From positions 1 through 64,000 of the forward strand of contig JASSKH010000045.1 in the NCBI GenBank assembly GCA_031763025.1: DNA of 64,000 nucleotides. The letters run 5' to 3'. Position numbers and translations under genes: made by a program. Positions 1-64,000 of the stretch are shown here, one piece after another (the first letter of the stretch is position 1; each line of letters opens with the position of its first letter). The notes below the pieces were generated by a model. It searched no databases. It was not told where the DNA came from and saw only the letters and a program-made list of their open reading frames with translations. This stretch comes from Macrocystis pyrifera. Taxonomy: Eukaryota; Sar; Phaeophyceae; Laminariales; Laminariaceae.

Positions 1-2195
1 CCCATAGCCAACGAAGCGTTCGACGCAGAATTCGAGAAGGAAATCAACGCGTGGGCAGAGGCGTAGGCAGTAACATCAGAAAGGGAAGACAGTGGTTCGG
101 GAGGGTTACGGAGAGAGTTCACATGGGAAGAAATAAACAAGTGTGTAGCAAAACTTAAGAATAGAAAGGCAGCAGGGGCAGACCAAATATATAATGGATT
201 AATGAAGTCCGGGGGAGAAAGGATGCTTCTCATGATGATTATGTTGTATAACTGGATATGAAAAAACGAGTATGCACCTAGGAAGTGGAGAGAAGTAGTA
301 GTGGTAAACTTATTCAAGAAAGGAGATAAGGCTGACCCGGGGAACTATGGAGGGATAGCGCTACTAAGCACAGTAGGCGAAACATTTTGCAAGATTTTGA
401 ACGATAGGATGAGAATGATGATGGAGAAGGAAGACAAAATAAGCGAAGGGCAAACAGGGTTTAGGCCAAACCGTAGCTGCGTAGACCATGTGTACACCTT
501 AGGTAAGATTTTTCAAGGTAGAAAAGACGCGGGACTAACAACGTACTACTTCTTTCTAGATGTGCAGAACACCTACAACACAGTATAGAGAAATGGATTA
601 TGGAAAAAACTGTAGGAAATAGAAATCAGAGGAAATATGTGGAGAATGATGAAAAAGATGACGGAATGTGCGAGGGTTGCTGTGATGCTGGACGGGGAAA
701 TATCGAAGTATGTTGATATTTTTCAGGGGCTTCCACAGGGATGTACGTCGTCACTTAACTTATTCAATATATATATATATATTAACGACCTGAAAGTAGC
801 AGTCGAGGAAGCAAGGCAGGGAGTCACGGTAGGGGAATATACGGTGTTGGGATTGATGTTTGCGGATGACTTCGTGGGTATATCAGAAACACCCGAAGGA
901 TTGCAGAAACGAATAGAGAAGGCATTAGAATACCCTAGGAAGTGGAGGGTGACGGCGAACGTCAAGAAATGCGCAGTAGTTGTTTGTAACGAGGATAAGG
1001 TAAACCCGGTAAATTTCGGTTGGAAGCGGGGAGAAGATGAAATGCCGATCGTAGACCAGTATACATATCTTGACGTAGAGATATCAAAAGACTGCTCTTG
1101 AGACACACATATATCAAAAGTATAGGAAAGGGTAAAGCACACGTAGGCAAGATGGATGCGATCCTAACAGACTCGCACCTTGACACTAGGAAAAAGAGAT
1201 GTATCCGGATGAATGTGATAGTACCAAAGCTTGAATATGCCGGAGGCGTATGGGAAGGGAACCGAAACGCGTAAACCGTTTGGAAACAGTACAAATGTCA
1301 CCAGCTAAAAAACTCATAAGATGCTCAAATACGACTAGAAATACAGTATTAAGAGCAGAACTGCGAATGCACCCACTCAAGACTACTAGAGACATGAGAA
1401 AGTTGACATGGCAATATAAAGTAAGGAACATGCCAAAAAAGAGGTTGCTAGTCATAGTTGATAGAGCTGTATGGGAGAAAGTAACAAAAGGGCGAGCTGG
1501 AATAAGGTGGGATGGCGTATTTGAGAAAGTGTGGAAGGATATAGGGGGAAACAAGGAAGAGATGACGTCCGCCGGGAAGGTTGGGAGGTACAAGGCAGAA
1601 GTAGTAAAAAGGATGGAAAGAAGGGAAAGGCTAGCGCCAAGAAACAAGGTGGAATCGGAGAAACACTTAGAGATACACGGGGATTGAGGGAAGGAACAGG
1701 AATGAAAACGTATCTGCACCGCCTAATGGACTTCGCGAAAACGCTGAAACTACGCTTTCGAGTAGGTGACTTGGACCTGCCAGACAGAAGAAAGAGGTAC
1801 ACCAGTAGCCGGGAGGAGGAAGTAGAGGCACAGATGTGCCCGTATGGCAAAGCAATAGAGAGTAGAACTCACATAGTAGGAGAAAGTGAAATATACAAGG
1901 AGGAACGGGATGTGTTAGAAGAGGAGATGGGGAAAATAGACGAATGTGACATGGAGGAGTTTGATACACTAGATAGCAACGAGAAAACGATCGCTATCCT
2001 AGGAGATAGATGGTGACCACTAGCGGACAAGCAGGAAGGGATAAGACTAGCAAAATGTTTCTATGTATTACATGGAAACTCCTCTATGAGCGTCCATCTG
2101 TTGAAGGTGTCTCTATTAGGAGTAGGAACGGTGCTCCATCTCGAAAGGGATGCGTGGTCAATGGTTAAATGACCAAGGCAAGCAACAAATGAGTA
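1..2195 (+). pseudogene. Decayed LINE-type (non-LTR) retrotransposon, reverse transcriptase and C-terminal part
   Basis: This is the ORF2-like part of a non-LTR retrotransposon that runs in from the left edge, so any endonuclease domain lies outside the window. In frame 1 one can read RT finger/palm motifs: KNRKAAGADQI, NYGGIALLS, GQTGFRPNRSCVDHV, FQGLPQGCTSS, and the catalytic box LMFADDFVGI near 850-880. In-frame stops at 64-66, 259-261, 586-588, 613-615 and 1099-1101 break it. After 1101 the frame shifts. The C-terminal region resumes around 1531-2016 with RFRVGDLDLPDRRKRYTSS and a degraded Cys/His motif (CPYGKAIESRTH). The element probably ends near 2195, at the poly-C tract after the CAAGCAACAAATGAG tail. 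It is certainly non-functional. The clade (L1-, RTE- or CR1-like) was not determined. Confidence 0.85.
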
Positions 2196-3589
2196 CGCCG
2201 CCCCCCCCCCCCCCCCTGCTCCTGCATCCCATCAGTGGGGCATTCTTCTCGCTCGATATATTGTTTCGGAAATATCGGAACAGCTCCACCCACAGGTCCA
2301 CGACATTTCTTCTAGCCCCCCCTGCGCTGCTCCCCCCTTGTCTTCGCGAAGACCGCCCCCTCGCTTCTCTCGTCTCTTTTTGTTCCCCCAAGTATTGTGT
2401 CATTGTGTGCGCCACCCTCCTCCTCTCCGGCCCCAGCTGCACGCCTTTCTCGGGGGAAAGGCTACGCCACCACCCCTGCTGCGGTAACCTGGTGCTCCCT
2501 CTGTCCCTCCCCGGCGAATAACCTGATGCTCTCATCGGCAGCTGGTATGAGAAGATCAGGCCGGTCCACGCCATCCTCTTCACTCCCTCTCCTCCCATCC
2601 GCCGTTGCTCTCCTGCCTCACCCTGATCACCTCCCCCGTTAACGGTCTCCTCAACCGCATCCGGTTACCCGCCTCCGTGTGCGCCCTCTTGGTCCCTTTT
2701 CTCGTCGCCCGGCTCCTAAAGTGCTGCAGCGATAGCAACAGTCCCACCCACTGTTCAGGTGAACTTTCACCACCACCGACGTCTCCGCCACGGTTGCCAC
2801 CATACTGTTCCTCACCTCGCGGTCGTGAACAATACACACCCTCGGCCCATCTACAAGCTCCCATTCCTTCATCTCCCCTCAACCAATCCCCCTTCCCTCG
2901 TAAGATATTCCAGCCATACACCTCCTCCAACTTTGCGCCTAAGTCCTCCGGGCCGACTTCGCAACTCGCCGGGGTGTGTAGAGGCATGCAAATCTCCTCT
3001 CAAATCTCTTCCACTCCAGTCTCCTGGGCCTGGCACTCCTCTCCTTCGCCCCCCACTTCATTCGTTCCCCCCTGCATCGCCGACGTACTTCCCCCCCTCA
3101 CCACCCCGACTCTCCTCCTTTCGCTGGCCGATCCTGACAGATCACTCTCACTGCGTAGGCTGTCGTCACCATCCCCACCAGCTCCGGAAATTTGTCGACA
3201 CAAGTTCCAATACCCCCCCTTTCTACGATGTTCCCGATCTGTCAATTTTGTTGCCAATACCCCCCCCCCCCCCCTTTCCAGGCACAGCCCCCTCCAACTA
3301 CCTCGGACGGAACGTCCGAAACCCGACCAGCCTGCGGGTCTGCTTCACGATCGTGAATACGGCACCCACTTCTCTCCTTCCATCACCAGGCCCTGCGTCG
3401 GGCCCGTCTCTACACTCCACGTATTTAGTAGATTCCTTCGTCAGCCCCAGCGTCGATCTTCTTCCTACCCCTTCCGCCTCCGCCCCACCCCTCTCGCCCT
3501 TTTCTCTTGCCCATTCAGATGCAACTTTCTCAGCTGCAGACACCGCGGCATGGACCCGACGTTCAGCCCCCCCCCACTCTTCCGTATGC
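2196..3589. repeat. Pyrimidine-rich low-complexity DNA
   Basis: The plus strand is strongly C/T-rich, with long C runs (about 2203-2217 and 3263-3277) and CTCC/CCTC motifs. Long open frames occur on both strands, but their products are only proline/serine-rich or glycine/arginine-rich, with no domain. They are best explained by the lack of stop codons in biased DNA. No gene is supported. Confidence 0.6.
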
Positions 3590-4640
3590 AGTCCAACCGC
3601 GCACTTTCCCCTCGTTCCGTGCGTAGCTCCGTCGCGCCTTTGCACCGCCGTTCTATGCTTGACCCCGCCGCGTACCACCCCCAACCCTGCATGTACGACT
3701 ACGCCACTCACCTCCCCCCTCGTTCCGTGCGTGACTCTCCCGTGCTTTTCCGCCTACGTTACGTGCACGACCCCGCCGTGCACTTCCCTCCTCATTCCGT
3801 GCGCCGCTGAATCATTCTCTTCCCTTTCCGTCTATCCCTCCCATGAGACTATTCCTTTCCACCAAAGTATCCTCTCCTACCCTTCCGATTCAACCAGTTG
3901 CTCATCCCGTGTGCTGCCACGCTGCCGCGTTTGGCCTCCCTTATAGGGCGCGGCCCTGACGCAGATTCTCTCTTCATTCCTGTACGCAAACCCGCTGCGC
4001 ACCTCTCCCCCCGGCCCGTGCGCGGCCCCGCCGCGCCCTTGCCCCCTGTTTTGCACGGCCCGGCCGCCCACTTCCTCGCACGACTCGGCTTCTGCCCCGC
4101 ACCTTCTCTCTCGTTCCATGCGCGGCCCCGCCATGCACATACCCGCCCATTCCGGCCCCGACGCGTACCCCTCCCCCTCGTGTTGTGCGCGGTCCCACCA
4201 CGCACTCCCCCGTTTGTGCCATATGCGGCCCCTCCACACATACCCCCGCCCGTTTCGACCCCGTATCGCACCTCTCTCCTCGCTCCGTGCGCGGCCTTGC
4301 CGCGCCTCTCCCTGTTTGTCTCATGCGCGGTCCCGCCGCGAACCTTCCCTCTCATTCCGAGCGCGGCCCCGCCGCGCACACCTCCGCCTGTTCCGCCCCC
4401 CGCCCTGTGCCTCCCCCTCGTTCAGTGCACACCTCCCTCCCGCGCACCGCACCTCTCGGTCGGTGCGCCGCCTTGCAGCGAACTTCTCTGTCCATTCCGA
4501 CCCTGCTCCGTACCTCCCACCTCATTCCGTGTGCGGCCCTGCCGCGCATTTCCTCGCCCGTTCCGGCCCCGCTTCGTACTCCCTCGCCTCGTTCCGTGCG
4601 AGGCATTGCTGCTGTTACTCCTGCTGTACCGATGCTGCTG
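3590..4640. repeat. Degenerate GC-rich minisatellite, unit about 31-36 bp
   Basis: A block such as CGTTCCGTGCGCGGCCCC followed by GCCGCGCACCTCCC recurs many times with substitutions and small indels. This keeps several frames open on both strands and produces translations repeating 'RGPAAH..P..SV'. No start context, splice pattern or domain supports a protein. The unit design resembles, in reverse complement, the 32-bp minisatellite at 26.4-26.9 kb. Confidence 0.65.
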
Positions 4641-4700
4641 CGCATGCCTACCGCGTATATATGTGTAGCTGTGCTGCTGCTATTCCCTCTTAACCAGGTA

Positions 4701-7700
4701 TCTCCCTATACAGGAACCACCCCCCCCCCCCCCAACCTCGATTTTCTGCATTTTTCTTTCACAATCCGCCAAACTCCATACTGTCACGGCATTCTTCTGT
4801 TATACAGTTTCGTGGCTTCGTATGATTCGTACCCTAACCCAACCCTGCTGCTGTAGAGCTGTGCGCTGTACGCTGGACGGGAGTGGTAGTGCCGTTCCGC
4901 CTTGTTGAGAGAGACGGCAACAAACAGCAGAACAACAGGGGACAAAACCATGGATGATACGGACGGCACAGATGCAACACCACCACCACCACCACCAGCG
5001 GTAACAGCAGGGAGCGGGCGAGGCGACGTTCCCCTTGACGGTGCAACCGGCGGACTCGGTGGATATACTGATGATGAAGCTGGCGAAGCTGGGACACCCG
5101 CTGCTGCTGTTTCGGAGCCAATGCGCGAGCCACGTGCCCACTACGAACATGGCGAACAGACTGCGGGTGGGAGATCTGCTAGAAGCAAACAGTGCAAGCA
5201 AAACTTCACGTACCCGAAGTAAGGAACAAGGCCGCTCTGTCTAAGAAAATAGGACCTTGAGTATACGAACCACACCTCAAAACGAGCAACAAGATATGGG
5301 ACAGTCATATGGGAAAAAAAGTGCGATCGACGCCTGCCCGACGTACGAAAAGAGGCCGCTCCAGAAGTTGGCCCTTGATAAGACGCGCCAAAATACCAAC
5401 CTTTCAGCGGTGTTGCCATCAAGAAGACTGCTGTCCTATGCATGTGCTGACGGTCGTTTCAGTGCTGTGTCCTCTACTGCCAAAAAACGTGGTTATATTA
5501 TCACCCCCTGAGCCCGCACCAGGTCGCGTCCGTGCGGTCAACATCTACGAGGAGTGCTCTCTGGTTTTCACTCTTATACGGAGTGTACGTGAGATAGATG
5601 CTGTTGTTGCGATATATGCTAAAAATAAAAGATAGGAAACGCTGATAACGGTTGAACGTTGCCCTAGAAAATATGAAGCCATAAGAATAAATAATTACTT
5701 GATGAGACTTGGACGAGAGCACAAAATATAAGATTGTGAGCCTCAACGCGAAAATGACGTTTGTGAACACCGCCCCCCCCCCCCTGCTGTTTCAGTGAGA
5801 ATGATAAACAATAACCAATGACTACCTCTACGAACAACGTCTTGTCGGTCCTGGCGGTTGACCGGTTGGACCGGCGAACTGCCAGTTATATCCGGCAATC
5901 GGTTTACCGAATCAACCGACTGGTTTAACTGGGGAGATAAGAGTTCGGTCATATCGCCACGTAACTAATAACCGTCTACTCGCAGACCCCTGCTGAGTTT
6001 CCAAGAACCGAAGTTGAAGTTTTTTTCAGACGGTGGTGACTATGTAACTTACATCAATCCTTAACTACGGTACCAGATACTATGGAAATGTATATACTAT
6101 TCAGAATACTCGTAACTATCAACCATCGTTTTCTTCAGGTTATTGGTCATGTGCTGTATCGCTTTTGTGTTGATTCTATCCCCTTCAGTTGCCGGACGAA
6201 GCGTGTAAATGCAACCCCCCAACCGGCTGGGAGGGCTGATGGATAAGGGCACGGATCAAGGGGGCAAGGCCACCAGGCCAGTGGTCGACTGTTTCCAACG
6301 CCGTCCATAAGCCAGGTGGCGCGACAGCACCTCAACTTAATTTTCATTACGTTCGCATTCATCTTGTGGCTGCTTTAATAGCCGTGCTGCCACTCCGTCA
6401 ATTCCAGCATGATTGTTCCGGTGTAGTCGATGTACTTTATAAGAGTATTACTACAGTGGTATCTGACACAACGGAAAGCATTTGTCTCCCTTCAAGGTTC
6501 GATAGTTCTCGTTAAGTTTCGTTCGGTTGCATGCAGTTAATGAGCGTACCTCAGATGTCCTCAGATACCAGATAGACGTCTCAACCGATTCGGTGTGGAA
6601 GAATTGTTACCGTTGGCTTATACAAAGGGTTCAACTCGTGAGGCAGGTGCAAAATAACGTCAACAATATGTACCAATTAAACAACGTATCAATAGTACAT
6701 TGGGCGAAGCGAGGGGGGCACTACAGTAGTAAATCGTTACAGAGCGGACGTACACCGAGTGGCGGCGTGAGCTGCCAGCATGTCAAAATTGACTTCGCAA
6801 TATAGGGTGGGAGAACTAAACACAAGTCCGCTTTGAACACTTCTGCACTTCTGAGTCTAAAGGTCTTCGGCCGGTCGTCCATACTTGCCGGCTTGTCGTC
6901 CTCCGCGGTGGTAAACCGTAAGCTCGCATTTTGACGGGTCAACGAAACATGTCTGAACCCCTAACGTCTCCTTACATCTCCAGGCGGATACCCTTGATGG
7001 CATCTGAGTCTTTCTCGCCGTTTGCCAGAACACAAGGCGCGGGAGCCGGGTGCAGTCACGTTCCTGAACTGCAAATACTCTCGTGCCTCCAATGGTTCTT
7101 GTTGCCGTGCGTTTTGTTCAAGTTTTTACCTGATACAAAATGCATCTCTGAACGGTTTGGTTTCCCAATGCTTTCAGTAAACCTTCTCACTCACAAGAGG
7201 TGTTTCCCAAGGCCACGACGGCGTCCAAGACGCCCTGTCTGGCTTTGCGGGAGTACACCGATTGGGTGGGCTGCGGTAAGCCATCCATTCAAACATGTTT
7301 GTTTCACGGCTACTGGTGTCGCGGGGGTGTTGAAACGGTCGGAGTAGAAAGACGGCCCATTACAAACCTCGGGAATGTACCTTGAACACGTGTGATTTCG
7401 CTTTTGCTACACATGACATGCCGCCCGTACCGAATATATCATCAAACTTGTGGGCACGTTAAGGTTTTAGGTCCATGGTTGCAACTGATGATATATTGTT
7501 GACTAAACCTGTGCCCGAGCAGTACTTCTTAAAGCTGCTACGAGTATGTGCTGTGGTTCTACAGCGCGTCGGATCGTTTGGCCAATTGGCCATTTTTCAG
7601 TCAAAACGCTGCCGTCAGTACCGGGTCACACTATCCAATATGTGATTCTACAAGTTAAGCCGAGAAACACACACATACACGATATACTCTCGTCATTTAT

Positions 7701-9112
7701 ATCACCACATACATCGTCCAGAGGCTGTTTAAAACGTAGAGCTTTGGTCGAGATCCTGAAAAACAGCACAGCAACACTGCAAGTCAGGAGTTGCCTCCTT
7801 CGTCCGCCCTGCATTGAAAAGAGACGTTAGCGTCCACCCAGGGTTCTCCATTGTTGAGCCTGTCTGCCGCCTAACCTACCCAACGACTGCAAAAAAGTGC
7901 CCAACGCCGCCATGGAATATGAAGCACCCTTTCCGGCTTTGCTCTGGAATTGTACGGAGACTGTCGTTGAGATTGTGCTGCCCATTCTCTATTTTTTTCT
8001 CACCTGGTCACTTTTTGCGAGTAGTTTGAGTTGCAACGACACCCTTCCGTACCGCTATTATGAATATTGCCAACCAAAAGAAGACATACGCTACAGAAAC
8101 ATATTCTTCGAATATCGCGAAGAGTGATGAAGGAGGTAGGGGGCTTGCTTTTTTACGAAGTGTTGGAATGAACAGTACTTTCGTTGAGTGGCATAGGTTG
8201 TGCAAGCGGTACGCACGTTTTGACATCGATAATTGTTATGTTGTCATATGGCGCGGTGTGTTTCGTGTCTTCTAAACCAAACAAAATCTCCACCATTTTG
8301 GGGCAATGCACGACAGGAACGTGCATCGGTACTCTCGCTCGACGGGTAGCGGGAAAATAACAGGCACAGCTTTATTGTTTCATGCGCAGTGCGCCTGCCT
8401 ACAACAGCATGGAGCGGTGGTTTCCAGGAGATGGTGTGAACCCCACTGGCCTTGCTAGTGCGCGATATTCGCATATTTCAGTCACATGTGGGTTCACGAC
8501 TACATAGCCCTGCATCCCGCATCAGGCCACGAACGTGACTCATTCCGATTTAATATTTCGCTATCCCGGAATAATATGCGCCTTCTTGCCTGCTTGTCCT
8601 TATCGCGATCAGATATGTAATACCTGGTACGTATTTAAGTCGTTGCTGTCCCCTCCTACAGTAAAATCCATGCCCTTTGCTGGTTCTCGCGGGAAAACAG
8701 CTCGATGCAGTAGAAATTACTACATTGATTAATACTGGTAACTTGCGCATTATTATCCAGTTCGCCGTATGCATTGCCATAAAAAAAACATAAACATCTG
8801 CTCTTTAAACGTCAGTTGGACACGGATGGGGAAGGGAGGTACACCACCAGCGCAGTCCTCATGAACTATTTGAGATGTCAGGAACTTTTCCCGCGGGGAA
8901 TTAGACACCATCGGAGTGATACGTTTGGTACGGGAATCGACCGACACGGCAAGTCTTTCTGCTGGAACTACCGTATCACGCCTGATATACCAGCCTTCAG
9001 TAACACACCCCCACACACCGCAGGAAGCAACCATCGCTGGTAAACGAAGCACCATGCAACGGTAGCAAAAGAAGAACCATACAGCAAAACAAAATTCACT
9101 GGAATCTGCTAA
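4701..9112. other. No gene recognised
   Basis: I see a short CAC microsatellite (about 4977-4998), C homopolymers near 4724 and 5771, and only short stop-rich reading frames on both strands. None has a recognisable domain or exon-like flanks. A TACCTGGTA palindrome lies at 8621-8629. Confidence 0.5.
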
Positions 9113-9215
9113 TACGGGGGTCCATAGTTAACGGGACCAAATTTTGTTAGTAAAAATAGTCAAATATATAGGTTTTTATGTACACCATAGGTCCTGTTAA
9201 CTATGGACCCCCGTA
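9113..9215. mobile_element. 103-bp palindromic MITE, copy 1
   Basis: The two ends are inverted copies of TACGGGGGTCCATAGTTAAC, with a TA at each outer edge. This fits a Tc1/mariner-type element with a TA target site, too short to code. The A/T-rich core (AAATATATAGGTTTTTATGT) is shared with a second copy of the same length at 29973-30075. Confidence 0.85.
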
Positions 9216-12200
9216 ATAGATGCCGTCTCTTCTGGCGTTATATGTACAGTACAGTAATCTAAACAATATCAATCAATGGTACCTTGGAAGTCCATACAAA
9301 AGCAACGCAAAGGCACCCCATGGCACCGCACACGGGGATCATCGTTGGAGAGCGGCAGAGCCCTTCGGGACGGGCGGCCCATCATCGTGGACATACCGCG
9401 TCTGTGGCGCCGAGACCGCATCCCGCCCTAACACTGCCTGCGGACGCGCATCTAGCCATAAGAACGGCCACGGTCGCATATCGTCGCGCCTTCGTCAAAG
9501 CAGTACGTACGGTATATCTTCCTGTTTCGACCGGGAGGAAGTTTCATCATCGCCGAGACACGGTTTACTCGAGCGTGTATGGACACACTTACGAAGCTCT
9601 TGCTAAACGAGTATATATATCGCCTGTATTCGTGTTGCCGGTATGTGCATTTAATACGTAGATTTGTACCTGCACACGCATTGCTGTCACGCCGTTGGTA
9701 TCACCTGGTCTAGTTCCTTGAACGACTGGAAGTATCTCAACGTTTATGCTTTTCTAGCTTGCTGCATGACGCTCCCTCTGGCTCCTATTGGTAGTTGAGT
9801 ACGTCAATTATTTCAAACTCCTATCGTACTGCCACCCTTCCCCCCCTTACGATGAACCACCCCCCGGAGATACAGATATTTAAACTCCCAAAACATTTGC
9901 CTGTTTTATTGTCGGAGTTCGTTAGATACCACCCCATCTCAGGATACCATCCTGGGGGATGAAATGAGCACAATCCAAAACATGTTTCACCCGGTGTTGC
10001 TTCTTGGGCTAAATACGGTAGACACCCACAGGAATTAGCGGGGTTATTCCTACGGGAGCCGACCGTCACGGGAGATTTTCCCGCAGGAGTTAGCCACCGC
10101 GGGTATTCACGGAAAATATCTTACCTACCACGAGAGTTCACGGCGTGTGAATCAGCCGCGGCGATATCTAATGGCGTGCTTTGGGTGTATCAGGTATCAT
10201 TGAAATATTTGTATACCTTTCCATGCACGTGCACAGTATTCCTTAGTATGTCACTATTTTAATATGTTTTCCATCCAACAATAGTACTTATGGTTCATAT
10301 CTATGCAGCATGGCCTTCAACGTCGATCACGTACATATCAATACCTCCAGTAGACCGGAAATCAGAGGGAATCGTCAAAACGAAACTTAAGCTTATATAC
10401 ATATATATAACTCCATTCTGTGCCTACTTCCAATTCACATGAAGTCGTACACTACCTATGGCTTCGTCGTAACCTGTGGATGCAATTTCATCGCACGTTT
10501 TTTGAACTGAACAGACGCAAGAAAGTGAGGCACTAACAACAATTCTCCGGGAGAAAGCATGGAGTACATCCCCTACAACACACAGCGCGCACCTCTTGCA
10601 GTACTTCATATATGACAAGGTGCGAACAGAATGTACCTGCGACCTGTACGTATGGCAAAAAAACACAATACAAAAATGCAAAGTGCAAATCACACATACA
10701 ATCATACAAAAACTCGTTATATAATACAAGGACGTTGTACAGTGATAAAAAATACGTGTATGAATGCACAATACAAACATACAACACTAGAGAATTCATA
10801 TACCAAAATATCAAAACAGAAAACAATAGAATACAAGAGCACAAATACACAAAACAGGAACAAGAGCATACAAACATTCAATAATACAAGCATTCCAATA
10901 CCAAAATACTAAACAAAAAAATACGAAAGTACAAAGCACACAAATCAAAATGACACAATACAAAGTTCACCGAACACCCAGGATATGCTCGACTGTACAC
11001 CAACGATATGAAGGCGTCCGCTGTACGTACCTTCACGTTGGGTATGAGATCTTCATCCTATGATACGTGTGTGAACTAAACTATATGTACGAGGTGATCT
11101 CGTACACGCGGGACACGCGCGGCGGGGATGCACGGTCATTGTACTTTGCGCGGCATTCGGGAAGTAGATTTTCCCGGTGGACAGGAATTGAAAGCAAGGG
11201 GGACAAAAGCAAGGGGACAACCAACATTTCCACGTGAACCGTTCCGAGGGAAATACAAAGATCAGGGTTTCCACGGGACATGTTCCGGTGGGACCCTGGG
11301 AACATTTTGGCACGGTATCGGGAACATTTCCCGTCCCTCGTGATATTCTGTGTGAATAGCCCGCAAATAACTCCCAAGCATTGCACTGAAAAATTCAAAC
11401 GCCACTCCATCTTCGAGGTTCCAGGTGGCCGTCAAACTCCACACCAACGCCCCCTCCCCCCCTCTCGAAGCAAGCGTGCGCTAGAAACTTGAATTTGCAT
11501 GTTCAAGAGTTGAAAGAACATAGTTTTCGATTATTTCTTCATGGCGCGGGAAGCTTGGGATTGGCTTCAATTGACTCATGTTTCGCATGCAGCTCCTTAG
11601 ATATCATATTACTTAGACTCAAGAGCGGCACCCCCCTCCCTGCATACCCCAATGAATGGAAGTCTCTAAAGGACATCGATTGTGTACGGCGTACAGCGGA
11701 CAGGTATTGTGTTGTTGTGTTTCTCACATTAACGCACGTCCAAAATATTGAGTCCGTGGTCACAGGACAGGTTCCAAACACTGGAGCGCAAGAACATCTC
11801 AGGGAAAATATATAGTCAAATCAAATAGTACAAGAACAGCCATGTACACATCATAGCTGAAACACGTCGCACATCTCGAATGTGTGTGTGTGTGTGTTCT
11901 TCACATTAAACCGTTCTTCTACTCGTCGACATCTAGCAAGCCCAGTGTCCGCGCTGATTCTTCACCCTAGAAAGATACGAGCTCTGTGGTCACACACTAC
12001 GACACAGAGATAACACACCGTAATGCATTAATAGCCTACGCAATATCATGCCTTCGCACTAGGTGCGGCCGACACAACAAACATACATACGCCAGCAACC
12101 AAAATACACCATAAAGAACGAGAAGCAAAGAAGAAACCAAACCGAAAAAGAACAAGAAAAAGAAACCGAAAAGGAGAAGAATCCCAAATAAATAAATAAA

Positions 12201-12641
12201 ATGGGAAGCCAAAGCTCAGACACATACATACTTACCCCGAGCATGAGCCAAAAGGGACGTGCAAGGGGAAAGATACGAGAAGGAAAAAGGGGACTATGCA
12301 TCCCGGTGATCACTTAACTAAGTAAAAAGAGCAATAAATGAGTGGGCCAAAATACGCTCGTCACCCACCCACTATGTAGTACTTCTTTCATAAGGATACG
12401 AAGGGAAAAATATAGGAAAAAGTTAAGTCATGGAAAAAAATCAAAATACATGCCGAACGGCCGCAGTAGTTGGCGGTACGAGTAGCAAAGAAAAGTCCAG
12501 CCTATTAGTCGGCCTGGTACCTTGCTACCCTATCTGCGGTCTCTCTGCTACACTCTTCTACCACGGTTTCCCTTCTACTCCTCCTGTTTCCCCCCCCTGC
12601 TTCCATACACTTGCACGGTGTTCCTTCTACCCCTCCTGCTG
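9216..12641. other. No gene recognised; biased-composition stretches
   Basis: No credible exon was found. Visible structure: motifs built on TTCCCGYGGGAA near 10050-10100 and 11160-11345; an A/C-rich, G/T-poor plus strand from about 10650 to 10965 (ACAATACAAA-like words); a TG microsatellite at about 11879-11897; and an A/G-rich stretch at about 12110-12190. Confidence 0.5.
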
Positions 12642-13586
12642 TTACCCCCTCCCCCCATTCCCTCTAACACTACCTGCAGCGGATGCACGGCGCTGTCTAC
12701 TCAGCTTTGCCTCAGCCTCGTGCCACCTGCCCATGAACTGTTCAGCTGCTTCGAGGATTCCCCGGTACCACTTTCCCGTCTGTTTTGCTGCAGTGGGCCA
12801 CAGTGCGGTCCCAACTCCAAAGACTAAGGGGGAGTCTTCCGTTGATCCCTCGGTGGCTTTGAACACTCTAAGGTCCTCAGCAATGGGCCTAGGCCAAGTC
12901 TTGGGCTGCCCGCCTGGTTTCGGGCTCCCCCCACCAGCGATCGTCCCGAACATCAACCGACTGGGCAATCGCCCCTCGTGCTGCCGCACCAGAGCCCCCG
13001 CAAAGAAGAGTCGCCGTTCACGGATGGTCGTTTCGATACTTTCGCATCGTGTTATACTGAGCGCCTTCGCATACGAGAGGGTGGTGTGGTCGGTGCGTAG
13101 TCGGCGCTGGAAACCAATGACTCGCAGAAGGACTTCGTGGTGGGCTGATCGAAGCTTGGCGAAGTGGTCCGCATTGAGGGTCCACGTCACGCAACCGTAC
13201 AGCAAGGTCTCAATCACCTCGGCCTTCAGCATCCGGACTTTCAGACTAAGCGGTGCGTTCGTCCTATCGCACAGTTCCGGACCATACCGTTTGAGGCATG
13301 CCCGCATCAGACGGATTCGTCGCTCGATTTCGAAGGAGAGGTCGGCGTTCTCGTGGATAATGCCTCCTAGGTATAAAAACTGGGTCGTATGTTTATACGT
13401 TTGGCCTGCAGCTTCGATCGCGAGCGGTGAGGTGGTAAACGTCTGATCCGGTGTTCGTAGGAGCATCGTCTCTGTCTTCTTCTCGGATACCGTGAGACCT
13501 ACTGCTTCGAAGACAGTCACGATGACTGTCACCATTCCTGCAAGGCCTTCCGCCGACTTCGAGACTATTCCTGCGTCGTCTGAACA
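12642..13586 (-). pseudogene. 3' part of a second LINE-type retrotransposon
   Basis: On the minus strand a frame opens just upstream of an RT active-site remnant, SDDAGIVSKSAEGLAG, the usual YADD or FADD box with its first position changed. It continues for about 300 residues through thumb and C-terminal motifs: VGLTVSEKKTETM, FLYLGGIIHENADLSFEIERRI, VIETLLYGCVTWTL and VIGFQRRLRTDHTTLSY. The 5' part (fingers, palm, endonuclease) is absent, as expected for 5' truncation during target-primed integration. The frame itself is little damaged, so the copy may be younger than the LINE at the left edge. The two differ in sequence and belong to different families. Confidence 0.85.
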
Positions 13587-13769
13587 GGAAAAAGTAAACT
13601 ATTTAGTTGCGCGAGTTGGAACCTAATGGCATTGCATACTAAAACATAAACAATACGAAACGAAAGACACGATGAAACGAACCGGAGTCAGGTGGTTTGA
13701 ATTGTAACGAAACACATCAAACCAAAGCAAATGAGGCCACGTCAAATCCCAAGGAGACAAAACATCACC

Positions 13770-14535
13770 CAACCTGACCGATTTCTTCTTCGCACGCGAC
13801 TCTTTGGCCGGGGCTACCGTTATGAATTAACACCACAACGGGCATCGTTAGGTTCGCAGCAATGAGAAAGCCAGAACAATACCAGAGATACCCTTCCATA
13901 AGGAAGTATTGGTCTTCGTTAGTTTTCGGAAAAAAGACCACGTACATGCTGACCACGACAATGCTGTTTACCCGACGGTACCGGCCCATGTCGGCAGGCC
14001 TTTGGAAGGGAGACAATATCTCTGAAATGAACACGTTCGCCACCGCAAGGAAAAGAGCTATCGACACCTGTGCCGTGCTGTTGGGATGAACAAAAGCCGC
14101 CATGATATTCGAACAAAGTCGACGACCGCACTCTACAACCTCGTAGTACTATCGAGACGGCATATACGCGGCCCATGAACGGTTCAACAGCTTCAGTTGC
14201 AACATAGTTTCCCGGTCGGACCTAACGAAGTCACATCGGCGCCAAATCAGTAACCCCGTGACGGCAGCAGGTATTGCAATAGGATAGACACCCATCATGA
14301 TGAGCGCATATACCTTGTACCAGCTGTGACGAGCTGTCAAGCAGAACATGCTGTAGTCCGCCCGAAGGTATGCTCCATCGTCTAGGTCGTCGCAGCCGAA
14401 CGTTTGGAAGATCTTATACGATACCGGGGAGTACGCCACGAAGGCGACAAAAAGCACGGTAACCTGATGTTTACACCGCACCTCGCGCATTGCAGATTCA
14501 GAAGAGCTGTTTATCTTTTTCCCGATGATATAGCT
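13770..14535 (-). pseudogene. C-terminal membrane part of the split gene, downstream of the copia insertion
   Basis: Reading starts within the exon at the insertion site (ADSYIIGKK) and runs through several hydrophobic spans: VTVLFVAFVAYSPVSYKIF, YKVYALIMMGVYPIAIPA, VSIALFLAVANVFISEIL and IVVVSMYVVFF. A TAG at 14149-14151 falls between AAYMPSR and YYEVVECGRRL, where relatives, as I recall them, have another Tyr, so a single TAC-to-TAG change is likely. The frame then stays open to about 13770, where EEEI is followed by a possible GT donor. No poly(A) signal or final exon was identified. Confidence 0.72.
14531..14535. repeat. Target-site duplication TAGCT, left copy
   Basis: TAGCT abuts the first TG of the left LTR and is repeated directly after the last CA of the right LTR. 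Five base pairs is the usual duplication length for Ty1/copia integrases. Confidence 0.93.
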
Positions 14536-15049
14536 TGAAAAGTATACTCACAGCATTGTCAGATTATCTTGAGAGGAAATATCCCGTGAGGTATTGCGGA
14601 GATTCGGGGGGGTTTCGTGTCTGAGTGGATCTACGATCGGGATACCATCTTTACCCCTGAATTGTGTTTTAGGCCGCATGTGTCTGTGACGTACGCTGTG
14701 GCTTGCTACTTCTTCTTGTAATCTACTTCCTTTCCCGACTCCGTGTCGACGACTCCGTGTCGAGGACTCCGTGTCCAGGACTCCGCGTCCTTCAATCCAA
14801 ACTACTAAACCGGGGTTAATCAGCCACCGTACAAAAGGGGGTCCGTCCACCCAGGGGCTAACACGCCACCGCCACCGCTGCTATCAAGTCCAGCTTCAAT
14901 ACATTTCATATCATCAACAGGGCTCCTCAGCCACGACAAGGGTACGGGTTGTTTATAGGGTTTATTTCGTCTTTCTTTTCCGCCGAGCATCGGGCTATCC
15001 CCCTCGGCAACAACAACAAGGGCGCCCGGAGCACAGGGGCTACTCAACA
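14536..15049 (+). repeat. 5' LTR (514 bp) of the copia element
   Basis: It starts TGAAAAGTATACTCAC and ends GGGGCTACTCAACA (TG...CA termini). A run of near-repeats, GACTCCGTGTCGA / GGACTCCGTGTCCA / GGACTCCGCGTCC, lies in its middle (about 14738-14795). The right LTR has the same length at a constant offset of 7394 bp. The bases after it (CGCTAGCGTTGGTACGAG) should hold the primer-binding site, but I could not match them to a tRNA. Confidence 0.95.
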
Positions 15050-15100
15050 CGCTAGCGTTGGTACGAGTCGTCCACGCTTCTGTGCAAAAGGGCTGTGAGG

Positions 15101-17010
15101 ATGAGGTTCTTCCCGTTTAGGATTCCTTATCTGGGGACTTGGATTACGCCGGTCATCGATGGAGACATGGCGATGGGAGGAGGAGGAGGAGCAGCAGCAT
15201 CTCCTCAGGATTCTGGTCAGGATGAGGCTGATCAGCGAGGGGTGGCCTCAGAGGAAAGGAGGGAGGATGCACGACAGGACCTGCCGAGTCCAGAGGACAT
15301 CCGGCGGCTGACAATCCTGGCGGATCTGATACGTCAAGGGGTTGGGCAACAGAGCGGGCCCGCCCACCCTTCAGGCATGTCTACAACTGTAGAAGTACGA
15401 ACTAAACTTGAGATTAGAGAGTGGACTGGTATGGTAGGAAAAGGAGAAAGCCTTCACACTAAGTTTAGGGTGTTTGAGAGTTCATTTCGTGCATATCTGG
15501 CAGCTGAGAAATTGTCTGACGTTCTTGGGTACGAGGACATTCCCGTAGGGTTGCCTGACGTGGATTTGGAAATGCTCAAATTGAACAGAGGTGCAGAAAG
15601 AGTGGAGAAGTCTTTGAGAGTATGGAACTTGCTGCTGACAAAAATCACCGACGGTCCGACTCAAAACCGAATCGTCGCGTCTGGGAGCCCTCAGCAAGGA
15701 TGGAGGATTTTTGTGTCACAGTACAGAGAAGGATATGACATGGAGGGAGAGCGTTTAGAGAGGGAATGGAACGAGTTGTGGCAGGGCGATGGTGAAGATG
15801 TCTTGGAATACCTTCGTCGTGGGGAAACTATCGTGATGAACATGAACTCCCGCTTGGGCCCTAGTGGCCACGGTAAAAAGCCTGAAGATGTTGTATGTCG
15901 TCATATCGCCCGACGTCTAAACACCTCTTTTACCCGCGCTCGGGAATCCCTTATTTTTTTTTTTCCGAATCTCTCGAGGAAACACCTGGAGTTTACCTTG
16001 ACACAGGCCCAGCACGAGCGTCGGCAGTCCGGGGGAGAGGGACACCGAAGTGAGGAGACGAGGCACGCGCTCTACACTGGCGGCATGGGTCGGAGTGGAC
16101 CATCCTACGGCAGGGGCCAGGATGATGGTGGAGCACGCGCTGCAGGATGGAACGGTGGAGGAGCACGCGCTGCAGGATGGAACGGTGAAGGAGCAGGCGC
16201 TGCCGGATGGAACGGTGGCGGAGCAGGCGAGCGAGGCCCTCACCAACAGTCACCGATGTTCTGCAGACGACACGGCCCGAACGACTCCCACAACACCGCG
16301 GACTGCGTGGCCCTTCGACGGGAGTTCGAGGAATTCTTGGCCTTCCGCGAGCAGAGAGGAGCCCAGGGATTTGCGCATGAAGGCCGACAGACGGGGCGGG
16401 AAATTGACGGAATTCGCCGCCCGGACTTCGTGCAAGATCGACCCAGGGAGCAGCCACAACGTTCAGACGGGAATTGGGGTCGAGGCCTCCCGCCAAGGCA
16501 GGCACCTGGTCGTGGACGCGGGCCTGCAGGGTACACGGGTCGCCAACCGGGGGGGAGAGGTTTCGCGGACGGGCGTCCTTCCTCCTCCGGCGGCAGGGGG
16601 GCGAGCAGAGCACCGAATTTCCGCCCTAATTTTCCACCTCGCTCTGCCACCCACAACGGGCCCCCGCGTTACGCGAACTACGCTGGGCACAACGACGGCT
16701 ACGGGTACAACGCTACTGCGGACGAGCGCTGGGCTGCTTCGGAATGGCAATCCTACGAGGAGCAGCAGTACTCCCCCGAGACGCAAGAGTACGGCCTCGC
16801 AGCTCAAGCGAGCGGCTCTCGGGAAGGCTACGGAGACGTGAGCGGAGGATACGGCTCAGGCTATTTCTCCGGCGGCGGGGGAGTTTACCCGCCGCAGCCC
16901 GCCGTTCATGGCGATGGCACATACGGCTCTTACGCAGGATACTCTCCAGCTGGACCAGACGCCTTTCAGCCGATGCGGTATCTGGAACCGAACGGCGCGT
17001 CACAGCAGCA

Positions 17011-17058
<48 letters not shown>

Positions 17059-17515
17059 ACAGCAATACGGAGTTCAGCAGCCCGCCAGCGCCGCCTCATT
17101 CCCTCTCACTTCGTCGTCTCCCTCTTCCGGATCGCCGTCGTCTCAAGGGCCTCTTCGTAGCTGTGTGGCATTGAATGTGTCTCGAGGCAAGTTTGATTTG
17201 GTGTCCGATTTGGTGTCTGATTCGGCGTCTGACTTGATTGATTTCGGTGTGGAATCTCCTGCTTCTGAGTGCAAGTCTGGTGTGACTAAGGAGAGTGAGA
17301 CTGTGCTTGTGAGTGCGCATGTGACGGAATCTGCTGTGAGTGCTGCTCTGCTGTGCGAACCCCAATCCTCGCTCACTCCCTCCCCTCCCGGAAGTGAGAA
17401 ATGGACGTCTGATTCTGGATCCACGTCGTACGTAACGAACGACAAGACTCTCATGTACGATTTGCGTGACGTTGAGCCAAACCGCGAGTTCATCCAGATG
17501 GAAACAAAGGCATGA
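15101..17515 (+). CDS. Copia Gag with start of protease (broken polyprotein, N-terminal part)
   Basis: ATG at 15101 opens a frame of about 804 residues. The N-terminal third has a Gag capsid-like helical region (RVFESSFRAYLAAEK, TQNRIVASGSPQQGW, ESLIFFFPNLSRKHLEFTLTQA). A glycine/alanine-rich segment with tandem RAAGWNGGGA-like units follows. Next is a nucleocapsid-type zinc knuckle in the variant form C-x2-H-x5-H-x4-C (CRRHGPNDSHNTADC), then an RG/GGR-rich stretch, then a polyglutamine run. Near the C-terminus WTSDSGSTSYVTND is the aspartic protease active site (DSG). The frame then ends early: the sequence reads as if one G was lost in an ATGGGAAAC context near 17500, giving a TGA. The continuation (GMIPVVGVGSINL) lies in the next frame. 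Confidence 0.88.
16990..17065 (+). repeat. CAG/CAA microsatellite encoding polyglutamine in Gag
   Basis: Mostly uninterrupted CAG with scattered CAA codons encode about 24 glutamines, flanked by NGAS and YGVQQPA. The tract stays in frame. It is likely to vary in length between copies. Confidence 0.9.
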
Positions 17516-19759
17516 TTCCCGTGGTAGGGGTAGGAAGCATCAACTTGCGATTCCACATGTATGATGAAGACGGATTCGTGAAGGATTTTGACGTGCAATT
17601 GAAGGAAGTTTTGTATGCACCACAGATCGGCTTCAACCTTTTTTTTTTCCGCGTGGAAAGCTTCTCACCGCCAGGTCGTTACCCTCGATCCCACGGGTAC
17701 CCACCTCATGGAAGGGCAACTCAACTTTGCACGTGGTAAATCGAGCGATTTCTTGTATGCCACACGTTTGCCCAACGACCCAAGCAGGCAGGTGATCAGT
17801 GTTCCCCGATTGTTTCCGACTCCGTCTTGCCCGCCTGCATCAGATGACGTACGTGATGTTGCGAATTCGTTTTTCGACTTGTCTTTGTGTGCAGAAACGC
17901 ATCCCGACATGCACCTCGGTCGGGAAGTCGAGGGAGTTCTGAGTGACGTGAGGCCTGACGGTGGTTGTGATGAGAGTTCCAGTTGGTGTTTCTCGCCTGA
18001 AGTGATCCCAGAGAGTGAAGCAGAAATGGACGCGCGACAGTTTGACAGAATAGAGCATGAGCAGGCGAATGCTGTTTTGGGTCCCGGTTCGAATCCGTTC
18101 TTTGTGGGAAACCGCACGTCACACATCGACGTTAACGACTTCCACCGTGCGAATGGCCACCTTTCCGAATTTCTGTTGCGAGAGACCGCCCGCCAACAGG
18201 GTATCACTCTCACAGGTGTGATGCAGCCGTGTGGGGATTGCATGGCAGCGAAGGGGAGGAACACACCCGTGAGAAAAAGGGCGGGCTCGCGGGCGGAGGA
18301 GCCGAACGACCTCGTGCACCTCGACTTCTGCGGGCCGTACAGCGCTTCCCTCGGCGGCAATTGCTACATGCTGTACGCCGTGGATAGCGCGACGCGGTTT
18401 TCCAAGTCGTACGCTTTGCGGCGGCGATCGGAGGGTCTCGTGGTGTTCAAGCGTCTCATCGTGGATCTCGCTCGCATCGCCAAGCGCCCCGTCCGCTGCA
18501 TTCGCGTGGACAACGACGCCGTCTGGACCAGCGTCGCTTTCCGCGATTTCTGCGCGAGCGCGGGCATCGCCGTCGAGTTTTCTCCGCCCGGCGTCCAGCA
18601 GTACAACGGAGTGGCCGAAAGCGCGATCTGGCGGGCGAACAAGGCGGGGATGGCTGCGCGGCGCTGTGCCGCCCGTCTTCTCGGGCCTGGGGGTTTCTCG
18701 AACATCCCCGGCCTCGACGAGCGCGGCGACAAGCTGTGGGCCGAGTCTGCAAAATGGGCGACGGAGGCGTTCAACCAGTCGGGGACGACCGCAAACGAGG
18801 GCCGCCGGTCGCCGCAGGAGCTGTTCACCGGGAAGAAGGGGCCTTTCCGTGTCCTGCCGTTTTTTTTTTTCCAGCGAGGATACATGCGCGTCGAGCGGCG
18901 GAACAAGATGGAGGACCAGGCCGTCGTCTGCCACTACCTGAACGGAGGCGACAACCACGCGGACTGCTGCGTCAAGGTCGTGAAGGCGCGCACGGGGCAT
19001 GTTTGCTACACGAGCAACGTATCGTGGGCGTCGCTGCCGTCGTCGGGGGGGGGGAATTCACGTGGAGTCGGTGTCCCTCTCTCCCCTTCCGCGCCTGCGC
19101 CGCCCCCGCACCCAGGTTTCCAGATCCAGTTCGTGCCGCCGCAAGGGCCTGCCGCTCCGCCGCCGTTCAGGGCCGCCGCGCCGTCGCCGTTGTCCGTGGA
19201 GCCGCCCAGGTTCGGAGCCATGCCGCTGCCCAGAGGAGCTTCGCCGTCTTCTGCGCCGGCCGCGTCATCGCCGGCGCCGTCGCCGCAGCAAGCATCGGGA
19301 GCGCCGTCGTCCGGCTCGCACCCGCTTCCGGCATGGTCTCCGTCCCCGATCCATGGAGCTTCTTCGCTTGGTGGTTCATCATCATCTGAGCCGACGCCGG
19401 CGGCGTCGTCGCGGCAACAGCGCCCGCCGCCGGCAGCTGCCGCGAGATTTCCGCCTCTCACTCCGCATGCTATGAGACAGGTCGGGGGTGAAGGGGATCG
19501 TCGGATTCAAGGGCGCACTCGGCTGCAAGCACGGGCGATCGCGGAGCAGAGGATGCTTTCCCCGATGGTGGATGGGGCCGTAAACTCGCCGCTGCCGGAG
19601 TCTTCGCCGGGAGATGGGCACCGTTTGGGTCTTGCTTCTCAGGTCGGGCCGAACGTGATGGCGGCGTGGGAGAGGACTTCCTGTGCGACGAGGGAGCATA
19701 TCGATGCGGTCATTCGTGACGAGGTTCCGCCTCTTCAGCGTCCCGAAATGCCCACTTGA
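17516..19759 (+). pseudogene. Copia protease end, GAG-pre-integrase and integrase (frameshifted)
   Basis: From 17516 the protease tail (IPVVGVGSINLRFHM, EVLYAPQIGFNL) reads in a shifted frame up to a run of ten T at 17639-17648. After it the original frame returns with SAWKASHRQVVTLDPTGTHL. The zinc-binding pre-integrase motif is FHRANGH (H-x4-H) followed by CGDC. The integrase core shows HLDFCGPY, RVDNDAVW and GVAESAIW, the three acidic residues of the D,D,E triad. The C-terminal part is a proline/serine/alanine-rich linker usual in copia polyproteins. The frame stops at a TGA (19757-19759) that is in frame with the RT domain, so a single CGA-to-TGA change can explain it. Confidence 0.88.
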
Positions 19760-21319
19760 CACGCGAGTGACCTTCACGTGCCGAAAAGTTACAGGGATGC
19801 CGTGCAGGGTGATCATTCGGTGCAGTTTTCAGATGCCATGCAGAGAGAAATTCACGGGTTGGCTGAAGGACAGGTTTTCGAGCCTGTGCCGGAGCAACAG
19901 CAGATAGACAATTGTATCGGGTCGAAATGGGTGTTTGACTGGAAGGTTGATGCGTTCGGTTGGCCTGTGAAAGCGAAGGCGAGACTTGTTGCCAGAGGTG
20001 ATATGCAGAGAGAATTCTTGGATTTTGGGGAACTGTATGCACCTACTGTAGATGTGTCGTGTGTTCGTTTGCTGGCAGCCTTGGCGTGTGAGCTTGACTT
20101 GGGGTTGTTTCACCTGGATGTTGATCAGGCTTTCGTCCGAGCGGAACTCGAGGAAGAGGTGTTCATGCGTTTACCGCAGGGATGTGGTGCGTTGTCGGGG
20201 AAGATCGTGAATTTGGGCAAGAGTCTTTACGGGTTGAGGCAGGCATCCAGGCAGTGGTTTGCGAAGTTGAAGAAATGTCTTTTGCGTCTGAGTTTCGAAC
20301 AGTGCCTGGCAGATCCATGTGTGTTTCGTCTGATTGAGGAAGGAAAAGTCGTTTTGCTCTTGGTGGTTCACGTCGACGACATTTTTGCAGTGGGAGAACA
20401 GGCAAGGTGTGATCAGTTCAAGGAAGACCTGAACAAATTGGTTCCAGTGAAGAACTTGGGGGATTTGACGTGGTATTCCGGGTGCTATTACGAGAGAGAC
20501 AGGGAGGCAGGAAGATTGACGATTTCCCAGAAGACATACGTCGACAACCTGGCAGGAGAATACGGTGTTACGTGGGGGAAAAGTACGCCGTTGAGCACGA
20601 CGTACAGACTTTGGGAGTTTGATGTAGATGAGCCGGAGGTGAACGAACCTTTTCGACAATTGGTCGGATCGCTTCTGTGGGTCGCTCGGTTGACCAGACC
20701 CGATCTTTTGAACGCAGTACGGGCAGTAGCGAGGTATTGCAGTTCGCCGAAACTGATTCACTGGAATGCGGCGCTCAATATCCTGGGGTATGCAGTGAGG
20801 ACGAGCCATTTTGGTATTTCATTTCAGAGAGGTACTGTCGAGGGGCTGAACTTGGTTGCATTTGCAGACGCTGACTACGCAAGCAAGGCAGCAGACAGGA
20901 GGTCGGTGTCAGGAGGAGTGATTCTGTGTGCGGGGGGGCCGGTCAGCTGTATCTCGAAGACGCAGAATTGTGTGACAACATCTACGACGCAGGCAGAGTA
21001 TGTGAGCATGGCTATGGTTGCGCACGATATTTTGTTTCTGAGGCAGGTATGGCGGTTCATGTTGCCGAAGGCTGGTATGCCGTGCATTCCTTTGTTTGAG
21101 GATAACGAGGGGGCGATTCAGATCGCGAAGCATCCGATTTCGAATTCGAACTCGAAGCACATTGACGTGCGGCACCACTTTCTGAGGGAGCTAGTGGAGA
21201 GGAAGGAATTGGAAATTATTCACGTAGCTTCGAGGTACCAGCACGCAGACTTTCTCACGAAGCCGTTGCCTGAGAGAGAGTTTGAGTTCCACCGGAATTT
21301 TGTGATGAATTTGAGGTGA
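19760..21319 (+). CDS. Copia reverse transcriptase and RNase H domains
   Basis: The reading is in the same frame as Gag and integrase, directly after the TGA. The RT shows KSYRDAVQ, GSKWVFDWK, KARLVARGDMQ, YAPTVDVS, LDVDQAFVRAELEEEVFM, KSLYGLRQASRQWF and the catalytic box VHVDDIFAVG (VDD, as in other copia elements). RNase H follows with AFADADYASKAADRRSVSGG, STTQAEYVSM and FEDNEGAIQIAKHP, then HIDVRHHFLRE and ADFLTKPLPE. Length is complete and the stop at 21317-21319 is natural. With the upstream stop and frameshifts this domain could be made only by readthrough or from an intact relative. Confidence 0.92.
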   Translation, partial: HASDLHVPKSYRDAVQGDHSVQFSDAMQREIHGLAEGQVFEPVPEQQQIDNCIGSKWVFDWKVDAFGWPVKAKARLVARGDMQREFLDFGELYAPTVDVSCVRLLAALACELDLGLFHLDVDQAFVRAELEEEVFMRLPQGCGALSGKIVNLGKSLYGLRQASRQWFAKLKKCLLRLSFEQCLADPCVFRLIEEGKVVLLLVVHVDDIFAVGEQARCDQFKEDLNKLVPVKNLGDLTWYSGCYYERDREAGRLTISQKTYVDNLAGEYGVTWGKSTPLSTTYRLWEFDVDEPEVNEPFRQLVGSLLWVARLTRPDLLNAVRAVARYCSSPKLIHWNAALNILGYAVRTSHFGISFQRGTVEGLNLVAFADADYASKAADRRSVSGGVILCAGGPVSCISKTQNCVTTSTTQAEYVSMAMVAHDILFLRQVWRFMLPKAGMPCIPLFEDNEGAIQIAKHPISNSNSKHIDVRHHFLRELVERKELEIIHVASRYQHADFLTKPLPEREFEFHRNFVMNLR

Positions 21320-21919
21320 TTTTTCGGATGACAGTTTTTGTTTTCAGATGGAGGATTAAGTGTTCGTGATTTTATGGAGTTTGTCGGGTTCACCGTTTTC
21401 ACTTGGTGACACCGCATGTTTTTTCTGGTTCTGTTGGAGCGCAGTTTGTGGAGGATAACATGAAATTACCGTTTTACAAGGGTGGTTTCCACTGCGCAAT
21501 CTATATTTTTTAGTTTTGATACCTTGACGTGAAATTGGCGTTTTACCATGCGATTTCACGAAATTGGATATTTGAAGAAATGAAGAATTGCCGTTTTACC
21601 CTGGCGATTTTGAAAAGGGACTACATTTTAGGATTGATGAAACCTCGCAGAATTGCCGTTTTACATTGACGATTTGGGTAGGTTTCGAAAACAATGTTTG
21701 AATCGTTGGAGTTATTTTCTCTGTTCGAAATATTTTTGAATTCCAGGATGCGAGGATGGTTTGATTTTCTTGGAATTTATTTTTGGTATTGATTGAGGAA
21801 TGATTTGAATGATAGTGAGAACGTTGTTTTCTGTATTGAATGAGTACAAGTATGATTTCCGGTATGACAATTTGACGAGGAGTTGAAGATTCGGGTCGAA
21901 ATCATGACAATGTCGCGAG
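21320..21919 (+). repeat. 3' untranslated region of the copia element with four internal repeats
   Basis: This is non-coding DNA between the RNase H stop and the polypurine tract. The word AATTRSCGTTTTAC recurs at about 21464, 21533, 21586 and 21651, spaced 53-69 bp apart in the same direction and usually followed by a GCGATTT-like word. Role unknown; it could be an RNA packaging or 3'-end signal, which is inference. Confidence 0.7.
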
Positions 21920-21929
21920 CAGGGGGGGC
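21920..21929 (+). promoter_or_regulatory. Polypurine tract for plus-strand priming
   Basis: CAGGGGGGGC lies directly before the TG of the right LTR. A G-rich purine run at this place is the usual primer site for plus-strand DNA synthesis in LTR retrotransposons. The final C next to the LTR is a small departure. Confidence 0.7.
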
Positions 21930-22443
21930 TGAAAAGTATACTCACAGCATTGTCAGATTATCTTGAGAGGAAATATCCCGTGAGGTATTGCGGAGATTCG
22001 GGGGGGTTTCGTGTCTGAGTGGATCTACGATCGGGATACCATCTTTACCCCTGAATTGTGTTTTAGGCCGCATGTGTCTGTGACGTACGCTGTGGCTTGC
22101 TACTTCTTCTTGTAATCTACTTCCTTTCCCGACTCCGTGTCGACGACTCCGTGTCGAGGACTCCGTGTCCAGGACTCCGCGTCCTTCAATCCAAACTACT
22201 AAACCGGGGTTAATCAGCCACCGTACAAAAGGGGGTCCGTCCACCCAGGGGCTAACACGCCACCGCCACCGCTGCTATCAAGTCCAGCTTCAATACATTT
22301 CATATCATCAACAGGGCTCCTCAGCCACGACAAGGGTACGGGTTGTTTATAGGGTTTATTTCGTCTTTCTTTTCCGCCGAGCATCGGGCTATCCCCCTCG
22401 GCAACAACAACAAGGGCGCCCGGAGCACAGGGGCTACTCAACA
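21930..22443 (+). repeat. 3' LTR (514 bp) of the copia element
   Basis: It has the same length and, as far as I can compare by eye, the same sequence as the left LTR, including the GACTCCGTG near-repeats. It ends CAACA and is followed by the second TAGCT. Confidence 0.95.
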
Positions 22444-22448
22444 TAGCT
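22444..22448. repeat. Target-site duplication TAGCT, right copy
   Basis: This matches the TAGCT before the left LTR. Removing one copy together with the element restores the host reading frame across the site (LADSYIIGKK on the minus strand). Confidence 0.93.
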
Positions 22449-22632
22449 ATCCGCCAGGATGACGATCACGATAAGCGGGGTAATCGTGGCGAAAACCAAA
22501 ATGGTCGTAAAATTCATTGCTGAATAAGCAAGAGTGCGAAAAGATGAAACTCAATTCGAGATTGAGTGGGTCCATCTTGGAGGCAAAGGCCTCGTAAAGC
22601 TCCGGGTATGAGTCACCTGTGATGGCGGCAAC
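22449..22632 (-). pseudogene. Membrane exon of the split gene, upstream side of the insertion
   Basis: A splice acceptor (CGCTAG) precedes VAAITGDSYPELYEAFASK, which joins in phase to WQIISQ of the previous exon. The exon continues with KMDPLNLELSFIFSHSCLFSNEFY, but the following membrane span (TILVFATITPLIVIVILADS) is one base out of frame. The change falls near 22503-22507 (TACGACC). A 31-nt GT...AG intron (GTTTCATC...TATTCAG) could also bridge the frames but would delete the conserved Cys block and is very short, so I favour a +1 frameshift or a sequencing error. Confidence 0.68.
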
Positions 22633-23322
22633 CTAGCGAGAGGATAACGGAAGTAACCGGGACAACGCGTGGAGCGTGACGCGGGCAGTCAATATTATAT
22701 TATAAGAGTAATGAGCTAGATCAATCCCGTGAAACACTCACTCGTAACTTGGGCGAGGCTTCCAAATATCTGCAAGAGACGGAATGATTAAAGACAAGCA
22801 CAACCTAACGTAAAGGGCTGAATTGTTTTGAACGATGAGATCTCTGTTCAACGGTTGCACGTTCAACGTAATCTGCAACATCTCCATCACAAAGCTTCTC
22901 GCTTTGCACGGAAGCAAATCGTGGACACCTCACGTCTAAACAGTTTGTTGTGGGATATATTTCGTGCACACAATTATGCTGAACTCTGTAGGATGTCCCG
23001 CTTGATACATATCAGATCCGCGCGTTTTGCCGCATGAGGTAGTCAGCTAGACGTTGGAGCGTCGATAGCATTGTATGCTACGTGCTTTAGTATATCGAGT
23101 CTATCACGATGTCAGTGAACACACGATTCCATTCTTAGATATGCGTCTCAAGACATCGGTTGTGATATTGATCAATCTAGCCTTTTGGCCGGAATTCCCA
23201 CGTATGACAGCGATATTATGTCTCCATAAGCTATCATGGTATAGGGCGCGACTAATTACACGCCAGTGATAGCACATCCACGACTACGTGGTTATCTTGC
23301 GTAGACGGCTACACTCGCATAC
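22633..23322 (-). other. Intron of the split membrane-protein gene
   Basis: A 690-bp interval with a donor GTATGCG after WQIISQ and an acceptor ending CGCTAG. Phase 0 on both sides. No element was recognised inside it. Confidence 0.65.
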
Positions 23323-23618
23323 CTGAGAAATTATCTGCCATACGGTCACGACGATTTTGATAGTCCCGCGTGGAAGTATGTCCACCGGGGACGCCCGGCA
23401 AGGCACGCATTCGCCCTTGCATGAGCCACTTCTCCCCATGCCCTCTTCGGTCCGGTCGGGCACCCCACTCCACATATACGGAAACAGTAGACCGGCAAAT
23501 ACTACCAAAGGCAGAGCCGCGGCCAAAATCCCCACCGTCAATCTCGTGACATCCCGGGAGCATTTACGACAGCTGTGCGCAAGCCCTGACGCAAATCCTT
23601 TGTCACAAACGACGCAGT
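23323..23618 (-). pseudogene. Exon of the split gene: Cys-rich end and first membrane span
   Basis: The acceptor CACTCCAG leads into (Y)CVVCDKGFASGLAHSCRKC, completing the pattern GYTGAYC.VCDKGF across the preceding intron. TVGILAAALPLVVFAGLLF is the first membrane span, followed by a soluble stretch and KIVVTVWQIISQ. The donor is CAG|GTATGC. The exon is 296 nt, phase 1 in and 0 out, and intact by itself. Together with the next exon it gives the strongest family signal in this gene. Confidence 0.72.
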
Positions 23619-23940
23619 CTGGAGTGACACATGGGGGGAGGAATAAGTACTCAGGCGCCTTACTTCGAGTTGGTGGATCATATGCCCAAGAGAAAGCATC
23701 AATCGTACAGCCCCATCGTGCCAAGTCACGTTGTTTCGTACAGGTGGTACTAAACGTGATACATACTTACCTGGTATTCAATAATAAGACACGCCCAAAC
23801 AGGGAAAAATGTATAGCGCGACAAAAATGGATATGCTAATAGCCTTGATAACGCAAGGCACAACTGTTTCCACGACTTGCGCCAGGCGTACCCCAACATG
23901 TGATAGTTCTGGAGTATCCAACATGCAAGTGCTTTCTTAC

Positions 23941-24080
23941 ATGCCCCAGTGTAGCCAGATGTGCAGTAGTTTTCGGTATCGTTGCTGCCCTGACAGACTT
24001 CCTTATTGTGGCACTGTCGAATCTCGAGGCTCTTGTTCGAGATACGGTAGTAGCCTTTTTCGAGCATCGGGTTTACGACG
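23941..24080 (-). pseudogene. Exon of the split gene: cysteine-rich GYYRI segment
   Basis: The segment contains LEKGYYRISNKSLEIRQC, then HNKEVCQGSNDTENYC and TSGYTGA. A donor CAT|GTAAGA splits the codon that becomes Tyr with the next exon. The pattern 'GYYR..C....C.G......C..GYTG..C' is characteristic of the beta-helix/Cys-rich membrane family. I could not fix the upstream boundary; the frame stays open further but without recognisable residues. Confidence 0.62.
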
Positions 24081-24659
24081 GTTGTGCCGCTTAGCGGGCG
24101 GTAGCGCCGAGGGGTGGCTCTGCGCGGACAGGCTTGCTTGCGGTCAGTTCGGACCTCGTTGAGTATTCGCACGCCATGGCGAGCGGTAGAACACCGTGAA
24201 CACACTTCGTCGAAGCACGATTCGCAGAAGTTGGTCTGGTGTGTCGGAAGCGACAGGAGTAGAGCACGAAGAAGTTTAGGGTGGACGAAACAAGAGTTTA
24301 TCGCCAACATTGTGAGAGAATGCGGGAATAAGTAACTACTAAACAAATCTACATCGCGTTGAGAAACATGAATATGCGACTAACCAGAACGAGGTCCAAC
24401 ATATTTTTGTTCTCCTCAGGGGCACCTATGGAAGGGCTTAATTTGTCATCCTATATCTGTGTTGTGATACGTTCGATTCGGGCTACATCAAAACGTTCGG
24501 GTCCTATAAACAACCCCTGGCAATGTTTAGTGCCTTGACTTATGTACAATCTATAAGCTAAACACTACAATCAGACAGCTGAGAGGAGGCTCAATGCGTT
24601 TTTTTTTATCGCGTTATGTTTCGCCTATTGCTGTTGTATGTACGAACTAATGATTCTCT

Positions 24660-24853
24660 CCTCATCAGGGCAGTAATAAGTGTTCTCCGCAAAAGGAAAC
24701 GTTGGACATCTCGTCAAGAAACCCAAACCTCATAACACTGGGGCCCTCAACTCCAGCTTCGTTCGCCACAAAACAGGTGTTTAAAACTCGCAAAGACCCC
24801 GTGTGGAAGATCGCCCCCCTTGAGGTCCCTTTCAAGTTGATGGGGGCAGTCAA
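24660..24853 (-). pseudogene. Exon piece with a beta-helix (PbH1-like) repeat
   Basis: TSRGAIFHTGSLRVLNTCF followed by VANEAGVEGPSVMRFG and NVSFC fits the 'GGAI....L.V.NT.F..N.A..GGAV' repeat of pectin-lyase-like extracellular domains. A TGA follows shortly and no good donor was seen, so the piece may be decayed or the exon end misjudged. The same strand and the domain order place it upstream of the Cys-rich exons. Confidence 0.5.
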
Positions 24854-25379
24854 GCGTAGGGAAGGACTCTACCAAGCATTTGCGTAACGACCATTTTCCA
24901 CGATTTACGAGAGTTCAACGCGTGCGGTTTGCTATTCAATGCGGCAGGCTGGCACTCATTGTTATTAGTCAGGCATGCAGGTGTTTTGGCACCGCGAACT
25001 TTGAGTGATAAAAACTCAAAATATCCCAAGGTGCAGGCTGGTTCAAGCTAAACGCCCTACTTTCCCCCCGTCTAAAGTGAACGTTGTAGTTCAAGTCAGG
25101 GCCTGAACGTTTGCACACGCGTTGTACAAGCCGCTGCTAAATCGTTACGGAATGGATTTTATATATGTTTCTCCTGAAAATTATATGTTTTATGGGGTTG
25201 AGTTATTTTGACCTTCTGGAACCCCGATCTCCGGCGCAGGAAGAAGCAAAATTCGTACCAGGTATTTGGTAAGGTTTCTGCAGCGTTCATATAATTCGTG
25301 TGCAGACCTCGGGGGTTTGACACGAACAAACAACGTGAACACTTGGACGTGCGTGCGGAAAACGTATGCGAAGTACAAC

Positions 25380-25868
25380 TTACGCAGCTGCTACGTCGTA
25401 TATACTTCCGTAGTACTGGTGCAGGTGTTCCTGACACTGTCGTGTGCTGCGGCTATTGGAACGGCACATATGAAACCGAAGTGTTGTTCCTGTGTCCCCG
25501 GGGTCATCCCTGGCTTGTTGTGCGCTTGGAATCTCTGCCGGCGAGGTAGTACCTGTCGCCTGTTCCAGTCCAACTGGCGAGGCATCTGTCAATAAACCAT
25601 ATGACGAGGCTGAGAACGGTAACAGCATAGTCATGGCAATACAACAACCGCCAACGCAGTGGCTTAATGCAGTTAGAAGCTTGACCACTGCCGTAGATTT
25701 GTCACGTTCGTCATTCCCAATCGTCTTGTAATAGTAGGCTGTGGAAGCGTCTAGTGCATCGCTACCAACACCACGAAGCAGAAACTCATATAGAACGTTG
25801 CGTGCCCTTGACGAACCACGACGAATATCACACATCCCCGCCCAAGTACGACCACGAGTAGTACCCAT
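25380..25868 (-). CDS. Open frame of 162 residues, unassigned
   Basis: An ATG-started frame with one hydrophobic stretch (VVKLLTALSHCVGGCCIAMTMLLPFS). It is on the same strand as, and about 0.5 kb upstream of, the split membrane-protein gene, so it could contain a signal-peptide exon of that gene. No family resemblance was seen and the frame may be chance. Confidence 0.2.
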   Translation of the reverse strand: MGTTRGRTWAGMCDIRRGSSRARNVLYEFLLRGVGSDALDASTAYYYKTIGNDERDKSTAVVKLLTALSHCVGGCCIAMTMLLPFSASSYGLLTDASPVGLEQATGTTSPAEIPSAQQARDDPGDTGTTLRFHMCRSNSRSTRQCQEHLHQYYGSIYDVAAA

Positions 25869-26439
25869 AGCCAGTACGTAAACGCCCAGTCTGAGCCAGA
25901 AACCGCCTGTTGGGGTGCCGTCTATGCCGGTGCCGACTGCTCTCTCTCGTCAATCCCACCAACTCTAACTGCGACGTCACGGATAAAAGACAAGCTAACG
26001 GAGAACAGAGCTCGAATCAACTTCATCGACGGTAATAACAATAACAATAGAACAACTGCAGCATAATATCTTCTTCTCGCCGGCGAACGCTCAATATCGC
26101 TTCACAAGGAACTGCTCCTCACGTTTTCACGTAAATTGACGCAACGCCAGGTGCGGAAGTGTGCGACCCCACGCAATCCAAAGATACAATCACTCAGTCA
26201 CAGCTGGGTTCAACACCCCATACGCTCATACTTAACAATTCCACGCAGGACCGACTAGCTGTTGCGAGCAGGACCCAAGCCATTTCATATTAAAACGCGA
26301 AACGACGAAGGACTGGAAGGGAAGATGCTCTCCTTCTCGGCGACCGCGTCGTATCGCTTCAGGTTTGCAACTGTCCCTTGTAGCGGCTGGTCAGCTCCTT
26401 CCAGCTGTGGTCGATCGAGACCACGATCATCGCGTCCGA

Positions 26440-26920
26440 CCGGCAGCGCGGCGCACGGGCAAGGCTACGGAGCGAGCGAGCGGTGGACGCGCCAGGCTTC
26501 GCAGCGACGAAACGGCGCACGGGCAACGCTTGGAATTGAGCGAGCGGTGTGCGTGCACGACGTCGGCGCGAGAGAGCGGCGCACGGTCAAGGATTCTGAA
26601 CGACGGAGCGGCGCACGGGCAGGGCATCGGAGCGAGGGAGCGGCGCATGTACAAGGCCGGGGAGCGAGGAAACGGCCCACGGGCGAGGCTGCCGAACGAA
26701 GACACGGTACATGGGCAAGGCGTCGGAGCGAGGGAGGGACGCACGGGTAAGGTGTTGCAGCGAGAGAGCAGCGCACGGGTAAGGAGTCGCAGCGAGGGAG
26801 TGGCGAACGGGCAAAGTTTTATAGCGAAGGAGCGGCGTACGGGCACGGCGTACGAGCGAAAGAGTGGCGTACGGGCAAGCGAGGCAGAGAGAGAATGGTG
26901 TACGGGCAAGCGAGGGATCC
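26440..26920. repeat. 32-bp GC-rich minisatellite, about 14 degenerate units
   Basis: The unit is close to GAGCGGCGCACGGGCAAGGC followed by RTCGGAGCGAGG. It repeats every 32 bp with substitutions, most clearly from 26572 to 26880. Units are contiguous without unique spacers, so this is not a CRISPR array. Long frames on both strands are a by-product of the period. Confidence 0.85.
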
Positions 26921-27925
26921 GCTCGCTGGGCTTGATGCTCGATGTCGCTTCAGCGTATCAACTGCTCCAGCTGAAGCTGGATCAGCTTCTCCCGGTCCTC
27001 GTCGCGGTAGCGTACTCGCCAGTAGCGGTCTCTGTAGTCGTACACCGGTCTCTGTGGTCTGAGACCGACACCAAAGTCATTTTATATAGCAACATCTACC
27101 GGGGCCAAGGCTGACCCACATGGGAGTCGATCCATTATCTTCACGTGAGGGATACCGTGTTGGTGAGTATCTGAGCCTGTTGGTTGATGTCGAGTGGCTT
27201 CATTTTGTCGCAGGATTCCGACGACCGCGTCACTTCCCCCCATTACTGACATCAAAACGAACGCGGAAGGGAAAGGAAGGAACAATCATAACCGGAAGGC
27301 CTAGGCGTTAGATCCAAGATCAAAGACATATGTAAGGGCAATATGCTCCTCGGTGTGTCCTTCACCTTCCAACAAATAAGGGAAAATAACCCTAAGAACA
27401 AAATAACAAGGATCGACACGCACGCACAGCGGACACGAGTCGGGAGTAAAGCCCCCGGGCACATGCGGCGGAATATGGGCGTCCGCAAAAGCGCAGTCGG
27501 ATGCACGGGCATGTGGGGTTCTATACACGTGCAAGCCCCGTAGCAAGGTACAGGCCTAGAGGAACCTGGTTACCGTCTCCATTCAGCATGGAAGACAGCC
27601 GCACCGGTCCCAATAAGCACATACTTAACCGTTTTGGGCGTCCACCCTGTTCCAACAAGGCAACAAATGATCATCCAGACAAAGCAGAAACCGAAACAGA
27701 GAAAAACCTAAACCAAAGCAAATGCAAGTAAAGCCCGTGGCAAGGCACAGACCGATAGAGGTGTGGTTGCCGTCTCCTTTTGGTATGGGGGGCAGCAACA
27801 AGGGTTCCAATAGGGACAGACCCACCCTTCTGGGCATCTATCCTCTCTCTCCGAGAAACAAAACGAAAGTCCAACAAGCGAACAAACATAAAGAAACGGA
27901 AACAAACAAGAACAAACGCACACGT
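26921..27925. other. No gene recognised
   Basis: Only short frames without domains. Two similar stretches mentioning GTAYAGGCCTAGAGGNACCTGGTTACCGTCTCC-type sequence (about 27525-27580 and 27725-27785) look like diverged copies of one unidentified repeat. Confidence 0.4.
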
Positions 27926-27948
27926 AGGGTTAGGGTTAGGGTTAGGGT
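27926..27948 (+). repeat. Telomere-like TTAGGG tract at the edge of a satellite array
   Basis: GTAGGG followed by three GTTAGGG-type units directly precedes the satellite word TTGTACATCGCC. The other edge of the array (about 29064-29094) carries degenerate CCSTAACC/CCCCAACC units at the same satellite position. Confidence 0.85.
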
Positions 27949-28780
27949 TGTACATCGCCTCACGCAAAATGCATACGTTAATGTTACGATCTTCTTCGCA
28001 CCAAGAGTTGTATTGCCCATACAAACATCCTCCCAAACTTATACAGGGCGCTCTGGTGCCGTTTACGAAAAATGGGCTATCCACTGGGGCGCCGAAGGCG
28101 CCTCTACTGTACTACCAGCACACTCCCATCCAGGCACCAAAATGCAGACTTGTACATCGCCTCACGCCAAATCCATACATTAATGTCAGGATCATTTTCG
28201 CACCAAGACTGCTATGAACTATACAAACATCCTCCCCAACATATACAGGGCGCTCTGGTGCCGTTTACGAGAATGGGCTACCCACTGGGCGCCGAAGGCG
28301 CCTCTACTGTACTACCAGCGCACTCCCATCCAGGCACCAAAATGCAGATGCAGACAATGCAGATGCAGACCTGTACATCGCCTCACGCAAAATCCATTCA
28401 TTAATGTTAGGATATTTTTCGCGGCATGATTGATATTGCCCATACAAACATCCTCCTAAAATAATTATGCAAGTCGCTCTGGCGCCGTTTGCGAGATATG
28501 GACTATCCACTCGACATCGACGGCGACCTTACCATACTACCATCGCACTCCCATCCTGGGGACAAAATACAGATTTGTACCATCGCCTCACGCAAACTCC
28601 ATATATTAATGTTAGGATTATCTTCGCACCAAGATTGATATTGCCCATACAAACATCCTCCCAAAATTATACAGGTCGCGCTGGTGCCGTTTGTGATAAA
28701 TGGGCCGTCCACTCGGCACCGAAGGCGACCTTACCGTACTACCAGCGCACTCCCATCCTGGCGACAAAATATAGACTTTG
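27949..28780 (+). repeat. Satellite of about 203 bp, direct units
   Basis: The word GTACATCGCCTCACGC recurs at about 27949, 28152, 28373 and, with one extra base, 28576. This gives spacings of 203, 221 and 203 bp; the 221-bp unit has an extra ATGCAGATGCAGAC-type duplication. Each unit also holds ATTAATGTTAGGATN, CATACAAACATCCTCC and GGCGCCTCTACTGTACTACC. No coding capacity. Confidence 0.9.
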
Positions 28781-29064
28781 GGAGGATGTTTGCATGGGCA
28801 ATACCAACCTTGGGGCGAAGAATTTCTTAACATTAATGTATGGAGTTTGCGTGAGGCGATGTAACAAGTCTGTATTTAGTCGCCAGGATGGGAGTGTGCT
28901 GGTAGTACAGTAGAGGCGCCTTCGGCGCCCCAGTGGATGGCCCATTTCTCGCAAACGGCACCAAAGCGACCTGTATAATTTTGGGAGGATGTGTTTATGG
29001 GCAATATCAATCTTGGTGCGAAATCGATCCTAACATTAATGTATGGAGTTTGCGTGAGGCGATG
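28781..29064 (-). repeat. Same satellite in inverted orientation
   Basis: From the junction TAGACTTTGGGAGGATGTTTG the units run on the opposite strand (GGAGGATGTTTG, ACATTAATGTATGGA, TTTGCGTGAGGCGATG). The whole 27949-29064 array is therefore an inverted repeat with the switch near 28780. Confidence 0.88.
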
Positions 29065-29240
29065 TTCAACCGTAACCATAACCCCAACCCCAACTAGACA
29101 AGGTTGCAATCAATTCCTGGCTGAGGACCTGCTCTCGACTCTTTTTCTTCCTTGCTCCGTTATCTCGTGATCTAAGGTCGTTACGTCACGGAACAACCTG
29201 GGTACAGAACTATGAAAAATTAAGCCAGATACACAATGTC

Positions 29241-29780
29241 ATGGAGGATTGCTGTAATTCACGACAGCAATCGGATCCACACATGTTGGGTAGCTTCCCA
29301 TGTGAGAATCTCGTCTCTGCTCTTGCTAAAAGGGCTACCCCTACTCACCGTACCACATCTCAAGGTAAAACTGACACGGGACCTACTGCTGCATTGCATG
29401 AGAAGAATCCCCATTTGAGAGTATTCCTTGGGAGTGACTTCAATAGTAGCTATTTCGCAGGTGTGCTATTGTTCAGTCACCCGGTCGGGGACTGGAAGGC
29501 GGTGGCGTATTGTAAGAGGTTAATGATCAATGAATACAGTAGCAGTCTTTCGGCAGATGTGTTGCTTCTAACTTGGTATTGCCATTGGGGCGTAGGTGCC
29601 GAGTTATACCCGTACATAGTGTTGTATTTAGGACAGAGGTTGACCATCCAAACGAGGGTTAACATAAGCAACACGAAAGTCGGCAGTGATGCGCCCATAC
29701 TCCGGAGTGTTGATATTTTTATGTTGACGGTGGGAGTGGCGGAGAAAAACGTATATAAACAGATACGTTGGCTACAATGA
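29241..29780 (+). CDS. Open frame of 179 residues, unassigned
   Basis: ATG-started and uninterrupted, in a region with average composition, so longer than most chance frames here. It has hydrophobic stretches (SSYFAGVLLFSHPVG, LSADVLLLTWYCHWGVG) but no motif I recognise. It lies between the satellite array and a MITE. It could be a transposon remnant or chance. Confidence 0.25.
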   Translation: MEDCCNSRQQSDPHMLGSFPCENLVSALAKRATPTHRTTSQGKTDTGPTAALHEKNPHLRVFLGSDFNSSYFAGVLLFSHPVGDWKAVAYCKRLMINEYSSSLSADVLLLTWYCHWGVGAELYPYIVLYLGQRLTIQTRVNISNTKVGSDAPILRSVDIFMLTVGVAEKNVYKQIRWLQ

Positions 29781-29972
29781 ATGATCACCCATACGTTGAG
29801 GGGGTTAGGGTTACTTCGCTGTAGGTGACAGGTGTACCATATGTCTATTCTTCACGTTGTACCGGTCTTTCTACCCCAGCACATCCAACACATCAAACGT
29901 ATGCATGTGCTGGTTTTTCATCATAGAAAGATGCAAGCCTTGTGGTCACAAACTATGAGACAGAACAACTAT

Positions 29973-30075
29973 TACGGGAGACCATGGTAATTAGGACCAA
30001 ATATTGTAAGTAAAAATAGTTAAATATATAGGTTTTTATGTATACCATAGGTCCTATTAACTATGGACCCCCGTA
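29973..30075. mobile_element. 103-bp palindromic MITE, copy 2
   Basis: Same length and core as the copy at 9113-9215. The right terminal repeat matches (GTCCTATTAACTATGGAC), while the left one has diverged (TACGGGAGACCATGGTAATT), so it is an older or less constrained copy. TA at both edges. Confidence 0.85.
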
Positions 30076-30489
30076 ATACCAGTGCATCGTAAATTATGTG
30101 AGGATATTAGACGTTGTTAGGTGAACCCAAGTACCACGGTACTGGATACGAAATATAGAGCGTAAACAAGTCGGCTGACCAAATACATTGAAGGAGACGA
30201 CCAGTAGGAAACAAAAAAATTACAAAATCCACCGCCGAGAGAAGAGCAAGCGGAGGTGCGGATTACCCTGTTCCTGAATTGCGTCTGTCGATACTGCCAG
30301 TAGCTGATGTGTGCACGGTGAACACGATTAACAAAGAGAACGTTCTGAGCCGTTAGTGAATGCAAGAAAGTTTCGATGAAGGCTTTAGTGAACACCTACT
30401 CAATTCGATGAAGGCAGGGGGCTAAGAAAATACAACCTTCCAGAATACTGTCAGGGACGTGTTCGGGAGACGTGTCGAAGTAAAAAATG

Positions 30490-30730
30490 ATGCGGGATTA
30501 AATAATCGTTCCGATGACGGGCAGTCAATTCTATGGGGCTAAGAACGTGCAAAAATTGGCTAAAAATGTCAGGATTCTTGTAAATTTGCATCAACTATCT
30601 AACAACTACAAAATACGGATCATGGTTGCAAACTCCCTAGCTTTAGGTTCAAGTTGTATGTATATGTTGCCGGAACGCCTACGCGCGGGTACTTGACGAG
30701 GAATTCCTGGGGGTGTTGGCGCCCTCTTAA
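30490..30730 (-). mobile_element. Truncated, diverged copy of the TTAA-flanked element
   Basis: Read on the minus strand from the TTAA at 30727-30730 it begins GAGGGCGCCAACACCCCCAG, then AAGTACCCGCGCGTAGGCG and CGGCAACATATACATAC. The remainder parallels the first ~230 bp of the two longer copies at 31510 and 45225. The distal end could not be found. Confidence 0.7.
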
Positions 30731-31509
30731 TATGGGTTCCAATGCTCACGCTGTATGTACGTTGCACGCAAGATCAATGGGTATGGTCGAACAATGTGGG
30801 GTCGTCATCAAAACTCTAAAGCTCAGCCTGCGGTGCGCTCTGAAGGCCTGATGCAAACCGTGGTAAAGGGGGAAACGACCCAAAGTACCCAGACCTACAA
30901 TTTTACAATGGTCGAAATGAAGCCATTTCGTTCTCAAGCCAAGGGAGCATTCGATTGCAGAAAACCAAGGAGGGAGTTATGCCGAACAGGTTTCGTTGAT
31001 AAACGGAGTTTTAGAATACATCATGTATCTGGTAGACGCGTGCGTGTGTATCAGTCGAGTGCTTCACATTCATGGCGATAGCACAACGGAACAAAACTCC
31101 ACAACCGTTGCAGCCGGCACGTAGGCCCACTTGCACACGACCAGGGAGGGCAATACCGCAGTGTCCGCCGAAGAGAGAAGTTGGGCGTTTCGGGTGTCGC
31201 AGGAGATGAGAGAAACGGCACATACAGATGACTGTGATGTCGGTTTATTTGTAGAGAGACGAACGCCAACTCCCACTACGCACACTTTCCTCGCACAATC
31301 CGACTCTGAAGTAGTAATCTGTCAGGCGAGCTTCACACACCCGAGCTCGCGTTCGCCCCATGCCACGGTGGTCATCGGCGTGCTGACCCGTCGTACCCAA
31401 TAATATCTAGTTTAACAGGAACGAGAGTCATTGGGCCTCTGGCATTTCTGTCAATTTCATTATTGAGACGTCCAAGTTCTCTCTCGTGAAAATATTAATA
31501 GCACCCGGC
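30731..31509. other. No gene recognised
   Basis: Short frames only, no domain or repeat identified. Confidence 0.4.
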
Positions 31510-32376
31510 TTAAGGGGACGCTGGCACGCTCAGGAATGCGTCGACAAGTACCCGCGCGTATGCATGTCGGCAACATATACATACGACTTGGAATTAGAGT
31601 GATTTTCAACCAAGATCCGTATTTCGTGGTTGTAGAATGGTTCACGCAAATATACGCGAATCCCGAGATTATTAGCCCATTTTGGCACTTTGTTTGGGCC
31701 CAACAACTTACTACCCATCATGGGAACGTAGTTTTGCTCCCAATGTCATCGTCGACGACGACTCCATAAGAGATATATCATCCGCCTGGAGAACAGAATC
31801 TTCTAGTGAAGGCCATCTCTTCGCCGATGATGTAGCCATTATGCAATCCCTTGCGGGAAATGAAACATTTTAGCGTTTTTGCGAGCTTTTTTGTGCTACT
31901 CGCTCCCAACTTCGAATACACGAAAGCACCTCGTGAGTCGTTTCTCGCTGCCTGCCATCTGGCGGACCCGACGCCCGCACAGGCTCCAACACGAGCATCC
32001 CTCATTGTTACGGGCTGTAGTTTCCTGTGAGGAGCTGAAGCTGTCCACAAGTGAAGTGCAAACGATCAGTTGGGGGTTGGTTTTTGCCTCATTTTGTGCA
32101 CTCCACGTTTTCGATCAATCTCGACCACAGGAGCACTTCTTAGTCGGGGTGTAGACCTCTGTTGAGAAGTTACGGGGGATCAGTCTCGAGAGAAGCAAAA
32201 GCTGCTGGGATGAACCCCTGACAAGCCACCGTCGCTCTCCGGTAAGCACGAACCAACCGAAGTTCTAAACGCAGCGTGTTAAGATGACGATGTTTTCAGT
32301 TTCGAAGAAACATCTAGGGTCGGAGTGACCGGAAACCCGGGGACCAAGGGACGCTTGGGTCCCAGCGTCCCCTTGA
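31510..32376 (+). mobile_element. Non-autonomous TTAA-flanked DNA transposon, copy 1
   Basis: It begins TTAAGGGGACGCTGGCAC and ends with the inverse, CCCAGCGTCCCCTTGA, so terminal inverted repeats GGGGACGCTGG are flanked by TTAA or a near match. A TTAA target is the hallmark of piggyBac-type elements, so that superfamily is inferred. No transposase is encoded. Internal sequence (GCAACATATACATACGACT, AACCAAGATCCGTATTTCG, AAACGCAGCGTGTT) is shared with the copy at 45225-46103. Confidence 0.82.
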
Positions 32377-32381
32377 CCCTT

Positions 32382-32460
32382 TTAGTACCGCAGTCCTTTT
32401 TTGGGGACAAATCACTTGGAATTAGACTGGTTTGTCCCCAAATCGGGACTGCGGTACTAT
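32382..32460. mobile_element. Small palindromic MITE (about 77 bp)
   Basis: TAGTACCGCAGTCC plus GGGGACAAA at the left is repeated inverted at the right (TTTGTCCCC, GGGACTGCGGTACTA). The loop is short and there is a TA at both edges. It would fold into a near-perfect hairpin. It sits 6 bp beyond the end of the TTAA element. Confidence 0.78.
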
Positions 32461-33760
32461 AGGGGTTAACAACATTCTACTTGAAACTCGCACCCCCAAT
32501 GAATTTTGATGCATATGTGTCCAAGGAGACTCTAGCACCTATATAATGGATGTGATAAGGAGCAGTCTTACAAGAGTAATGTGTTTTCCGGAATCTGCAA
32601 TGATATCTTCAGTTGAATTTGGGTTTTCGTCTCATTAGTCGGTAAAAGAATCACCGAACAGGCATTTTGAGATGAAATTCGAGAACACGAAAATCAACTA
32701 CAGGAGAAGAGTCTCGTTGGACTTCCTCGGTCATGTCTGATATGTTATTCAATTTTTCGAGTTTGTACAAGTCGCCGTGGCGAGGACCCAAACACGCTTG
32801 TCCGAAGGAGATATGCTGATATCAAATCAAATATAATTGAATAATATTCCATTAATAGAATTACGAAAGAACAACTCCTCGTTCGTACGGACCTTTGAGT
32901 TTTTGTTCTGGAAATATGTACCTTTTTATTTTCCTTTCGTCAACATGTTCAGTATTACCGCCTTGTCTGTGTTGGTGGGTGGCACCACGGATGTGTTGCC
33001 CACTCGCAAGCCAGAGCAACAACAACAGCGAACGCCATCCCAGCGGGGAAATTAACAACTGGTGTGTAAGGGGGGTACGCCGCAAACGTGTGGTGTATCG
33101 GCGGGCATACAAAGGCAGAACCAACGGTGATCTGGGCGCTTCTTACTCTGGCTACAGTTAACCGACAAACATCGTTCACAGCAGTCGTATAAGAGCCTTG
33201 TTCCACGAGACGGCCTTGACTCATGTGCTCTTCTATTAGCAATCTCCATATCATGTCCCGGAGTATGGGGCCCAAGCATCAAAGACGTACGCAGACCCAC
33301 GGTCGTAGCTGTTTTTCTTAAGGGGATATCATTAACAACACCTACGTAGTACCCTCAAATGTTTTTTCCTAGCTGCGTGTTCGTCTTGCAGCGGTTCTGT
33401 ATTGTCTGATACAATATGATAATCTACTTCCATTGGGTTGACAAATGTGACGCTCTCACACCTATCGGCGACCGCAACGCCGACTCGGAAATACAGTCAA
33501 ACGCTTGATTCACGGAAGCTGTCTCCGTCCTAAGATCCACCTTAAATATCGGCGAGTCCCATCGTATTCAAAAACAATCTCTTGAAATAAATAGATGTAC
33601 AGCTATGGCTGTACCCAAACAAAAAACAATCCAAACCCGACGTCTTATACTACGATTTACTGTATCGGGGACAACTTGGTGCTGACCGTTTTCCGCAGTA
33701 CTACTGAAACTGACAGCTTCAGCGAAAATATAGATGCAAGTTTCGAGACCATCTGTATGT
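32461..33760. other. No gene recognised
   Basis: Mostly A/T-rich single-copy-looking DNA with short frames; no element or exon identified. Confidence 0.4.
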
Positions 33761-33761
33761 G

Positions 33762-34318
33762 GTCACCTGGATGGGAGTGCGCTGGCAGTACGGTAAAGGC
33801 GCCTTCGGCGCCGAGTGGATGGTAAATTTCTCGCAAACGGCACCAGAGCGACAAGTATAATGTTAAGAGGATGTTTGTATGGACAATAGAAGTCTTGGTG
33901 CGAAAATGATCCTAACATTAATGCATGGATTTTGCGTGAGGCGATGTACAACCCTAACCCTAACCCCAACCCTAACCCTGCGCCCCAGTGGATGGTCCAT
34001 TTCTCGCAAACGGCACCAAAGCGAGCTGTACGATTTTAGGAGAATGTTGGCATGGGCCATAGCAATCTTGGTACCAAAACGATCCTAACATTAATGTATG
34101 GATTTTGCGTGAGGCGATGTGCAAGTCTGCATTTTGGTGCCTGGATGGGAGTGTGCTGGTAGTACAGTAGAGGCGTAGGCGCCCCAGTGGATAGCCCATT
34201 TCTCGTAAATGGCACCAGAACGACCTGTATAATTTTAGGAGGATGTTGGTATGGGCCATAGCAGTCTTGGCGACAAAACGATCCTAACATTAATGTATGG
34301 ATTTTGCGTGAGGCGATA
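33762..34318 (-). repeat. Second array of the ~203-bp satellite, interrupted by a telomere-like tract
   Basis: Three units with the same words as the 28-kb array (GGATGGGAGTGCGCTGG, AGGATGTTTGTATGG, TTTGCGTGAGGCGATG). At about 33951-33978 the unit breaks after GGCGATGTACAA and continues as CCCTAACCCTAACCCCAACC before resuming at GCGCCCCAGTGGATG, that is, at the same satellite position as in the other array. Confidence 0.88.
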
Positions 34319-35604
34319 TATATCTAGAGATTACAGTCACGCGGAAACCGGGGATGGAGAGAGATCCTCCGTGGCCATAACAAGAAGAAAGGCAACAAGG
34401 ACTACGGTAGGTGTACGTGATTTCTACCAAAAGCCACAGGCACGTAGAGTGGACTTAGATTTCCTGGTCTACGCAACTGTATCCAGCAACCCCGTACAGG
34501 GCACGCGGAGTTACATTCGCAACAAAGACACAGCAGACGTACAGAGCGCAAATACTCTAGGTAGCAATAGCCAATATCAACAACTATTAGAGTAGACAAG
34601 TCATGTAGATGCTTCGAGGAGTTCCTACAAACCGCGTGTTCCATCCGGTGCGAAAGATAAACGTCAAGGTATCTGTCAGGGGGGATTTATACCAAGTGCC
34701 AGAGGCATCATTACGTGTGCGACGAACAACTCGCTCGCCCTGATTGTATTGAAGGAGGAACTACCAGGTACTTAGTTTTCCATAAAGGAGAGGTTTGTCA
34801 TTATCTTGAAATTCCAAAGTCAGAAGTGGATACGCAGGTTCGCGGACAGTTGTCGTGTCTTCCTGACTATTGCAAGACATTTCCGTTAACACCGACCGCG
34901 CATCGCTACGCATAATTCGTCACACAAAAGGACGCACCGCACACTACTGACTGCGTGGTATTCGATGCGTCCATGAGATTGGTGCGGGAGGAGACTAACC
35001 ACGGCAGCATGGCAACATGGTAGCATCTAAGCGCAATACAACAAACCGGGTTCACGGGACACCTATCTTACGAACACTGTGGCGCACGATACGCACACCG
35101 GAAGAAAACCGAAGCCGCGTGGACGGCCAGGCTCAACAAGACACCCGGCAGCAGCGACAGCGACAACATGCACAAGTCAGAGAACGTGCAAGTGCAAATG
35201 AAGCACCCGCACTTCCATCGGTAGACACTCTGGGGACGCCGCGATACGCAGCCCCCCTCCCGCATTATTTGATAGTAACGTGTATTTTGCACGTTTCGTC
35301 ACCATATAGTACCCCTCTCACGAAATCCTTCCCATGGCCCACCAGACCCTACAAAACGAAGGCATCCGGGGTGCGCACTGTTTTGTCCCCCATCCCCGGC
35401 AGTGAACACGCAAGGTTGAGCCTAGGTGGCAATGCCCATGTACGATATATACGCCCCCCTCTTCCGAGTGCTGTCGAATGGGATGCATGGTCGATGCTCA
35501 GAAGACTACGGCAAGCAAGAAATACGTACGCCCCCCCCCCTCCTCCCCTTCCGTGTGAACACGCCAGGTTGGGCCTAGAAGTGGGCTAGATGTAGGCTAG
35601 ATGA
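34319..35604. other. No gene recognised; downstream flank of the succinyl-CoA ligase gene
   Basis: A 114-residue frame (34251-34595, plus) begins inside the satellite and has no recognisable domain. C-rich tracts occur near 35530. No clear polyadenylation signal for the minus-strand gene could be assigned. Confidence 0.4.
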
Positions 35605-35711
35605 CTAGATGGGCATGCCCCGCTCTTCGAAGGCGCGCACCATTGTCGACCCAAGCTGCGCCGGGGACCTTGAGATATACACGCCTGCGCTCTCGAGGGC
35701 TTCGAATTTCG
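35605..35711 (-). CDS. SUCLG1: SUCLG1 exon 7 (C-terminus and stop)
   Basis: Acceptor TTTCTGCAG, then (A)[20 protein letters not shown] to GMPI and TAG. The phase fits exon 6, and 'K..ALE.AGV...RSPAQLG' is the expected C-terminal helix of the alpha subunit. Found by reading the sequence directly because the exon is short. Confidence 0.92.
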
Positions 35712-38700
35712 CTGCAGAAAGAAATTTCCAGGAAATAAACGAATGGATGTTGGGGCGGCATGGGTCAGTTCGGGTCAATGTTACGCGAAATTAGCCACAG
35801 CAGAGCCTCCTACAATAGGGTACCGGACTGCCCTTGTGTTGGAGTAGACGCAAGCGCAATAATTCCATATAGTTTGGTATAGTGCAAGTAGTGTAGCATA
35901 GTGTGGTGTATTGCTGATTTAGTGCTGTTAATGGCGAGGGGCTTGGTAAAGATAAAGATGGTAGAAAGGAGCCCAACAGCAGCCTTTGTGTGGTGAACGT
36001 ACCGACTTCCGCTGCACAGATAGACTGCTGGATCGCGTCACACTTCGGATCCAATTCGGGCAAGAGATCGTGGTTATTACTGAACCAACCGTCAACATAT
36101 TTTTTGTTGGACGCCTGCCCCCCATTGCCATCTACAAAAACCCAATACATTTTGAGAGAACGGTCTTCAGTCTTGACGAACGCTGCCTTAGGGTTAGGCC
36201 CAAGACTAGTGAAAATTGAAACTGAGAAAAACTAAAGTCAGTGTGAAGAATGGTAAAACACTAAACTTCAAGTGATACCTGGTACCTGGTAGTATGTACA
36301 GTACGAGGAGACATGCAAGAAAATGAAACGCTTCATGGCTTACCTGCAGCAGTACCCTTGCCCCCAGAAATGATGGCTCCTGCGTGACCCATACGCCTTC
36401 CGGGAGGAGCAGTGGAGCCAGCGATGAAGCTCACCACCGGCTTATCCGGGTCCCCGTTCTCCACGAGCCACTCGGCAGCATCTTCCTCAGCCTGCAGTGT
36501 GAATTTGGAGTCCACGAATCAAAGGGTTTCGAAGTCGGGTTTTTGGACGAGGGAAACGAAAAGCGCAGCAGTGCTGAGTCGAGGGTGCACAACAAAAATG
36601 ATAGAGCTATTCGACACTCCTAAAAAGGTACACGAAAAAAAGGGAAAAGGACACCACACTCCTAAAAAATTACCGTACAAAACAAAAAGAGAAACAACAC
36701 ACCCCTAAAAAGGTACACGACAAAAGATGAAACGATTCGATACCCTCAAATAGGGTACACGACGAAACGAAACAACGACTGCACACTCCCAAAATAAGTA
36801 AATAAATACACGAGTGGGGGGGGGGGCGTACTCATTTGTTGCTTGCATATTCATTTGACTGTCGACCACGCATACCTTTCGAGACCGAACACCGTTCGTA
36901 CTCCTAAGAGAGACACCTACAACAGTTGGGCGCTCATTACGTGTTTGTATACATCAGACAATAGGGGGGGGGGGGGGTGCACGAAAAAAAAAAGAAAAAA
37001 AAAACTTCGTAGCACCTGGTACGTGTCTTAGGGGTAGTGTCATAAGGTTAGGGTTAGGCTGGCAAAGGTCGATGGAGTCCACAATGACAGCAAGTACGGT
37101 GGCTTGCGCCGTTGAAGTGACGGGAAACAACACAAAAACACGCACTTTGAAACAGATATTGCTCTAATACTCGCAGCGACCGTCGGGGGGGCACGGCCAC
37201 GCTTTGTTCCATTCGACCACAACCTTCGAATGTTTCACACATCAGATCAAATCAGATCAGATCAGATCAGATCATGGTGGACTTCAGTTCAGTTCACCAT
37301 CATCACTCGACTTCTTTCGGGGCAGATCCATCATGCCAGGTCATCGATGTTATCTGCACGATTTAGATAACGTGTGCTGGGTGGAACCTGTAAGAAACGG
37401 CTCTCGGGCACGTCTTTACTGAGTGCGATGTATGTATCAGAGGGCTCTTACACATCACATCTCAACAGAAAACATAATGACAGGATCTAGATTATGTGCA
37501 TAGAGTAGATCGTGTACATCGTCATCTATCCGCTGTGCGCAATGTATGCCTACCTGGCCTCCGATTTCTCCGATCATGACAATCCCCTTGGTTTCTGGGT
37601 CGTTCGTGAACCTCTCGAGGCAGTCGATGAAGTTGGTCCCGTTGAACGGGTCGCCTCCAATACCCACGCACGTACTCTGGCCCATGCCTGCAAATACGGG
37701 AGAAAGGGACAAAATCGGAAACGGTTGGTCGCACAAACACAACACTCCCCAAACTCCCTGACCAGCACAATAACAAAAAGGTACGGTATCAATTGCGGCT
37801 GAAGCTATACCGGTGTGACTCCTGTACGCAAACAGCGACAGCCATACCCACAGCCAAAGAGAAAGTGCGTGCGAGAGAATTCTACGGAAACTCCGCTCAC
37901 TGTGTGCGTTGAGTTTGCTGTCTCGGAGCCCCTGTCAGTAAACCTCATCAATAGATACGTACTATGTCTCTAGCCCCACCCTAAGGCAATGATATCCTGC
38001 TGTGGCGTGGCACAGAGTCTAACCCTAACACATGTTCTCGACCCAAGCAGCCTCATGCGGTGTACGATTCGACAGACAGTTGGGGTCGCTCCACCGCCAC
38101 AGCGCTCCCCAACTTTTTTCTTCGAGACAACAGATGTGACTCGACACAATGACAGCGCTAGGGGCAATCTGGTCGAAGAAAAAGTGTCACCAGTGATGCA
38201 TTAAAAATTCTGAGATGGACAACTGCTGTTGACCAAGACCTACCGCGTATTCATAGGATAACACGACAAGCGGGAGGGGAAACACTGCGCCGAGGCGAGA
38301 CCTAAGCAAAACCAGGTACCTAACTAAAAATATCTACAGTAGTGATACATTAACCGGACTGGTATACAACTGTGTGATGCATTGCATTGGCACTGCACAG
38401 CGCTGCACGACAGCTATGGCGGAAAGCGGGCTGCGTCACCATTTCGACAGTATTAATACATATATATACCTGGTATATATGTCGCGGAACACACGCAAGT
38501 TACAGTAGACAGACGGTCCTGACCAAGAGTTAGGAGTGTGGAACAAGTACAATACCATAAGCATGGCCCGCTCACCGGTGACAGTGGTCTGCCAGACGGC
38601 CTCGTACGTCAGGGTGCCGCTGCGAGACACGATGCCAATCTTGCCCTTCTGGTGGATGTACCCAGGCATGATCCCTGCCACCATCATGACATGTTCAAGT

Positions 38701-38997
38701 TGTCACAGGTGTACAAGCAATCACGTTAAGCAAAATAAGTCCAATGATACCATACCAGGATGAACGCTGCAAAAACGCCGTAAGTACTGTAGTACAAATT
38801 CGGCCATGTCGACGGCACCGTATGCCCCCGGCTTGCACCCCCCCGAAGGGGACTGTGTGCAAGGAGTGCGGGGACAAGAATATAAATAATATGTCCAGAG
38901 ACAACATGCTGCAGCATCTTAACTCGTGGCTCTGAACTGTACGGCTGATACAGAAGACGCTTCTTCGCGGCATAGACGCTACACACCCTCGAAAGAC

Positions 38998-39028
<31 letters not shown>

Positions 39029-42000
39029 CAGATGGGGCGGGGCTTACTCGAAGAACATGGCCGGGTAGCAATGCGCACAGCAGCAGCAAGCCGACGTCAG
39101 ACCGCAACAGACCTCACCACGACCACGCAGGAGCGGCTTTCTTTGCGCTCACAGGTCTCCTCTTCAACATATGAGTGTACCAGTAATAATACCCACTGTA
39201 CTGCGTACTACTCTATCCGAAACTGTAAGGACCGTCTGCGTACTAATGAAATACTAAAATGTCCTTCAAGAATACACAGACGGTTCTTTATATTGACGGA
39301 CAGATTGATGCTGTGCGCATTCTCTTCGCCCCAACGGCTGTATCCAATAACACGCGTCTAAATAAGACTGCTGCCGTCTTATAAATCTGTAACCAAAAGC
39401 AGAGGGAAGCAAGTATTACCGATTTTGCACTCTCCGGGCTTGATGATGCCGGGGCAGTTGGGGCCGATCAGCCTTGTCTTAGACTGCTGCCGAAGGGCGT
39501 GCTTAACCTTTACCATGTCTTTCTGAGGGATGCCCTCCGTGATGCACACCACCAGGGGGATCTCGTTCTGTTGAGGGAACGAGGGTTGCAAAAAATGGGG
39601 CTTGAAACTTGGTTGCGCCTTTAGTCCGGCGAGCATCTGCCACCGCGCTTGTGTAGCATTTGCGCCTGCGCGCGGCATATCTATCAATCTGTGTTGGCGT
39701 TGCGGGAATCACTGGCATGCCGCTCGAAACGTCGTTTATGTGTGATATACCCTGGTCTGTACCGCACATTTACTCCGGCGCTACTGGTACGTTTTCTACC
39801 GCCCTCCCCAAGTGTCAGCAATGTCAGTGTCAACATCGACAGTTTCTCTACCCGGATATCTATCTCCATCGCACCACCACCGCACCACCGCAACTCATCC
39901 CCAGTGGGCGGATCAAGGCGGCGTTGTCATCTACAACCGAGGTATATTTGACACACGACACAGATGATTATTGAAGGAAAGTGTGCTGGCCTTAGCTCTT
40001 CTACCACCTCCAAAAAAATACACGCTAGTTCCAAGTACTGGTAGTGCACCCCTAAAACGTGAAAGGAATAAGCTCTACCGGGAGCTTTTACCGGCCCGCC
40101 AGAAGATAACAAAAAAACAGATTCAAAGGTAAGAAAACAGGTCAAAGCAGGGCAGACACTGCGCTTTTTAGTCCCTGACTTGTGACAATTTTATCACAAA
40201 AATAGCATACCAGGTAACATCAGCCGCCGACATAAAGCCACCCGTAATTTCGTTCTTAGTTGGAGATATAAACAGACTTGAGCAGACTGAGTGAGTAGCC
40301 TGACTGAGTAGACCGACTGAGTAGACCGACTGAGTAGACTGACCTGGATGGCGTCAAGAACGGCGGCCGCCGCAAACGGTGGCGGCACGTACACCACCGA
40401 CGCGTCCGGGTTTACGGCCTCCTTCGCCTCCTCTACCGAGTTAAACACGGGTCTGCCGAGGTGGGTGCTGCCGCCCTTCTTAGGTGTGACTCCTCCCACA
40501 ACCTTGGAAGGGAAACGTACATACAAATATACAAAGGTTAGAAACGGCGTTTTAGGGTGACAGCAACGGGGGGGGGAGGCGAGACGGCTACCGGTGCGAA
40601 CTACCACACGTAAGGCACGTTTGTTTGGCGGCAAGCCATGAAAACAATGAAACGAGGACACAGTCGTCAGATTGTGATGAAGCATGCAGGAAGGCAACTG
40701 GCAATATGAGGGTCGTGATTTGCATGAAAGTACTCGCATTTAGATGTCGTCGGTCCCACTGTCTATTCGACAGAGAGTGAGCAGCGCGGGTTCCACGCCC
40801 ATGTACTGCCATGTACTGTGTGCAGAAGAAGCAACACTATACCAGGTATGCATAATTTGCAAACATCTTCGGCGAGTCCTTTATCTTGATTCGTGCTTAT
40901 TATCGCGCGCTTGTATCAACACGATGGTTAAGGGGGAGTGCAAGACCAAACAGGAACCCATTGCGAGGGGTGGGTCGTGCGGCTCAACGACGTTACCAAC
41001 GTTGCGAGGAACCGCCTGGTGTTTATTCGAAAGACGCACAAAAATATGTGAACCACAAGGGTATTCGTGGTCAATGCTCGTTGGGATCTTGCCGCGTTGC
41101 TGTGTATCAGGATGGTGCATCGGCAAGCGAGAGTGTACGCAAATATTGCAGAGCGTTGCTTCGCTGGAATGGTGTGGCACAACGCAAGTCTCTAAAGGAA
41201 CTGTCTCGTTTCCGCTACTCATATGCGTAGTTTACGATACGGCGCAGATGTCTGCCGTGCAGCGCAAGGATAGCTATAGTCAACGCCGAACGCCTCATTT
41301 TGGCCGTGTGGATACTGCCCCAGTCCAGTACTCGCACTGGCGTGCGGCGGTAGCATTTGCAACATTCCAATATTCGTATCATATCATGGAAATCGAGGTT
41401 TTCGCTCGTTGAACAAGGCAGCCGTTTAACAACGGAAGAAATCCTGTCACTATAAGAGTCGACGGGCTACTGTTGAATGGTATTCCAAAGTATGCTGCTT
41501 CGTGCATCACACAAAACAAGTACCAGGCACGTATACGGATGATCGAAACTGCTACGACTTTCCCCCTCCAACAGGTACACCTCTACTGCTCGAATGTTCA
41601 GCTCAACATGCATGTCCCTTCTATATTACCTGGTATACGATACCTGTTACATACTAGAGGTAGGTGACGACAAAAAGAAAGACCAGCATTGAGGCCAACA
41701 AGAGAGGACAGCATGATAGGGCTGATGTATCGTTCGTTTCTTGAAGTCTACCAGGTAAACCAGTATGAGAGAGGACTTGAAATTAGTGCTGCCCGAAGGC
41801 CCCTCAGGAGAAGATGCGCAAGCCGGCTGCAGCATCGTACCACAGAGCTACCCATACATACTGTGGCCGCTATGCATTGTCATTCAACACAAGGGGGGGT
41901 TCGCGGGCCGCCTGGACGGCCGCCGGTCGCCGACTCACGTTATGCCCAAACGATCGTGAAGCAGCGTTGTGGCGAAGGATGGAGGTCAGACGTAATGCCA

Positions 42001-45000
42001 AGAGTTGAGAGCTCTACACCCTGCCCACGCGGAATGAGAGAGCCTGTTTTAGTACTGATACTCGTCCCTTGCACTCTTAATCTTCGGCCATATACTCAAC
42101 ATACATATGTGGTTGAGGCACAGCTGCTGCTGTTATAGCTCCTCTTACACGTCTGCTACTGCAAGGCTGGAAAAAAATAACGTACGGAAAGAAGAAAACG
42201 ACGTACAGTGGGGGTCCCTCAATAAGGCGGTCTGAGTAAGGCGGTATCCCGATATAAGGCGGTCAACATCGTTTGGCACGACTAGAACCCGCAGTAAGGC
42301 GGTGACCGCCTTACTGCGGGATGGTCCCTCTATAGGGCGGTCTACCCCTTACTGAGGGCGGTCTCGGCCTCCAAATCGGTACAGGCACTCGCCACCAGCT
42401 CTCGCACAGCAGGGCGTACCGCCCGAGCAGGACACACCCCCACCACTCGAGCAGTAGAGGCGCACGATGCCCTGTGCAGCAGGTGATCTGTGCACTGTTC
42501 CTTGCCTTACACCAGAGCCCCCTGACTGCCATGCTTGTCGTGGAGGGTGTGGCGGCCGGCTTCACGGCCTTTGTGGTGAGGTGCAGGAACCAGTTGGTGA
42601 TAACCCAATGCACCGCATCTGTCACGCGTGCGCTGCTGCCAAGTCCTCCACGAAGGATGCCGTGAAAACCCTCGCGGACAGACGCTAAAGTATACACAAG
42701 GAGGGCCGTGGTGCGGGACCGTGGAACAACGCGAAATCTGGTTCAGGAAAAATGGGTGAAAGCACGTTTCGCGCGCGGCTTACTCTGGACCAAAAGCTTG
42801 AGGTCCTGCAACTGCTTGATCAGGGAGTTACTCACACACGACAGCAGGCCGTTTCAAGCAGGGTTCTACACTATTTGACTTTTCGTGGCATGCGCCATGG
42901 TACCACCCATGGCTTACCGTGACATCCCCACCGCATCCCTTGGCGTGGCATAGGATTCCATGGCACGCCGTGGGGGGTGCCTGACATGCATGCCATGGGT
43001 GGTACCATGGCAACCCCCGGGCAACCGCCACGGCACTACATGACAATCCCCACGGCAGCCAAATGTCCACGGCACCTAGGTTTGGGGTTAGATATAGGGT
43101 TCCATGGTATGCCGTGGAGGTCCGTGGAAGGTTTTGCCACAGGTGGTGCCACGGCATGTCGCGAGAAGGAACAATAATGTACATAATGAGTTACGCACGG
43201 TTTCTCGTGTCCAGGAGTAGAGGCGACCCCAGGTGCCGGGTCAAACCCAAAATACTGCCGCTGGAGATGCAGGCTGCGCTAACGGCAGCCCACGGGAAAG
43301 GCGTACCAGACGGTTCCAAGGACCTTGAGGTGGAGGGGCTGAAACAAACGCTCAACAGCGTGAGCTCACGTGTGTGCCAGGCAGATGAACAGGGGTCGCC
43401 CGTCACTGACACGGAAGTGGTCGATTCGTTGGAGAACCTGAACATCATCCAGGGAGAGTGCGCCAATGAGGCCGCCATCGAAGCGGCTCAGGTTTGGGCG
43501 ACAGTGGAGGAGCAGGAGGACGTCGTCGAAGCTATGCGGTTGGATGCGGTGGACGAGATGACGGAGCAGTTGGAAGGTACTGACGTGGGGGGCGCGGACT
43601 CCACTGATGACGAGAAGGAGGACGGCGACAATGAGATGACGGGGTGCGGGCACCGTGCCGCCGCCTTACGCTGAAATTTCCTCGAGCTTTGGTCTCCTGG
43701 CAAGGGCAGTGGAACTGGGCGGCAATGACAACGCCTCCTTCCGCCTACAACAGGCCAGGACGACGTTAATCGAAGCGCATGCGTCAAACCCGGTGCGGCA
43801 GGCGGACATCATTTTTTTTTTTCAGACCCAAGGAGGGGACGGGGGGTAGCGCAGCAGAGTTGTGCTGCATGGTTCCGTTGTGGTGTTCCTGATCTTACTA
43901 CAGCAGTACAGTAGTGCTGCACTGTTCTGGATTGGTGCACCTACAACAGCAAGGTGTAGGCAGTAGGCGGTGCTAAGAGTAGTCTTACTGCTTAGTAGGG
44001 CACCAGTCAGTTGTTTTCAATCACGTTGAAACATATTTTCTACCAACTCTACTGTAATAACATTATAATATTTCCAACAGATCTTCGATCTTATCATGCA
44101 CCAGGTATGGGCTCTGTCAGGCTAGGGTTAGGGTTAATAGCTATTATATTGAAGGGTACAACACACCAAAGCAAGGTACTTCCCTCGCTAATGCGATAAC
44201 CGCCATACTGACGTAATCCCGTACCCTCAATAAGGCTGTAACCGCCCTATTCGCGAGCAAGGCGGCTGCCTGCAATAAGGCGGTCACAATGCTCTGGCAC
44301 ACCACCGCCATATAGAAGGACCCCCACTGTAGCTATATGCGTACCTCCAAAGAGGCTTGCGCAGGCATTGTCGGTGCGAGTGGCTGTAGCTCGTACCGAA
44401 ATTATATTGTTTCTCACAAAGGGCTCCCTAAAGCGAGGTCACCACGAGCGCTACAGTTAGACGCGTACCATGCTTTTAGGCGTATTTGAATAAATAAATT
44501 AGTTCACCTCGATGGAAGTAAGTACCAGGGGTGCTACGCTCGTATGTTTTCGTAAAGAAAGGGCCAAAAATCAACTCTCTTCCTTGACCTCGACCTATGC
44601 CTAAACGTATAGGTCTCCGGATGCATCCGACAATACACGAGGCAGAGCTGGGAGCAATTTCGCGCCATGGCCCTTCTCTTTGTCACTCCACGTCTGTTCA
44701 TTTGTGTCGGAGGCGCACTCTGGTCACGACAACAACAGCAGCAAGCAGCAGCAGCAGTCAGTCATCGCATATATTAGCTGTGACAGACAGTCGAAGGCCC
44801 GTGACCACTTCGCATATGTTCTTCTCTTTCAGCTTCTATGTTTACTGATCAACCTGAATCAACCACTTCTGCATCTACTTGTTTAAGTAGGCATATGCTC
44901 GCCAATCTCGGGGATGCCAGGGAGGCTGTCTCCGTCGACTTCTCTGTTTTGGGTGTGTTCGCGTTGTTGCCTGGCTGCCACGCTATCTGCAGCTAGCTGA

Positions 45001-48000
45001 AGCAGCGTGAGCAGCAGCAGTGAAGCAGCGTGAGCGAGCCGCGGAACATGTTGTTTGCATCGAACCAACAACACTGTCGCGATCTGTTGATCATTGCTGC
45101 TGGTGTTGTAGAACTCCCGGTTGTTGTTTTTATTTGTGCTGAAACCCCGGAAACCCTCAATCCTCCATCGGTCCCCAGGCGCACCAAAGACGGCATGTCG
45201 ACCTTGCAAAGCACGGGACACTCATTAAGGGGACGCTGGCACGCTCAGGAATGCGTCGTCAGGAACCCGCGCGTAGGCGTTTCGGCAACATATACATACG
45301 ACTCGGAATAAGAGTGATGGATTTGCAACCAAGATCCGTATTTCGTGTTTGTAGAATGATTGGCGCAAATATACGAGAATCCTAAGCTTTTTAGCCCGTT
45401 TTTGCACTTTTTTGGGCCCAATAACTTCCTATTAATACCCATCGTGGGAACGTAGTTTTGAGACAGGCAGCATCTTCAACGACGACTGTCTAAGCGATAT
45501 ACCATCCGCCTGGAGAACAGCAATCTTCTAGTGAGGGCCATTTCTTCGGTGATGTGGCCATTGTGCTACGAATGCTCCCTTGCGCGAAATGAAACATTTT
45601 AGCGTTTTTGCGAGCTTTGAGTGGTACTCGCTGGCAACTTCAAATACACGAAAACACATCGTGAGTAGTTTCTCGCTGCCTACGACTGCCGTCTGGCGCA
45701 CCCGACGCCCTCACAGACTCCATCATGAGCATCCGTCAATTTCGCGGGCTGTAGTTTCCTGTGAAGAGCTGTAGCCGTCCGCAAGTGAAGCGCAAACGCT
45801 CAGTTGGGGGCTGTTTTTTAGCTCATTTTGTGCTCCCCAAAGTTCGGCCAAGTTCGACCACTGGAGCACCTCTTAGTGCCTCTGGCGAGAACCTGCGGGG
45901 GGTCAATCTCGAGAGAAATCCAAGCTGCCGTGATAAACCTTTAACAACTCACCGTCGCTCTCCGATGAGCACGAACCAGTCGAAGTTCTAAACGCAGCGT
46001 GTTGAGATAGCGATGTTTTTTTCTGTTCCGATAAAACATCTAGAGATTAGAGTCACCAGAAACCCGGGAACCAGGGGACGCTTGGGAGCCAGCGTCCCTT
46101 TAAGCTACACATAAGATCTTGGGCTTCATATACCTGCCTCGACATCCCCTGCAGAATGAGCTGCAATAGTGGTGTCTATCTGAGCACTGATCGTGCTTCT
46201 TGGTTCAAGCCTCTACCGTCGCCCCACCAAATAAAAATGATATGTCACACGTCGTGGCAATTAAATAAACTGGAATATTTCTGGCGGGGTTGTGGATACT
46301 GTCGTAGGACGGACAGCCCCATGGGCCCCCACGAGGGCACGCCGGTAGGGCAGCCGACGCCCCCTGGAGATCTGATGTCGGAGAGCATCCCAACTAGAGG
46401 TTGGACCCTGCGGGTACCCGCCACAAACGGGTATCCGCCAAATTTAGGAGCCCGGACCCTACCCTACCCGCCGGGTAATGCCATTTTGACGAACGGGTAC
46501 CTTTTTTGCCGGGTACCCGGCATCCTTATTGATGTTTTTTCCCTTATTTCAGCGAATTTGGGTTGTTAGATAGTGTGTAATACTGTTGTACGACGAAACG
46601 ACGAGTATGAACAGTTTTTTGTGTTAATTCGATCCACAGCCGCCTAAACCTGCCTTGTCGTGTTTCTGCATTGCGCGGGCGTGATATGGTTAGGCTTTGA
46701 ACGCGCCAAAAAAGTGTGAAAATATGTACGATGGGGGCGATGGTTCACGGTCTCCCGCTTGAAAGACTGCTGTGGACTATTGCCTACCCACTACGTACCG
46801 GATATTAGGAAATCGCAAATTCATGAACTAATTGATTGACCGTGTTGGAATACTGCTGAAGTTCAATCCGTTGTATCATAGTAATGCGGAACTACCACAT
46901 AGAACTACTTACTTAGATCTCGATCTCTGAGCGTGCTCGGTTGGTACATCCCTGGCCTCTCAGAGCTCCCACTCGGAAATCGCCTCCTTCTACTACTTGC
47001 CGGACCTTTCCAGTGGGTCTTTGTTTTCTCCATTTCTCGTCGTACGTTCAGCCCTTTCTTTTTTTCTTCTCTCGTTTCGTGTGCGTGCGTGTACTCCGAG
47101 CACGGTTGCGCGGGCGAACCCGGCACCGTCGCGGGTGTCAGCGGATGCTGGCGGGTAGAGGGGGAGTTGCAAGGAGCGCGATCGCCGCTTTCGTGCCTAG
47201 GCGTCGCGTGTGCCTCGAGACACGAGGGATGCATGAATAGGCTCTGTCTGGCCTCTATTTGTGATTTTTGATAGAGTACGTACGATTATTCAAGGGTCGT
47301 TCGGTAATGTAAGATAATATTCAAGCGGTGCTTATTTTTGCGACCGGGTTGAAAGTCACAAGAGAGAGGTACCCCGAATGAGCACCAACATTGTCGAGCT
47401 GGCGTCGAGGTCCTCGATGAGCACCGGGCTTCACGCGAGGCGGGCGACGGGGCTCACTGTGGAAGAGAGGGAGGAAAGCTTTACCCGGACTGAATCGGTG
47501 GCGAGATGGTCGCGAGAGGGGCGGGCGGCGTACGAGGCTGAGAGAGAAGCTCTGCTGTATGGTTTTTTCTTTTTTTCATTTTTTCTTTTTGACTGGTGTA
47601 AGGTGTTCCAATCAGGTAGTAAAATTTTATACGAAAGGGGACGGGAATTTTTTTTCTTTCAGAAATTTTCGGTTTCATTTTCATTGTTTGTGCTGTGTTA
47701 CTGTGCCGTGCTGTGCTTTATCTTTCGTACATACGAGTACAGACACGGAGCATATATCGAAAGAAGAAAATAAGTACCCTATCTGGGGTATGTATGTATG
47801 TACGACATGTGAGCGAGCGTAGCGGAAAACCGCCCACGACGCGAAGCATATGTGGCGTCCGAGCTGTTATCTCCTGAAGCATGGCGGCGGGACTCTTGGC
47901 ATTATCAAGTCGCCAGTTTGCAACCATAGAGGTCATAAAAAAAACTATAATATTGAATGATTATCATGGACCTCTGTCCGCTTCGCATAGTTTGATGTAC

Positions 48001-50099
48001 TTTTCCTTCCTGAGCAAGCGTAGCGGGCGGCGTAGGCCGCCCGCGGAGCGAAGCGCCTTGTATAGCATATCAACAACCGAGCGCCTTCTTGCTGGATGCC
48101 GGGGAGGCTCCCCCTGCGACCTGCTTGCCACTGCTGTTTGCCGGACCAGCAGCAACCTGTGCTTTTTGCGCGCGGGAACGGCTCGTTGGGCTTGGGCCGT
48201 CGCACCGGCAGTAGCTGCGCCCGCAGCCCCCGAACCCCTGTCATTGGCGTTCGGATTTCACGCGTGCGCTGGTACCTCTTCGACGAAGTCATAGCTATCT
48301 TCCTCAGATTATCTACTGCTGTTGCTGTCAAAGGCAGGGCCTGCAGAGTCTTCGCTTTGGTCGCTGCTGCTGTACGCATCGCTTTCGAGGGCGCTTTGCA
48401 CAGGCGCCTTTGAAATTTCGGCTGGATTCTCAGCAAGATCGCCCGCCGGCAGCAATTCAGTTTCCCGAGAGACCGCGCCAGGATCGCTCGCCTCATGGCC
48501 CATTGTGCCCAGCTGGTGCCGCGTGACGATACTGTCCTGTGCCATGCGCGTCCACTTCAGCGATGAATGTAACTAGTTGATGGTTTATGTGGTTGGCTTG
48601 TGTGGGTGCGTGTTTTTAAAGGGTTTCCTAAAGATATTGTTCAGGCACAATGAACCGGGAATACCAATTACCCGCGGGTACCCGAAAACCCGCGGGTACC
48701 CGAAAACCCGCGGGTACCCGGAAACCCGCGGGTAACCGGGTACCCGGTTCCCGACGACGCAATTACCCGCAGGACCCGAAAACCTGCGGGCAATATGAGC
48801 ATACCCGTCAAACGGGTAGGACCCGTCCGGGTATACCCGCCGGTTACCCGAGGAATTGAAATCAGGGTCCCCTATCCCCACGCACCAATCCCTAAAATTC
48901 GCGCATGCTGGGCTGAGCACGAGCACAGAAGGCGCCAAAACGCTGACAGCGCAGGATTGTGCGGAGAGATCGTCGCCGACGCGGCGCGCGGGACGCGTGC
49001 GGGCGGATCCGCGGCGCCAGCCGGTCCACACGACGCTGGGGCTCTCCCCGGCGAAGAAACCGCGCGGAGAGACGGCCGGCGGCGGGGAGATATCCGCCAA
49101 TATGATGAGCCTAAGGGCTGTGATAACTGTCTCACGTAAATATTGCTGGTGTGCTGCCGCTGGTGCGCTACGGAAGCTCCCAGCGACCGCTGGGGGGGTA
49201 TATACCACCAACAACCTTCGGGTTTATACAGGCCACGGAACTGTCGTCCGGGTAACATCGGTTGGTTCACTGTAGTTTACCTGTATCGTACCAGTAGATT
49301 ATACCAGGTACGTACGTAGTCCTTGTGTCTTAAGGTGGCCATGGGCGAGATAACTACAGGAGATTACAGTATGACCGCATGGCAATGCTCTGTGAGATCA
49401 ACACCAACAATACTTGCAGTACAGCTATTATAGTGGTACTCCAAATTAAAAGCATTCAAGATGAGAGAGGTCCAATGTCCCGCCTATTCTACACCAGGTA
49501 CTAAAGATTATATTGCCCACTAGTACTACAGCATTACGTACGAAGTAGAAGAGATTTGTTTGCTCGGCTTGTACACACTCGTCTTACTGCAAGCAACAAC
49601 GAGGTCCCTCCTCGTGAGTAAATTCGGTAATGTTAACAGCGCCTTCCAGCAGCGGACGATTTTTTGGTAAGTTTGGATCACTGTGTTCGGGTCGTTGGAG
49701 ACCCTTGAACGCCTCGCTGATGCGCTGCGAGTAGTGCTACTTGCAGAGTCTGGCAGCAGCACTCAGCAGGAGACCTTCCCTGGCCAGGTAGTCTCGTGAC
49801 TCTTACACGTAGGTAGGACTCAGTGCTTGTAGCACTCAAGCCAGAACAACCTCAACTATCAGTAGGTTGGACATCCCTTGGGTTAGCGCAGCATTTGGGC
49901 GAAAGTGGCCAAGAAAACACGAGTTCACCTGCGATCCGTAGTCGATGGCTTGCTCCGCGTGGAAGGTCCCCTGCTTTCCCGTGAAGCCTTGCACGATGAC
50001 CTTGGTGTTCTTGTCGATCCACACCTTGGCCGTCGAGGACATCTGCCTACCGGCACCGGTCCTCACAGCTCGCTCTGCTATTCGGGCAGCAAACGCCAT
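35605..50099 (-). CDS. SUCLG1: Succinyl-CoA ligase (ADP/GDP-forming) alpha subunit, mitochondrial; seven exons
   Basis: Exons 50099-49929, 40502-40344, 39567-39420, 38674-38576, 37687-37554, 36491-36344 and 35711-35605 sum to 966 nt and join in phase to 321 residues plus stop, a normal length for the family. The enzyme converts succinyl-CoA to succinate with ATP or GTP formation in the TCA cycle and needs a beta subunit, not seen here. The N-terminus ([22 protein letters not shown]) is basic and lacks acidic residues before E9, like a mitochondrial presequence. Visible motifs: [12 protein letters not shown] and [14 protein letters not shown] (CoA binding), [42 protein letters not shown], and the phosphohistidine box RRMGHAGAI (His about residue 273). 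All introns are GT-AG; intron 1 is 9426 bp, the others 632-1062 bp. Confidence 0.96.
36344..36491 (-). CDS. SUCLG1: SUCLG1 exon 6 (active-site histidine)
   Basis: Acceptor ACTGCAG, then [13 protein letters not shown] to GGKGTAA plus one base; donor G|GTAAGC. The catalytic His is in RRMGHAGAI. Confidence 0.95.
37554..37687 (-). CDS. SUCLG1: SUCLG1 exon 5
   Basis: Acceptor TTTGCAG, then (G)[13 protein letters not shown] to IGEIGGQ, phase 0 out; donor CAG|GTAGGC. Confidence 0.95.
38576..38674 (-). CDS. SUCLG1: SUCLG1 exon 4
   Basis: Acceptor TGGCAG, then (G)[15 protein letters not shown] to TTVT plus one base; donor G|GTGAGC. Contains SRSGTLTYE. Confidence 0.95.
39420..39567 (-). CDS. SUCLG1: SUCLG1 exon 3
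   Basis: Acceptor CAACAG, then [14 protein letters not shown] to PGECKI plus one base (phase 1); donor G|GTAATA. Carries [14 protein letters not shown]. Confidence 0.95.
40344..40502 (-). CDS. SUCLG1: SUCLG1 exon 2
   Basis: 53 codons, [11 protein letters not shown] to VLDAIQ, phase 0 at both ends; donor CAG|GTCAGT. Includes the [13 protein letters not shown] block. Confidence 0.95.
42467..42688 (+). pseudogene. Cys/His-rich small frame within the pogo-like element
   Basis: The 73-residue frame reads [20 protein letters not shown], then LHGLCGEV and [13 protein letters not shown]. Its paired Cys/His spacing suggests a zinc-binding fold such as a transposase-associated finger. It may be an exon or a separate small protein. 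No exact family was recognised. Confidence 0.5.
42752..42910 (+). pseudogene. N-terminal DNA-binding piece of a pogo-type transposase
   Basis: [20 protein letters not shown] followed by [16 protein letters not shown] resembles the CENP-B/pogo N-terminal helix-turn-helix ('R..LT...K..I...L..G.S...'). The frame is then interrupted by the CCATGG-rich block. Confidence 0.6.
42885..43170. repeat. CCATGG/GCCATGGC-rich palindromic block nested in the pogo-like element
   Basis: Self-complementary words (GCATGCGCCATGGTACC, GCATGCCATGGGTGGTACC, CCATGGTATGCCGTGG, CCACGGCATG) are repeated about every 20-50 bp. The left edge (CGTGGCATGCGCCATGG) and right edge (GGTGCCACGGCATG) are roughly inverse, so it may be an inserted MITE or foldback element. 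It replaces the region where the transposase catalytic domain should be. Confidence 0.55.
43177..43674 (+). pseudogene. C-terminal acidic piece of the pogo-like transposase
   Basis: The frame reads from [17 protein letters not shown] through [17 protein letters not shown] to a strongly acidic tail ([34 protein letters not shown]). A further piece in another frame (43655-43849, [20 protein letters not shown]) completes it after a frame change and contains a run of eleven T (43812-43822). No catalytic acids were recognised. Confidence 0.55.
45225..46103 (+). mobile_element. Non-autonomous TTAA-flanked DNA transposon, copy 2
   Basis: TTAA at both edges (45225-45228 and 46100-46103), with ends GGGGACGCTGGCACGCTCAG and GGGAGCCAGCGTCCC. 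It shares most of its length with the copy at 31510-32376. No transposase frame. Inserted in SUCLG1 intron 1. Confidence 0.87.
46390..46520. repeat. GGGTACCC-type palindromic repeat, short locus
   Basis: Words CGGGTACCCG, AACGGGTATCCG, CCCGCCGGGTA, AACGGGTACC and CCGGGTACCCGG recur within about 130 bp, similar to the larger array at 48.7 kb. Confidence 0.6.
47964..48545 (-). pseudogene. Decayed reading frame of unknown origin
   Basis: One minus-strand frame runs from ATG at 48545 through a Ser/acidic region ([32 protein letters not shown]) to a basic end ([20 protein letters not shown]). It is interrupted by in-frame stops near 48309 and 48255. Consistent composition on both sides of the stops suggests a former protein, perhaps from a transposon. 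I do not recognise it. It lies within SUCLG1 intron 1. Confidence 0.35.
48668..48855. repeat. 18-bp tandem repeat ACCCGCGGGTACCCGAAA and derivatives
   Basis: Four near-exact 18-bp units (48669-48741) are followed by degenerate ones. Each unit holds the overlapping palindromes CCCGCGGG and GGGTACCC. Related sequence occurs 2.3 kb away at 46390-46520. Confidence 0.85.
49929..50099 (-). CDS. SUCLG1: SUCLG1 exon 1 (start codon, presequence, CoA-binding loop)
   Basis: ATG at 50099-50097, 57 codons ending GSQ, donor CAG|GTGAAC, phase 0. Contains the presequence and FTGKQGTFH. Confidence 0.95.
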
Positions 50100-51164
50100 G
50101 ATGTGTACGTCACCCCACAGGTCACTGCACTACAGTCTCTGCCTCTCAGTGATGAAATACAGGCGAGAAGCTCCTGCTGTGTGCAAAGCCTGAAGCTGAT
50201 GGGGAGTGGAGTGAAGATGCAATGTGCAGCCTCTCAGGAAAAACTGTTATTCTGTGTTCATAGAGCTATGGAAGGCGTTGATTTTGCGGGGATATATGCA
50301 GGGATATCCCTCGAGGACCGACAGAAAAGTCCACAAGAATCACGGAGCTCTCACAAGATGCCTCGGCCTGTGTTGCTCGTTCTCGGTGTATTTTGGGCAG
50401 GACTCAATGGTGGGGTGCTTGTTGGCGCAAAGACGGAGCGGATTCCGATGAAATCGCAACACAAGGCGAGTTTTCTTGGCCTCACTATTTTGATCTGATA
50501 CCTGTGTGTTCTTGTACAACTGCTGTGCCTGAACCTGCTACAAGTATAGGTACCGCAACGTTGGTTGACACAAGGAGACACCAGTCCAGTAAGAGCTTCC
50601 AATCAAACAATCAAACCCGGGCCCAGCTCAAACTTTCTGACGTACCAGGCTACCTGCATACTATCGTACTTAATTCTGATATCCAGGCGTGCACGACTGC
50701 TGCTGCTGGTTGTCCATCCCTCTTGTTCGGCTATGTTTCTTCGTCCGCCTTGGCCTTGGGGTTGTTCTGTTCCTGCCAGCTGCTCTAACAGTTGCTGTGC
50801 CTCGCGTTGACGCAGACAGCGAGGAAAGACTCCGCACCAGCACACAGAACTGACGACATGGGAAGCGCCTATACAAGTACTGGTATATCTTTGAACTTTT
50901 GACCGACTTACCTCGAGTGGTAGCCTTATGTTATACGCTAATAAGGCGATTATTGCCCCTTGAGGCGTGAGATTCCTTGAATAAGTGAATAAGGCGGGTA
51001 CCACCTTTTCATCAGGGGATACTGGTACGTTATACTGCTGTGCTACTCACCCAGATGATAAGTAGTGCTGCACAGAGGGGGAGACTCGTGCATCATTTCA
51101 GCAGAGCACTACGAGTACGCAACACTCGGATAACACTTATCTACGTTATGGGGCCTAACACAGG
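50100..51164. other. Upstream flank of SUCLG1; no gene recognised
   Basis: The promoter should lie here, but I see no TATA box or initiator that I can defend. Short frames on both strands have no domain. An AATAAGGCG-containing stretch (about 50935-51000) resembles the sub-terminal repeats of the pogo-like element. Confidence 0.4.
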
Positions 51165-53005
51165 AACGTGGTAACGTACTATAATAACATAGTGTTAGCA
51201 CTAAAGGAGCGATCGCGGTAACGCGGTAACACAGTGTTAACTGGAAACCCACGAACGTGCACGAGCCTTAACGTTAAGTTGCTGCTCGGTCTCGTCAAGC
51301 TCTGGTACAGTACAGTAACATTATGTTACGCCGTGATCAGTCCTTGAACTAACACCGTAACACAGTCAGTGTTGGGCTTTGACCAAACACGTACGTTATC
51401 ACTCTAACATGCCCAGATCGATATCCACATATTTACCAACACGATAGCATAATGTTATTGTCGACGCAGCGTTAGACGTCACACAATAACATTATGTTAC
51501 CCTTAGGAGGAGTGTTATGCATTACACCCTAACATAACGTTACCTTGTTCGCCAGCACTACTAACACATAACATTGTGTTACAGATAACACACTAACGTA
51601 ACATAACGCAATGGCCAGCACTACGAGTACTAACACTACGTTATCTGGACCCCCCATCTGATTGCCTTAGGGTCGGATAACGTAACACTTAACGTACGTT
51701 AGATACGTAACAGTCTTAGCCGGCCCATACGTAACATTATGTTAGGATGTTAGCCTAAATGCGGAAGTCTCTGTAACATTATGTTACGGTGTTATCGTCA
51801 ATAAAGATCTGATGGTAACATTCCGTTACCGTGTTACCATAAAAAACAATCCGGGTCTAACTTCATGTTACTGAGTTACTGTTGGGGCCGAAGTCGTTCT
51901 AACGTAATGTTACTACTGTACGTTATCCTTTGGATCATCCCGAGATCTAGCATGTGTTACCTGTGTTAGTGGTAAAGCGGGCGTGTGGGAGTAACATAGC
52001 GTAGCCGTGTTATCCAATTTCGCCGACATCCCAGTAGGGGATGCCTACAAAAATATCCCCGGGGGGGAGGATAGCATGGCATCCCCGGTAAAAAAAAAAA
52101 AACTCCATATTTTAAAACCCCAAAACATGGGATATTTAGGAGGGATCCCCGCAAAAAAACGCCTCATTTTTTCGTTGAAACCCCGCCAGTACATCATCCA
52201 TCTGTAACACATTACGTTATCTATCTATGACATAATCTGCACACTCGCACGTACGAGTTAACACGGCAGTAACATATTGTTGACTGGGGGTGTACGTTAT
52301 CTACAAACTTGTGTCACTACATACATTGCATACGAGTTAACAACATTAACATAATGCTATTAATAGTGTTTTATCGATCATATACGTTATCCGTTTGACG
52401 TATGTTACGGTAGCAAGACTTCCGTAATACCCTCACATAACGTCGCTCGAAACGGACTGCTGCTGCGGCTGATACGGTAACATAATGTTAAAGTTGTATT
52501 GACCATGCACCCACGTCATCCCTCTAACGTGTGTTACGATGGCCCCTAGGAATTTCACTAACACACTCTAACATAGTGTTATGTACGCGTTTATTTGGCC
52601 GTGTACGTTATCCGTCGAAAGGGTTTTACGGTAGCACGAGGAATCCCGCTGACACACTAACATAACGTTTCTCGATACGGGCTGATGCCGCTAACACGAT
52701 AACATACTGTTTAACGTTTAATTGACCATGTACGTTATCCCTTCAACGTGTGTTGCGATAACCATCAGGAATTCCGCTAACACGCTAACATAGTGTTACT
52801 CGCTATGGGCTGCATACCCTAGCACCGTAACACATATACTGCGGTCAGTACGAGATCAACGTAACACTCTAACATAATGTTACGCGATCGCCCCCCAATA
52901 TCATAACACACTAACACCATGTTATCACAAAATCCAGAAAGTAGTTAACGTAGTAACGTAATGTTACGGGTTTTTTTCGCTGACGCGTAACATTAACATA
53001 AAACG
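51165..53005. repeat. Field of degenerate palindromes based on TAACATWATGTTA
   Basis: Perfect 13-bp palindromes occur at 51316, 51487, 51732, 51774, 52478 and 52870. Dozens of near matches (TAACACAGTGTTA, TAACATAGTGTTA, TAACGTAATGTTA) and half-sites (ACGTTATCC, GTGTTACG, CTAACAC) fill the rest. In the right half a looser higher-order period of about 125 bp is visible (GGAATYCCGCTRACAC... at about 52641 and 52768). No gene is present. Function unknown. Confidence 0.88.
52015..52203. other. Unrelated block inside the palindrome field
   Basis: This stretch lacks TAAC/GTTA words. It carries CATCCCAGTAGGGGATGCC, a G run, GGCATCCCCGG, an A12 run and CCCCAAAACATGGGATATTT. The edges may mark a small insertion, but no clear terminal repeats or duplication were found. 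Confidence 0.45.
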
Positions 53006-53299
53006 TCAAGTGTTGCGTTATCCGAGGTGTGAATTGGTGGTAATGCGGCGCGACCTCAGTAATACCTGCAGTAGTCGTATCTGCGATGCATCATGCTGGG
53101 CGAATACGGATTATTCTGTATTTGTGCTGATTCAGAACCAACACGATCGAACATCTACCTACGCCGTCGTTGGTGAATCTCAATATCGTAAATAAATGTT
53201 CTTGGCCTCTTCTGCTCTTGATATACGTATGAAAAACACAGCAGTACGCACACACCTGTAACAAATACTGGATTTTGTTGTGTGTATCCTGGTTTCCAC

Positions 53300-54060
53300 C
53301 TCGAAATCCGGCATAATAATTTGAAGACGAAAAATCTGCACTGCTGTAATCACAGAACTTGCATTCGTATTGTATCTCTCAAGGATTCAAGAATCGGCAC
53401 AGACACTGGTTGTGCTGGATGTCGACTGGTAGAAAGAACAAGAGCACACAAACACACACACCTCACATGTTTTTTTCCAACAGTGTTTTCTGGCTGAAAT
53501 TCAGCATAATTTGAAAACGAAAAATCTGCATCTAGCTGAAATGTTTTGTCCAACGGAAAGAGCTTTCTCGTAGCAGGTGCCCTGTACTTACTTGTACTGA
53601 TGCACGACATCTACACCAGCAGTGTTTCTCCAGCAACAAAACAGCAGCAGTAGTAGCAGTAGGATGCTCGAGGCCAGGGTCAGCGTTGCTGTACGCTCGG
53701 CTTGTCAATCTAACCCTTGAACCCTTTGTACACGTACTCGATTTTGTCCTGTGTTGGTTCCGAACTCGAAATTCGGCATAATTTGAAGATGAAAAATCTG
53801 CACCCGACATGCCCTGTCCAAGAGAGAAAACTTCTCGTAGCAGGTAGCAGGCGCCACCGCTACTACTGATGTACGACATCTCCAGCAGAGCTTCTCCAGC
53901 AGCAGCAAAACAGCAGCAGCAGTAGCAGTAGGACACACGAGGCCAGGGTCGGCGTCGCTGTACGCTCGGCTTGTGTGTGAACCCTTCGTACATGTGTTTC
54001 CTGGTTCCGCACTCAAAATTTGAAGACGAAAAATCTACAAACAACCTGACGTGTGTCCGA
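53300..54060. repeat. Degenerate tandem repeat, unit about 195-275 bp
   Basis: The word TTTGAAGACGAAAAATCTGC (with variants) recurs at about 53320, 53511, 53782 and 54015. Linked blocks are GAAAACTTCTCGTAGCAGGT, TACGACATCTNCASCAG, CAGCAGCAGTAGCAGTAGGA and GTCGCTGTACGCTCGGCTTGT. Unit length varies because of CAG/CTA-rich indels. Confidence 0.75.
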
Positions 54061-55225
54061 CAGAGCTTCTAGCAGTGCCACCACTACTACTGCTGTACAA
54101 CAACTACAGCAGATCTTCTCCTGCTTCTCCGTCCCCTCATCAGTAGGAGGGTGGGCCTAACAATACCACCTGCAGCATGTCTCGGGGACATGGCCCGAAC
54201 TCTCGTTGCTGTGGACCGGCACAGTCTGCCTACGAGTACTCGTAGAGCTGGATTTCGTTAGGTAGAACTCAAAAAACTAAAACCGTTATGATAATTTACG
54301 GTTGTTGGTTCTGTTTTTTCAACATGGCCCAGCACAAACATGTGCCTACACACGTTGCCGCACCTAGCTCGACCAACTTTGAACGACTTACCACCGCACC
54401 AGCACGAGAAGGTTTCGTTTTGTGTGTGTGCGTGCACAGAGCCCGCCGGCACTGTAATTGGTGCCGTGTGCGTTGAGCGCGGTGGTCAAACGTGCCCCAA
54501 AAAAATGTTGAATCACACACACCTACACGCACACACATACAGAGAAACTCAAAGCAAGGCACCCTACCCTCGCATCCGAGCCGTTAAAAAGAGTTTTTTT
54601 TTCCTTGGAAAACCAAGAAAAAAAAATCTCGCGCTGTACGCTTCGCGCGCCTCAATATTAGTATTAATGCTCACCCCGCTGAACACATGTAATATCAACC
54701 CAAACGCCAAACGCACATACTATAGTACCACAGCAGAGCAGCGCTTTGTATGTCACCAGGTACCAGGCATTATATTCTTTGAGCTGCATGCAACAGGGCC
54801 TGCTCAAGATGCACACCTGTCTGCGTCCGAACTGAGAGCACAATTCGCACAGCTACACATCGAGACCAGAGCTGCGAGTTGTACTACATTCTCGTACCGC
54901 TAATTGGAGCACTGCACTGCTGTATCCCTCCCTCCCCACGAAACTCCCTAATATCTCCTTGGGAGATTTCTTAGCGGCAAGGCAATCATGGGAGACGCGC
55001 TTCGTTGGGTTGTCGCAATCTGGGACGGCTTCGCCACAAAGCACAAAACCCGTGCAGTGGGACTCGACCTATGTGCAGCTACAATCTGCACAACAAACTG
55101 TGCAGGATGCGGGTCATATTGGTCAAGGAGGGTCTTTCGGCCGCCCAGCGTTTTTTTGGAAAAACGCCACCAAAACACGCGGCGGAGCCGCGTGACTGCA
55201 CCTGCCGACCTCGAGCCCCCCAAAG
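54061..55225. other. No gene recognised
   Basis: Frames on both strands up to about 187 residues (54340-54903, plus) show no domain and include homopolymer-rich parts. Nothing exon-like was found. Confidence 0.4.
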
Positions 55226-55275
55226 GGTTGGGGTTCGGGTTGGGCTTAGGGTTTGGGTTAGGGTCAGGCCTGGGG
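55226..55275 (+). repeat. Degenerate telomere-like tract
   Basis: GGGTTGGGGTTCGGGTTGGG followed by CTTAGGGTTTGGGTTAGGG: variants of GGGTTA in one direction. Confidence 0.75.
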
Positions 55276-55844
55276 CCGAGTTGGTCTGGGTCCACGTGCA
55301 AGGTTGAAATTGACGACACAGATCCTGCACAAAGTTTTTGCAGGATGCAGCTGCACATAGCGCACGCCGTGAAGTAGGCCACCGTAATTTCCACGACGCT
55401 CGTGGTCCTCAGGACGCTGTGGTTTGCGGTCTGGAATCAAGCACAGTTCGCCGGCTCACAGGGCGTCGTGCCTATATCCACTACTGTACTCGTTGTACGG
55501 TGGGCATACGTGTGCTCTTCCTCGCAGCAGCGGCAGGGGTGTGATATTTCTCTCAGAGGGGGCAGAAACAGAGCGAGGTTTTGTACTGATGTTTAAAGGC
55601 AGGAACGGGCCGTGAGTAAGGCATATGATGCCATATGTCTAGACTCAGATGCCTGCATCCTCGGAGTATGCCACACTTTGATGCCGGCACTGGTCAGTCA
55701 GAGACAGGCCCGACCAAGGTGGAAGAAACGAACCGGGTTCGAACCGGTCCACGAAAATTTGAGAAATAAGTGTGGACAGGGGTTTCCTCACGCTCTCCGG
55801 GGTCCCAAAAAAAATGTATATATATATATATATGCCATATGTAG

Positions 55845-55955
55845 GACCCGGGGGTGTTTAAGGCGGTAGTCGAGCCCGCAGCCGATTTTGGCCGCCTTTT
55901 CTCGAGTGACCGCCTTATTCATGTCACCTTATATAGGCCCCACTACCGTACACAG
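55845..55955. mobile_element. Possible short derivative of the pogo-like element
   Basis: TAGGACCCGGGGGTGTTTAAGG at the left and CCTTATATAGGCCCCACTACC at the right roughly mirror each other, with GGCGGTAGTC and GACCGCCTTATTC inside, as in the sub-terminal repeats of the 42-kb element. The ends are too degraded to define a TA duplication. Confidence 0.4.
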
Positions 55956-56939
55956 ACATGTACAGTAGTACCTGGCTATTCTACCTGTATGCCATTCTCG
56001 TATGATAGCATATTATGCGTCTACGATTATCTTGCCCGCAGGACAGGAACGCAAAGAGTAATCTCGTAAATATCATGCTCCTACAGTATGTACGAGAAGC
56101 AGTCATTTCATGCGTTTATGCATCGTGCTTCGATTATCCCGGGTACAGTGTACCACAAACACTATACCAGGTGTCAAGTAAATACTGTTACGGTTGCAGG
56201 TTACTGTATGGGCATTAGCCAAAACCGGTTTACCGGGGGTGCTTAGCGCTTTTTCCGTTACAAGGGGAATATCTGGTATGCCCCAAGAAAACCTTGCATC
56301 GGCGACGCTCATTGGCCAAAGCACGCCTATACAGATACATACCGGGATATGACCATATGACCACAAACGCCAGGGTATACGGGCTTCTAACGTCTTGGGT
56401 TGATTTTCACCGTTGTCTGGCGCGGGTTTCAAATTATCATGGCGTACCCAAAACACACATCGATACGACCATCAACGTCAACCCCGTCAACTACCGGTAA
56501 CTTTAGAACTGTACAAGGTACTGTAACACCATACCTCCCACGGAGCAACAACATGGAACCAACTGAGCATTGCTGGGGGTCAGAACGCGCCATGCCAAGT
56601 AATGTCTTGGCCTGAGCATGTTTTGAAGCAGCCTGGACACGCCGCAGAACCCAATTACGTACTAATACCTGCCCCCCACCCCCCACCCCCCCCCTTCCGG
56701 AGCAGGCCCATTGCGCTGAATCAATAAATTGCTTGGCTATACACTACCATGACAATTACAGTAGTGAGCATGTCATGGCAAAGAGCCTCTTAGAGGTAAC
56801 CCAGCCTGAGAATACCGAAGGGGGAAAAAATCTGTAATTCTGAGTTCCTGGAGTACGGAACATACCATTTCTCAAATATGAAATCTAGCCTGGGTCGGTA
56901 GCCGGCTTCTTATTAGAGGACCGATGCTGCTGTAATCTT

Positions 56940-57240
56940 CGGTCGAAGCGACCGCTCTTCCCTTAAAGTGATTCACATTCTCTCGCGATGGTTGATCTTC
57001 CCTCGCAATGATCAGTTTTCCAGTGCTTGATCTTCCCTCGGTGTAATTGATATTCAGTTCCCTCGCAATAATTGGTATTTCCGCCTTATCATATCATAGA
57101 TCTTCCATCGAGATGACGGATCCTCCGTTTAAAGTGTATTGGTAATTCCTCACGGTAAGTGATATCCCTCGAAACCGCTGACTTTCGCTCGAAATGCTTG
57201 ATCTTCCCTCGTATTTGATTGACCTTCCCTCAAAATGGTT
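56940..57240. repeat. Degenerate tandem repeat around GATCTTCCCTCG
   Basis: The words TTGATCTTCCCTCG, ATCAGTTTTCCAG, TAGATCTTCCATCGAGATG, GTGATATCCCTCG and TTGACCTTCCCTC recur every 25-35 bp. No coding signal. Confidence 0.65.
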
Positions 57241-58224
57241 GGTACGACCCCCCAGGTGGATGATCCTACCAAACCACGGCGGTTCTGTCAGCTTCCTTGT
57301 CCGAGTACGGACAGACCCTTTGCGACTGACCCTAAGCGGGGGTGGGGCGAGTGGTGGCGCCGCCCTATCGCCAGCACAGAAGGTGTCTCCCTCAGAGTGT
57401 TAACGTTTACCGACCAAGGTGGTGAAGGTGCTGGTGCGGAAGCGACATGCGTTGGGTTAGGGGCAGTGGATGCTGGCTCGGCTGGCTTGGCTGAGTCAGC
57501 GACAAAGAGAGGTGTTCGCCGCTAGGGAGCTTGCCACCTTCTTTTCGGCGGGGATTGATCCCCTTGCGTCGAGACAGGGTGAGCCGTCAGCCGTGCTCTG
57601 ACAAACACAACAATACACTACACTACAGTACAGCACAGGTGCCGAAAAAGACTTTTCGAAAGCCGAAGCTTAAGCCAACGATAGACCGTGAGACCACCCC
57701 CAATTGTTTTCATGCCCACAGGTTATACATATATAGAACGCCTCACTTAGGGTTGGGGTGAGGTGCCGGAAGGAATAAGGGGAGTTCATGGGAGGCTTGA
57801 GCGCGAGAGGGCGATGGATAGACGGTGTTGCATCCGCAGCGCATACCCACACGTTATTTACACTACCATACGGCATGAGTTGATTGTTTTATTTTTTTCT
57901 ATATTGTAGCGTTGTAGTATTTTCGTATTGTAGTATTTTAGGGTGCCTGGAAAGAGGATACGTCTTGAGCCAACTGCGCGTCTTTGCGAGGGTACGCGAC
58001 CCAAAGATAAAAGGGATGCTGCAATCCGAAATTGATATTAGAAATAGTCAAAACAAAACAGTGGGGAGGGATTTATGTATGACTTGAAAAAAATGCCAGG
58101 TAGCGTTTCTTTATTATCATGTCTACTTACTTTTGGTATTGACGCCGTCTGGGTCTCATAAACAAAACCAAGTACCGTACAGTGTCGATTGTTTAGTCCA
58201 GGTACCCCTGGTCTTTGCATGACT

Positions 58225-58257
58225 GCATCGCTAACCCTAACCCTAACGCTAACCCTA
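58225..58257. repeat. Telomere-like tract (CCCTAA variants)
   Basis: GCTAACCCTAACCCTAACGC followed by TAACCCTAGCCC, upstream of a C homopolymer and the 190-bp repeat family. Confidence 0.85.
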
Positions 58258-58295
58258 GCCCATCGACTACATACCCCCCCCCCCCGACTACGACC

Positions 58296-58685
58296 ATGCA
58301 TGAGACGACTACACCCCCCCCTGTCCCCGCCAAGCAGGGGGGGCATCGTAATCGCCGTACGTCGGCCCAACGGCGACTGGTGAGGCCAGTCTTCCGGCTG
58401 AGAGGTGGTGAGGCGCCCAAAGAAAATGAGACGGCAGGAGCTCCTAAGTGGAATATGAACATTTTCGGATGGAGCCCGGAGAGCGAGAGCGATATCAAAG
58501 CCAGGGAAGAGTCGATAAGAAAGAGACACCAGGAGATGGAGGAATCGGAGGCAAGAGAAGAGCTCCGGAAGGGCAGAGAGGATAGGCTGGAGCGTGAGCT
58601 AGAGGAAACGGGGGCGAGGGAAAACGAGGAGCAGGTGGAGGGTGGCGGCATCCTCGACTCCTTGTTGTCCGGTACGTTGCGTTGA
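58296..58685 (+). CDS. Charged coiled-coil reading frame, 129 residues, unassigned
   Basis: From ATG at 58296 the frame reads a proline/basic N-terminus (TTTPPPVPAKQGGHRNRRTS), then RLVRPVFRLRGGEAPKENE, then a long Glu/Arg-rich helix (IKAREESIRKRHQEMEESEA and on) that looks like a coiled coil, ending GGGILDSLLSGTLR. Composition is unlike the flanks. The 190-bp repeat starts 12 bp after the stop, so it may be the 3' end of a transposon's ORF. It could also be a terminal exon whose upstream exons I did not find. Confidence 0.42.
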   Translation: MHETTTPPPVPAKQGGHRNRRTSAQRRLVRPVFRLRGGEAPKENETAGAPKWNMNIFGWSPESESDIKAREESIRKRHQEMEESEAREELRKGREDRLERELEETGARENEEQVEGGGILDSLLSGTLR

Positions 58686-58696
58686 GGTGGGGAGCA

Positions 58697-58885
58697 GGGG
58701 GCGGGGAGGTGTACCCATGTAACGCATGGCCGCATTATAGTTGTATGGCCATAGACATAGACCCTCGCATCCCTACACTGCCGGGACGGAGCACATGCGT
58801 TTTCCGTCCTCCAGTTAGACATTGCTTGCACCAAGCGCGAAGCGCGGTGGGGTGTTGAGGGATCCGCATGAGGGGCGAACTTTAG
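58697..58885 (+). repeat. 190-bp dispersed repeat, copy 1
   Basis: Shares AGACCCTCGCATCC, TGCCGGGACGGAGCAC, TTGCACCAAGC, GAAGCG and GGGG...GATCCGCATGA-type sequence with 62915-63095, in the same order and direction. Probably the tail of a transposable element; the family is not known. Confidence 0.75.
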
Positions 58886-59365
58886 TCTACTAAGAAAAAC
58901 GTATCAGTCGGACCTTTTCCCTCCTCGATACCATCGTGGAATGAATTAAGGGGGGAGGGGTTAGGCCAACCATTCTTGACTGACGGGCTCCTCGACTGAG
59001 CAAACACAGTGTAGTAGTGTCTAGACTAACCCAACACCTTTGCCAATCTCATTTGTTTTTCGTCGCTCTGGCCGGGCATATAATTTTAGGGTTAGTAGTA
59101 GCATCAGATCACAAATGGGGATTATATTACCGGGCGGAGGGGTGCAGAGTTACAGTCGTCCTGTGTGTTTATATATCTAGCCCGTGGAATTCTTCGAGCT
59201 GACGATATTTCTCTGAACCGCTTATTGAGTGAGGTACGGAGCTCTTCAACTCATAGCCCTAACCCATAATACTTCGGTGCACCCATATGATATCATGGAA
59301 TCCTTCGCCGGCAGAGGTGGGGTTGGAGGTGCAAATATGCTCTTATTCAGCGGCCGCGATTTCAC
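58886..59365. other. No gene recognised
   Basis: Short frames only; a single TTAGGGTTAG word near 59085. Confidence 0.4.
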
Positions 59366-59420
59366 CCCCAACCCTAACCCTAACCCTAACCCAAGTAGTT
59401 AAGGGTAAGGGTTAGATGCT
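59366..59420. repeat. Telomere-like tract with inverted partner
   Basis: CCCCAACCCTAACCCTAACC continues to CCCTAACCC, and after AAGTAGTTA the inverse word GGGTAAGGGTTAG follows, making a short inverted arrangement. Confidence 0.82.
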
Positions 59421-60930
59421 AGGAGATACCAGGTACATAGCTGTTTGAGCCCTTGACTGACCCCCCCCCTCGCACCAATATTTGTATTACGGTACGGTAG
59501 TATTACGGTAGTATTACGGTAATTATCATTGGGATCGAAGGCGAGTTCCTGATTTACACGGCGCTGTTCAATAGGGACCCCTTTCGAAATGGCTGATGCG
59601 ACAGCCCGACCGACCAGGATCCACCAATGCATACAAGTTGACAACAGCCACAAAAAATCTTGCAGGGCGAGTTCCCAGCTACAGTTGGGCTATCTTTATT
59701 ATGGTAAAAAAGACCTCGACTCGCTCACAAGACCGGTCTCCAAGCGTATTTGGTGGCGAGCGGGGGGGATGCCCAACCGGAATGACAAACTGTTTCAGCA
59801 GATACGCGGTTGTGCTTTTATTCTTGTAGAGGCACGTGCGACAGTTGGACAGAGGGTGTTTTCAACTGCCTGCCCGCTTGCGCGCCTGGTCGGAGTATCA
59901 CGAGCGCCGTTTTGCTGAGGCCTCTTGTCGATTGCATACCTACACCCCACACTGCCCTTTGGACCGTGCCCTTGAGACGTGCTGCAAGTTTCACTGTAAG
60001 GCCCACCCTGCTGACCGGGAAATGGACAAGCTCTGCTCTGGATGTAGTTGTGGCACCTGCTAGGATTCAGCTCTGTTGAACGTGCTTTGGATACTCGAAT
60101 CGAGCGTGTTTTGGGTACTCGAAATAACCAGGGTTTTTTTTTTCCTTTTTCGTTCTCATGCAAATATCGTTTCCGTGATCCCATTCAAACAGTTCCCGAA
60201 GAAATCTTGATATCCTGCACCCATCCCAACAGCTCCCGTGAAAATGTCTGATTTCCCGTGGTTTTCCATTCCCGTTCCGTAAATTCCGGGGAAATGTCGA
60301 GTTCCGTGCAAACCAAAACTGTTGAAAAAAGTAGTTCCCGCGGGATCACCAAACGTATATCATATGAATACATGAATACGCGTATTACATCTTGAATTAA
60401 AAACATGACATCATGTATACGTACCTGATATATAGGTACGGGTACTCGTGGCGTCGTTCGGTGTCAGGGATAAGATAAAGTTATACTTTGTAATTTTGTA
60501 ATTTTAAAGGTTATATTGTTATGTTATACCAGGTATATTATACTGGCATCAAGATCCTAATCTAATATACATTGTATTTTTTTTTTTTTTTGTAAGTAAG
60601 TATAACATACATAAATCATTGAAAGATATTTTGAACACTTAATGAAATAAATGAAACAATAAAAAAATAAAAATAAAACTACGTTGTTTACGTGTCCATA
60701 TATTGAATAAGAAAAATACAAAACGACCACATTATTACCATCCCCGCAGCCGAACGCCATCTCAGAAGATGAAGGCCACAAAGGTCCGTGTTCCGTGTGT
60801 GCCTTCAACGATTCATCGACACAACCGGAAGACAGAGAGCGGCCCGGCAGCACGACCACTGCCTAGGCCACCGCCCCGGGTTAGGGTTGAGGGATCATTG
60901 TCTGCTGGGGGCTAAAGACCTCGTGAATTC
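59421..60930. other. No gene recognised
   Basis: Contains TATTACGGTAG triplicate near 59490-59520, several frames without domains, a T15-type run near 60577, and A/T-rich DNA. TACCAGGTA occurs at 59427 and 60527. Confidence 0.4.
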
Positions 60931-61180
60931 TAGTGGTGGCTGGTTCCCGCGGGAAGATTTCCTTACGGCTACGGTTACGGTTACGGTTACGGTGACCGGT
61001 TACGGTTACGGAGACTGGTTTCCGCGGGAAGCTTTCCTGTGATGGCCGCTTCCCGTGCAAAAAATCCGGTAAATTCACGTGGTGACTAGTTCCGTCGGGA
61101 AGGGTTCCCGTGGAGACCAGTTCCCGTACAAAAAAAAAACGCGAATTCGCGTGGTGGCGAAATCCCGCTGGAAAAAATCC
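60931..61180. repeat. TTCCCGCGGGAA-based repeats and (TTACGG)n
   Basis: GGTTCCCGCGGGAAGATTTCC, a run of about six TTACGG units (60963-61010), then TTTCCGCGGGAAGC, GTTCCGTCGGGAAGG and GGTTCCCGTGGAGACC. Similar words occur at 60190-60350, 11160-11345 and 10050-10100. Confidence 0.65.
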
Positions 61181-62029
61181 TAAGACAAAAAAATCGTACC
61201 CGAGGAGGGCCCTCTGGAAATAACATACATCACACCGATCTGTTTTTGCGATGAAGCGCAAGGCACCGGTCTGACTCTCTTCGGCACCGTGCTACCCTGG
61301 TAGCTTTTTGGGGCCCGAGGGCCATGGTTGTAGGTGCGCCATAGCCCCGGAGCTGTGTCGTGCGCTGCAACAGGCTATGGTGCAGAAAGCCAGTTGCTCA
61401 GACTGCATGCTTTCAAAATAAACGGATTTCCACAAAAATAGGTACCTGGTATACGTGTTCTTGTTGGGAATGGGGAACGTCATCACGTGACGTCCAAAAC
61501 ACACACGTGAGCCGCACCTGCGTCACGGTGATGTTGATGTGATGTGTGACCGTCATTAGACATATCGCGGTCGTTTTGCTGTGTCATACTACATAGGGCC
61601 ATTAGATGCTGTGTCACATCGGCGGTTTCACGGTGTGAATGCTTACTGCAATGTATCAAAATACAGGTAGGTAGGCGTTCTCTCGTAGGGGATAGGGGAC
61701 GTCGTCACGGCCAAACTTATGTGGCATACGACCGTCAGTAGACATATGCTGTATCGGGAGCTGTTTCACATCGGCTTCACCCTACAAGCCGTCGCCCGGA
61801 CATGTAGGTATAGCCTGTTGATTTGTATTTTAGCTGAGTGTTGATGGCTGGTTGTGGCCGTCGGCGTGGTATCAGGTTGCAGGGTGAGCGCTGCCGGTGA
61901 CTTAAATATATATCAAGGGTCATCAGGATGACAAACGGGACCAGAGCGCTCTTGTCGTTTTCAAACACGTTTTAGAATATGTTTAAGCAAGTTTTGGTGT
62001 GTGATTGTCCGCCAGTAAGAGCTACGAGT
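61181..62029. other. No gene recognised
   Basis: Two similar stretches (ACCTGGTATACGTGTTC...GTCATCACGTGACG near 61443-61500 and CAGGTAGGTAGGCGTTC...GTCGTCACGG near 61665-61710, both followed by CATATGCTGT/GCTGTGTCACATCGGC-type words) suggest a diverged duplication of about 220 bp. No coding signal. Confidence 0.45.
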
Positions 62030-62125
62030 ACCCATTAGCACCCTTAGTACCCATTAGTACCCATTAGTACCCATTAGTACCCATTAGTACCCATTCAGAT
62101 CCGATGTCCATGTACCCATTCAGAT
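62030..62125 (+). repeat. 12-bp tandem repeat TAGTACCCATTAG
   Basis: About six units of TACCCATTAG(TA/CA), followed by a duplicated TGTACCCATTCAGATCCGATGTCCA-type word in two copies. Confidence 0.85.
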
Positions 62126-62205
62126 CCGATGTCCACTTTGTAAATGCTTCTGGTTTTAATTCCGTCATCTCTCCGTCTGCCGAAACGCGACCCAAACTCA
62201 ATCGA

Positions 62206-62226
62206 AACCCTTACCCTTACCCTTAG
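62206..62226 (+). promoter_or_regulatory. Telomere-like tract serving as a splice acceptor
   Basis: CCTTACCCTTACCCTTAG ends in AG exactly where a good reading frame starts. The C/T-rich strand of the repeat provides the polypyrimidine tract. Confidence 0.6.
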
Positions 62227-62441
62227 CGGGTGGATCGGTCCACCGGTCGGCCGAGAACAAGCGGCTGTGGCTGGATGTGGTGGAGGGGGCCGTGGGGGGG
62301 CTCTCCCTGATCATGGCGTCCTTGCACCCGCTTTGGCACTCCTTGAGAGGGATGTTTGGGCTGTCTCTGCTGTTCTACGGGGAGGAGTTCGCTACCCTGG
62401 CGTTTCACATCATTGTCTTCCGCCTCTCGGGCTGGAAGAAG
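62227..62441 (+). CDS. Internal exon of an unknown membrane protein
   Basis: Between acceptor CCCTTAG and donor AAG|GTACGAC lies a 215-nt open exon reading (x)GGSVHRSAENKRLWLDVVE, then GAVGGLSLIMASLHPLWHSL, RGMFGLSLLFYGEEFATLAF and HIIVFRLSGWKK. Two or three hydrophobic helices are present, with Arg/Lys at the ends. Codon use and boundaries look like a real exon, but neither the upstream nor the downstream partner was found (the next exon may lie outside the window) and I do not recognise the family. Phase is 1 in and 0 out. Confidence 0.6.
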
Positions 62442-62860
62442 GTACGACTTTTAAGGTGGAATAAAGTGTGAGTAATAAACTGGAAGATGTAGTGACACCG
62501 GCTGGAACAAAGGTACCTACACGGAAGGCGGTGGGAAAAATACGAGTAATGCGCGGTGAACGAATGCACTATGCATAGTAAAAAGGTGGAAGAAGGTGCT
62601 CCTATCGAGGGGGAGTAAGGTATTCGTGTAAAGGTGACAAAAGGCACTTTTGATAATGGAGGAAGGAGGTAAAAAGGTGAGGTGGGGTATGAGCAAGAAT
62701 CGGGAAAAAAGTTCGTAACAATCTAGAAGAAGGTACTCGTGGTAGGGTGGAAGAAGGTACACGTATCAAACTAGAATAACTACTAATATTTTTATGCTTG
62801 AAGTACTCGCATTCGTATTGCGGTGGAAGAAGGTATTCGCATTGCTGTGGAAGGACGTAC
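62442..62860. other. Probable intron with a repeated GTGGAAGAAGGTA motif
   Basis: The word GGTGGAAGAAGGTRCTCGTA and relatives (AAGGTGGAATAAAG, CTGGAACAAAGGTACC, GGTGGAAGAAGGTATTCG) repeats about every 40-60 bp down to 62850. It copies the exon-intron junction (GGCTGGAAGAAGGTACGAC) itself. Confidence 0.6.
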
Positions 62861-62914
62861 GCGCCATAAGGGTTGGGGTTAGCGTTGGGGCTAGCCATGA
62901 GGTGGTGCTGTAGG

Positions 62915-63095
62915 CGGGGCGGGAGGGGGGGGGGTGCACTCATTATCATGCATGGCCGTAGTCGTATGCCCATAGACCCTCGCATCCTTACAATGCCGGG
63001 ACGGAGCACGTCGGGTTTTCACCGACGAGGCAGACATCGCTCGCACCAAGCCCGAAGCGCCGTGGGGCATTGGGAAACCGCATGAAGGGTGAGCT
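62915..63095 (+). repeat. 190-bp dispersed repeat, copy 2
   Basis: Starts CATGCATGGCCGTAGTCG and includes AGACCCTCGCATCC, TGCCGGGACGGAGCAC and TCGCACCAAGC. Aligns along its length with 58697-58885. A degraded telomere-like GGGTTGGGGTTAGCG lies about 40 bp upstream, as near copy 1. Confidence 0.75.
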
Positions 63096-63559
63096 GCATC
63101 CTTCAAAGAATCGCTTTTGAAGCGGATTTTCTTGCATATGGACGACAACGTTAATCAATTGATTTATTTCCTGGTGTTGCCACTTCCTGAGACAGCAATG
63201 GGTTTACTATGTAACTGCTTCGTGGGTGCCTTACCATATACACCCTACGTGATACGATCATCCCCCTTGTGCTGAGTTATGGTTCTCCCCGGGGGGGAGT
63301 ATGAGAATACAGGAGCGCGTTGCATGGTAGTGGCTGCCGCAGCGGCAACTACCGCAATAAGCTGTCGGCGCGGGAAGGTCGATCATGATATGCACTCCAG
63401 GTATATTCCTGGGTGTTGATAAAATATTGCTATCGGACTTGCTCGTTCAGGTGTATTTGTAGGTGTGAGTGTAGGCGCGATATCGTTTTGAGCCAGTCGC
63501 GTGTTGAGCTGCCGATGATCCCCGGTCTATCGGTCCAATGGTCTCAACGATGAGGTCGT
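63096..63559. other. No gene recognised
   Basis: Nothing exon-like or repetitive was identified. Confidence 0.4.
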
Positions 63560-63960
63560 TGATACCCGCAGGTTTGAAGCGGATAGTGGTCTAGCGGCTA
63601 GCGTAACTGCTTTCCTGACAGCTAGTGGCATAGCGGATATATTAACTTAGGGTTAGGGCTAGGGCTAGTGTTCTAACCCCAAGTGTAACAACTGTTCTAA
63701 CAGCTATAATAGTGGCGTGGCGACAAGTTTAATGGCTGCTGATATCACTGTTAGTGTAACGACTGTTCTACCCTGTTAGCGGTGTATCGGCTATTTTTAC
63801 AGCTAGTGGTCTAACGCTTAGTATAACGGGTACCTGGTACTAAAGTGGCTAGTGGTGTAGCAGCTGATGATCCAACGGGTGGTGGAGGGACTAGCGTGGC
63901 GGCTATTTACAGATGTCTAACGGCTAATTCACTGATATATCGGCAACCGTTCCGGTGAGT
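63560..63960. repeat. Degenerate tandem repeat of GTGTAACGGCTAGTGG-like words
   Basis: Variants such as AGTGGTCTAGCGGCTAGCGT, AGCTAGTGGTCTAACGC, GTTAGTGTAACGACTGTTC and GGCTAGTGGTGTAGCAGC recur every 25-35 bp up to the window edge. A TTAGGGTTAGGGCTAGGG tract sits at about 63648-63668 and TACCTGGTA at 63831. Confidence 0.65.
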
Positions 63961-64000
63961 TGAACATGTGCAATGGCGAAATCCTGACCTGCGTGAATAA

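What the first reader, a model, noticed from the sequence alone, without database searches (positions are those of the whole stretch)
14531..22448. A copia element with apparently identical LTRs sits inside a host exon, with a perfect TAGCT duplication
Both LTRs are 514 bp at a constant 7394-bp offset and appear identical. The outer bases are TG...CA, and TAGCT flanks the element. Removing the element and one TAGCT makes the minus-strand host sequence read continuously from ...VILAD through SYIIGKK into the downstream exon. This marks a very recent insertion that may still be polymorphic.
Basis: seen in the sequence. Interest (0 to 1): 0.8.

Follow-up and report, generated by a model that had tools for sequence, protein, structure and literature searches.

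The report
Kelp copia element with leaky-stop reverse transcriptase
A recent jumping-gene copy sits in a probably decayed kelp gene, and its family, like related families, has a stop signal just before its copying enzyme that ribosomes probably have to read through to make that enzyme.

Summary
Both LTRs (14536-15049, 21930-22443) are 514 bp with 0 differences, TG...CA ends and a TAGCT duplication. The 38 other scored genome matches to the joined flanks all run across the junction, at 66-81% identity. They are paralogues; no empty allele was seen. The host copy carries a frame change and an in-frame stop, so it was probably already a pseudogene.

The genome matches the giant kelp assembly. The element belongs to a burst: 96 exact LTR/PBS junctions, and 19 of 20 sampled pairs with perfect 5-bp duplications. 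LTR identity alone bounds the age only at a few million generations.

The new result: the pol frame stops between integrase and reverse transcriptase. All 100 listed sites (of 102) read TGA there, yet the RT/RNase H frame behind it is open in 70 of 71 full-length matches. In 28 related loci (integrase 42-49% identical) 25 carry TAG near the start of RT, each followed by CAR YYA, the type I readthrough motif. RT behind that stop shows purifying selection. I infer programmed readthrough; it is untested in cells.

The parts
14531..14535 (.). target-site duplication TAGCT, left copy
14536..15049 (+). 5' LTR, 514 bp, TG...CA
   Evidence: identical to the 3' LTR; 40 of 40 scored genome matches, the window's two included, are 100% identical (225 candidates)
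15050..15073 (+). presumed primer-binding region just behind the 5' LTR; primer tRNA not identified
   Evidence: 96 exact copies of the 36-bp LTR/PBS junction in the genome
15056..17515 (+). Gag-like frame running into the protease motif (DSGST; motif recalled)
   Evidence: no Pfam gag match
17516..17602 (+). protease stretch whose frame is broken in this copy
   Evidence: a 423-bp piece over this region is open in 18 of 19 other copies
17603..19756 (+). integrase frame (rve) and proline-rich linker
   Evidence: PF00665 E=3.5e-10
19757..19759 (+). in-frame TGA, followed by C, between integrase and reverse transcriptase
   Evidence: 100 of 100 listed sites, of 102 found, read TGA
19760..21319 (+). 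reverse transcriptase and RNase H frame, 519 codons
   Evidence: PF07727 E=7.9e-44; open in 70 of 71 matches that cover all 519 residues
21919..21929 (+). polypurine tract next to the 3' LTR
   Evidence: 107 pattern hits of tract plus LTR start in the genome, 100 listed, one of them a host flank
21930..22443 (+). 3' LTR, 514 bp
22444..22448 (.). target-site duplication TAGCT, right copy
13819..14535 (-). host exon 3, distal part, with an in-frame TAG
22449..22698 (-). host exon 3, proximal part, with a frame change near 22500
23206..23670 (-). host exon 2 by homology to paralogues
23876..24238 (-). host exon 1 by homology to paralogues

Best explanation
Shown: this is one copy of a young, high-copy Ty1/copia (Pseudoviridae) family, inserted with a 5-bp duplication into the third exon (by homology) of one member of a large kelp gene family. 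Also shown: the family is laid out as Gag-PR-IN, one stop codon, then RT-RNase H in the same frame. Inferred: the stop is a programmed leaky stop. Most ribosomes would end after integrase and make Gag-PR-IN. A minority would read through and make Gag-PR-IN-RT-RH, which sets reverse transcriptase below Gag and integrase. In related families the stop is UAG with CAR YYA near the start of RT. In the window family that stop is absent and a UGA followed by C lies about 43 codons further upstream.
For: LTRs, duplications and empty paralogous sites. TGA at 100 of 100 listed sites (102 found), with the RT/RH frame open in 70 of 71 full-length matches. The IN-bearing frame reaches 1555-1578 codons in 7 of 112 family rows. 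In 28 related loci, 25 read TAG at the homologous site, and 25 of those 25 are followed by CAACCA or CAATTA. In 6 of 28 the IN and RT frames agree and that TAG is the only stop from the end of the integrase match to the site. Among 166 codon columns around the site no other column has a stop in more than 4 of 28. RT behind the TAG has dN/dS 0.08 (dS 0.70) and 0.13 (dS 2.0) in two between-group pairs. 59 of 65 sites of a pattern that allowed four codons there read TAG. UAG CAR YYA is the type I readthrough signal (passages of PMC11166343; PMC2754532). Control: 16 RT loci of other kelp copia families, fetched because a TAG was reported inside RT, have their stops at scattered places, none in the CAR YYA context.
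Against: No readthrough was measured. The window family's context (UGA CAC) is not one of the strong type II contexts, and the 124 nt from the stop on fold no better than shuffles (z +1.5). Because the window family is one young burst, TGA at every listed site could come from one master. The window copy has frame breaks in the protease region, so this copy may not work, or the assembly may be wrong there. Sister loci are mostly degraded, and copies within a group share the TAG by descent; 3 of 28 do not read it at the site. Some between-group dN/dS values are as high as 0.42, and the pairs were picked by me (9 sister pairs, 2 of them with saturated dS). Splicing is not excluded: with plain GT...AG ends, 147 frame-keeping trial introns exist over the TGA.
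Confidence: 0.68

Rival explanations
1. In the window family the TGA is a null mutation of one master element that was amplified in trans by proteins of other elements, so the window family is non-autonomous.
For: The copies are near-identical and so descend from a recent source. Copia families carrying only a gag-like ORF exist in Ectocarpus (passage of PMC12477816), and a mutated copia master amplified in tomato (abstract of PMC3701649).
Against: Related families keep a stop at nearly the same place with a readthrough motif and a selected RT, and no site with a sense codon was listed for the window family (100 of 100 TGA, 102 found). The RT frame behind the TGA is undamaged in 70 of 71 full-length matches.
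Confidence: 0.2
2. RT-RH is made without readthrough, by splicing out the stop, by an internal promoter or by re-initiation.
For: 147 frame-keeping GT...AG trial introns exist over the TGA, 10 of them with a GTR.G donor. A minor internal promoter was found at the gag-pol junction of Tca2 in a yeast reporter, although that paper concludes that pol comes from the gag-pol RNA (abstract of PMC2194720).
Against: No GTRAG donor in the roughly 450 nt upstream of the TGA. The sister stop has exactly the type I motif, which splicing or an internal promoter would not need.
Confidence: 0.1
3. The junction or the LTR identity is an assembly artefact.
For: Long-read assembly polished with Racon, the only polishing its methods section names; length differences of this copy in the polypurine run and the protease region.
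Against: A perfect 5-bp duplication here and at 19 of 20 other sites with different flanks; mean read length 15.8 kb exceeds the element.
Confidence: 0.02

Closest known systems
Ty1/copia elements (Pseudoviridae), such as the 35 Copia families of Ectocarpus (passages of PMC12477816)
   Same: LTRs, 5-bp duplication, IN before RT, RVT_2 reverse transcriptase
   Different: A single stop codon lies between IN and RT. 15 RT loci of other kelp copia families, picked for long open frames, run through that boundary in frame.
Tca2 of Candida albicans (PMC2194720, abstract seen)
   Same: Retrotransposon with an in-frame UGA that must be bypassed to make pol (its copia-type membership recalled)
   Different: In Tca2 the stop is between gag and pol with a potential pseudoknot, not between IN and RT.
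SIRE1 of soybean (described in a passage of PMC2829016; the original paper was not read)
   Same: A Sirevirus (copia) element that uses stop codon suppression
   Different: In SIRE1 the stop separates pol from the envelope-like gene.
Tobamovirus-type (type I) readthrough, UAG CAR YYA
   Same: The sister families' stop context fits it in 25 of 25 TAG loci
   Different: Described in the passages seen for plant RNA viruses; here it sits in a retrotransposon before RT. The window family does not have it.

Membership tests
Ty1/copia LTR retrotransposon | integrase upstream of reverse transcriptase (copia order) | tested here: met
   rve in 17603-19756, RVT_2 in 19760-21316
Ty1/copia LTR retrotransposon | LTRs with TG...CA ends and a 5-bp target duplication | tested here: met
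Ty1/copia LTR retrotransposon | primer-binding site complementary to a host tRNA | not tested
   no kelp tRNA was compared; the region behind the LTR is conserved in 96 copies
Ty1/copia LTR retrotransposon | polypurine tract at the 3' LTR | tested here: met
type I stop-codon readthrough (UAG CAR YYA) | UAG followed by CAR YYA, in the sister families | tested here: met
   25 of 28 loci read TAG and 25 of 25 of these have CAR YYA
type I stop-codon readthrough (UAG CAR YYA) | UAG followed by CAR YYA, in the window family | tested here: not met
   the stop is TGA CAC
type II stop-codon readthrough (UGA CGG/CUA, often a stem-loop) | CGG or CUA after UGA, stem-loop downstream, in the window family | tested here: not met
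   UGA CAC; no fold better than shuffles
stop-codon readthrough, any type | measured extended product | not testable with these tools
   needs reporters, ribosome profiling or proteomics
non-autonomous element mobilised in trans | family lacks a functional RT of its own | tested here: inconclusive
   RT frame open in 70 of 71 full-length matches but behind a stop

The most novel reading that the evidence does not exclude
A brown-algal copia lineage regulates the dose of reverse transcriptase itself, not of Pol as a whole, by reading through a stop placed between integrase and RT. The stop has been replaced during evolution (UAG CAR YYA near the RT start in related families, UGA C about 43 codons upstream in the window family) while the arrangement persisted, and a family using it has recently spread to about a hundred copies in giant kelp.
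Probability: 0.55. Interest if true: 0.68.

Novelty: new variant of a known kind. Interest (0 to 1): 0.55.

Why it matters
LTR retroelements commonly set the Gag:Pol ratio by recoding between gag and pol (established knowledge, recalled). Here recoding would act inside pol, so Gag, protease and integrase would be made in equal amounts and only RT-RH would be scarce. That would be a natural test of which ratio retrotransposition needs. It would also put the tobamovirus-type leaky stop into a stramenopile retroelement lineage, and it gives a readthrough case in brown algae that can be tested with short reporters. The insertion itself is ordinary but shows that the family has been active recently.

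Tried and rejected
Rejected: a very recent age as shown by LTR identity alone (the bound is millions of generations at brown-algal rates); the host exon as an intact gene (frame change, TAG, dS about 0.5 to the 13 paralogues compared against 0 between the LTRs); a multicopy deletion derivative (the junction of the short C193 copy occurs once); an intron with a consensus GTRAG donor over the TGA (weaker donors exist); a stable RNA structure behind the TGA; a general habit of stops in kelp copia RTs (stops of 16 other-family loci are scattered). The viral-contig scan confirmed no relative of the RT. Rfam at gathering scores and tRNA scans of the window were empty. L163, L167 and L176 are counted as not TAG; L176 holds an intact motif elsewhere in its piece, so 25 of 28 is conservative.

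Full report
Observation. The two LTRs are 514 bp, at offset 7394, with no difference. The element ends in TG...CA and is flanked by TAGCT. The genome held has 537,376,219 bases in 223 contigs. One contig is 13,669,674 bases long, the exact N50 printed for the Macrocystis pyrifera assembly, which also has 537 Mb and 223 contigs. I take it to be that assembly, made from one haploid female gametophyte with PacBio reads and polished with Racon (passages and section 14 of PMC10498591).

Host site. The joined flanks hit 38 other places at 66-81% identity (40 scored of 45 candidates, 2 being the window's own flanks), all running across the junction, so the site is homologous to coding sequence of a large gene family. 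No second copy of these flanks was found, as expected for a haploid assembly. In 14 paralogues fetched (L011-L024), 13 have an open frame of at least 334 codons here. The window copy has an extra base near 22500 and an in-frame TAG. Its dS to the 13 paralogues is 0.42-0.54, far older than the insertion. It was probably a pseudogene when hit, although its dN/dS (0.41-0.62) is not clearly higher than among paralogues (median 0.48 of 78 pairs), and the extra base could be an assembly error. Pfam gives no match above a cut-off for the window's host pieces or two exons of one paralogue.

Family and age. 40 of 40 scored LTR matches, the window's two included, are identical to the window's, of 225 first-look candidates. 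96 exact LTR/PBS junctions exist. From 96 PBS and 99 PPT places (100 listed of 107, one non-PPT row dropped) 84 pairs form, 61 of them 7370-7420 bp apart. Of 20 sampled pairs, chosen because an LTR was identical to the window's, 19 have a perfect 5-bp duplication, one differs at one base, and 15 of 20 have identical LTRs; the choice favours identical LTRs. Of 30 first LTRs taken from the PBS list in contig order, the window's included, 23 are 514 bp with the expected start; they differ pairwise by 0.95 of 514. With the two brown-algal rates in the abstract of PMC10254074 this is about 0.8 to 2.3 million generations, and 0/514 alone allows up to 2.4 to 7 million. These rates are not from kelps.

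Reading frame. In the window the protease part is frame-broken; a 423-bp piece over it is open in 18 of 19 other copies, and the window differs from all of them in four alignment columns, all length changes. A 900-nt stretch behind the first LTR, set against 29 other copies, shows no private change in the window. The TGA between IN and RT is different. Of 20 sampled pieces 16 hold it, and 4 come from another part of the element because those copies are internally deleted. Genome-wide, 100 of 100 listed sites (102 found) read TGA where any codon was allowed. Behind it, 70 of 71 matches that cover all 519 residues have exactly that frame open (83 candidates scored, 85 match rows listed). The IN-bearing frame reaches 1555-1578 codons in 7 of 112 family rows, rows not being copies. 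That is the length from the Gag-like start to the TGA, so I read Gag-PR-IN as one frame.

Is the stop programmed? Other copia families of this genome do not show it. The RVT_2 search scored 150 of 2745 candidates. I fetched 15 RT loci picked for long open frames (1211-1656 codons): they fall into about three families, 29-32% identical to the window RT, and have no stop in RT or the roughly 40 codons before it, as that choice would favour. I also fetched 16 of the rows reported with a TAG inside RT: their stops lie at scattered places, and none has the CAR YYA context. The integrase search listed 28 loci at 42-49% identity (139 scored of 2482 candidates). I fetched a piece downstream of integrase for all 28. 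At the site 43-46 codons into the region aligned to the window RT frame, 25 of 28 read TAG, and 25 of 25 of these continue CAACCA (20) or CAATTA (5). The first 16 loci form four nucleotide groups, 64-87% alike between groups where BLAST aligned them; some pairs gave no alignment. In six of the 28 the IN and RT frames agree and this TAG is the only stop from the end of the integrase match to the site; the rest have further stops or frame changes, as old copies do. Over 166 codon columns no other column holds a stop in more than 4 of 28. A wider pattern that allowed four codons at the site gave 59 TAG of 65 places. RT behind the TAG has dN/dS from 0.08 to 0.42 in the 7 of 9 between-group pairs with finite dS. 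One pair with dS 2.0 still shares TAG CAA YYA. A stop kept with its six-base context through that much synonymous change, with RT still selected behind it, is what programmed readthrough predicts. UAG CAR YYA is the type I signal (passages of PMC11166343 and PMC2754532).

The window family itself is the weaker case. It has no TAG at the sister site; its stop is UGA followed by CAC, and one paper calls UGA CNN contexts other than CUA and CGG ostensibly less leaky. No RNA fold stands out. I read it as a replaced stop. A dead stop carried by a trans-mobilised master remains possible (0.2), and splicing is not excluded.

Prior reports. Searches of the open-access library with sets of terms on copia, retrotransposons, stop codon, readthrough and integrase listed no paper whose title or abstract start tells of a stop between IN and RT; I judged from listings and abstracts only, and 15 of 64 and 8 of 22 papers were listed in the last two. 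Known relatives in principle are Tca2 (abstract) and SIRE1 (one passage).

Verdict. The insertion is confirmed and ordinary. The conserved stop between integrase and RT is the part worth following.

Noticed in passing
12645-13598 (-): Fragment of a LINE-like reverse transcriptase (RVT_1, E=0.0039, below the curated cut-off) just behind the host gene copy.
   Followed up: no
C189:17773523 in the genome (L086, L066): Another copy of the family has the same TAGCT duplication in unrelated flanks; probably chance.
   Followed up: no
L007/L008 (C193) and C203:6322299: Two internally deleted copies with spacings 2989 and 2974. The C193 deletion joins element positions 1058 and 5458 at an 8-bp repeat, and its junction occurs once in the genome.
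   Followed up: partly
27925-27949 and 33950-33979: Short TAGGGT/AACCCT arrays that look like interstitial telomere-type repeats.
   Followed up: no
28372-28780: A 202-bp tandem duplication, 84% matches.
   Followed up: no
21919-21929: The polypurine G run is one base longer than in nearly all copies: of the 99 PPT rows listed, 2 have the window's length, itself included.
   Followed up: partly
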